Below are positions 1 to 37,475 of a DNA stretch of 37,475 bases, one piece after another; position 1 is the first letter of the stretch; each line of letters begins with the position of its first letter. The translations under genes and the position numbers were made by a program. The notes under the pieces were generated by a model. The model did no database searches and was not told the DNA's origin. It saw only the letters and a list, made by a program, of their open reading frames with translations. The stretch lies in assembly GCA_017466405.1 (NCBI GenBank), contig JAFTUF010000061.1, forward strand, positions 1 through 37,475. The letters run 5' to 3'. This stretch comes from Bacteroidales bacterium. Lineage in GTDB: Bacteria; Bacteroidota; Bacteroidia; Bacteroidales; F082.

Positions 1-25
1 GAACAAGTTCATAAAACGTATATCT

Positions 26-50
26 CGATGAATATAGCATTTATCGAGAG
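26..50. repeat. Inverted repeat (hairpin) near window edge
   Basis: CTCGAT and ATCGAG arms enclose an AT-rich loop. On the minus strand it would lie in the leader or terminator region of whatever follows beyond the left edge. No gene is visible in 1-231. Confidence 0.4.
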
Positions 51-136
51 TTATTTTTAAAGAAATAAATCAAACTACAGACGTGGGAAAATGGGTTCTA
101 CCCATCGATGTAGGAAAATTATTAATAAATAGAACC

Positions 137-215
137 CGCCTAAATTCAATATTGACATCTGCGATTATAATTTCACATTATACACCTGCAAATATATAAT
201 ATCTTAATTTAGGCG
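137..215. repeat. 10-bp perfect inverted repeat flanking a promoter-like box
   Basis: CGCCTAAATT at 137-146 and its exact reverse complement at 206-215 enclose 59 bp. Inside, positions 189-196 read TATATTTG on the minus strand, a Bacteroidota -7 box that would fire leftward out of the window. No clear -33 box is seen. The repeat could be a terminator stem for the HTH gene, which ends at 232, or the ends of a small invertible segment. Confidence 0.4.
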
Positions 216-231
216 TGATTATTTTTTAATA

Positions 232-495
232 TTAATTACCAGTTTCTTCACTCTTGCTTTTTTCATATAGTTCGGAATAGACCTTGAAGAAGTCGTGATT
301 CAAAGCCTTCGATATATCAAAAAGCAAGTCTGTATAAATCCAAGGACGGCGAAATACCTTATAAAGATTTTCCCTTGTACAGTTAACTTGTGCTGACAAC
401 CACGTTATGGTACGACCCTGATGACGTAATTCATCCTTAATCATATTACCGATATGAACATCCTCTGTTGTTTTAACTTTATTTTCCATAGCCAT
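232..495 (-). CDS. Small XRE-like helix-turn-helix protein
   Basis: This 87-residue protein is probably a DNA-binding regulator. The central part (about residues 15-75) has the pattern of a Cro/XRE helix-turn-helix: an IKDEL start, TWLSAQVNCTRENLYKVF as the turn region, and a hydrophobic ISKALNHDFF end. Stand-alone proteins of this type are common in Bacteroidales and their targets are mostly unknown. The start used is the first of two in-frame ATGs (495 and 489). The coding region starts 31 nt downstream of the T-run that ends the structured RNA at 527-700, so the RNA may act as its leader or attenuator, or may simply be a neighbour with its own terminator. It is separated from the efflux operon by divergent orientation. 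The family assignment rests on sequence pattern only. Confidence 0.75.
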   Translation of the reverse strand: MAMENKVKTTEDVHIGNMIKDELRHQGRTITWLSAQVNCTRENLYKVFRRPWIYTDLLFDISKALNHDFFKVYSELYEKSKSEETGN

Positions 496-526
496 ACATA
501 TTTACGCTTAGCGTTCTTGCTGCAAT

Positions 527-700
527 AAAAAGCGTGAATTGCCTCGCATTGCTTAAATAGACTTAGTAGGTTCTGGTAAAACCGCAGCAACTAAATAAAC
601 ATGAACAATTCACGCCATCAGACGCGAACCGCTCGTAGTCTTATTCTCTTTGCTTGAAATTTACCAGATTTACTAAGTAGAGAACAAGAGCACTAAGCTC
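527..700 (-). ncRNA. Candidate structured RNA with pseudoknot (copy 1)
   Basis: Read on the minus strand. Hairpin P0 lies at 700-688 (GAGC/GCTC). The linker begins TTGTTC. P1 pairs 678-671 with 568-561 (8 bp) and P2 pairs 667-660 with 580-573 (8 bp). An inner stem pairs 654-650 with 590-586 and 645-641 with 598-594. A 10-bp pseudoknot pairs 615-606 with 541-532, and the second strand runs directly into TTTTT at 531-527. The same plan, with different but still complementary bases, recurs at 22288-22463. A TAAATTTG -7 box lies upstream at 772-779. It may be a free RNA ended by its own terminator or an attenuating leader of the HTH gene. I do not recognise the family. Confidence 0.65.
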
Positions 701-771
701 TAACTTTCAATATGTTATTATTTCCTTTTTTTATTTTATATTATTGTTTTTCCATTTTCCTTTCGGAATGG

Positions 772-779
772 CAAATTTA
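772..779 (-). promoter_or_regulatory. -7 box TAAATTTG for the minus-strand RNA/HTH unit
   Basis: The minus strand matches the Bacteroidota TAnnTTTG consensus. Transcription would begin near 764 and run through the structured RNA. No convincing -33 TTG is seen at the usual 19-bp spacing. Confidence 0.45.
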
Positions 780-857
780 CAAAAAAATAAAAACGATATA
801 ATACGACCTTGAACTTTTATTTAAATTTTAAGTTATTATTATGAAAAACACAATATT

Positions 858-2315
858 ATGAAACCTTTTTATCTTATTATATTAAGTTTGATTTCTTTAA
901 ATAGTCAACAGACAACGGTAAAAAACTCAGAATCTCAGAATCTCAGAAACTCAGAAAACTTTGTCTGCGACAGCATCGATTTTTTCACTGCGGTAGATAT
1001 GCTTTTTGAGAACAACCTCGGCATACAGGCGGCGGAGAAAAAGAAAGAACTTTCCAAACGTCAGACACAGCTCGTCAATTCGACTTGGTTTCCTATCATC
1101 ACAATGACAGGTACTTACACCATGATGTCGAACGATATCGGAGTGAGTCAGGAATACGCTTCGCTTTTGGATCCGCTCAAAGAAAAATACGCCAACGACC
1201 TCCTCGTGCCTGACGTCCTCAATTACATCAGCAACGAACTCGGCGACCTCAAATTCGATGTTCCTGTCATGGATAAAAACTTCGGCTCCATTGACATAGA
1301 AGTGTTATATCCTTTGTTTACAGGCATCAAAAGAATATATGCCAATAAGTTAGCGAGAGACAACGAGACAATGACTGAATATGAGAAAGAGTTTTATGGC
1401 GCTACCAAATACTTAGAACTCGCTGATATTTATTTCACACTTGTGCTGAGCGAATCGATGACGAAGGTCTTGAGAGAGACGCACGAGATGATGAAGAACC
1501 ACTATTCTCAAGCCTTGAAAATGGAGTCGAACGGAATATTAGATAAAGCTGAACGCCTCGTCGCAAAAGTCGCATTAGACGAAAGCGAGAGAAACCTCAA
1601 AAGCATTGAAAGTCAAACGACAGTCTTAAAAGCAGCGCTGCTTTCTATTATAAAACCTCAGAGGACGTATGCGATACGTCCCTACGAGCTTTCCACTCCA
1701 CTCTTCATGAACGAACAATATCCGCAGCTGAAATGGTTCAAGGACATGATGCGAGAAAACGCCTTCGTCTTCAAGCAGTCGGAGCTACATCAGGACATAG
1801 CCAAGACGAGCCTCGCCATGAGTCGCTCCAATTATTTCCCAGTGATTTCAGTCTTCGGCAAACAGACCATCGCCTCATATAACGTGCCGAGCAACTTAAT
1901 TCCCAACACCATAGCAGGCGTCAATCTTGCCTGGGACCTCTTCGACGGACTGGCGAGAGAACGACAGATACAACAAGTCAAGATTGAGACCGATATTGTC
2001 AACGACCTACAAAATAATCTTAAGAACGAATTGGAAATCAGTGTAGAAGAATGGCATTCAAAGCTGCGACAAGCATGTATCGACGCTGCTGAGTTAAAGT
2101 CGTCGCTTGAACTGTCGCAGGAGATTTATAGGATAAGAAAGAAGTCGTTCAGCGAAGGACTATGCACCTCGCAACAAGTCCTTGACGCTCTTAACTTAGT
2201 CAACAAGACGAAGCTGTTATTACAGACCACATATTACGAATACGACATCGCCTTGGCTAACCTCTGTTGCTTATGCGGCATACCGCAATATTTCGAATCA
2301 TATATCACACGTTAA
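858..2315 (+). CDS. TolC-family outer membrane efflux protein
   Basis: This 485-residue protein is probably the outer membrane channel of a tripartite exporter. The N-terminus has a hydrophobic signal segment (about residues 3-15). From about residue 40 there are the two tandem long-helix repeats typical of TolC/OEP proteins; a second-repeat motif such as NLAWDLFDG near residue 355 matches the family. Length is normal for the family. It opens a four-gene set: adaptor 13 bp downstream, then two overlapping ABC-2 permeases. ATG 858 was chosen because the ATG at 841 runs into a stop. Residues 24-33 are encoded by an 8-bp-period repeat (926-957) related to intergenic arrays elsewhere in the window, so the segment after the signal peptide may be a recent expansion. 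The substrate cannot be read from sequence. Confidence 0.9.
   Translation: MKPFYLIILSLISLNSQQTTVKNSESQNLRNSENFVCDSIDFFTAVDMLFENNLGIQAAEKKKELSKRQTQLVNSTWFPIITMTGTYTMMSNDIGVSQEYASLLDPLKEKYANDLLVPDVLNYISNELGDLKFDVPVMDKNFGSIDIEVLYPLFTGIKRIYANKLARDNETMTEYEKEFYGATKYLELADIYFTLVLSESMTKVLRETHEMMKNHYSQALKMESNGILDKAERLVAKVALDESERNLKSIESQTTVLKAALLSIIKPQRTYAIRPYELSTPLFMNEQYPQLKWFKDMMRENAFVFKQSELHQDIAKTSLAMSRSNYFPVISVFGKQTIASYNVPSNLIPNTIAGVNLAWDLFDGLARERQIQQVKIETDIVNDLQNNLKNELEISVEEWHSKLRQACIDAAELKSSLELSQEIYRIRKKSFSEGLCTSQQVLDALNLVNKTKLLLQTTYYEYDIALANLCCLCGIPQYFESYITR
926..957. repeat. Four 8-bp units (CTCAGAAW) inside the tolC-like gene
   Basis: The units are CTCAGAAT twice and CTCAGAAA twice, and they encode part of the region just after the signal peptide. 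Because 8 is not a multiple of 3, gain or loss of one unit would shift the frame. Confidence 0.8.
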
Positions 2316-2328
2316 AATTTTTTAAGAG

Positions 2329-3318
2329 ATGAAAGTCACTAATAAAATCATAATGGCGTTGTTTATCATAATAATGCTGTCGCTATTGATAATATCCGTC
2401 ATCGGAATATTTATGATGAAAGAGAAAGACATTGTCCTTCAAGGACAGATTGAGGCTGAAGAATATAACATCTCAGGTCTTTTACCTGGCAGGATTGAGA
2501 GCATCTACGTGAAAGAAGGCGCGCGCGTTGAAGAAGGCGACACTTTGGTGCATATCATCTCGCGCGAGATGTTGGCTGAACACAAATCACAGAAAGCCTT
2601 GCAGAAAGCAGCTGACTTACAGAGTGAGAAGATAGACTCAGGTTCTCGTAAACAGCTGATACATATCGCCAAAGAACTATGGGACGGAACTAAAGCAGAC
2701 CTGAGATTAGCGAAGACCACCTACGAAAGAATAGAGGCATTATACAGAGACTCAGTCGTCAGCATGCAGAGAAAAGACGAGGCTGAAGCTATATACAAGT
2801 CGGCACTCGCAGCAGAACGCGCCGCCTATTACCAATACCAGCTCTCCACAGAAGGCGCTCAGGAACAAGACAAAGCATCGGCGCGAGCTATGGCGGAGGC
2901 AGCACGGAGTAACACCGAGATAGTGACAGCGCTGCTCGACGACGCCAAACTCACCGCACCTGCATCTGGTGAGGTATCTTCCATAAGCCTTAACAAAGGA
3001 GAACTGTCTTCGATAGGAACAACTATCATGACAATCACCGACATCGACAACCCATATCTCGTGATTAACGTACGCGAAGACCTGCTACATAACTTCAAGA
3101 TGGGAGGCGACATCATCTGCGAGATACCGGCACTCGCCATGAAAGACGTTACATTCACCATCAACTACATATCAGCTCTCGGCAGCTTCGCCACATGGAA
3201 AGCGACGAAAGAGACAGGAGGCTACGACCTACGCACCTTCGAGATTCACGCCGTGCCGAAAATGAAAATCAACGATTTAAGACCAGGTATGTCGGTGCTT
3301 ACAAAAGTTGACAGATGA
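2329..3318 (+). CDS. HlyD-family periplasmic adaptor (membrane fusion protein)
   Basis: This 329-residue protein probably links the inner membrane permeases to the TolC-like channel. It has one N-terminal membrane segment (about residues 7-30), then a first half-lipoyl motif around residues 50-75 (GLLPGRIESIYVKEGARVEEGD). An alanine- and glutamate-rich coiled-coil hairpin spans about 80-200, and a second half-lipoyl/beta-barrel part (LTAPASGEVSSISLNKGE) lies near 210-235. The order fits the HlyD/EmrA/YbhG family. The ATG lies 13 bp after the channel gene stop, and the gene's own stop overlaps the ATG of the next gene, so the set is translationally coupled. Confidence 0.9.
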   Translation: MKVTNKIIMALFIIIMLSLLIISVIGIFMMKEKDIVLQGQIEAEEYNISGLLPGRIESIYVKEGARVEEGDTLVHIISREMLAEHKSQKALQKAADLQSEKIDSGSRKQLIHIAKELWDGTKADLRLAKTTYERIEALYRDSVVSMQRKDEAEAIYKSALAAERAAYYQYQLSTEGAQEQDKASARAMAEAARSNTEIVTALLDDAKLTAPASGEVSSISLNKGELSSIGTTIMTITDIDNPYLVINVREDLLHNFKMGGDIICEIPALAMKDVTFTINYISALGSFATWKATKETGGYDLRTFEIHAVPKMKINDLRPGMSVLTKVDR

Positions 3319-4502
3319 AAAAGAACGCTCTCATATCGGTCATAAAAAGAGAATGTCGGACGTTATGGTCTAGACCGCTCTATCTCTTCACGACGATTCT
3401 CTTTCCTCTCTTCGCCTTGCTGTTTATGACGACGATATTCGGTAACGGCATGATAGACAGCATCCCTGTCGGTATCGTCGATGAGGATAACAGCGCGGTG
3501 TCTCGTGAGATAGCAACGACATGCTCGGCGGTGTCAGAGATTAAGGTAACAGAGAGATTCTCCAACACCGCCGAGGCCCGCGACGCTCTCCTCTCGAAGA
3601 AAATTTACGCTTACCTCATCATTCCCAACGACTTCCAGAAAGACATGCTCGCCAACAGAGACGTCAGCCTCACTTTATGTTACCACTTCGCCTTCCTCAG
3701 CGTAGGATCTGAAGTGATGCAAGGTTTCCTTAAAGCGCTGCGTATCATAGCCGTCGCGCCACTACAACAGACGACAGACTTCCTCGGCATCGACGACACC
3801 ACATTAGAAGCGATAGCGTCGCCAATAAGTATCGTCGCTCATCCGCTCTACAACCCTTCTCTCGACTATTCAGCATACCTCAGCTTCCCTTATTTCTGGG
3901 TACTATTTCAGATATTGATATTGCTCAACATCGCTTATTCCTTCGGCAAAGATTTCAAGAAAGAAAACATAAGAGACTGTCTCTCAGCAGGCAATAACAA
4001 GTTCTCTAATGTAGTAATCGGTAAACTTATTCCCTACGTCATGATATTCTCAATCATAGGATTCTTTTCCAACGTAGTGATGTTTCATTTCGAAGGCTAC
4101 AGTCTCGATTCCAACATACTCGTCATGACTTTCAGCTGCGTTTTGTTCATCATGGCGACATGCTCCATAGCAGTGTTTTTATTCTCCCTCTACCCTAACC
4201 TCCCGATTATCATAAGCTTCATCTCTATGTTCGGATCGTTGGGAGCCACCTTTGCCGGCGTCACATTCCCCGTCGATGCAATGTTCGGTATCTTCGAGAA
4301 GTTCTCGCAGCTGTTTCCGATACGACATTTCGTGGTGGCGACAGACTATCTGCGTTATGAGAGCGATATCGCTGTTTATCTGATAAAACCACTGCTGATA
4401 CTATCGCTCTACAACTTATTGATTGTCATTTCCATCTTACTTTTTAAGAAAAGATTCAAAGCGTTTTTGAAAGATGAAAGATTTATGCAGGATAATATAT
4501 GA
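3315..4502 (+). CDS. ABC-2 type transporter permease (first of pair)
   Basis: This 395-residue inner membrane protein has the ABC-2 permease layout. One membrane segment near residues 20-45 is followed by a large extracytoplasmic domain (about 45-190), and then five hydrophobic segments between about 195 and 380. It resembles the YbhS/YbhR/YhhJ group of drug- or lipid-type exporters. Its ATG overlaps the adaptor stop by four bases, and its end overlaps the next permease by 29 bases. No ATP-binding subunit is found in the operon, so the ATPase must come from elsewhere or be lost. Confidence 0.88.
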   Translation: MKKNALISVIKRECRTLWSRPLYLFTTILFPLFALLFMTTIFGNGMIDSIPVGIVDEDNSAVSREIATTCSAVSEIKVTERFSNTAEARDALLSKKIYAYLIIPNDFQKDMLANRDVSLTLCYHFAFLSVGSEVMQGFLKALRIIAVAPLQQTTDFLGIDDTTLEAIASPISIVAHPLYNPSLDYSAYLSFPYFWVLFQILILLNIAYSFGKDFKKENIRDCLSAGNNKFSNVVIGKLIPYVMIFSIIGFFSNVVMFHFEGYSLDSNILVMTFSCVLFIMATCSIAVFLFSLYPNLPIIISFISMFGSLGATFAGVTFPVDAMFGIFEKFSQLFPIRHFVVATDYLRYESDIAVYLIKPLLILSLYNLLIVISILLFKKRFKAFLKDERFMQDNI

Positions 4503-5628
4503 AGAGTTCCGAGCCATCGGCAGCAACATACCCATTCTGATAGTGCTCATCTTAGGCAACATCGGCTATGGATTTTTGTATAACTTGCTCTACGACACCA
4601 ACGTATATCGCGAGGCTCCTATCGCTGTCGTCGATATGTCGCAGTCAGATATAAGCCGTCACTTGACAGATTATATCGATGCTACTCAGCAAGTTAAGAT
4701 TGTGGCAAAGACGCAAAACTTTCAGGAAGCGGAGAAGATGCTCATCGAGAAAGATGTCATTGGTTTTCTTTACATTCCTTCCGAGTTAAAGACGAACATC
4801 TTGCAAGGACGACAAAGCGAATGCGTCATCTACGGCTCCACACTTTCATTCTTAGATTATCTCAACATATCCGAGGCAGTCAACTTCGCTTGTCTTCAGA
4901 TTAACAGCGAGTTACTTCCCGATATGATTAAGTCGCTCAACATGATTGACGTTTTGTTTCTCGTCAACGGTAAAGCCGTCAACATAGTGACAGAGGCTTT
5001 ATACAACAGCAGCGAAGGTTACGGCACATATCTCATCCCGCCAGTGATGGTCATCATTATCTTTCAGACGCTTATGATATGTGTCGCCATGATGAGCGGT
5101 CATGAGAACGAGAGCGGACGACTCAACTCGCAGTTTATCGTTGGTCAACGTCACGCTGCCTTTAAGATAGTGACAGGCAAGGCTTTCTGTTACGTCACCA
5201 TATATCTGATATTTGCGGTGTTCTTCTTAGGATTTCTGCCGCCGCTTTTCAAGCTACCACATCTCGGCAACTTCTTCGAGATACTCGTCCTGATGGTACC
5301 TTATCTCTTTGCGAGCGTCTTTTTCTGTCTTATGCTCTCGCCGCTCTTCACCGACAGCGACATGCCGCTTTTCCTCATCGTCTTCATGTCGGTACCCTTG
5401 GTATTTCTCACAGGCATCTCCTACCCTTTGGAGCTCATGCCTTTATATTGGAAAGTCTTCCACTACATCATACCCACTGCCCCCGCGACTTTAGCATTTG
5501 TGAAACTCGACTGCATGGGCGGCGACTTGAGCAACGCTCGTCCCGAGATGATAAACCTCTGGATACAATGCCTCGTCTATTATGTTGCAGCGATGCTTAC
5601 ATACAAGTTTAAGATGCTGAGACGCTGA
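4474..5628 (+). CDS. ABC-2 type transporter permease (second of pair)
   Basis: This 384-residue partner has the same topology as the gene before it: an N-terminal membrane segment (about residues 17-40), an extracytoplasmic domain and a C-terminal set of membrane segments including FLTGISYPLELMP, a typical ABC-2 motif. The start overlaps the previous gene by 29 bp, as expected for a coupled heterodimer. The last residues (KMLRR) and the stop codon are encoded by the first two units of an 8-bp-period array (5613-5684), so the present C-terminus was set by the repeat. The substrate is unknown. Confidence 0.87.
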   Translation: MKDLCRIIYEEFRAIGSNIPILIVLILGNIGYGFLYNLLYDTNVYREAPIAVVDMSQSDISRHLTDYIDATQQVKIVAKTQNFQEAEKMLIEKDVIGFLYIPSELKTNILQGRQSECVIYGSTLSFLDYLNISEAVNFACLQINSELLPDMIKSLNMIDVLFLVNGKAVNIVTEALYNSSEGYGTYLIPPVMVIIIFQTLMICVAMMSGHENESGRLNSQFIVGQRHAAFKIVTGKAFCYVTIYLIFAVFFLGFLPPLFKLPHLGNFFEILVLMVPYLFASVFFCLMLSPLFTDSDMPLFLIVFMSVPLVFLTGISYPLELMPLYWKVFHYIIPTAPATLAFVKLDCMGGDLSNARPEMINLWIQCLVYYVAAMLTYKFKMLRR

Positions 5629-5684
5629 GATGCTAAGATGCTGAGATGCTAAGATGCTAAGATATTGAGACGCTAAGGTACTGA
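5613..5684. repeat. Nine-unit 8-bp-period array (GATGCTRA)
   Basis: Nine consecutive 8-bp units (GATGCTGA, GACGCTGA, GATGCTAA and variants) start inside the end of the second permease gene and supply its stop codon. Related arrays lie at 926-957, 9027-9058, 30145-30264 and 35961-36016. Confidence 0.85.
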
Positions 5685-5703
5685 ATATCCATGTATTGTG
5701 GTA

Positions 5704-5756
5704 TCTCACGGAGGGATTGTGGGGTTATAGACCAAACCTCTACCCTGCTCGTTGCA
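5704..5756. repeat. Direct repeat flanking the transposase region, left copy
   Basis: This segment, with the shared core CAAACCTCTACCCTGCTCG, recurs with few changes at 7071-7123. The two copies bracket the IS200-like transposase and its REP-like repeats. Confidence 0.7.
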
Positions 5757-5818
5757 AAAGACTAATAATGTTAATAAGAATTAACTTTTTTATTCTTTTA
5801 TATTTGGTTTTGTTGTTT

Positions 5819-5826
5819 TATCTTTG
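5819..5826 (+). promoter_or_regulatory. -7 box TATCTTTG
   Basis: A perfect TAnnTTTG match lies 17 bp before the ATG at 5844, so the small gene there could be expressed from a very short leader. A -33 box at normal spacing is not obvious. Confidence 0.45.
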
Positions 5827-5843
5827 CCGACAAACCATGATTT

Positions 5844-6104
5844 ATGAAAGTTCCAGATACGAAGCAAGAACGCAGGCGTTTTATCAAAGAGTATTTGTCG
5901 CAATATCAGGACAAATCGTTTTATTGTAGGGCTTTGGATTGTGATGTGAAAGTCACGGATAATCCATTGAAGAGACGGCTTTTCAGGCATAAAATAAAAA
6001 TCGACAACCGACTACTTCGCTCAATCAGTCTTTCGTCGGTTACCGATTTAGTTTGCAAAGATAATGCTTTTTTATTCAATTTACAGTTTACAATTTACAA
6101 TTAA
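5844..6104 (+). CDS. Small hypothetical protein, possibly truncated
   Basis: This 86-residue basic protein begins with KQERRRFIKEYLSQYQDKSF and continues with a charged stretch. Similar short ORFs occur near mobile DNA in Bacteroidota, but I cannot assign a family. The C-terminal residues come from low-complexity AT-rich DNA, which suggests that the original end was lost. A TATCTTTG box just upstream supports transcription. It sits between the 8-bp array and the transposase gene. It may be a remnant rather than a working gene. Confidence 0.4.
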   Translation: MKVPDTKQERRRFIKEYLSQYQDKSFYCRALDCDVKVTDNPLKRRLFRHKIKIDNRLLRSISLSSVTDLVCKDNAFLFNLQFTIYN

Positions 6105-6133
6105 AGAGGATATTAAAAGACTTTGAACTTCAA

Positions 6134-6160
6134 CAGTCTTAGCGCCGTAGGCGCGACAGA
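6134..6160. repeat. REP-like palindrome (GCGCCGTAGGCGC core), copy 1
   Basis: The palindromic core GCGCC/GGCGC lies 14 bp before the transposase ATG. An identical 27-bp copy is at 6825-6851 and a shortened variant at 6913-6935. REP-like hairpins beside a Y1 transposase are the classic REP/RAYT arrangement. Confidence 0.8.
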
Positions 6161-6173
6161 TATACTAAAATTT

Positions 6174-6629
6174 ATGGCAAATTCATTAGTTAAAATTAAC
6201 GTTCACATTGTATTCCATGTGAAAAGTTCTGGAGTGAGAATGAGAAATGAGGACTTGAAAAGAGTGTTCTCCTACATTGGTGGTGTAATCAATGGCATTG
6301 GCGGTATTCCGATTGAGGTTGGAGGAATTGATAGTCACATTCATATCCTCGCCACATTACCAAAGAATAAATCTCTTTCGGATTTTATCAGGATAGTAAA
6401 AGCGGATAGCAGCCGATGGATTAAGACTATTGATGTTTATTACAAATGGTTTTCGTGGCAAGAAGGTTATGGGGCTTTTTCTGTCAGTCCGACTTTGATT
6501 GACAAGACGGTTAGTTATATTCGTAATCAGTCTTGTCATCATAAACGGATGTCGTTCCGTGAGGAATATAAATTGTTTTTAGATGCATACGGAATTGAAT
6601 ATGATGAGAAATACGCCTTTGAGGATTAG
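6174..6629 (+). CDS. IS200/REP-associated Y1 transposase (TnpA_REP-like)
   Basis: This 151-residue HUH-type single-strand transposase has the family order: an N-terminal KINVHIVFH strand, the metal-binding HIH motif (H55, H57 in GIDSHIHIL), the WQEGYGAFSVS segment, and the likely catalytic tyrosine Y115 in VSYIRNQ. Length is normal for IS200-type enzymes. ATG 6174 was chosen; the frame extends upstream only through a TTG start and the REP-like repeat. The gene is surrounded by short palindromes and paired direct repeats rather than classic insertion-sequence ends. This is why I favour a REP-associated transposase, which moves or maintains REP hairpins, over a simple insertion sequence. Confidence 0.85.
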   Translation: MANSLVKINVHIVFHVKSSGVRMRNEDLKRVFSYIGGVINGIGGIPIEVGGIDSHIHILATLPKNKSLSDFIRIVKADSSRWIKTIDVYYKWFSWQEGYGAFSVSPTLIDKTVSYIRNQSCHHKRMSFREEYKLFLDAYGIEYDEKYAFED

Positions 6630-6648
6630 TTTGGTTTCAATTTTATAG

Positions 6649-6753
6649 TCTGCCGTCCCTACGGGACTAGGATGATGATGGAATTTTATTTGCAGGCGTT
6701 ACATGCTGTCGCACTGCACACCTGCCTGGGGTCTTGCACTCCTACGGAGTTTA
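6649..6753. repeat. 105-bp direct repeat, copy 1
   Basis: It starts with a GTCCCTACGGGAC palindrome and ends at CTCCTACGGAGTTTA, itself containing a CTCC/GGAG palindrome. A second 105-bp copy with few differences is at 6946-7050. A diverged right half recurs near 11555-11627. Confidence 0.85.
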
Positions 6754-6824
6754 TTTAATATCTCCGCGTATCGCGAGTATCGTGCGGAATAATTGTAGAC
6801 TTGTTATATTAAACCTCGACCATG

Positions 6825-6851
6825 CAGTCTTAGCGCCGTAGGCGCGACAGA
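6825..6851. repeat. REP-like palindrome, copy 2
   Basis: Identical to the 27 bp at 6134-6160, and followed closely by a variant at 6913-6935. Confidence 0.8.
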
Positions 6852-6945
6852 GTTTAGGCAGGCGATGGAGAGCGAAGCTCGTAATCCCTGCGATTGTGGA
6901 ACCGTATAGAACAATAGCGCTGTAGGCGCGACAGAGGTTGCGGAT

Positions 6946-7050
6946 TCTGTCGTCCCTGCGGGACTAGGATGATGATGGAATCTCATTTGCAGGCGTTACG
7001 TGCTGTTGCACTGCACACCTGCCTGGGGTCTTGCACTCCTACGGAGTTTA
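6946..7050. repeat. 105-bp direct repeat, copy 2
   Basis: Second copy of 6649-6753 with the same length and palindromic ends. The region 6630-7508 holds only repeats and no gene that I can support. Confidence 0.85.
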
Positions 7051-7070
7051 ATGTCTCTACGTATTCTGTT

Positions 7071-7123
7071 TCTCACGGAAAGTTTGTTGGGTTATAGAGC
7101 AAACCTCTACCCTGCTCGCTGCA
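7071..7123. repeat. Direct repeat flanking the transposase region, right copy
   Basis: Partner of 5704-5756. Together the copies span about 1.4 kb centred on the transposase. Confidence 0.7.
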
Positions 7124-7203
7124 TAATGTTTTCTGAATTGTGATGCGGTTGGGGATTGTGGTTACGGAATAAACGAACTGTTGAGAATAACTACAGTGTT
7201 TCC

Positions 7204-7291
7204 GAATGTGTCTCGAACGTGTCTCGAATGTGTCTCGAATGTGTCTCGAATGTGACACGAACTTGACACGAACTTGACACGAATGTGGTCT
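7204..7291. repeat. Eight tandem 11-bp units upstream of the DUF6266 gene
   Basis: Eight units of exactly 11 bp occur: GAATGTGTCTC and variants in the first five, GAACTTGACAC twice, and a last GAATGTGGTCT. The set lies about 120 bp before the -7 box at 7410. A spacing of one helical turn per unit is what an array of protein sites would show, but no function is demonstrated. Confidence 0.85.
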
Positions 7292-7409
7292 GGGTGGGGT
7301 GTTTTGTTGTGGGGTTTCGTGTTTTTTTATTTTATAGCGCAATATAGGGCAAAGTAGCGCAATGTGGGGTATTTGAAACTTGTTCTGATTTTTTTGGGGT
7401 TTTAGTGTT

Positions 7410-7417
7410 TATTTTTG
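7410..7417 (+). promoter_or_regulatory. -7 box TATTTTTG for the DUF6266 gene
   Basis: This TAnnTTTG match lies 91 bp before the ATG at 7509. No clear -33 box is seen. Confidence 0.4.
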
Positions 7418-7508
7418 CTGTGAATTGTTCAACGGTGGATTGATTGTTATGAGTTTATTGTTGAATTTATTCGACTGCGTTTTTTTTAATTTTTTAATTA
7501 TTTTCAGT

Positions 7509-8150
7509 ATGGGAAATATTAAACAAGGAATCCTGGGCGGATTCTCTGGTAAAGTGGGAACCGTGATTGGTTCTAGTTGGAAGGGGATTAATTATATGAG
7601 AGGCCTTGCCCCTAATATTAAGGATGCTCGCACTGCTAAGCAGCTTGCTCAGCGTGAGAAGTTCGCGTTGGCGTTGTCGTTCTTGAGACCGATGCAGTCT
7701 TTTATCCGTGTTGGGTTTAAGATGCATGCTTTGCGACAGACTGCTTTTAATGCAGCTATGTCGTACACTTTGAGGAATGTAGTTAAGGGTGTGTCGCCGA
7801 ATCTTTCTATCGATTTCGCTAAGGTGATGGTTTCGAGGGGTAGTTTGTTGCTGCCTCTGAATATCCAGAGGTTGAATAACGATGGTGAGATTGCGTTGTC
7901 GTGGGTTGACAACAGTGGCGTCGGTAATGCTCTTGACTCTGATTTCGCTATGCCGATGGCTTATAACGCTGACAAGAACGAGGTTGTTTATGATATGGCT
8001 TCGTCGTGCAGGGGTGACGAGGGCGTTGGCTTGGATTATCCTTCTAACTGGGTTGGCGACACTGTCCATGTTTATTTGGGTTTCGTATCGGAGAATGGTT
8101 CTTTGGTTTCGGACTCTGTTTATGTGGGCGAAATGGTGATTGAGAATTGA
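7509..8150 (+). CDS. DUF6266 family protein
   Basis: This 213-residue protein has the DUF6266 signature at its start (MGNIKQGILGGFSGKVGTV then SSWKGINYMRG) and a NARTAKQL-like DARTAKQLAQREKF segment. The rest is a beta-rich region ending with a short Ig-like stretch (VHVYLGFVSENGSLVSDSVYVG). The family is widespread in Bacteroidota and has no established function known to me. ATG 7509 was chosen because the family begins there; the upstream frame needs a TTG start and adds a hydrophobic stretch not seen in the family. A strong hairpin terminator follows at 8180-8212. Confidence 0.8.
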   Translation: MGNIKQGILGGFSGKVGTVIGSSWKGINYMRGLAPNIKDARTAKQLAQREKFALALSFLRPMQSFIRVGFKMHALRQTAFNAAMSYTLRNVVKGVSPNLSIDFAKVMVSRGSLLLPLNIQRLNNDGEIALSWVDNSGVGNALDSDFAMPMAYNADKNEVVYDMASSCRGDEGVGLDYPSNWVGDTVHVYLGFVSENGSLVSDSVYVGEMVIEN

Positions 8151-8179
8151 CAGTTGTTGTTCTTGATTGCTAAAATGGG

Positions 8180-8212
8180 ATTGTCGGTGGTTGTTGACCG
8201 CCGACAATTTTT
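8180..8212 (+). terminator. Rho-independent terminator after the DUF6266 gene
   Basis: TTGTCGGTGG pairs with CCGCCGACAA (one T-G pair) around a 7-nt loop, followed by a T-run. Confidence 0.85.
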
Positions 8213-8302
8213 ATGCCATTTGGTGCCGTTTTCTTAATCATTTTTGTGTTTTTTACAACAATTAATTGTTGAAAGAAATATTATTATTTTTGATATAATT
8301 GA

Positions 8303-8333
8303 TTGATTGTTATCATATTTTTTGGTATCTTTG
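8303..8333 (+). promoter_or_regulatory. Promoter: TTG (8303-8305) and TATCTTTG (8326-8333)
   Basis: A Bacteroidota-type promoter with a 20-bp spacer. The leader to the ATG at 8429 is about 90 nt and contains a GC-rich stretch resembling the short repeats near 9098-9130. Confidence 0.65.
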
Positions 8334-8428
8334 TATTGTTGGCTATAGGCAGTGAGCCATGGGCATTGAGCTGTTTGTGGTGGCTTATAGTTAATTGCGT
8401 GTTTTTAATAAATTAAATTTTCATAATT

Positions 8429-9022
8429 ATGAATTCACTCTTAGATTTGAACGACGCTGTTAAGGTTAGGAATTGTACGACGCAGTACTTTGATGAAGTG
8501 CAACTTTCGCATAGAATAATGTACAGTGACGTGTTTGATTGGATATTGGAACGAGCTAATGGCATTAAGGATGTGTATGGGAAGGTTTGTTACTTGTATA
8601 ATGCGCTGAAGAGGTGTTTGGGCATTGATTTACAGAAGATTTATGGCGAGGGATCTCGTGATGGGAATTTCTGGAGTTTGCTGTGTTATTGTTATTTTCT
8701 AATTCAACGGAAGGGTCGTGTTATGCAAGAGAACGAAAAATTGGCAAAGGATGCCGGGTGTGTTGATGGTGTGGTGGATATAAGTGAGATTGCGCGAACG
8801 CCGTTGGAGGATTGGATTGATAATTATGATGTTATGGAGATGCTTCATATAAGTAAGAGAACGTTGCAGACGTTGCGGTCTAACGGCAAGGTGAGGTTCT
8901 CGAAGATTGGGCGTAAGATTTACTACCGACGACAGGATATACAGAATATGCTTGCGGAGAATTACACGATGTTTGAGATTCATAATGAATACGGCAAGAA
9001 GAGGGAGAAGAAAACGGCGTAG
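8429..9022 (+). CDS. HTH_17 (excisionase/MerR-type) DNA-binding protein
   Basis: This 197-residue protein has a C-terminal helix-turn-helix of the HTH_17 type: DYDVMEMLHISKRTLQ-like residues about 128-145, then RSNGKVRFSKIGRKIYYRRQDIQNML near 150-175. This is the usual layout of Bacteroidota excisionase-like or element-borne regulators. The N-terminal 120 residues are helical and unassigned. The last 136 bp of the gene are repeated almost perfectly at 11194-11329, beyond the RloA/RloB pair. The 3' end of this gene therefore marks the junction where that cassette entered, or where a duplication arose. Confidence 0.8.
   Translation: MNSLLDLNDAVKVRNCTTQYFDEVQLSHRIMYSDVFDWILERANGIKDVYGKVCYLYNALKRCLGIDLQKIYGEGSRDGNFWSLLCYCYFLIQRKGRVMQENEKLAKDAGCVDGVVDISEIARTPLEDWIDNYDVMEMLHISKRTLQTLRSNGKVRFSKIGRKIYYRRQDIQNMLAENYTMFEIHNEYGKKREKKTA
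8887..9022. repeat. 136-bp direct repeat, left copy (3' end of the HTH gene)
   Basis: It matches 11194-11329 with a single C/T difference near the end. Both copies end exactly at the TAG stop, and the copies enclose the RloA/RloB pair. Confidence 0.95.
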
Positions 9023-9395
9023 TTGGAATCTGAGAATTATAAAATCTGAAAATCTGAGAGGTTGGCGAATGGATAAAGGCGAAAGTTGTTTTTGCTGTGG
9101 GCGATGGGCTGTGAGCGATGGGCTTTTGGTCTCCACGTATCGCAAGTATCTCACGGAGTTTGTTGTGGAAGATGTCTGTTGAGCGCTCCTCATTCCTAAT
9201 TGAATTAGTGGACTTGGTACGAGGAGGGTACGGAGAAGGTATGAAGAGAAAAGGGATACGAAATATATAATTTAGGATTATTGATATTTTATTTCTTGTT
9301 TTGTATATAAATATCCTTAATTTTAAAATAAAATTTAATCTTATAAGCATTTAATTTGAAAAAATGTTATATTTGCATTTCAAATATTGAATTTT
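9023..9395. other. Intergenic repeat region before rloA-like gene
   Basis: Contains an 8-bp-period stretch (9027-9058, AATCTGAG units), REP-like fragments shared with the transposase region (CTCACGGAGTTTGTTG near 9150), and a GACTTGGTA/GGAGGGT segment (9211-9240) that recurs near 11664. The TATATTTG -7 box at 9368-9375 lies 20 bp before the ATG at 9396. No gene is seen. Confidence 0.6.
9368..9375 (+). promoter_or_regulatory. -7 box TATATTTG for the RloA/RloB-like operon
   Basis: A perfect TAnnTTTG match located 20 bp before the ATG, giving a very short leader. The cassette carries its own promoter inside the duplicated flanks. Confidence 0.6.
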
Positions 9396-10607
9396 ATGAT
9401 AGAAGAGATAACTTTAAAAAACATTTATTCTTTCAAGGATGAGGTAACGTTTAGTTTTGAAGCTACGGCAGATACAGCTTTTGACTCTACGCATGTGGTT
9501 GTTATGCCTAATGGAACTCGTCTGCTCAGATTAGGTGTTATATATGGTTCAAATGCAAGTGGCAAGAGTAATCTTTTGTACGCAATAGATGATTTGCGTC
9601 TTTTTTTAATTTCTGACCCTCAAAATATGGATGTGCATACTGGTTTTGAACCTTTTATGCTCGATAAAGAAACACCGAACCTGCCGTCTGAATATAGTGT
9701 TAGGTTTTGGATTGATGGCGTCAGATATTGGTATCAATTACATGTAACAGGCAAGAAAGTTATTTATGAAAAGTTATCGTTTTATAAAACGATTCAACCT
9801 ATTAAAATTTTTGAAAGGACTCTTGATGGCGGACAATCTGTATTGACTTTTAACAATAAGGTGCAGAAAATAGGACAGGAAGAACAGAAAATATTGAACT
9901 TGAATTGCTTGCCTAATATGTCGTTTTTTGCGACACGTGGACGTGTTAATATGAAGATGGAGCATGTTGATAAAGTTCGTGATTGGATTCATAATAAGTT
10001 TATGCCGTTGGTTGATATTGGCGCAAATATGAATAAATATGGATATAACAAAATAAAGAAAGATAATAAATTCGTGGATTATCTTGTTGACTTCATGCAC
10101 CTGGCTGATTTTAATATTAGCGGACTTGAAAATAATTATGCTAAAGAACAAGATACTGCAAATAATCCTGCAATTGTATTTGAACATACTGTAGAGAATG
10201 ATAGAGGCTCTGAAAGATATAATATGAGTTTTGGGCAACAAAGTGAAGGTACAAAACGAATGATTGGTATTGAAGCTGCTATATATGAAGCGGTAGAATT
10301 TGAATCTTTTTTGACTATTGATGAAATTGAGTCATCGTTGCATCCTGATTTGTTGGAATATGTTTTGCAAAAATTTTTGATGAATCACGGTAACAGTCAA
10401 CTGCTTGTGACAACGCATTATCCGGGATTGTTGGATACAATTAATGACCTTTTGCGTAAGGATAATATTTGGTTTGTTGAAAAGGGAAAGAATGGTTCTA
10501 CAGATTTGTATTCTCTTGTGGAGTTTAATGGATTGAATAAGATAACTCGTTTTGAACGGGCTTATCGTAACGGACAATTTGGAGCATTACCTAATATAAA
10601 AGATTGA
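9396..10607 (+). CDS. AAA15/OLD-like ATPase, RloA/AbiLi type
   Basis: This 403-residue ATPase has an ABC-like split fold. Walker A is GSNASGKSN (51-59), the signature-like SEGTKR is at 283-288, Walker B is LTIDEIES with D309 and E310, and the switch histidine is H341 in TTHYPG. This pattern is that of RloA, AbiLi and the PARIS AriA protein, in which the ATPase senses phage and controls a Toprim partner. The next gene, 3 bp downstream, is exactly such a partner. ATG 9396 is preferred to an upstream TTG at 9387. The pair is probably an abortive-infection system. Its transfer is suggested by a 136-bp direct repeat on both sides. Confidence 0.88.
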   Translation: MIEEITLKNIYSFKDEVTFSFEATADTAFDSTHVVVMPNGTRLLRLGVIYGSNASGKSNLLYAIDDLRLFLISDPQNMDVHTGFEPFMLDKETPNLPSEYSVRFWIDGVRYWYQLHVTGKKVIYEKLSFYKTIQPIKIFERTLDGGQSVLTFNNKVQKIGQEEQKILNLNCLPNMSFFATRGRVNMKMEHVDKVRDWIHNKFMPLVDIGANMNKYGYNKIKKDNKFVDYLVDFMHLADFNISGLENNYAKEQDTANNPAIVFEHTVENDRGSERYNMSFGQQSEGTKRMIGIEAAIYEAVEFESFLTIDEIESSLHPDLLEYVLQKFLMNHGNSQLLVTTHYPGLLDTINDLLRKDNIWFVEKGKNGSTDLYSLVEFNGLNKITRFERAYRNGQFGALPNIKD

Positions 10608-10610
10608 TAT

Positions 10611-11192
10611 ATGGCAAGAAAGATAAATACGAGGGAGACGAGGCGACCGAAGAAACGTGTGGTTGGAGCAGGGATTACGGAATTTTGGTATTTAAAACAT
10701 ATCAAATCATTACCTGGATTTGACTTTGAGTTAAAGCCCAGGTTTTTTGGAAACGAATCTATGGCCAATATTAATAAGCTTATAGACAAAGCTTATGAAG
10801 ATGGTGCTCCTGTTGTTTGTTTTTATGATGAGGACGTAAAACAATGGAATCAGGTTGAAGCGCAACGTATCAAGGATTTACATGACAAATATGACAATGA
10901 TGATAGTGTGACATTGGCTTGTAGTATGCCTTCTATCGAATATTGGTTTTTGTTACATTACGAAAATACGAATAGACATCTAAGAACCTCAGACGATGCT
11001 ATTAACGCTTTAAAAAAGTATATTCCGCAATTTGAAAAGAAAGAAAATTTCTTAAAACACGAAAGTTGGGTAGATGAACTAATAGCTGACTGCAAAATGG
11101 ATGTAGCGATGCAGCGGGCAGAGAAATTCGGCAGAAAAGGCGGTGGTTCCTACACTGATGTTTGGAAAGGGATGAAAAAGTTGAGAAGTTGA
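10611..11192 (+). CDS. RloB/AbiLii-like Toprim-fold effector
   Basis: This 193-residue protein matches the RloB family layout: a first motif near residues 18-28 (VGAGITEFWYLKH), a FYDEDVKQW acidic motif with D73 and D75, and SMPSIEYWFLLHY (105-117). RloB-type proteins carry a Toprim-like nuclease fold and are toxic effectors paired with RloA/AbiLi ATPases. Family members usually show an EG.TE..Y first motif. Here the first glutamate position reads alanine (A20) while E24 is kept, so the active site may be altered. The gene follows the ATPase by 3 bp. Its stop is directly followed by the repeated end of the HTH gene. Confidence 0.82.
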   Translation: MARKINTRETRRPKKRVVGAGITEFWYLKHIKSLPGFDFELKPRFFGNESMANINKLIDKAYEDGAPVVCFYDEDVKQWNQVEAQRIKDLHDKYDNDDSVTLACSMPSIEYWFLLHYENTNRHLRTSDDAINALKKYIPQFEKKENFLKHESWVDELIADCKMDVAMQRAEKFGRKGGGSYTDVWKGMKKLRS

Positions 11193-11193
11193 T

Positions 11194-11329
11194 CAAGGTG
11201 AGGTTCTCGAAGATTGGGCGTAAGATTTACTACCGACGACAGGATATACAGAATATGCTTGCGGAGAATTACACGATGTTTGAGATTCATAATGAATACG
11301 GCAAGAAGAGGGAGAAGAAAATGGCGTAG
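11194..11329 (+). pseudogene. Duplicated 3' fragment of the HTH_17 gene
   Basis: The 136 bp are identical to 8887-9022 except for one base (threonine-to-methionine codon change near the end). The reading frame for the last 44 residues is open, but there is no start. It begins one base after the RloB-like stop codon. Confidence 0.95.
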
Positions 11330-11827
11330 GGTCTTGCCTTGATGCGACAGAGCCTCGGTACTTGAATTAAGGTGCTGAGGCTTTGTTGTAATTGACAATG
11401 TGGAATTTTTACAATGAACAGTTGGAGGTGTCTCGCAAAGACGCAAAGGACGCAAATGTGAATGTGCTTTGTACGGAGATGATATGGAGGGGATTGGGAC
11501 TTGGTAGGCGGGTAGGCATTGCGAGCAGGCAGGCAAGCAGGCATTGCGAGCTGATATTGGCAGGCATTCCGTACTGCGTACTTCATACCTGCGTAAGGTC
11601 TGTCGCTCCTATGGAGCTGTTTTTTGAGGGTTGTTGCTAAGATTATTTTCCGAGCTTGGTACGGACTTGGTATGAGGAAGGTGCGGAGGAAAAAGATATG
11701 TTTATTTTCAACTTAAATGTTGATAAATTTTATTTGGTTTGAATTGATTGTTATAGCAATTAATGTTACCTTTGTATATGAATAACAAAATAATATGTAA
11801 AGCAACAACTAAATATAATTTACTTTT
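11330..11827. other. Intergenic repeat region
   Basis: Holds a GACGCAAAG-type short repeat (about 11440-11465), a run of GGCAGGCAAGCAGGCATTGCGAG-like units (about 11510-11550), a diverged right half of the 105-bp REP-type repeat (about 11555-11627), and the GACTTGGTATGAGG segment also found at 9211. No gene supported. Confidence 0.55.
11744..11774 (+). promoter_or_regulatory. Promoter: TTG (11744-11746) and TACCTTTG (11767-11774)
   Basis: A 20-bp spacer and a TAnnTTTG -7 box. The upstream AATTGATTGTTAT sequence is shared with the promoter at 8303. The leader to the ATG at 11828 is about 45 nt. Confidence 0.6.
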
Positions 11828-12679
11828 ATGAATAACATTGTATCATCTTCTTTAATACATTTTACTGAAAAAATAGAATATCTGCAAGGTATCATAGAGA
11901 ATGGCTTTAGGTATTCTTATTGCAATGAAGTATATCCCGTGGCACTAGTAAATAATATTATAAACAAAGGCAATTCTGATTTTGAACCACATAATATACT
12001 TGCACCAACCGAAATACATGGCAACGTATTAATTCCAATGGTTTCTTTCTGTGACATACCATTGACACGTTCTGAAGTTCATGCGAAAAAATATGGATTT
12101 TATGGTGTAGGCATAGACAGAGAGTTAGCAAGAACAATATATAGTAATTTAATGCCTGTACAATATATTTCATCTAGAAGATATTCGATTGCATTAAATG
12201 AATTATCTGTACTCTTTGTAAAATCGAATGGAGATAACGATCAGATTACAAACAGTATAAAATTAATTATTGGAAACACAAAAGGATATACAACCATGTA
12301 TAAAGGTCAGGAAGTCTTGTGTTACGAAGAAAGAGAGTGGAGAGTTATATATAATGATGATGAACATACACCTTGGGGATGGGGCGTAAATGACGAGCAA
12401 AGTAAAAATGAATATAACGAAAGGTTGCATTCAAATTCAGATTTGTCATATTTGTCTTTTATAAATGTTGATGACAATGTTAGCAAAAAAATAGTTGATG
12501 ATTATTTAGATAAGTTAATAACCCATATTATCGTAAAGAATGACAATGAGATTCCTATAATGGCAAAGTATATAATAGGTGAAAATAATAAATTTTTCGG
12601 ATATAATATTTCCCATGATTGCCGATTGTCGCTTGTTAGCAGAATAAATTCTTTTGAAAGAATTTCTAAAGATTATTGA
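11828..12679 (+). CDS. AbiGi-like protein (putative abortive infection component)
   Basis: This 283-residue protein shows the pattern of the AbiGi family. It has an HFT opening (residues 11-13), a conserved block VSFCDIPLTRSEVHAKKYG followed by FYGVGI near residues 73-97, a PVQYIS segment near 114, and an EREWRV motif near 175. AbiGi is described as the antitoxin half of the AbiG system; its usual partner AbiGii is a nucleotidyltransferase. Here no AbiGii is present, and the next gene, 58 bp downstream, encodes a zinc-ribbon nuclease. Codon use is AT-rich like its neighbour. The family call is from motif pattern only. Confidence 0.65.
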   Translation: MNNIVSSSLIHFTEKIEYLQGIIENGFRYSYCNEVYPVALVNNIINKGNSDFEPHNILAPTEIHGNVLIPMVSFCDIPLTRSEVHAKKYGFYGVGIDRELARTIYSNLMPVQYISSRRYSIALNELSVLFVKSNGDNDQITNSIKLIIGNTKGYTTMYKGQEVLCYEEREWRVIYNDDEHTPWGWGVNDEQSKNEYNERLHSNSDLSYLSFINVDDNVSKKIVDDYLDKLITHIIVKNDNEIPIMAKYIIGENNKFFGYNISHDCRLSLVSRINSFERISKDY

Positions 12680-12701
12680 TAAAAGATGTATAAACATTTA
12701 T

Positions 12702-12709
12702 TAACTTTG
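12702..12709 (+). promoter_or_regulatory. -7 box TAACTTTG
   Basis: Lies 29 bp before the ATG at 12738, so the zinc-ribbon nuclease could be expressed separately from the AbiGi-like gene. Confidence 0.4.
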
Positions 12710-12737
12710 TAATTATTGTTTAGTATTTCTGAATATT

Positions 12738-14822
12738 ATGTCTATGGCAAATAATCTCTTAGATAAATTTCCTGAAATTGCAAAAGAATGGGATTATGAG
12801 AAAAATGCTCCATTAAAACCAGAGGATGTATCATTTGGTTCTCATCGAAGTGTTTATTGGAAATGTTCTGTTTGTAAACAATCATATTCAAGTAGAGTCT
12901 CTAATAGAACTGCACCAAGTAGAATAAAAAAAACAGATAAGTGCCCTATATGTCAAGGAAAGATAATTGTTCCAGAATATAATAGTCTGAAAGCAAAATA
13001 TCCTGATATTGTGAAAAACGAATGGGATTACGATAAGAATGTGGTTAACCCAAGCACAATCGCTCCTAATTCAAACAAGCAGTATTGGTGGAAATGCCCT
13101 ATAGGTCATAGTTATCAAGCAAATGCAAACAACAAGGTTAATAACAATGGTGGCAATTGTCCTTATTGTTCCCATCAAAAAATTTCACTTGAAAATGCTT
13201 TATCGGTCGTAAATCCAAAATTGGCAGAGGAATGGCATTATGAAATGAATAATGAAACTCCTGATAAAGTTTTTGCAAATTCTAATATGTATGCTTGGTG
13301 GCAATGTAATAAAGGCCATGTATGGAAAGCTAAAATAAACAATCGAAATAATGGACGAGGATGTCCAGAATGTGCAAAGGGTAGAAATACATCATTCCCA
13401 GAACAAGTGCTTTATCATTATGTGAAATTGTTATTCCCAGATGCTGTAAGCAGATATAAGTATAATAATATTGAAATAGATGTTTATATACCGAGTTTGC
13501 GTGTTGGAATTGAGTATGACGGAGGATATTATCATAATACAGAAGTTAAGGTTGGGAAAGATATCAAGAAGAATATTGTGCTACATAGTGATAATATACT
13601 GCTTGTTAGAATCAGAGAAAATGGTTGTGCTATTATGAATGATAATCATTGTGTGATTTTTAATTATACATATACTTCTGATTATAGTAATTTAGAAATT
13701 GTAGTTTCAAATGTTTTGGATTACATTTGTGATAAAGCGCAAATTGAAAATACTGTGGATGTAGATATTGATCTTATTAGGAATAATATCTTAAAAGAAT
13801 TATCTGTTGTTCATGAAGGTGATGATTTGCAGTCTAAAAATCCCATATTGGCAAATGATTGGGATTATGAAAACAATTATCCTTTAACTCCAAGAATGTT
13901 CTTACCAGGCTCAACTAAAAATGTATTTTGGAAATGTAATGAGTGTGGATATGAATGGAGTGCCAATATAAACAGTCGTAATAATGGTTCTGGATGTCCT
14001 CGTTGCGCTAAAAAAGAAAGATATACAACATCGTCGTGGATAGATAAAGCGATTAAGGTTCATGGAAATATTTATGACTATTCTAAAGTTAAATACATAA
14101 ATTCAAAATCTTATATTACGATTATATGTAAAAAACATGGCGATTTTCTTCAACTACCATCAGAGCATTTAGCTGGCAAAGGGTGTAAATATTGTGCGGG
14201 ACAAGATTTTCACTATAGTGATGTTTTATCTATTGTATATCCTCAATTATTATCAGAATGGGATTATGAGAGAAACTTATCAGAGTTTGGAATCACTCCA
14301 GATACAGCGTTTGTAAAGAAAAGAACTAAATATTATTGGCACTGTAATTATGGAGAAAGTCATAGTTATTTGGCAAGCATTCAAGATAGGGTAAAACGTA
14401 ATATGAGATGTTGCATTTGTCATGGTAAACAACATTCTGTTGATAAAAGTTTAGGAATTTTATATCCAGAATTGGTTTCAGAATGGAGTCCTGAAAATGA
14501 CAAGACACCTTTTGAGGTAACACCTGGTTCAGAATATATGGCAATATGGAAATGTTCAAATCCTAATCATGAACCATTTAAACAAAGTGTTTATTCTCGT
14601 TGTCACCTTAAAACTCAATGTCCTTATTGTAGCGGCAATAAAAAACACCCTAAAGATTATGAAAACGAATTAAAAGAAAAGTTTCCTAATATATCAATTA
14701 TAGAACCTTTTAAAAAAAGTAGTATCCGTATAAAATGTAAGTGTGATTTTTGCGGTCATATTTGGGAACCATATCCTTACATTTTGTTAAAGTCTAAAGG
14801 GTGTCCTAACTGCAAAAAATAA
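12738..14822 (+). CDS. Multi-zinc-ribbon protein with embedded PD-(D/E)XK-like nuclease
   Basis: This 694-residue protein is built from about eight cysteine-paired modules, at residues about 8-75, 82-146, 150-215, 364-425, 430-488, 494-564, 570-633 and 640-694. Most match the DUF4379-type pattern: an E/D-WDYE motif, a WKC segment and a CPxC end. The fifth (HGNIYDYSKV, GKGCKYC) is of a related homing-endonuclease-type form. Between modules 3 and 4 (about 218-300) lies a Vsr/DUF559-like nuclease block: E222, D248 in NIEIDVYIP and E259 in VGIEYDGGYYH. Such ribbons probably bind nucleic acid and position the nuclease. Placed after an AbiGi-like gene in a defence island, it is a good candidate effector. 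Substrate and trigger are unknown. Confidence 0.75.
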   Translation: MSMANNLLDKFPEIAKEWDYEKNAPLKPEDVSFGSHRSVYWKCSVCKQSYSSRVSNRTAPSRIKKTDKCPICQGKIIVPEYNSLKAKYPDIVKNEWDYDKNVVNPSTIAPNSNKQYWWKCPIGHSYQANANNKVNNNGGNCPYCSHQKISLENALSVVNPKLAEEWHYEMNNETPDKVFANSNMYAWWQCNKGHVWKAKINNRNNGRGCPECAKGRNTSFPEQVLYHYVKLLFPDAVSRYKYNNIEIDVYIPSLRVGIEYDGGYYHNTEVKVGKDIKKNIVLHSDNILLVRIRENGCAIMNDNHCVIFNYTYTSDYSNLEIVVSNVLDYICDKAQIENTVDVDIDLIRNNILKELSVVHEGDDLQSKNPILANDWDYENNYPLTPRMFLPGSTKNVFWKCNECGYEWSANINSRNNGSGCPRCAKKERYTTSSWIDKAIKVHGNIYDYSKVKYINSKSYITIICKKHGDFLQLPSEHLAGKGCKYCAGQDFHYSDVLSIVYPQLLSEWDYERNLSEFGITPDTAFVKKRTKYYWHCNYGESHSYLASIQDRVKRNMRCCICHGKQHSVDKSLGILYPELVSEWSPENDKTPFEVTPGSEYMAIWKCSNPNHEPFKQSVYSRCHLKTQCPYCSGNKKHPKDYENELKEKFPNISIIEPFKKSSIRIKCKCDFCGHIWEPYPYILLKSKGCPNCKK

Positions 14823-14833
14823 ATTGTACCGTT

Positions 14834-14882
14834 GTAAACAAAAATTACTGAGTCTTTTTTAACTCTGTAATTTTCATTTACA
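14834..14882. terminator. Bidirectional terminator between convergent genes
   Basis: AAAATTAC/GTAATTTT stems with an inner GAGT/ACTC pairing and outer TGTAAA/TTTACA arms. It serves the plus-strand zinc-ribbon gene and the minus-strand HEPN gene. Confidence 0.7.
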
Positions 14883-14909
14883 CAAAATACGGGACGGTGC
14901 CTTATTTAA

Positions 14910-15626
14910 TCAAATTTTACTTATAATAAATTTAAAACAACGTATTATTGAGGATAATCCACTAACTGTTTTAAATGAATTTTTGTACTTTTCATTTGGC
15001 AATGATATTCCGTTTTCATATATTGGATAACGAGTATTTTGTTGTACGCCATTGAACAATATCGCAAAACAATAGATTAATTTGTCAACGTACATACTTT
15101 CTTGTATATGCTTATAGATTTTTTCTTTTGAAGAAGAAATATCAATACCTATCATATCCAACACATTGGGATTTACAGTAAAATCAGACGGGCAATCTTG
15201 TGAGGATTTAACATGTTCATTTGTACAATTATTTGATATTTCTGCCATATATTCAAGACGTAATTCAAAATCACTGATATTACGCATTTTATCTTTAATA
15301 TCATTACAAGAATCTATCAAATTTGACTCTACATATTCATAAAATTGTTCTATTGCATTTTCTGGACTATGATTAAAATCTTTTACATTATCTACAAGCT
15401 TATTCTCCAATAGTATTCCTTTAATAATACACTCAATACATTGCTGTAAGAAAAATATACAATGACTTATTCTTTCATTCTTTAATAAAACATCTGCTGT
15501 AATCAAATTCTCCATAGCTGTCTTATACCATGAAATGCTTTGCTCAGTTCTTACATTATCAGCAATTCCTAAATATTCATTAACATCATATGTTTTTATA
15601 TTTTTTTTAATTTTGTTACTGGCCAT
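14910..15626 (-). CDS. HEPN-domain protein
   Basis: This 238-residue protein carries a HEPN-type helical domain near residues 30-75 (SWYKTAMENLITADVLLKNE then HCIFFLQQCIECIIKGILL). The usual RxxxxH catalytic motif of toxic HEPN RNases is not clearly visible. Such proteins are often encoded next to restriction or nucleotidyltransferase genes. Here it lies 31 bp downstream of the methylase/restriction gene on the same strand and is probably co-transcribed. ATG 15626 was chosen over a TTG at 15677 that overlaps the upstream gene. It could be an accessory or antitoxin-type protein of the system; the role is inferred from context. Confidence 0.7.
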   Translation of the reverse strand: MASNKIKKNIKTYDVNEYLGIADNVRTEQSISWYKTAMENLITADVLLKNERISHCIFFLQQCIECIIKGILLENKLVDNVKDFNHSPENAIEQFYEYVESNLIDSCNDIKDKMRNISDFELRLEYMAEISNNCTNEHVKSSQDCPSDFTVNPNVLDMIGIDISSSKEKIYKHIQESMYVDKLIYCFAILFNGVQQNTRYPIYENGISLPNEKYKNSFKTVSGLSSIIRCFKFIISKI

Positions 15627-15657
15627 ATTTCTTTTTTTTGCAATTATACATAAAATA

Positions 15658-17913
15658 TTAACACGTACTATCTTCAATGATTTTTATATCATCTCTCGAT
15701 AATTCATATGCTTGATAAATCAATTCGTCTATCTGCTTTTCAATTGCAGATGTATCTGTTGTGTAATTTGTTAGTTTGGCATCAATAACTTTTTTTACAA
15801 GTTCTGAAATTTTAGCTTGAAGGGGTTGACTTAATGCAGGTATTGGGAAATTATCAACCTCATAGCCATTTACATTACTATTTGTACTAAAGCACCTAAA
15901 GAACCAATTTATTGTTTTTGAGTTCAAAAATCCTAACAAACAATACAAATCCATTCCTTGTATTGGCAATATGTAATTACAAGAATTAGCCAAATAGAAT
16001 CCTTGTGGAACAATAGACATTACAAGTCTAATCTTATCATTAGCGCCCGTCATTCCTTGCATTACAATTCTTTCAAATCTATGATGAGAAGATTTTTCTG
16101 TATTACCATATTCCAATAAATACATATCTTCTTCAAGATAATCAATTTGACCTTGACTCATTTGAAGTGTATGATAATATCTCTGGATTGAAGCTCCTTT
16201 CAAAATGATAGGGTTTAATACATTAGAACCAAAATACTTCTTATGGAATGTTACATTCAGTTCTCCTTCAATACACTTAAGAGATAATTCTTTCTTCTTC
16301 AACAACTTTATTATAGTTGTTTTGTATTCTGGTCGTAACCTTGGAATTGTATAATCCACGCTATCAATAGCCATAATATCATTAAGAGAAAAACATGTGC
16401 TCAACCCTGATGATTTATATTTATCATCCCACACATATACAGGGAAAATATAATCATTATCCACCTTTGTATTTTGTATTAACGATACACATACACTCAT
16501 CTTTACACTCTCAAAAACGCGTTTCTTTTTACTATCACGTTCTGGAAAAGAATCAATCTTAAGAATTTTGTCATTTTCAAGAATGTACTTTCTCAAATTA
16601 GTAGCTTGTCTGTCTCCTAAGAATGAATTTTGGAATATAAAACAATTTATACCATTTGTAGACAGCAATTTCTTAACTGCATTTGCTATAAAAAGCTTAT
16701 AAGCATTTAATTTTCCTCCAAATGCGATTGTGTAATCTTTATCGCAGCGCAAATCTTTAATTTCTCCAACATGTGATTCTTGATATAAAAAATACGGCGG
16801 ATTCCCTATCACAATATCAAATCCTCCTTTTGCGAAGACGTCGCTGAACCAGGTGTGCCAGAGGAAGAAGTGGGTGTTCTCGGCGAGGTTGATGTGCTTC
16901 AGCTCGTGGAGGATGGCGGGGTCGAACTTCTGGAGTTCTAACTGCTGGCTGATGGCGTGGCTGATGTCGCGTTGCAGACGGTGTTTCTGCTCGTGGTCGG
17001 AGCAGGAATAGTATTGTGTGAGGAGCTGCGTGACTCGTCGCTGCAGCTGGTTGGTGTCGTCGTCGAAGATGGAGTATTCGGTGATGTGCGACTTGTCTTT
17101 GTTGTCGTAGGTGAGTCGGCTGAGGTCCATGCCTTTGTAGCTCTCGATGAGGGAGTTGCCTTGCATGATCTTGTAGTCTAAGTTGGGCAGTGGCGAGGCT
17201 TTTTCTTCATCGACTACTATGCTGAGCCAGAAACGCAGACGGGCTATATCGACGGCTCCTTTTTCGATGTCAACGCCGTAGATGTTGTTTTGGATGATAT
17301 CCTTTTTAAGGATAGAACGGGAGATGGGGACGGGTGCGGGTGTGAGGGCTTCGCGGCATTTCAACAGTTCGTTTAACAATCCCATGGGGAAGGCTCCGGA
17401 GCCGATGGCGGGGTCGCAGATCTTGACGTTTTTGAGGGCGTTGAGGAGTTTGTCTTTTTTGTTGTCGGGTATGAGAGCGACGCCTTCTTCGGGTTGCATG
17501 ACGAAGCGTCGTATCTTGTCGGCGGCAATGGATGTGGCGCTGTCGAGGTATGCGATGAGCGACTCGCGACACATATAGCTGACGATTTCCTTGGGTGTGT
17601 AGAAGGCTCCTTTGTCTTTGTTGTCTTCGAGGAGGTTTTCGAAGATTTTGCCGAGCATCTCGGGGTCGACGCCTATCTCAGCGTCGTTGGGGTCGTTTTC
17701 GTCGATGGTGAAGTTGTATTCGCTGAAGAACTGGAATAGTCGTTGGAAATATTGTGCCGGGAAACGGCTTTCGGGTTCGTCGGTGGCGTCGCGTTCGAAG
17801 AGTCCGCCGTTGAGATATGGTATGTCGCGCCATTCGTGGAGGAGTGTTTTGTCCCAATGGTAAAGGCCGAACAAAGTCATGCGTTCTTCTTTGAGTATAT
17901 CATGTATTACCAT
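15658..17913 (-). CDS. Eco57I-type N6-adenine methylase/restriction protein, N-terminally truncated and mosaic
   Basis: This 751-residue product contains an intact gamma-type N6-adenine methylase core: FYTP (104-107), motif I DPAIGSGAF (167-175), motif IV NPPY (371-374), and a C-terminal target-recognition region with a typical TaqI/Eco57I-like end. Full-length relatives are usually above 1,000 residues with an extra N-terminal part before the PYLNGGLF segment. Here that part is missing, so a nuclease or targeting region was probably lost. The first half (about 16820-17913) is clearly GC-richer, with many GCG, GTC and CTC codons. The second half is AT-rich. The switch falls at the NPPY motif, consistent with replacement of the specificity half by recombination. 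HEPN gene follows. Confidence 0.82.
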   Translation of the reverse strand: MVIHDILKEERMTLFGLYHWDKTLLHEWRDIPYLNGGLFERDATDEPESRFPAQYFQRLFQFFSEYNFTIDENDPNDAEIGVDPEMLGKIFENLLEDNKDKGAFYTPKEIVSYMCRESLIAYLDSATSIAADKIRRFVMQPEEGVALIPDNKKDKLLNALKNVKICDPAIGSGAFPMGLLNELLKCREALTPAPVPISRSILKKDIIQNNIYGVDIEKGAVDIARLRFWLSIVVDEEKASPLPNLDYKIMQGNSLIESYKGMDLSRLTYDNKDKSHITEYSIFDDDTNQLQRRVTQLLTQYYSCSDHEQKHRLQRDISHAISQQLELQKFDPAILHELKHINLAENTHFFLWHTWFSDVFAKGGFDIVIGNPPYFLYQESHVGEIKDLRCDKDYTIAFGGKLNAYKLFIANAVKKLLSTNGINCFIFQNSFLGDRQATNLRKYILENDKILKIDSFPERDSKKKRVFESVKMSVCVSLIQNTKVDNDYIFPVYVWDDKYKSSGLSTCFSLNDIMAIDSVDYTIPRLRPEYKTTIIKLLKKKELSLKCIEGELNVTFHKKYFGSNVLNPIILKGASIQRYYHTLQMSQGQIDYLEEDMYLLEYGNTEKSSHHRFERIVMQGMTGANDKIRLVMSIVPQGFYLANSCNYILPIQGMDLYCLLGFLNSKTINWFFRCFSTNSNVNGYEVDNFPIPALSQPLQAKISELVKKVIDAKLTNYTTDTSAIEKQIDELIYQAYELSRDDIKIIEDSTC

Positions 17914-17944
17914 ATCTATTTCTTTTACATAACAATATTAATTG

Positions 17945-17952
17945 TACTTTTG
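17945..17952 (+). promoter_or_regulatory. -7 box TACTTTTG for the DUF2971 gene
   Basis: TAnnTTTG match 94 bp before the ATG at 18047, located just outside the truncated methylase start. Confidence 0.4.
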
Positions 17953-18046
17953 CATGGACGAATAAATTCGACGTAGGAATTTGTTTTGACAATTGCACGC
18001 CACACTTTTTCGTTCAATTTCTTTTTATTAAATATATAGATCTCAT

Positions 18047-18982
18047 ATGAAAAGTAATAAATCACTGTTATTAAGGGATTTTCTTGAAGTTGAAAACATA
18101 GAAAATTGCAAACCTTGCGAACTTGAGTTAGCTTATGAAAACATCATAGATAGGGATAGTAAAAGTGATATATCATATCATTTAGACAATCTTTGTTATG
18201 ATGCCTTCAAAAGACTACCTATTGACAAAAAAGAAAGACATGTGTTGCGCTTTATAAAATTTCCACCACAAAAGGATAAAAATGGACAAGAAAAAGGATG
18301 GGACGGTTCACAATGCCCTATAATTAGTGATATAAATAATTGCACAATAACATTAAGCTCTCCGAATGGGTTTAATGACCCAATGGATCCTTTGATAAAG
18401 AATTGGTTGGTAAATAAAAATAAGGAACAAAAAAATGATAAAAAAATATATCAATTTATTATAGAAGCACTTGATAAAATTAGGATATGTTGTTTGGTTG
18501 ACCCAAACATCAACAATAACATTTTTAACAACATATTTCGCAAGAAAAACGGATACGATAATCCTCTAATGTGGTCACACTATGCTGATAGTCATAGAGG
18601 GATCTGTATTCAATATAAGATCACACAATCTAATCTTGCAGATAATAAAGATGAAATAGTACGTTTACTTGATATAGATTATTACAAATCATTTCCATTA
18701 GATGGTAATATTTCATTTATTGACTCGCTTATAGTGAAATCCAATTATTGGAAATATGAAAAAGAAACTCGTCTGATAATCTATCCTCGTAATGTTGTTG
18801 ATAAGTATTATCAGTTATCTAACTTCGAAGTAGAATCCGTATATATGGGAGTTCGAATAGATAATAAAAAGCGTGATTTTTTGAAAGATATGTTGAAGAA
18901 TAATTCTATAAAATTATATCAAATGACATTCTCAAAAAACGACATAAGCAAATTAGAAGCTAAAGAAATACAAAAGAAATAA
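18047..18982 (+). CDS. DUF2971 family protein
   Basis: This 311-residue protein carries the DUF2971 pattern. It has LSSPNGFNDPMDP (about 113-125), an ICCLVDP strand, the central PLMWSHYADSHRGICIQY block near 180, and KSNYWKYEKETRLIIYP near 238-254. The first 80 residues are a variable N-terminal extension. DUF2971 proteins occur widely in bacterial accessory regions and defence islands, with no established activity known to me. The gene is AT-rich and opposite in strand to the truncated methylase. It begins 133 bp from the methylase start, so this is where foreign plus-strand DNA begins. Confidence 0.8.
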   Translation: MKSNKSLLLRDFLEVENIENCKPCELELAYENIIDRDSKSDISYHLDNLCYDAFKRLPIDKKERHVLRFIKFPPQKDKNGQEKGWDGSQCPIISDINNCTITLSSPNGFNDPMDPLIKNWLVNKNKEQKNDKKIYQFIIEALDKIRICCLVDPNINNNIFNNIFRKKNGYDNPLMWSHYADSHRGICIQYKITQSNLADNKDEIVRLLDIDYYKSFPLDGNISFIDSLIVKSNYWKYEKETRLIIYPRNVVDKYYQLSNFEVESVYMGVRIDNKKRDFLKDMLKNNSIKLYQMTFSKNDISKLEAKEIQKK

Positions 18983-19111
18983 AACATCTTTGGATATAAA
19001 TAATAATGCTTAAAAAAATAACTTTATACCTATATTTTTCATTTGCTGCTAGAGATCTTTGCTATTTAACTAAAAATATGCTGAGTTCATCTGTTATACA
19101 GAAAAATTCAG

Positions 19112-19119
19112 TAACTTTG
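19112..19119 (+). promoter_or_regulatory. -7 box TAACTTTG for the PLD/zinc-ribbon operon
   Basis: TAnnTTTG match giving a leader of about 88 nt to the ATG at 19215. It suggests that the next two genes form a unit separate from the DUF2971 gene. Confidence 0.4.
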
Positions 19120-19214
19120 TCGGAAACTAACGTAGTGATTTGTTTCTACTATACAATTCTGAGCAAAAGCAATTTCATTATGTTGTTAATTTAAGTGAAT
19201 ATTTTCTTTCTATT

Positions 19215-19976
19215 ATGAGCAATAACACAGAAGTAATTTTTGAAAATATAGAACAACGTATCATTCAGGAAATAAATGATGCTCATTATGCCATATTTGT
19301 TTCTGTTGCATGGTTTACAAATAAGAAGTTGTTTAATGCTCTACTTGAAAAGGCTAAAAACAATTGTTATGTATCGATAATCATACAATTGGATGAAATT
19401 AATTCGCAGTGCGGAATTGATTATAGCCAGATTCAAATAGGACGCTCTGAATGTTTCAAGATTTCTAAAGATGCAGAACTATTACATGATAAGTTTTGTG
19501 TGATTGATTTTAGAAAGGTTATTACAGGCTCATACAATTGGACTTACAAAGCATCACATAATAGTGAAAACATACTTATCCTAAACGACCCTTCTGTTGC
19601 CACTCAGTACATAAGCAGATTTGAACAACAGAAAGCCAAGTTTAATGATTCGAGTATTCAACAGAAATCTCAACCATCTGTTCCTGTAAATAATTTTATC
19701 GACACGCCAAAAGTAACTTATTCTGTTATTCAAATTAAAGATAATGCAGTACCAAGCACAAAGCAATGTAAGTATTGCAATAAAGAAATTGGTTATAGTG
19801 ATGCATTTTGTCAATATTGTGGTAAACTTCAAGATGGATTTCAGCATAAAAGGAAATCAATCGTAGTGACTTGCAAAAAGTGTTCACGCAAACAAGAGGA
19901 AGCACTGATTGATGCGGTGAGTACAAAATTTTGCACTTTCTGCAAGAGTGACAATTTGGAGTGGAACTTAGAATAA
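19215..19976 (+). CDS. Single-HKD phospholipase D-like nuclease with two C-terminal zinc ribbons
   Basis: This 253-residue protein has one PLD active-site motif: H91, K93 and D98 in LLHDKFCVIDF, with GSYNWT at 105-110. A single-HKD protein normally dimerises to form one active site, as in Nuc-type nucleases. After a linker (about 140-180) come two zinc ribbons: C185/C188/C199/C202 and C220/C223/C240/C243. ATG 19215 was chosen; the upstream extension has no family similarity. The next gene starts 19 bp downstream and also carries zinc ribbons, so the two are probably co-expressed. A nucleic-acid-targeting nuclease role is an inference. Confidence 0.8.
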   Translation: MSNNTEVIFENIEQRIIQEINDAHYAIFVSVAWFTNKKLFNALLEKAKNNCYVSIIIQLDEINSQCGIDYSQIQIGRSECFKISKDAELLHDKFCVIDFRKVITGSYNWTYKASHNSENILILNDPSVATQYISRFEQQKAKFNDSSIQQKSQPSVPVNNFIDTPKVTYSVIQIKDNAVPSTKQCKYCNKEIGYSDAFCQYCGKLQDGFQHKRKSIVVTCKKCSRKQEEALIDAVSTKFCTFCKSDNLEWNLE

Positions 19977-19995
19977 ATCATTAATAAAGAAGTAT

Positions 19996-21207
19996 ATGGC
20001 AACGTCATCATTTAGAATTGATTATGAAAAATATTTATGGACTGACATAAAAGTTTTTTGTCCAATCTGCAAAAATAACTTTACTGGATGGTACTGTCCT
20101 TCTTGCGGATTACCAAAGAAAAATAGTAAATATGCCCTTAGTGAATATGGATCACTACATAATTGTAGACAATATCACTTTCGTCCTGAATTTTCATCAT
20201 TTGAAAACATTCAATTATGTGACAAGTGCTACACAACTAATCCATCTAATGCAAAATATTGTAGAAACTGCGGTAAGAAATTCACATCATCAAAGGGTAT
20301 CTCTAAAGATGCACATGCTTGGGTAGATTTAGGATTATCTGTCTTATGGGCAACAGAAACGATAGAAGGACTATATATGTGGAATTACGCTGAAAAGTTG
20401 TATCATGCCACTGATATGGATTTTTATAGAAAACTGGAACCAAAAGAACTGAATGATGTTGCCACTCAGAAATGGGGAGAAAGATGGAGAACTCCAACTA
20501 AAGAAGAGTTTGAAGAATTAGTTATAAAATGTAAATGGGAGAAATGCTTGCATCCTATTTCAAATAAGCATGCTTTAAAAATAACAGGCCCTAATGGGAA
20601 TTCTATCACCATACCTGTAACAGGGTATGCAGGGTGCAAAGAAAAGCCGATTAGAATTTTTCCAGACATTAGCATTTCAATGGGTGACTCAGAAGCAGAA
20701 CATTCGATATGTGCTTTATGGACATCCTCAGAAGACAAGACTAAACCTCATAGAAGAGCTTATGCTTTCCATTTCAGAGGATATGAAGGTTTTACAAAAA
20801 CACTTACTGCTAAGGAAAAAAAAGAGCAAGAGTTTAAAAATAACAGAGACCATAGGAGATTTGAATCAATGTTTGAACCAATTGAAATAGATTACGATTG
20901 GTGGAAACCTGGAATTTCCGAAAAACGTCAGCAAATAATGGACAAGAAAGAAAAACGTTGGCAAATAGAAAGACAAAAAGAAGAAGAAGAGAGACAAATC
21001 TTGAGAAATATGGGTGATGACAGCCAAGAACGGGCTGATAATATCAAAAAAGATGAAGAAAGAAGACGTAGTCTCTGGTTAGACACACCTATAGAAATGC
21101 ATTATAATGAAGAACGTATCCATAGAAATACTATAAGACCTATTGAAAAAGATCAAGGATATGCCATTCTTCCTGTAGCTGATAAGAAATGGCAGGGACG
21201 TCTATGA
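19996..21207 (+). CDS. Zinc-ribbon protein with FISUMP-like domain and charged coiled coil
   Basis: This 403-residue protein has two N-terminal zinc ribbons (C22/C25/C34/C37 and C75/C78/C89/C92). Next is a domain beginning AWVDLGLSVLWATETIEG (108-125) and including WRTPTKEEFEEL (164-175), GNSITIPVTGYAG and ALWTSSED. Blocks of this form (VDLGLSVKWA, RLPTxxE, P-A-G, WSS) are common in secreted or lipoprotein Bacteroidota proteins. Here there is no signal peptide and the domain is fused to cytoplasmic-type zinc ribbons, which is unusual. A very charged helical stretch (about 308-360) follows. Its pairing with the PLD nuclease 19 bp upstream suggests a joint function as sensor or adaptor; this is inference. 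Confidence 0.7.
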   Translation: MATSSFRIDYEKYLWTDIKVFCPICKNNFTGWYCPSCGLPKKNSKYALSEYGSLHNCRQYHFRPEFSSFENIQLCDKCYTTNPSNAKYCRNCGKKFTSSKGISKDAHAWVDLGLSVLWATETIEGLYMWNYAEKLYHATDMDFYRKLEPKELNDVATQKWGERWRTPTKEEFEELVIKCKWEKCLHPISNKHALKITGPNGNSITIPVTGYAGCKEKPIRIFPDISISMGDSEAEHSICALWTSSEDKTKPHRRAYAFHFRGYEGFTKTLTAKEKKEQEFKNNRDHRRFESMFEPIEIDYDWWKPGISEKRQQIMDKKEKRWQIERQKEEEERQILRNMGDDSQERADNIKKDEERRRSLWLDTPIEMHYNEERIHRNTIRPIEKDQGYAILPVADKKWQGRL

Positions 21208-21241
21208 TGTCTTGGTCTTATCAAATACGTAACGCACCATT

Positions 21242-21287
21242 CCTGTACAGGTATGACCAGCTAACTGTATAGTATAGATCCGCTGGC
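21242..21287. repeat. Palindrome CCTGTACAGG and adjacent CCAGC/GCTGG hairpin
   Basis: A perfect 10-bp palindrome (21242-21251) is followed by a 5-bp stem (21257-21261 with 21283-21287). They lie in the leader region before a 28-codon ORF. Possible operator or leader structure. Confidence 0.35.
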
Positions 21288-21332
21288 AGGAGAAGTCCTA
21301 TATTAAACTAATCTTAAAATAGGAGATCTGAA

Positions 21333-21419
21333 ATGAAAATTTCGTTCAAAAATTTTAAGTTAGAAATCAATGTTAAGGAAATGCTTACAATGTATTTCAT
21401 TATTAAGTCATTATTCTAA
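21333..21419 (+). CDS. Candidate 28-residue small protein
   Basis: An ATG is preceded by AGGAG at 21321-21325, one of the better Shine-Dalgarno matches in this window. The product begins MKISFKNFKLEI and ends with a hydrophobic MLTMYFIIKSLF. A strong terminator follows 13 bp after the stop. It may be a small membrane-associated peptide, a type I toxin-like product, or the tail of a lost gene. I do not recognise a family. Confidence 0.45.
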   Translation: MKISFKNFKLEINVKEMLTMYFIIKSLF

Positions 21420-21431
21420 CACTGTTTCTAA

Positions 21432-21469
21432 GCCTGCCGTCTAGCAACAGAAAAACGGCAGGCCTTTTT
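21432..21469 (+). terminator. Strong rho-independent terminator
   Basis: GCCTGCCGT pairs perfectly with ACGGCAGGC, followed by CTTTTTA. It ends the plus-strand island block 21333-21419 just before the truncated PLD gene. Confidence 0.88.
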
Positions 21470-21495
21470 ATTACTCAACAAACAAATTTAACGAA

Positions 21496-22230
21496 TTATA
21501 GTTTCATGAAGAAGTCGTCTTCCACCTGGTCGCCGAAGGTGTCGATAAGGACTTTGATGTATACCTCGTAGGGCGTGGGCTGATTGTCGATGTAGGTTTT
21601 TCTCTTGTATTTCTCTATGTCGTCGATGGTTAGAAGTATGGCTTCGTTCCATAGTTTCCAGAATTCGTCGGAGCAGTATTTCACGTCGTCGTAGTCTTTC
21701 ATAGCGACGTTGAGTTCGTAGCGTGGCGTTTGCTTTGTTCCTAATCCGGAGTCGGAGATGTTGGAGGAGCCCATAATGACCCATCCGTCGCTGTGCGGGG
21801 TGTGTTCTTTGGGGAGGCAGAGGTAGAATTTGGCGTGGAGGTTTTTGGTGGAGTGTATCTTCATCTGTAGCCGTCCGCTGACGAGGTCGTCGCACATCTG
21901 CAGTATGCCCTCCTCCACTTCGGGCGAATATCGTGCGTTGATGATGTCGTCTTTGAAGGCTTTGCTGTATATCTCCTTGGCTTTCTCGGGGTCGGCGAGC
22001 ATCAGCAGCGCTTTGTTGTATTTTCGGAAAATGTCGTCGATGTTGATGCCGACGAGTATCTTGATTTCTGTGATGTCGCCTAATTCCTTGCGCAGCTTGA
22101 AGTAGCCCGAGGAGCGGAAGAATCCTACTACGGCTAAGAAACTGTGGAATGACGACATGCCGCCGGCAATGCCCTTGAGCTTGTCGAAGAGTGTATTGCC
22201 AGGTTCGTTGTTGAAGAACTTGGTGGTCAT
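21496..22230 (-). CDS. PLD-like N-terminal part of a helicase, truncated
   Basis: This 244-residue product matches the N-terminal PLD domain found in large Bacteroidota SNF2/DEAD-type helicases: FFNNEPGNTLFDKL, then VVGFFRSSGYFKLRKEL and KILVGINIDD, and the single HKD motif in LHAKFYLCLP with GSSNIS. In full-length relatives the TPYEVYIKVLIDTFGD segment (about 218-233) leads into the helicase motor. Here the frame stops at FFMKL a few residues later, so about 800 residues are missing. The gene is GC-rich, like the first half of the methylase at 16820-17913 and unlike the AT-rich genes between them. It is probably the left-over start of the helicase that once preceded that methylase. Confidence 0.72.
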   Translation of the reverse strand: MTTKFFNNEPGNTLFDKLKGIAGGMSSFHSFLAVVGFFRSSGYFKLRKELGDITEIKILVGINIDDIFRKYNKALLMLADPEKAKEIYSKAFKDDIINARYSPEVEEGILQMCDDLVSGRLQMKIHSTKNLHAKFYLCLPKEHTPHSDGWVIMGSSNISDSGLGTKQTPRYELNVAMKDYDDVKYCSDEFWKLWNEAILLTIDDIEKYKRKTYIDNQPTPYEVYIKVLIDTFGDQVEDDFFMKL

Positions 22231-22287
22231 GCGCTAATGTTTTGTGAGCGGCTACTTATTTGGTAAAACGGGCTTTCTGCAGGACAC

Positions 22288-22463
22288 AAAAAAAGCATGG
22301 GCGATAATCTTGTCCATGCCCAAGGTCCTGAGAAAACCCGTAAAAACCAGACAAGTTATGCCCACGCTTAAAGCGCAGACATTCGCAACTTGTTCACGGT
22401 TTTTACTGTCATTCTAAAATTTCTCAGGTTTTAGGGCATTACCGAACAAATAGCAAACGCTAT
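22288..22463 (-). ncRNA. Candidate structured RNA with pseudoknot (copy 2)
   Basis: Same plan as 527-700, on the minus strand. Hairpin P0 is at 22463-22450 (ATAGC/GCTAT), and the linker begins TTGTTC. P1 pairs 22439-22434 with 22321-22316 and P2 pairs 22428-22420 with 22335-22327 (9 bp). P3 pairs 22406-22398 with 22348-22340 (9 bp) and P4 pairs 22393-22387 with 22357-22351. The pseudoknot pairs 22367-22351 with 22313-22295 with two small bulges. The 3' strand runs into TTTTTTT at 22294-22288. It ends 57 nt before the truncated PLD-helicase start. A matching -7 box is not clear. Confidence 0.65.
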
Positions 22464-22497
22464 GGTTCTATTTTATTTTTATTTTGTTTTTTTTGTT

Positions 22498-22608
22498 TTA
22501 AGGTCGACAGATAATGGTCAACGGTTTGTGTGTTTTGAGACGCAGCAATTACAGATTGTTAATTTTTTAAAGGTGTAATTGATACGTCTCTACAGTCTGC
22601 GACCTTAA
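22498..22608. repeat. 111-bp two-level inverted repeat
   Basis: Outer arms TTAAGGTCG/CGACCTTAA (9 bp). Inner arms are GAGACG/CGTCTC (22537-22542 with 22585-22590) and CAATTACA/TGTAATTG (22546-22553 with 22574-22581). It could be a small mobile repeat or an RNA. The GAGACG...CGTCTCTAC core is the same as in 23892-23918. Confidence 0.75.
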
Positions 22609-22658
22609 TTTATTTTTTGTTTTTTCTGTTTCTTGAATTGGATTTTAAAATGTTATGT

Positions 22659-23804
22659 TTATAAATGTTTTAATTCGTTGTTTAAAAATTCTATCAAAGA
22701 TTCCTTCGATGGGAGTTGTAATAAATATTTTGATACAAATAAGTTTTCATCCATTCCAGCAGTAGCATATCTTACCATGTCGCTTGAAACATCTGTACAA
22801 AGCAAAATCCCAATTGGCGGATTGTCGTCTTCTGTTTTTATCTTATCATGATAGTATGCAACATACGTATTTAATTGAGCGATGTCAACATAACTGAATT
22901 TTCTTGTTTTTAATTCTATCAACACGTGACACTTCAATATTCTATGATAAAAAACCAAATCTATGAAGAAATATTCATTATCAATAAGAATACGTTTTTG
23001 TCGGGCTTCAAAACAAAATCCATTGCCAAGTTCCAAAATGAAATCTTGAATATGAGTTATCAACATTGATTCAAAATCATTCTCTTCCACGACATCGGAA
23101 CCTTTATATCCAAGAAATTCAAATACGTATGGTGATTTTATGATATTTGTTGTTGCGTAACGTTCTGCTTTTTGATGAACCAAACTCGTCAACAACTCTG
23201 GTTTATTGCTTAGATTAGAGCGTTCATAGCAAGATGATTCTATCTGACGTTTTAATTCTTTTACACTCCAACATCCTTTGATGGTCTCTATTTCGTAAAA
23301 TACTCTTTTTAGAGGTTCATCAATGTATATAAGTTCTGCAAAATGAGAGAACGAAAGATTATTGAATAATTTTGCTGGTTCAATTTGCGGGAATTTTTCA
23401 GTTGCCGACTGAAAAATCTGCATCTTATTGGTAATTAAATCATTAAATGTAGTATTGTCTGGTATTAGTATTTTTTCAGTCGTTGACTGAAAAATATCAA
23501 TATACCTTTGATTGTACAGATAGTTCTTAACTTCTATTCCAATAGATGGATAGGTTAAATAAAATTTTCGACATTGACTTAATGTTGTTGCACCTAATCC
23601 TTTAACACTTATTGTCTTTGCAATTGTATCAAGTAATTTATCTCCATATTTAGCTCTGTCTTCTCCATTTTGTTCAAACTCTACAATCCAAAATCCAACT
23701 AACCAATTACGTACGGTAATATTTTGATTAATTGCACGAAAGGCATTATTCTGCAAGATTTCGTGTGTGAATCTGATATTGTTTGTTAATTGTGGAAAAT
23801 TCAT
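22659..23804 (-). CDS. YhcG/DUF1016 family PD-(D/E)XK nuclease
   Basis: This 381-residue protein has the two-part YhcG layout. An N-terminal helical DUF1016_N domain (about 15-190; TVRNWLVGFWIVEFEQNGEDRA) is followed by a C-terminal PD-(D/E)XK nuclease (about 210-370) with D282 in FFIDLVFYH and E297/K299 in LIELKTRKF. The middle contains two near-identical short inserts (FQSTTEK at 105-111, FQSATEK at 131-137), each encoded by a 10-bp inverted repeat. Proteins of this family are common in restriction and defence islands and are also linked to transposition-like recombination. It is separated from the PLD gene by two structured intergenic elements. Confidence 0.85.
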   Translation of the reverse strand: MNFPQLTNNIRFTHEILQNNAFRAINQNITVRNWLVGFWIVEFEQNGEDRAKYGDKLLDTIAKTISVKGLGATTLSQCRKFYLTYPSIGIEVKNYLYNQRYIDIFQSTTEKILIPDNTTFNDLITNKMQIFQSATEKFPQIEPAKLFNNLSFSHFAELIYIDEPLKRVFYEIETIKGCWSVKELKRQIESSCYERSNLSNKPELLTSLVHQKAERYATTNIIKSPYVFEFLGYKGSDVVEENDFESMLITHIQDFILELGNGFCFEARQKRILIDNEYFFIDLVFYHRILKCHVLIELKTRKFSYVDIAQLNTYVAYYHDKIKTEDDNPPIGILLCTDVSSDMVRYATAGMDENLFVSKYLLQLPSKESLIEFLNNELKHL

Positions 23805-23891
23805 CTAAATATTTTTTTCTCGTGCAAAGATATTAAAAAGTCTAAAGTCAGAGGTGTAATGGGGAAAGATTTTTTTGAGGGAGAATTACAA

Positions 23892-23918
23892 AGAGACGCG
23901 TCGAATCAACGCGTCTCT
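23892..23918. repeat. Palindromic repeat (GAGACGCG...CGCGTCTC)
   Basis: GAGACGCG and CGCGTCTC arms lie just before the stop of the DUF1295 gene on its minus strand. This GAGACG/CGTCTC type of palindrome is a common dispersed repeat in Bacteroidota. It may also act as terminator for the DUF1295 gene. Confidence 0.7.
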
Positions 23919-23922
23919 ACCA

Positions 23923-24726
23923 TTATGCCTTCAGCCATTCGTATTTTGCCAGGCTGTAGATTGGAACGAAAGGCAAAAGAATAGGTGTCTTCTTGATATA
24001 TTTCTGAAATTCAGGGTCGTTGCCGTATGTGACGGCTTGTCTTACCTCTAATCTGCGTGCGCCACTGAACATCACATAGACGATGCCAATATATCCGATG
24101 GCTGCGATGATCCACTGCCATGCTGTGCAAGAAGCGCCGATGCATACCACAAAAGATCCTGTCCAAATAACGAGTTCGCCGAGATAGTTCGGGCAGCGTA
24201 CCAATTTGTATAATCCTGTATCGACATATCTCTTAGGGTCTCTCTTCTTGGCGGCTTTCTTCTGTGCATCGGATACCGATTCAAGGATGACGCCTATTGC
24301 CATAAGCGCTGCTCCTATCCATGCCCATACTTCGTTAACAGCAACGCCATCTGCTGCATTTGCCAAATAGAAAGCGACCGGACTAACCTGTCCTACATAT
24401 AATAACGCACAGAAAATCCATACTGTGATGACTACGAAGAGCGGCTTTTTCTTGGCTGCGTCAGGACCGTAGAGAATCTTTCTATACTCTGTCGATCTCT
24501 TCTCGCGTGTCGCAAGGTAAAGTCCGAGTCTCATTCCGAAGATGAACATCACGAGACATAATATTGCCGTCGGGATTGTAAGGACATCACGGAAGAGGAT
24601 AGCGATTGTTATTGCCAAAGCAGAGATGCCGAAACCGTATCCCAAACTGAAGAAATAGATGAAATAAATCCATCCGAGTGCTGATACTGCCAGCGATACA
24701 ATAAGTAAAATTAAAAGGTAATGCAT
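23923..24726 (-). CDS. DUF1295 family integral membrane protein
   Basis: This 267-residue membrane protein has about six or seven hydrophobic segments. Its C-terminal half shows the steroid 5-alpha-reductase/DUF1295 pattern: KRYVDTGLYKLVRCPNYLGE near 165-184, then WTGSFVV and a late NDPEFQKYIKKTPILLPF. The N-P-Y-L-G-E stretch is the conserved cofactor-binding region of this fold. The substrate is unknown. The leader contains a GGTTCTG/CAGAACC hairpin (24741-24779) and possibly a 30-codon ORF (24832-24924). Confidence 0.85.
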   Translation of the reverse strand: MHYLLILLIVSLAVSALGWIYFIYFFSLGYGFGISALAITIAILFRDVLTIPTAILCLVMFIFGMRLGLYLATREKRSTEYRKILYGPDAAKKKPLFVVITVWIFCALLYVGQVSPVAFYLANAADGVAVNEVWAWIGAALMAIGVILESVSDAQKKAAKKRDPKRYVDTGLYKLVRCPNYLGELVIWTGSFVVCIGASCTAWQWIIAAIGYIGIVYVMFSGARRLEVRQAVTYGNDPEFQKYIKKTPILLPFVPIYSLAKYEWLKA

Positions 24727-24740
24727 AATACATAATTGTG

Positions 24741-24779
24741 GGTTCTGTAGTTATACTTCGCCATACGTCAGGCAGAACC
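24741..24779 (-). promoter_or_regulatory. Leader hairpin before the DUF1295 gene
   Basis: GGTTCTG (24741-24747) pairs with CAGAACC (24773-24779), 15 bp upstream of the ATG on the minus strand. It could influence translation. Confidence 0.35.
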
Positions 24780-24831
24780 GCATTAAACCTGAAGTTATGG
24801 TTAATTTATAATGACTATTGAGAATACTTTT

Positions 24832-24924
24832 CTAATTAACAATTTCGTGGTTCTTAATGTTCAAAAAATATAAATTAAGAATTGATATAGGCAATAATGC
24901 CGTAATAAAAAATGCGCTGTCCAT
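24832..24924 (-). CDS. Candidate 30-residue small membrane protein
   Basis: The ORF starts 22 bp downstream of a TATATTTG -7 box (24946-24953, minus strand). The product begins MDSAFFITALLPISILNLYF, one likely membrane helix, and ends with a charged tail. It precedes the DUF1295 gene by 105 bp and may share its transcript. No strong Shine-Dalgarno site is present, which is not unusual in this phylum. It could also be a truncated start of a larger membrane protein. Confidence 0.4.
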   Translation of the reverse strand: MDSAFFITALLPISILNLYFLNIKNHEIVN

Positions 24925-24945
24925 TGTGCTTATAATTTTATGTCG

Positions 24946-24953
24946 CAAATATA
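24946..24953 (-). promoter_or_regulatory. -7 box TATATTTG
   Basis: Would start a transcript near 24938 that carries the small ORF and the DUF1295 gene with a leader of about 210 nt. Confidence 0.5.
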
Positions 24954-25032
24954 GTATTTATTTTGACGCTAAAGACGTTCACTGCGGACTTTTCGATACG
25001 TCACTACAGTAGAACTTACGGATTTTTCATTT

Positions 25033-25163
25033 AAAAAAAATAGCCCTTGAAAAGATGGCGAATCGTAAAAAAACAACAAAAAATCGATTCTCCTTTCAAG
25101 GGCTGTTGAAAATCTGTCCTGCATGGGGAATGCAGTAATTTTCGTCACAATTATTAATTAAAA
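25033..25163 (-). ncRNA. Candidate small RNA ending in an elaborate terminator
   Basis: The minus strand has a TATTTTTG -7 box at 25171-25178. It is followed by a hairpin with GAAAAT/ATTTTC and CTGCAT/ATGCAG stems (25108-25143) and by an AGCCCTTGAAA/TTTCAAGGGCT stem (25042-25052 with 25094-25104) with an inner GAATCG/CGATTC pair. Then comes ATTTTTTTT. It may be a free RNA or a second terminator after the nitroreductase gene. Confidence 0.4.
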
Positions 25164-25171
25164 CCGAGTGC

Positions 25172-25207
25172 AAAAATAATGTCAGCTGAGAGGATTCAGA
25201 TGACATT
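25172..25207 (-). terminator. Terminator after the nitroreductase gene
   Basis: AATGTCA/TGACATT stem (25178-25184 with 25201-25207) followed on the minus strand by ATTTTTG. Confidence 0.6.
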
Positions 25208-25250
25208 AATAAGTTATCGGTAAAAAATAACAAGTATCCGTTTTCTAAAA

Positions 25251-25790
25251 TCAATATTTGTTCCAACTGCTCATAACGTCTAATGGCTTCCTTACCTTCT
25301 CTCTCGTTGGAGCATCCGGATAACCAACGCTGATTAACAACGGAATACGTCTGTTACTTACGCCAAGTATCTTCTTAATCTTCTTCTCATCAAACCATCC
25401 TATGATACATGTTCCAAGTCCTAAGTCGGTGGCTTGAAGACAGAACTGATTAACTGCAATTCCTAAGTCGAAAAGACAATAGTCCTTGTTCTTGATGATG
25501 CTTCCTATCGACGACATGAAATTCTGTTTCTCAAGTACGACCGCGACTAACACAGGACAATGATGGGTGAATTTATTCATTCCCAATCCTATAGTACATT
25601 CTGCAATCTGTTCTTTTGTCTCAAAATCATCGACGACGACAAACTTCCAAGGTTGAGAGTTATTTGCCGAAGGCGATAGTCGCGCTGTCTCTAAACATTG
25701 AATAAGTTTTTCTCTTTCAACAGCTTGGTCTTTATATTTTCTATCACTTTGTCTAATCTTTGCTAAATCGGCGAATCTTAAATTATCCAT
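25251..25790 (-). CDS. Nitroreductase family protein
   Basis: This 179-residue FMN-binding oxidoreductase-type protein has the family landmarks RQSDRKY near 14-20, LSPSANNSQPWKFVVV (38-53), and the C-terminal GLGTCIIGWFDEKKIKKILG then RIPLLISVGYPD. It is short, as is typical for one-domain members. It starts 11 bp after the glycosyltransferase stop, so the two genes are co-transcribed. A terminator follows. The physiological electron acceptor is unknown. Confidence 0.9.
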   Translation of the reverse strand: MDNLRFADLAKIRQSDRKYKDQAVEREKLIQCLETARLSPSANNSQPWKFVVVDDFETKEQIAECTIGLGMNKFTHHCPVLVAVVLEKQNFMSSIGSIIKNKDYCLFDLGIAVNQFCLQATDLGLGTCIIGWFDEKKIKKILGVSNRRIPLLISVGYPDAPTREKVRKPLDVMSSWNKY

Positions 25791-25801
25791 AAAATAAAAT
25801 C

Positions 25802-26854
25802 TTAAAAATTATTAACTTTCTTATATATCTCTTTTAATCCTAAAATGTGTTTCTTTATCGAGTAGATGTTTCTACATTCTTCCTGAACCGTCTCTGCTAT
25901 CAACTGATAATCTTCCAAATCAGACAAAATCTGTCGCGTATTGTTTGCAAACTCATCTATATTTTCCGACTTGTATATGGTTGCATATTTTCCGTTGTAG
26001 GTTATTTCTCTTATCATCTCGTCGTCATTCACAATAACATTAACTCCAGAAATCATCGCCTGAATCACTGGCAAGGCAACAGCTTCATTATCGGAATGAT
26101 AAACGAAAGCATCAAGCTGTCGCATAAAATCCGCAGAATTCTCACGACGTCCAACAAAAGTGATGTAATTATCAAGTCCATGCACGAGATAATAATATTT
26201 GCAATCGTTGAAATAGGATTCATATTCATCAAGAATCTCCCCTGCCACCAAACATGTGAAGTTACGTCCCGACTTCCTCAACTTCCTCACCATTTTAAAG
26301 ACACTCATAAGATTGTGTTCTGGAGCGAAATCGCCCAATGTTCCGATAAGGTATCTAAAGTCGTCGATAAAAAACTCGTCTCTCAATGACTTAGAAATGT
26401 TTGCATCCAATCTCTTCATAGAAAATCCATGAAAAAGCTTGAAATGTTTATCAGGGTCGAGTTTATATTTGGAAAGGAAAACATTCTTTTGAACGTCAGT
26501 CTGAAAGATAATCGAATCTACATTATTCACGACATATTTAAACGTCATCTTTGAAGTACCTTTCAGATTGTCGTGGTACGAATAGCAGGAATATACGACT
26601 TTAACTTTCAAAAACTTAGATGCCATCAATGCGTAAAAAGCATCTACATAATGATAAGTGTGTATTATGTCTATCTTATTATCTTTAAGGAAATCCCTTA
26701 TCTTCTTAAGTATTGACAATCTATGCCATTTAAAGTCGGCGTATTGTATGTCAAATAATTGAAAGTCATCTGATTTGAAATTGGTTTTGATGTCGAGTAT
26801 TAAATCTTCGATTTCTTGGAAATAAGGATTAGTATGTAGATAGACGACTCTCAT
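25802..26854 (-). CDS. Glycosyltransferase, GT4-like
   Basis: This 350-residue protein has a GT-B two-domain layout: an N-terminal part with DIIHTYHYVDAFYALMAS (about 83-101), a linker, and a C-terminal nucleotide-sugar domain with IGTLGDFAPEHNL, ITFVGRRENSADFM and the E-x7-E-like region DNEAVALPVIQAMISGVNVI. This fits GT4-type retaining enzymes of polysaccharide or lipid glycosylation. ATG 26854 was chosen because the upstream frame runs into the tRNA-Leu gene. It lies 43 bp after the tRNA and may be read from the tRNA promoter. Confidence 0.85.
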   Translation of the reverse strand: MRVVYLHTNPYFQEIEDLILDIKTNFKSDDFQLFDIQYADFKWHRLSILKKIRDFLKDNKIDIIHTYHYVDAFYALMASKFLKVKVVYSCYSYHDNLKGTSKMTFKYVVNNVDSIIFQTDVQKNVFLSKYKLDPDKHFKLFHGFSMKRLDANISKSLRDEFFIDDFRYLIGTLGDFAPEHNLMSVFKMVRKLRKSGRNFTCLVAGEILDEYESYFNDCKYYYLVHGLDNYITFVGRRENSADFMRQLDAFVYHSDNEAVALPVIQAMISGVNVIVNDDEMIREITYNGKYATIYKSENIDEFANNTRQILSDLEDYQLIAETVQEECRNIYSIKKHILGLKEIYKKVNNF

Positions 26855-26897
26855 TGTGTATAAACAAAAAAATCCAGCTTGAAAACCGGATTGCATG

Positions 26898-26981
26898 TGC
26901 CCATGAGAAGACTCGAACTTCCAAGAGCTTAAGCTCACTACACCCTGAATGTAGCGTGTTTACCAATTTCACCACATGGGC
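26898..26981 (-). tRNA. tRNA-Leu (anticodon CAG)
   Basis: The 84-nt minus-strand gene has a GCCCATG/CATGGGC acceptor stem, D arm and a CTACA/TGTAG anticodon stem with loop TTCAGGG (anticodon at 26945-26947). It has a long class II variable arm and a TTCGAGT T-loop. No CCA is encoded. Confidence 0.95.
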
Positions 26982-27004
26982 TTTAAGCTATTGGTTTTTT
27001 TGTG

Positions 27005-27088
27005 TGCCCAGGACAAGAGTCGAACTTGCACGACGCATTCGTCACCACCCCCTCAAAGTGGCGTGTCTACCAATTTCACCACCTGGGC
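27005..27088 (-). tRNA. tRNA-Leu (anticodon GAG)
   Basis: The 84-nt minus-strand gene has a GCCCAGG/CCTGGGC acceptor stem, a CCACT/GGTGG anticodon stem and loop TTGAGGG (anticodon at 27052-27054). It has a long variable arm and TTCGACT T-loop. It lies directly upstream of tRNA-Leu(CAG), 23 bp apart. Confidence 0.95.
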
Positions 27089-27100
27089 TTTAAAACGCTG

Positions 27101-27130
27101 CAAAGATACAGCTTTTTTCATTCGACGCAA
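27101..27130 (-). promoter_or_regulatory. tRNA-Leu promoter: TTG-N19-TATCTTTG
   Basis: On the minus strand TTG (27130-27128) and TATCTTTG (27108-27101) have exact 19-bp spacing. The -7 box is part of one arm of an 11-bp inverted repeat (27097-27107 with 27132-27142). Confidence 0.8.
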
Positions 27131-27179
27131 CATCTTTGCAGCATTTTTTTTGATTTTTTTAAAAATATTTTCTAACTAC

Positions 27180-28832
27180 TTAATACTTAACGTATTTTAT
27201 AGTCTGATTTTTTTCTTCACCAATAACATTGATTAAATACAATCCTTCGTTCAAGTCGGTTAAGAATGAAGTAAACTCAGCGACTTTATAATCATCGATT
27301 TCATTATTATACAATAACTTACCAATCTTATTATATATCTTAACAGTAGTTTTTCCTTCTAAATTAAGCTCAACATTGATTTCTCCGTCGGAAGGATTTG
27401 GGAAGATAGAAATGAGCGAATTTATCACAAAACCGTCATTTTCCTCTATTGAGAGCGATTCTAAAGCAGCTAAAAAATCTGGTATTCCGTAGCCATATTC
27501 ATTATCTGGATTTGAATATCTATTGGAATGTTGACGCAAGACATCTCTTATCACTTCTGGTTTGAGATGTTTGTTAGCCTGCCAGAAACAAGTCAGCATG
27601 CCAGCGAGCACAGGACATGAGAATGATGTTCCCGAGCCTTCGTAATAGCTGTCACCACCAGGAGAAGCTACCGTCACGCCATAACCATGAGCCATTACGT
27701 CAGGTTTTATTCTTCCGTCGTAGGTTGGTCCTATCGAACTGAAATATGCCCTATTGCCATTAGCACCTACTGCACCTATAGTAAATACATTCTCGCCATC
27801 GGCAGGAGCGCTGATATAAGGATAAGTGTCGCTGTCGCCTTCATTGCCGGCTGATGTCACGCACATGATACCGCGCGAACATGCAATCTCAGAGCCAATG
27901 GTGATAGCGCAAGTTGCTCCATCGGCGTCTTCATAAACATGGTCGAATTGTGAGTTATCGAATGTAATATATCCCAAAGATGTACTTATCACGTCAACGC
28001 CAAGGCTGTCGAGAAACTCAGCTGCCGAGACCCAGTTGTATTCTTCAAGAAGACTCTCGCTGTTGACATCTTCTGTCCTGCACAAGAAATACGATGCGAG
28101 CGGAGCTGTTCCTACGTATTTGCCAGGAACGTTACCTGCCATAAGACTCAGACATGATGTTCCGTGCGAAGAATCTGTGTAAACGATACCATTTTTATAG
28201 ACATAATCACGGGTTCCGAGCAGACGTCCTTTGTCGCGCATATCAGCAAAAGCCTCATGACCATCGACATCGAGGTAACCACCGTCGCAGATTCCAATCC
28301 ACATACCTTGTCCTTGGTAGCCTCTCTCATGCAAAGCAACACCATTAAGCTGCTCAATCTGAGGAAGCGCCATTCCGTAATCATTATCTTGAACTGATTT
28401 TGCATCAATAGGTTTCAAAGTTTCATTTGAGAAATAAGTTTTCTCTTTTATCATCTGTTTCAACTCATCGTTTTCGATAGAGCGAGTTGTCTGCACAAAC
28501 GGCAAAGCTTCTATCGCGCTGATGACAGAGCTGCTGTTAGCAATCACGGTGACGCCGTTCAACCATTTTGAAGGATGAAGGATTTCCGCTCCGCAATCGG
28601 CTACAGCCTGAAGGTACGACGGGTTAACAGGAATGTCGTAAGAGTCGATGGCGATACCGTAATCTACGCGGCGTTGAATAGAACGCTCGCTCAGAAATTC
28701 TTCTGGCCTGTCGATGGAATAAGGTGAATTGTTCTTGTCTGCAAATTGAATCCAATACTTGTCGGGAGCTATCTGTGCGCTGACCGAAATGCAAAGTCCC
28801 AACATCATTAATAAGGTAAATAGCTTCTTCAT
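27180..28832 (-). CDS. Secreted S8 family serine peptidase with T9SS sorting domain
   Basis: This 550-residue subtilase has a signal peptide (residues 1-19, cleavage after SVSA), a propeptide-like region to about 150, and the catalytic triad D183 (GICDGG), H223 (SSHGTS) and S403 (GTSFSCP), with N330 in SAGNEGD for the oxyanion hole. The C-terminal 80 residues (about 468-550; INSLISIFPNPSDGEINVEL and a final IKYVKY) are a type A sorting domain for the type IX secretion system. The protein is therefore probably exported to the cell surface and processed. A TAAATTTG -7 box is upstream on the minus strand at 28853-28860. Confidence 0.93.
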   Translation of the reverse strand: MKKLFTLLMMLGLCISVSAQIAPDKYWIQFADKNNSPYSIDRPEEFLSERSIQRRVDYGIAIDSYDIPVNPSYLQAVADCGAEILHPSKWLNGVTVIANSSSVISAIEALPFVQTTRSIENDELKQMIKEKTYFSNETLKPIDAKSVQDNDYGMALPQIEQLNGVALHERGYQGQGMWIGICDGGYLDVDGHEAFADMRDKGRLLGTRDYVYKNGIVYTDSSHGTSCLSLMAGNVPGKYVGTAPLASYFLCRTEDVNSESLLEEYNWVSAAEFLDSLGVDVISTSLGYITFDNSQFDHVYEDADGATCAITIGSEIACSRGIMCVTSAGNEGDSDTYPYISAPADGENVFTIGAVGANGNRAYFSSIGPTYDGRIKPDVMAHGYGVTVASPGGDSYYEGSGTSFSCPVLAGMLTCFWQANKHLKPEVIRDVLRQHSNRYSNPDNEYGYGIPDFLAALESLSIEENDGFVINSLISIFPNPSDGEINVELNLEGKTTVKIYNKIGKLLYNNEIDDYKVAEFTSFLTDLNEGLYLINVIGEEKNQTIKYVKY

Positions 28833-28852
28833 TTTCTATAATTTTATTTCTG

Positions 28853-28860
28853 CAAATTTA
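28853..28860 (-). promoter_or_regulatory. -7 box TAAATTTG for the subtilase gene
   Basis: TAnnTTTG match 20 bp before the ATG at 28832 on the minus strand. Confidence 0.5.
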
Positions 28861-28931
28861 CGATAAATCATTCAAGAAATAAAGAACTAATTTTCTTTTC
28901 TGAAGAATTTAACAACACTCCTATTTTTTAG

Positions 28932-28939
28932 TATTTTTG
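28932..28939 (+). promoter_or_regulatory. -7 box TATTTTTG for trmD
   Basis: TAnnTTTG match 14 bp before the trmD ATG; the transcript would have almost no leader. Confidence 0.55.
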
Positions 28940-28953
28940 CAAAAAATTTTAAG

Positions 28954-29643
28954 ATGAGGATAGACATAATCACAATATTTCCGGAGATGTTTGAAGGACC
29001 TTTCACAGAGTCCATCATCAAGAGAGCTGTTCAGAAAGGCATTGTTGACATTAAGTTGCACAATCTCAGAGACTACAGCAACGACAAACACAATCGCGTT
29101 GACGATTACGCTTTCTCATCTGGAGCCGGAATGGTGATGATGATAGAACCTGTAGATAACTGCATAAGTCATCTGAAATCGGAGAGAGATTACGACGAAG
29201 TCATTTATATGAGTCCTGATGGAGAATTGCTTACGCAGCCTCTCGCCAATCAGATGTCGCTCTACGAGAATATCATCATTTTATGCGGACATTATAAAGG
29301 TATAGACGAGAGAATCAGAGAACACCTCATCACAAAAGAAATCTCGATTGGAAATTATGTTTTGTCGGGAGGAGAATTAGGTGCGGCTGTCTTGACCGAC
29401 AGTTTGGTCAGACTGATTCCAGGCGTTTTGAATGATGAGACCTCTGCGCTCAGCGACTCTTTTCAAAGCGGATTGGTGTCGCCACCTGTATATACACGAC
29501 CGAGAGAATACAAAGGATGGGCTGTTCCAGAGGTGCTTTTGTCGGGCAACGACAAGCTCATCGACGAGTGGAAACTCCAGCAGGCAATGGAAAGAACGAA
29601 GGTTCGAAGACCCGAAATGTATGAAATTTTGAAAAAAAAATAA
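28954..29643 (+). CDS. trmD: tRNA (guanine-N1)-methyltransferase TrmD
   Basis: This 229-residue enzyme methylates G37 of tRNAs using S-adenosylmethionine. It has the SPOUT-fold signatures: [13 protein letters not shown] at the N-terminus, [13 protein letters not shown] near 108-120, and the knot motif [17 protein letters not shown] near 130-147. The C-terminal DNA/RNA-binding helices end in [11 protein letters not shown]. Full family length. The next gene is rplS, the common trmD-rplS order, here with its own -7 box. Confidence 0.97.
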
Positions 29644-29671
29644 ATAGTGTAATTTGTATCTAAAAAATTCC

Positions 29672-29679
29672 TATATTTG
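29672..29679 (+). promoter_or_regulatory. -7 box TATATTTG for rplS
   Basis: TAnnTTTG match 47 bp before the rplS ATG; a TTTG at 29653-29656 is closer than the usual 19-bp spacing. Confidence 0.5.
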
Positions 29680-29726
29680 CACACTTTTTTAAAGGAAGAA
29701 TAAAGAACAAGAAAATTATATCAGAA

Positions 29727-30086
29727 ATGAAGAACGCGTTAATTCAATTTGTTGAAGATCAAGTTAAGGTTAAGGATTTTCCACAGTTTAAAGCTGGTGA
29801 CACAATCACTGTAACTTACAGAATCGTAGAAGGTAACAAGGAACGTTTACAAAAATTCCAAGGCGTAGTTTTACAACGCGCAAGTGAAGGTTCACACGCA
29901 ACTTTCACAGTTAGAAAGATTTCGGGCAACGTTGGTGTAGAAAGAATCTTCCCTATCTCATCACCTATGATTGAAAGCATCGAAAGAAACAAAGAAGGTG
30001 CAGTTAGAAGAGCACGTATTTACTACCTCAGAGGCTTACGTGGTAAAAAAGCTAGAATTAAAGAAGCAACTCGCAAGAGCAAATAA
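29727..30086 (+). CDS. rplS: 50S ribosomal protein L19
   Basis: This 119-residue protein matches L19 along its full length: FKAGDTITVTYRIVEGNKER, then QKFQGVVLQRASEG, FTVRKISGNVGVERIFP, and the basic C-terminal RRARIYYLRGLRGKKARIKE. It forms part of the 30S-50S interface. It follows trmD by 83 bp and is ended by a strong terminator. Confidence 0.97.
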   Translation: MKNALIQFVEDQVKVKDFPQFKAGDTITVTYRIVEGNKERLQKFQGVVLQRASEGSHATFTVRKISGNVGVERIFPISSPMIESIERNKEGAVRRARIYYLRGLRGKKARIKEATRKSK

Positions 30087-30103
30087 TAATTCTTTGATGG
30101 AAA

Positions 30104-30142
30104 CAAAAAAGCAGCGTGAAGATTTTCGCGCTGCTTTTTTTT
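30104..30142. terminator. Bidirectional terminator after rplS
   Basis: AGCAGCG/CGCTGCT stem with an A-run before and a T-run after, so it can work in both directions. Confidence 0.85.
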
Positions 30143-30144
30143 GT

Positions 30145-30264
30145 TAAGTTACTAAGATGCTAAGTTTCTAAGTTACTAAGATGCTAAGATTCTAAGTTAC
30201 TAAGATGCTAAGATTCTAAGTTACTAAGTCACTCAGTAACTCAGCAACTCAGTAACTCAGCAAC
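30145..30264. repeat. Fifteen-unit 8-bp-period array (TAAGTTAC / TCAGTAAC)
   Basis: Fifteen consecutive 8-bp units run from just after the rplS terminator to the stop codon of the rlmB-like gene at 30265. The first eleven are TAAG-type, the last four TCAG-type. Confidence 0.9.
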
Positions 30265-31002
30265 TCATATCCCCAATCTCTGTCTCACGACTTCAAAGGT
30301 GATGATGCCTGTTGCAACGGAGACGTTCAAAGAGTCGATGTCGCCTGGCATTGGGATGAGAAGATGTTCGTCGGAGCGTTTCAGATATGCCTCGCTGATG
30401 CCGTCTTCTTCCGAGCCCATCATTATCGCAACCGGAATCTTGAAATCGGATTCCCATATATTCTTACGTCCTTTTTCGGAAATAGAGACGATCTTCACGC
30501 CGCTGCTCTTGAGGAAATCTATGGTGTCTTTGAGATTTTCCACCCTACATACATTGATTCTCGACAATGCGCCGGCTGATGTCTTCATGGCGTCACCATT
30601 AATTAATGCGGAGCCGCGAGAAGGTATCACGATGGCATCGACGCCTGCTGCGTAGCAAGTACGAGCGATAGCACCAAAATTACGCACGTCGGTGACTCTG
30701 TCTAATATCACGATAAAAGGCATCCTTCCCTCGTCATAAACCATTGGCACCACCTCCTCTATCAGCTGATACGAGATAGGACAGATAAACGCCACTACGC
30801 CTTGGTGGTTCTTTCTCGTGAGACGATTCAGTTTCTCTAACGGAACATATTGAACCGTGATCTTATGCGCTCTAGCATAATTAGTTATCTCAGAAATCTG
30901 TGGCGAACGCAATCCGCTCTGAACGAAAATCTTTTCTATCTCTTTATCTGCCTTAATCAATTCTTCAACCGGGTGAAGTCCAAAAACCATATTATTATCC
31001 AT
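30265..31002 (-). CDS. rlmB: TrmH-family 23S rRNA 2'-O-methyltransferase (RlmB-like)
   Basis: This 245-residue SPOUT enzyme has an N-terminal substrate-binding domain (GLHPVEELIKADKEIEKIFV at the start) and the SpoU catalytic motifs: RNFGAIARTCYAAGVDAIV near 108-126, MMGSEEDGIS near 194-203, and the final PMPGDIDSLNVSVATGI. RlmB forms Gm2251 in the 23S rRNA P-loop; other TrmH-family roles are possible. Its stop codon touches the 8-bp array at its 3' end. A TAAATTTG -7 box (31029-31036) precedes it. Confidence 0.88.
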   Translation of the reverse strand: MDNNMVFGLHPVEELIKADKEIEKIFVQSGLRSPQISEITNYARAHKITVQYVPLEKLNRLTRKNHQGVVAFICPISYQLIEEVVPMVYDEGRMPFIVILDRVTDVRNFGAIARTCYAAGVDAIVIPSRGSALINGDAMKTSAGALSRINVCRVENLKDTIDFLKSSGVKIVSISEKGRKNIWESDFKIPVAIMMGSEEDGISEAYLKRSDEHLLIPMPGDIDSLNVSVATGIITFEVVRQRLGI

Positions 31003-31028
31003 ATTCTAACTGTTTTTCTATAAGCGTA

Positions 31029-31036
31029 CAAATTTA
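31029..31036 (-). promoter_or_regulatory. -7 box TAAATTTG for the rlmB-like gene
   Basis: TAnnTTTG match on the minus strand, 26 bp before the ATG. Confidence 0.5.
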
Positions 31037-31130
31037 AGAATTAAAAATTATTTTCTTAGAAAAATAATCACGCTTTAAAAAGTTTTTGCTAACTTGCGCC
31101 TTAGTTTTAGTTTATTTAATTTTTATCGAT

Positions 31131-31928
31131 ATGAAAACTAATATCTTAAAAAACAACAAAGTATATCTCACACTGATGATTCTGTTTCTCGCGAAGCTCG
31201 TCAACGCTCAAACTATAATGCAACCTACGACAGTCACCGACAAAGCTTTGTTGAAAGACATGATACAACAACATCTTGTTTATCCGCAAGCTGCCTTAGA
31301 CAAAGGTCTTAAAGGAAAAGTCACGGTTACATTCACCGTCGATAAAAACGGCAATGCTTTCGGTCATAAGGCTGAGAACGCTTTTGATGAAGAATGCGCT
31401 ACCCAAGCCATTCATCTCGTGAAGCTCATCCAATGGAAACCTGCCACAAGAGACCACCTCCCTATTGAATATCAACACGAATATACTATAAACTTCTCCC
31501 CTAAGACTTATCTCAAAAATATGGAGAAATACAAATCCATACCACAGCAGGAAGAAACTATCGACACCTCTTATATTATATATGAGTCGAAACAATTAGA
31601 AAGAGCGCCGAAACCATATTTCAACAACCAAAACATCACTATCGGCGCGTATCTTCGTTCCGAGCTAAAATATCCCGACCACGCAAAAGAATTCGAGATT
31701 TCAGGAACTGTGAAACTCAGCTTTATCATTGAGACCGACGGCAAGGCTTCTAATATCGTAATCGAGAACAGCGTCGGCGGTGGATGCGACAACGAAGCCA
31801 TACGTCTGATACAGAATCTCAACTGGATTCCCGGCGTAAAAGACGGTCAGCTCGTGAGAACTCATACAACACAAGACATCACTTTCCAATTCGGAGAGAG
31901 AAACTATCACGATGGAAATCAATATTAA
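31131..31928 (+). CDS. TonB C-terminal-domain protein with two TonB-like domains
   Basis: This 265-residue protein has an N-terminal signal peptide or membrane anchor (about 10-27, ending VNAQ) and two copies of the TonB C-terminal fold. The first is at about 45-125 (YPQAALDKGLKGKVTVTFTV, then IQWKPA), the second at about 175-258 (YPDHAKEFEISGTVKLSFII, then LNWIPG). Two domains without the usual proline-rich spacer suggest a periplasmic scaffold rather than a classic energy transducer. ATG 31131 was chosen because it gives a proper signal sequence. The next gene follows after 23 bp. Confidence 0.85.
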   Translation: MKTNILKNNKVYLTLMILFLAKLVNAQTIMQPTTVTDKALLKDMIQQHLVYPQAALDKGLKGKVTVTFTVDKNGNAFGHKAENAFDEECATQAIHLVKLIQWKPATRDHLPIEYQHEYTINFSPKTYLKNMEKYKSIPQQEETIDTSYIIYESKQLERAPKPYFNNQNITIGAYLRSELKYPDHAKEFEISGTVKLSFIIETDGKASNIVIENSVGGGCDNEAIRLIQNLNWIPGVKDGQLVRTHTTQDITFQFGERNYHDGNQY

Positions 31929-31951
31929 TCAACAATTAAAATTATATCTTT

Positions 31952-32893
31952 ATGAAAAAGTTTTTACTTACATTCGCAGTGATGCTCTTTGCATCGCAGA
32001 TGATTTTCGCACAAGAAGAAGCAGAACAAAAAAATTGGACTCACGGCGGTTTCGTCGGTCTTAACGTCTCACAAAGCCACTTCTCAAACTGGACATCTGG
32101 TGGTCAAGATAACATCAACGGTTTGAGCACTTTCAAGTACAACATCAACTTCGCCAAAGGAAAATCAAAATGGGACAACACCTTGGATTTAGCATTGGGT
32201 TACAGCTATTTCGATTTCGATGAAAAACCATTAAAGACAGACGACCGTATTAATTTAAGTTCTTTGTATGGTTACGACGTTGTCAAGGACGAATTGTTCG
32301 TCACTGCTAACCTCAACTTCCAGACACAGTTTGCAGACGGTTTCGATTATAAGACCGATAGTACAAATAAAATTTCCACCTTCCTCGCTCCTGCTTATTT
32401 GACAGTAGGTCTCGGTGCTCAGTACACACCTTCAAAATGGTTCTCATTAAACCTCGCCCCTGCTTCAGGACGTTTGACAATCGTCAACGACCAAGAATTA
32501 GCCGACGCTGGCGCATTCGGTGTTAAAGGTGCTTTGATAGATCCTGAAACAGGCGAGATTTTAGAACACGGAAGCAAATTCCGTATGGAACTCGGTGCTC
32601 AGTTGATTGCTAACGTCAACTACGAAATCTTCAAGAACGTAGTCTTCACATCTAAACTCATCGTTTTCTACGACTACATGCAAAACAGAGACGCTAATGC
32701 TCTTGGAAAAGACTACGGTTGCCGTCTCGACTTCGACTGGGACAACGCTCTTGTTATGAAAGTCAACAACTGGTTGAACTGCAACATCACAGCACGTCTC
32801 GTTTATGACGAAGACATCAAACCTATCGAAGGAGAATCATTCTTACAATTCAAAGAAGTTTTAAGCGTAGGTATCTCATATAGAATTCCTTGA
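31952..32893 (+). CDS. DUF3078 domain-containing outer membrane-type protein
   Basis: This 313-residue protein has a clear signal peptide (residues 1-20, ending IFAQ) and alternating beta-strand sequence to the end (VGISYRIP), consistent with an outer membrane beta-barrel. The SHFSNWTSGGQDNINGLSTF motif near 45-64 is characteristic of DUF3078, a Bacteroidota family without defined function. The stop codon is 2 bp before the ATG of the YfcE-like gene, so the genes are probably coupled. Confidence 0.9.
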   Translation: MKKFLLTFAVMLFASQMIFAQEEAEQKNWTHGGFVGLNVSQSHFSNWTSGGQDNINGLSTFKYNINFAKGKSKWDNTLDLALGYSYFDFDEKPLKTDDRINLSSLYGYDVVKDELFVTANLNFQTQFADGFDYKTDSTNKISTFLAPAYLTVGLGAQYTPSKWFSLNLAPASGRLTIVNDQELADAGAFGVKGALIDPETGEILEHGSKFRMELGAQLIANVNYEIFKNVVFTSKLIVFYDYMQNRDANALGKDYGCRLDFDWDNALVMKVNNWLNCNITARLVYDEDIKPIEGESFLQFKEVLSVGISYRIP

Positions 32894-32895
32894 TT

Positions 32896-33426
32896 ATGGT
32901 GAAGATAGGCTTGTTATCCGACACCCACGGCTGGGTTAATCCTGCAATCTACGATTTCTTCAAAGACTGCGACGAGATTTGGCATGCCGGTGATATTGGC
33001 AGCACAGATGTCGCTATTGAATTAGAAGCGTTTATCAACGGACAACAGACTTCGTCCACTTCTTTTACAAACAGATTCAGAGCCGTTTATGGTAATATCG
33101 ACGATTGGGATATAAGAGCCGACTATCCTCAGTTTCAGATTTTCACCGTCGAGGATATGAAAGTCGTGATGACGCACATCGGAGGTTATCCCAACGCTTA
33201 CGCCCAAGGTATCAAGCAGTTGCTTTTAGAAGAGAAGCCCGACATCTTCATCAGCGGCCACTCTCATATATTAAAGGTGATGCGCGACCCGAAGTTAAAC
33301 CTGCTGCATCTCAACCCGGGAGCCGCCGGACTGAAGGGATTCCATAAGAAAGTGACGATGCTGAGGTTTACGATAGAAGGCAAGGAAGCCAAAGAGTTGG
33401 AGATATACGAAGCCGACAGATACTAA
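32896..33426 (+). CDS. YfcE-type metallophosphoesterase
   Basis: This 176-residue enzyme has the calcineurin-like motifs in order: GLLSDTHG (5-12), IWHAGDIGS near 30-38, AVYGNIDDWD near 62-71, MTHIGGYP near 90-97, and FISGHSH near 114-120, all metal ligands present. YfcE-type members are small phosphodiesterases. ATG 32896 was taken rather than an upstream TTG. A bidirectional terminator follows the stop. Confidence 0.93.
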   Translation: MVKIGLLSDTHGWVNPAIYDFFKDCDEIWHAGDIGSTDVAIELEAFINGQQTSSTSFTNRFRAVYGNIDDWDIRADYPQFQIFTVEDMKVVMTHIGGYPNAYAQGIKQLLLEEKPDIFISGHSHILKVMRDPKLNLLHLNPGAAGLKGFHKKVTMLRFTIEGKEAKELEIYEADRY

Positions 33427-33461
33427 AAAAACGCTGCGATTGATTAGTCGCAGCGTTTTTT
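33425..33461. terminator. Bidirectional terminator between convergent genes
   Basis: AACGCTGCGA/TCGCAGCGTT stem with A-run and T-run flanks, between the YfcE-like and DUF4293 genes. Confidence 0.9.
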
Positions 33462-33476
33462 CTTTTAAATCATCTT

Positions 33477-33947
33477 TTAACGCAAACGGTCGATAGATTT
33501 AATCAGCTCAATATCTTTCTTGATCCATCTCATTGCCAAAATCGACAACACCATATTAATAAGAGGTACGTATGTTCCAAACAAATAACTTACACTCTCA
33601 GCAGCGATGGTCTTCTGTACGTTAGAAGCATAAAACAAGAAAATCAATCCGCACAAGATAGCGTTGAGGAAAACATTCAATGACGAAAGCTTATATTGAA
33701 GCTCGCGCTTTTTGTACAAGAAGATAATCACCATCGGAAGAACGACAAGTATAATCGTCATCAAAAGCAACGGCAAAGCGTAAACACCTGAGAAATACTG
33801 CTGTGCGTCAACTTGATTTTCCACACCATAAATAGTCAGTTTCATTAAACCCTCGCCGTAAGCAAACGAAGCGATAGGACTGAAGAACAAAATTCCGGCG
33901 AAAATAGCAGCCAGAAAAAGGAACACTGTTTGAATTCTTTGTATCAT
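33477..33947 (-). CDS. DUF4293 family membrane protein
   Basis: This 156-residue protein has four hydrophobic segments (about 7-27, 52-74, 88-106, 120-140) and begins MIQRIQTVFLFLAAIFAG, the typical start of the Bacteroidota DUF4293 family. It ends with a charged IKKDIELIKSIDRLR tail. In this phylum the family is usually found next to rho, as here. Function unknown. TATATTTG -7 box on the minus strand at 33970-33977. Confidence 0.9.
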   Translation of the reverse strand: MIQRIQTVFLFLAAIFAGILFFSPIASFAYGEGLMKLTIYGVENQVDAQQYFSGVYALPLLLMTIILVVLPMVIIFLYKKRELQYKLSSLNVFLNAILCGLIFLFYASNVQKTIAAESVSYLFGTYVPLINMVLSILAMRWIKKDIELIKSIDRLR

Positions 33948-33969
33948 ATTAAAACATTTATTTTTTTTG

Positions 33970-33977
33970 CAAATATA
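33970..33977 (-). promoter_or_regulatory. -7 box TATATTTG for the DUF4293 gene
   Basis: TAnnTTTG match on the minus strand, 22 bp before the ATG, divergent from the rho promoter. Confidence 0.5.
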
Positions 33978-34024
33978 GTGATAAGATTTGTTGAAAAAAT
34001 ATTTTTTTTAAAATTAAAAAAGAC

Positions 34025-34054
34025 TTGTTTTTTTAATAAAATGTAGTATCTTTG
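34025..34054 (+). promoter_or_regulatory. rho promoter: TTG-N19-TATCTTTG
   Basis: The -33 TTG (34025-34027) and -7 TATCTTTG (34047-34054) show exact consensus spacing. The leader is about 110 nt and contains a GACGG/CCGTC hairpin near 34101-34112; a long leader allows autoregulation. Confidence 0.8.
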
Positions 34055-34170
34055 CACATCATTTGAACAAACGACATCAGTTCGTTGTTCCAATAAAAAG
34101 AGACGGTTCCGTCGCTTTAAATTCAAAAATAAGTTCCTTAATCACAATTTTAATTCAAAAGGAAAATTCT

Positions 34171-35946
34171 ATGTACGACATCTACGAACTAAACGAAAAA
34201 TCGTTAGTTGAACTTAAGGAGATAGCTCTTCAGTTAGGCATTGAAAACGTCAATCAACCTAAGGAAGACCTTGTATATTCAATCATTGACCAACAGGCAG
34301 TTCACCCTGACATCATAAAAGACGACAGCGTCAAGGAAGATGTTAAAGCAACAGAAAGCATTCTGCAAGCCGATAAGCCTAAGAAAAGAGGACGTAAGGT
34401 AGCCACTTCGAGACCTGACAAGGTGAAAGAGATTGAAAGCGCAAAAGCTGCTGAAAACGCTGCTTCTGAACAAAAGAACGAAGGTCAAGACGCTAACTCC
34501 GACCCTACTGCCACCGACACTAAACCAAAACGTGAGAAACGCCCAAGAATAGGAAAAAGAACCGACGTCGTGAAGACAACCATCAACAACGACGAAGAGG
34601 AAAACAAAGTCCAGCACGTTTCTTTTACCAAGAAGAAAAAAACTGAAACCGAAGAAGTTAAGACTGAAGAAGTCGTCACTGAAGAAACAACAGAAGTCAT
34701 CACCGAAGAGATTGCTATAGCAGAGACAACAGAAGCTATCGTCGAAGAAAAGCAAGTTGTTTACGAGACAGTTGAGAAAAAGACTGAAGAAGTAAAACAC
34801 ACTCGTAAAGAAGATCTCATCTCTGAATTCGACGCTGTAGTCAACGCAGAAGGCGTCTTGGAAATAATGACCGACGGTTACGGTTTCTTACGTTCCTCCG
34901 ATTACAACTACCTCAACTCACCTGACGATATTTACGTTTCACAATCACAGATAAAATTGTTCGGCCTTAAGACAGGCGACAGCATACAAGGTATCATCAG
35001 ACCTCCTAAGTCTGGCGAGAAATATTTCCCTCTCATCAAGGTTAACAAAATCAACGGCTTGACACCAGAACAAGTGAGAGACCGTATCCCATTCGACTTC
35101 CTCACACCATTGTTCCCGACAGAGAAATTCAACCTCACAGGACACAAAGGATGTACAGTATCAACAAGAATTATGGACCTCTTCGCCCCTATCGGCAAAG
35201 GTCAGCGTGGTCTCATCGTGGCTCAGCCTAAGACAGGTAAGACCGTCTTGTTGAAAGAAGTCGCCAATGCGATAGCAGCGAACCACCCAGAGGTTTACCT
35301 TATTATATTGTTAATAGACGAACGTCCTGAAGAAGTCACCGATATGGCACGCAGCGTTAATGCAGAAGTCATCTCTTCAACATTCGACGAGCCAGCAGAG
35401 AAACACGTCAAGATAGCCAACATCGTTTTGGAAAAAGCAAAACGCCTGACAGAATGCGGTCACGACGTCGTCATATTACTCGACTCCATCACACGTCTCG
35501 CACGTGCTTTCAACACAGTATCACCAGCATCAGGCAAGGTTTTGTCGGGTGGTGTTGAAGCCAATGCACTCCAGAAGCCAAAACGTTTCTTCGGTGCAGC
35601 ACGTAACATCGAAAACGGCGGATCGCTCACCATTCTCGCAACAGCCTTGATAGACACTGGTTCTAAGATGGATGAAGTCATCTTTGAAGAGTTCAAGGGA
35701 ACAGGTAACATGGAGTTACAGTTAGACCGACGTCTCTCCAACAAGCGCATCTACCCTGCCATCGACATCGTTGCTTCAGGCACACGCCGCGACGACTTGT
35801 TAGTCGATGAACGCACTCTTGCAAGAGTATGGGCATTGCGTAATCACTTCGCCGACATGACACCGGTAGAAGCCATGGAATTCCTCAAAGACAGAATCTC
35901 CAAGACATATTCCAACGACGAGTTCCTCGCGACGATAGACAGATAG
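34171..35946 (+). CDS. rho: Transcription termination factor Rho with long disordered insert
   Basis: This 591-residue hexameric RNA helicase ends transcription at rut sites. The N-terminus (1-48) is a Rho_N helical domain. Residues about 49-245 are a Lys/Glu/Thr-rich low-complexity region (many TEE, VTEE and KK repeats). The RNA-binding cold-shock domain follows ([15 protein letters not shown], about 228-245, to about 320). The ATPase core has the P-loop [12 protein letters not shown], the ERPEEVTDM segment and the R/Q-loop region [14 protein letters not shown]. coli Rho is about 419 residues, so the insert is large; a similar disordered region is known in Bacteroides Rho. ATG 34171 matches family starts. 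Confidence 0.97.
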
Positions 35947-35960
35947 TAGGGACGTAATTT

Positions 35961-36016
35961 AAGTTGCTGAGATACTAAGTTACTGAGTTACTAAGTTGCT
36001 GAGTTACTAAGTTACT
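35961..36016. repeat. Seven-unit 8-bp-period array after rho
   Basis: Units AAGTTGCT, GAGATACT, AAGTTACT and variants, starting 15 bp after the rho stop. Confidence 0.85.
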
Positions 36017-36025
36017 ATGTAAGGG

Positions 36026-36067
36026 CGCGTCAGTTACACAGGTTTGATTTATTGTGTAGCTGACGCG
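36026..36067 (+). terminator. Hairpin after rho (possible terminator)
   Basis: CGCGTCAG/CTGACGCG with an extended TTACACA/TGTGTAG pairing. The short T-run makes intrinsic termination uncertain. Confidence 0.55.
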
Positions 36068-36187
36068 TTTGAGTTATTATTATATTCGTGTTTTATTAGT
36101 GATTATTAGCGGTCAGTTCATCCGTGTTATTGTGGGAGATTTTTTTTGTGTACATAATTTTAGAAAACACAAATAGCCACAAAAAAA

Positions 36188-36220
36188 ATCAGTCGGCGGA
36201 CATGACATCCTCCGACTGAT
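36188..36220 (-). terminator. Terminator of the minus-strand FabK/NMO-like gene
   Basis: ATCAGTCGG/CCGACTGAT stem followed on the minus strand by eight Ts. It lies about 110 nt beyond the stop codon, leaving a structured 3' untranslated stretch (36221-36328). Confidence 0.85.
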
Positions 36221-36328
36221 AAAATGAAGTCTTCACGGTATCAGCCAATTACCTTCTCGCCGACATACACCGAGTCGGAGACCAAAGAAGCGTTTTCCGA
36301 CAGAAAGTCTAAAGACTAGAAAATTATC

Positions 36329-37285
36329 TCAAAACAACGACTTCACGTTATCTTCTATGGCTTGCTCTAATTCCGAAATCATATTATCGACAATCTCTTT
36401 TGCCGTTGGGATGTCTCTTATGATAGCAGCGACCTGACCTATTTCAAGTTCTCCGTTTTCGACATCTCCTAAGAAGATGCCTTGATGAGCCTTGCCGCGT
36501 CCTAAGATTTCCTGTAGCTCTTCCTTCGTCGCACCCGATTGCTCAGCTGCATCAACTTGTTCAAAGAATTTGTTCTTTATCAATCTTGTCGGACTTATCT
36601 TCTTGAGAGAAAGCATGGTATCACCTTCGTTCAAGGTGGTACATAAAGTCTTAAACTCAGGACTTGCGCTACTTTCAACACTGACAGCGAAACGACTTCC
36701 GACTTGAACGCCTTCTGCACCTAAGGCAAAACTTGCCAACATGGCAGCACCTGTTGCAATACCTCCAGCAGCGATGAGCGGAATATCCAACACTTTCTTC
36801 ACAGCAGGTATCAGCACCATAGTGGTAGTTTCTTCACGACCGTTATGGCCTCCTGCCTCAAAGCCTTCTGCCACAACAGCATCGACACCTGCCTGCTGAG
36901 CCTTAAGTGCGAACTTAGAACTCGACACCACATGCGCCACCTTGATTCCATGACTGTGCAATGTCTCGGTCCACAACTGAGGATTTCCTGCCGAGGTAAA
37001 AACAATAGGCACCTTCTCCTCTATTATAACCTCCATCAAGTCTTTAGAATATGGCGACATCAATGGAACATTCACTCCGAAAGGCTCCTTTGTCAGTTCT
37101 CTGCATTTTGCAATATGCTCTCTCAACATATCAGGTTTGAGCGAGCCGGCACCTATGAGACCAAGACCTCCTGCATTACTAACAGCAGCTGCTAACTTAG
37201 CACCGCTACACCATACCATTCCTCCCGAAATTATCGGATATTTTATACCAAACAAACGGGTAACTCTGTTATCTATATTCTTCAT
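36329..37285 (-). CDS. Nitronate monooxygenase / FabK-like enoyl-ACP reductase family protein
   Basis: This 318-residue FMN TIM-barrel protein begins with the family segment LFGIKYPIISGGM (12-24) and has AGGLGLIGAGSL, GVNVPLM, the central AEGFEAGGHNGRE (about 139-151) and the FMN phosphate site IPLIAAGGIATGAAM then GAEGVQVGSRF. FabK (fatty acid elongation) and nitronate monooxygenases share these motifs, and the sequence alone does not separate them. Length is normal for both. It stands alone on its strand with its own terminator. Confidence 0.88.
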   Translation of the reverse strand: MKNIDNRVTRLFGIKYPIISGGMVWCSGAKLAAAVSNAGGLGLIGAGSLKPDMLREHIAKCRELTKEPFGVNVPLMSPYSKDLMEVIIEEKVPIVFTSAGNPQLWTETLHSHGIKVAHVVSSSKFALKAQQAGVDAVVAEGFEAGGHNGREETTTMVLIPAVKKVLDIPLIAAGGIATGAAMLASFALGAEGVQVGSRFAVSVESSASPEFKTLCTTLNEGDTMLSLKKISPTRLIKNKFFEQVDAAEQSGATKEELQEILGRGKAHQGIFLGDVENGELEIGQVAAIIRDIPTAKEIVDNMISELEQAIEDNVKSLF

Positions 37286-37354
37286 ATTATTACAAACAAA
37301 TTAAAAACAAAAATTATTTATCATAATCAATTTAAGGGGATTTCTATAAATTGC

Positions 37355-37475
37355 TTTGCGAGTGATTTATGAATTTATCTTTGAGAAGATTTTTGTTTTT
37401 CTTGAAAGAGCATAGCGAGCTATGTGATTGAAAGAAAGGCAAAAAGATTCCAAAGAGAAACATAAAGCACGCAAA
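37355..37475. repeat. Long imperfect inverted repeat at window end
   Basis: TTTGCG at 37355 mirrors CGCAAA at 37470-37475, centred on the perfect palindrome CATAGC-GA-GCTATG (37411-37424). Arms of about 50 bp pair imperfectly along most of their length. It may be a small non-autonomous mobile repeat; it may continue beyond the window. Confidence 0.65.

Follow-up and report, generated by a model that had tools for sequence, protein, structure and literature searches.

The minus strand of the 37,475-nucleotide stretch of Bacteroidales DNA analysed here, called the window below, carries two copies of a structured RNA of a class that has well over 100 members and is apparently unnamed so far. Its members share a conserved fold, strands common to mutually exclusive helices and, for the most part, a terminal T-run and a position ahead of a gene on the same strand, and they are spread across gut and environmental Bacteroidota. 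From these sequences we take the RNA to be probably (at a rough 0.6) a cis-acting 5' leader of about 150 to 210 nt that works as a bistable transcription attenuator with a relay of strands. An earlier note had described the two copies as a structured RNA with a pseudoknot; the many-member class, the same-strand genes directly downstream and the strand common to two exclusive helices go beyond it. The parts of the two copies are as follows.

Copy 1 (527-700, minus strand):
771..779, minus strand: promoter -7-like box TAAATTTGC, matching the box pattern TAnnTTTG
688..700, minus strand: P0 hairpin; strand Z begins with its 3' arm
680..687, minus strand: linker TTGTTCTC, the remainder of strand Z; its complement is GAGAATAA at 641-648
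671..678, minus strand: P1 5' strand ACTTAGTA
660..668, minus strand: P2 5' strand TCTGGTAAA, followed by a conserved TTT
621..648, minus strand: strand A region, with GAGAATAAG at 640-648 and the hairpin arm GAGCGGTTCGCGTC at 621-634
586..616, minus strand: strand B, GGCGTGAATTGTTC at 603-616 plus extension; putative partner A or C
572..580, minus strand: P2 3' strand TTTACCAGA, within the conserved block GGTTTTACCAGAACCT at 568-583
561..568, minus strand: P1 3' strand TACTAAGT
532..554, minus strand: strand C, complement of B
527..531, minus strand: T-run, immediately 3' of C
232..495, minus strand: downstream gene, 87 aa, HTH-like by eye

Copy 2 (22288-22463, minus strand):
22450..22463, minus strand: P0 hairpin
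22442..22449, minus strand: linker TTGTTCGG; its complement is GAACAA within 22387-22397
22434..22439, minus strand: P1 5' strand ATGCCC
22420..22428, minus strand: P2 5' strand CCTGAGAAA
22387..22406, minus strand: P3 5' strands (GTAAAAACC and ACAAGTT)
22372..22382, minus strand: strand A hairpin arm ATGTCTGCGCT
22340..22368, minus strand: strand B (AGCGTGGGCAT) and P3 3' strands
22327..22335, minus strand: P2 3' strand TTTCTCAGG, within GGTTTTCTCAGGACCT at 22323-22338
22316..22321, minus strand: P1 3' strand GGGCAT
22295..22314, minus strand: strand C GACAAGATTATCGCCCATGC
22288..22294, minus strand: T-run
21496..22230, minus strand: downstream gene, 244 aa, PLD-like domain (PF13091)

P0, the TTGTTC linker, P1, P2, the inner stems, the distal strand and the T-run thus all lie where the earlier note had placed them, on the minus strand in both copies. 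The distance of 152 nt from P1 to the end of the T-run, which it had given as exact, held for both copies, but three other copies of the same genome measured 150, 152 and 182 nt, so that equal length is a tendency and not a rule. Similarly, the common block was present as GGT..T..CAG.ACCT in all five copies first aligned, while the full TTTT was retained in only four of them (the copy C42 reads GGTAAT). The gene start follows the T-run after 31 nt in copy 1 and after 57 nt in copy 2. The 87 aa protein behind copy 1 had no Pfam match; by BLASTP the genes behind six other members are linked to its gene. Copy 2 lacks a TAnnTTTG box in the 160 nt upstream of it. Further upstream of this copy, at 22500-22620, an imperfect inverted repeat of large size was seen by eye (GAGACG..CAATTAC with GTAATTG..CGTCTC), bordered by TAAGGTCG and CGACCTTA. 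Defence-like genes surround copy 2 at 15658-23804 (an Eco57I-type methylase, two PLD-domain genes and a YhcG/DUF1016 nuclease), and the window holds an adjacent pair of tRNA-Leu genes with anticodons CAG and GAG at 26897-27088.

A DNA search of the same genome yielded a full-length relative of copy 2 on another contig (74% identity, E 3e-18) and smaller matching pieces that indicated two more copies. With a covariance model from a 70-member alignment the genome was found to hold 7 to 8 copies. The E-values of the window copies, 7.8e-16 and 5.3e-15, hold by construction, as do those of two other copies of the genome, because these four are part of the training alignment. Three copies outside the alignment reached E 3.8e-9, 5.8e-9 and 7.8e-9, and an eighth E 2.8e-4; the "two-member" family of the earlier note was therefore wrong.

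The class was collected with a search pattern derived from the copies of this genome, with fixed CTG..AAATTT and GGT..T..CAGRACCT. It matched in 13 of the 149 genomes of the family, where a reversed control pattern had no matches. At least 118 stretches in the genome collection carried the pattern, nearly all of them titled as Bacteroidales groups, and it was also seen on seven viral contigs, one of which was discarded as chance. Merging identical cores left 133 distinct ones, which were reduced to 129 members by removing four by eye (L089, L127 and L157, the latter from a viral contig, as coding-like or devoid of the 3' strand; L117 because it lies at a contig end), and 103 of these, below 80% identity and with enough flank, served as non-redundant members. 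In four of the five plasmid-collection copies listed (L256-L259; L255 keeps CTG), a P2 variant CGTAGGAAA/TTTCCTACG replaces the otherwise fixed CTG/CAG, and members with this P2 are missed by the pattern. Many further homologues with preserved pairing were thus obtained, the lack of which the earlier note had named as its refutation.

The fold was derived from a MAFFT alignment of 70 hand-picked members out of the 103, termed A5; 28 members of the main subfamily were aligned separately and inspected by eye. Initial MAFFT alignments, limited to three to five copies, had P1 and the inner stems poorly aligned and were superseded by A5. A5 folds to P1, P2 and an A:B hairpin, with both-sided changes in 15 pairs; because CTG, AAATTT and CAGRACCT were fixed in the search pattern, their invariance in A5 is partly due to selection. 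In a 21-pair structure of the 70 members, standard pairs made up 97.1% of the paired cells compared to 80.1% in shuffled and 23.5 to 49.8% in slid controls. The covariation score of 0.563 dropped to 0.219 in shuffles and to at most 0.091 with slid partners, which supports the claim of the earlier note that this is a selected RNA structure with covarying P1 and P2. Six of the seven P1 pairs showed 25 to 39 double changes among the 70 sequences. Across 17 helix pairs 120 G-T cells stood against 11 A-C cells, indicating that the folding molecule is the RNA of this strand. A hairpin at the position of P0 was present in all 103 members by a lenient criterion of 3 bp or more. Thermodynamic RNA folding alone gave different folds for the two window copies. 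A further hairpin of variable sequence lies directly 3' of the promoter-like box, before GACATA(T), and keeps its form in many members as judged by eye. A leader peptide (MLIL-stop) seen in some P0 loops was not conserved across members on inspection by eye.

No Rfam 15 family reached its curated gathering score over the RNA in the whole window, nor in 12 loci and 20 distant loci scanned separately, and at E<=10 both copies and one further member gave weak sub-threshold matches only. A clear match to a known Rfam family, the other refutation named in the earlier note, was thus not obtained. Neither RF00013 (6S RNA) nor RF01685 (6S-flavo RNA according to a table in PMC2864571), both of which we take to be part of the Rfam library, was reported in the Rfam scans of the window, the copies and the further loci. 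Bacteroidales-1 (RF01693, 179 positions; PMC2864571) resembles the present RNA in being structured, from Bacteroidales and without an assigned role. Yet, the RF01693 model had no match at E<=0.001 in the genome of the window with its 7 to 8 copies, while it does match in one control genome, a Bacteroides. The Bacteroidetes FopS paralogous sRNAs (RF04319) are, by their Rfam name, likewise multi-copy and from the same phylum; they differ in having 71 positions, the only match near copy 1 was sub-threshold and at 778-851, upstream of the leader core, and in L044 the RF04319 match sits kilobases from the leader. No report of this RNA was found in the literature searched (supplements and subscription papers lay outside its scope), and the terms Bacteroid, Prevotella, Parabacteroides and Porphyromonas do not occur in the main texts of PMC11109978 and PMC8632094.

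The same strands of the RNA can enter alternative helices. Strands A and B are the 5' and the 3' arm of the inner hairpin, and strand C, located after P1, resembles A and is complementary to B. Judged by complementarity, the strands form a relay chain, in which Z (the P0 3' arm and the linker) can pair with A, A with B, and B with C before the T-run. In 100 of 103 members the best hairpin and the B:C duplex had the B arm in common. Pairing energies were lower with a member's own partner strand than with foreign ones, both for A:B (-18.2 vs. -13.1) and for B:C (-23.2 vs. -17.0), and none of 2000 permutations equalled either result. The likeness of A and C was 6.37 within one RNA, 5.66 between RNAs (0/2000 permutations) and 5.01 with shuffled C.

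In the main subfamily strand Z reads approximately GUUAUGCUUAUCUUGU and complements the 5' part of A. Against shuffled Z the pairing of Z with A had a mean z of -3.36, with 94 of 103 members below -2, compared to -0.36 and -0.01 in control windows; the signal of Z with C (mean z -1.54, 40/103) is expected if C resembles A. Z:A pairing involved 3 nt or more of the P0 arm in 95/103, and on average 72% of the nucleotides targeted by Z in 102 members are also used by P3 or A:B. At the other end of the chain the T fraction right after C was 0.82, 0.79, 0.60, 0.76 and 0.70 over a background of 0.30, and a T-run was present in 80 of 103 members. In addition, a strand D, GGRACTG, was seen by eye in a hairpin loop before the start codon. 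D complements C in part of the class by permutation (p ~5e-4, n=46), but against shuffles the mean z was only -0.77 (10/57), and B vs. D gave -0.04 (2/57).

The long-range 3' pairing, which the earlier note had called a pseudoknot, is supported by these data; its strand also takes part in another helix that cannot form at the same time, and this suggests a switch instead of a static fold. Exclusive helices with a common strand, one of them ending at a T-run, are what an attenuator should display and were found here, with a weaker result against the nearest relatives. The trp attenuator and strand-displacement riboswitches are leaders with alternative terminator and antiterminator helices. The present RNA is like them in its 5' leader position and in a strand common to two exclusive helices, one of which is followed by a T-run. 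It differs in that four or more strands, the P0 arm among them, take part in the exchange, that its genes lack a common pathway and that no known aptamer was matched.

In the mechanism we propose for the attenuator, a constant core would be made up of P1 and P2 together with the conserved segments AAAUUU, GGU and ACC that adjoin P2, around which the strands would be arranged in the order P0 5' arm, Z, A, B, C, each able to pair with either neighbour. In state 1, P0 and A:B would be formed, so that C stays unpaired and RNA polymerase reads through into the gene; this is presumably the ON state. In state 2, Z would take A and B would pass to C, and the B:C helix directly before the T-run would act as an intrinsic terminator. 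In a subset, D (GGRACUG in the loop just before the start codon) may also pair with C. The balance might be set by a small molecule, an RNA-binding protein or another RNA, any of which could provide the signal that the leader would sense. In most members the leader has its own promoter-like box.

An attenuator has to reside in the 5' leader on the strand of the gene it controls. This arrangement was found at 116 of 129 loci, the first downstream ORF being on the opposite strand at seven and missing at six, while the upstream neighbour was on the same strand in 68, opposite in 52 and absent in 9. The gene start was within 170 nt of the conserved block at 94 loci, usually shortly 3' of the T-run. 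In two other genomes, where 20 of 27 hits were inspected, the next ORF was on the same strand at 17/20 (6/9 and 11/11). ORFs were called from ATG with a minimum of 60 aa for the 129 loci and of 40 aa for the two other genomes and for 20 distant loci, so that short genes or those with other starts are missed and doubtful short ORFs are counted at the lower limit. As a raw count, 115 of 129 members had a TAnnTTTG box, which we take to be the Bacteroidota promoter consensus, in the 160 nt preceding P2, and in 85 of these 115 the nearest box was 74 to 112 nt before P2.

A promoter-like box of its own and a T-run would also suit a gene that lies before other genes by chance, ends at an ordinary terminator and encodes a small RNA acting in trans, by base-pairing or by sequestering a protein. 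A second promoter-like box ahead of the gene in 8/106 and a far or opposite next gene in some distant members also fit this explanation. On the other hand, a same-strand gene at a mostly similar short distance is unexpected for trans action, and a static RNA would have no evident use for a strand relay; we therefore consider a trans-acting RNA rather unlikely.

The genes behind the leaders are unrelated accessory genes. When 91 downstream proteins were scanned, the most frequent of the best 25 of 68 Pfam families, i.e. BspA-type LRR, Fib_succ_major, HSDR_N and Por secretion tails, were found four times each, and the best 25 of 51 PADLOC entries, e.g. methyltransferases and the HKD+Snf2 type, once or twice each. 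Thus no common pathway emerged among the families listed (at most 4/91 for Pfam and 2/91 for PADLOC), and the best 25 of 68 families suggested no ligand. Because the same core fronts unrelated genes, the data suggest one common signal for all leaders.

Accessory genes with no metabolic theme among these best 25 families would also be expected behind a protein-binding or processive-antitermination leader, which in the manner of put or EAR would make the polymerase resistant to terminators over acquired genes. Elements of the put, EAR and ops type are structured leaders that act on RNA polymerase, and EAR has a pseudoknot; the present RNA with its length and pseudoknot-like pairing is reminiscent of them. 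Yet, it carries a terminator-like strand of its own, B:C with the T-run, it is spread over Bacteroidota, and no Rfam model matched over it. We regard this explanation as improbable.

The covariance model R1 detected the RNA far beyond the genome of the window. Within the genus, 59 of 60 genomes had hits at E<=0.01, with up to 20 each; within the order it was 60 of 198 (E<=0.001), and in a phylum sample 26 of 296 (E<=1e-4). Apart from the genome of the window itself, the latter 26 include one from its own order; 23 belong to different orders of its class and one to another class. At 20 distant loci from the phylum list, P0, the linker complement, P1, P2, A:B, C and the T-run were kept as judged by eye, and the next ORF was on the same strand at 18/20, doubtful short ORFs included. 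Six of 17 of these loci are separated by 247 to 439 nt from a following gene of 856 aa or more; the single product scanned is a TonB-dependent receptor. Gaps of this size imply a looser coupling to the gene there. Three of seven non-transposase upstream proteins of distant loci matched HTH_3 (E 8.5e-14, 1e-11 and 6.8e-6). At L282 and L284 an IS1595-type transposase gene is divergent from the RNA at 106 to 204 nt. BLAST located copies in plasmid records from four species (Phocaeicola massiliensis, Parabacteroides distasonis, Bacteroides finegoldii, B. uniformis), as well as on a Prevotella oral taxon 299 replicon. One of these copies is directly before the cargo gene of a DarT-domain protein and another directly before that of the beta-lactamase MUN-1, 3' of a mobilization gene. 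In the fragmented assemblies G179, G233 and G336 (loci including L202-L213, L216, L217 and L219) many hits by eye lie near contig ends, as if the RNA were an assembly-breaking repeat. Leaders about 200 nt apart occur in tandem at L203:270-603 and L211:4030-4359, and leader and gene together are duplicated in tandem at L201:1269-2519.

Leaders and genes appear to be decoupled. Only 8 of 28 leader pairs of at least 80% identity had homologous downstream proteins by BLASTP; two of the 20 pairs without homology involve L031, where the flank is about 70% identical and the ORF was probably miscalled. In many close pairs the 300 nt flanks were at background identity. Such pairs are what an element moving as DNA or RNA, comparable to palindrome-ended or intron-like elements, would leave behind if it inserted in 5' leaders and its fold served movement. 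The sharp edges on both sides of L083/L132 (96% identical), the contig-end hits in fragmented genomes, the plasmid copy adjoining a mobilization gene, the matches on viral contigs and the IS1595 transposases, which make up two of nine upstream proteins scanned at distant loci, point in the same direction. However, alignments of 13 pairs, inspected by eye, had neither common ends nor a target duplication and do not bear out a transposon or intron. Moreover, the promoter-like box, the 5' hairpin and in places D keep their form on both sides, the prevalence of G-T over A-C cells favours an RNA, and neither transposase nor reverse transcriptase was among the best 25 of 68 families of the 91 downstream proteins. 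A mobile element is likewise improbable in our view, and we favor the attenuator.

We rate the RNA as a new class among structured regulatory leaders; its relay of several strands, its breadth and its shuffling set it apart. It is complex and deeply conserved, has several to about 20 copies per gut-type Bacteroidota genome and matched no Rfam 15 family. Tentatively, as a possibility to which we give clearly less than even odds, it may be a horizontally shuffled RNA control cassette of Bacteroidota, in which one signal-sensing relay leader repeatedly captures acquired accessory genes. If so, up to about 20 unrelated foreign genes per cell, with cargo such as defence, toxin, surface and resistance functions, would be under one RNA gate, a counterpart at the RNA level of the proteins that silence foreign DNA. 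Should a single signal govern dozens of unrelated acquired genes, this would explain how mobile cargo is controlled and would offer a large, well aligned target for a riboswitch or RNA-binding-protein search.
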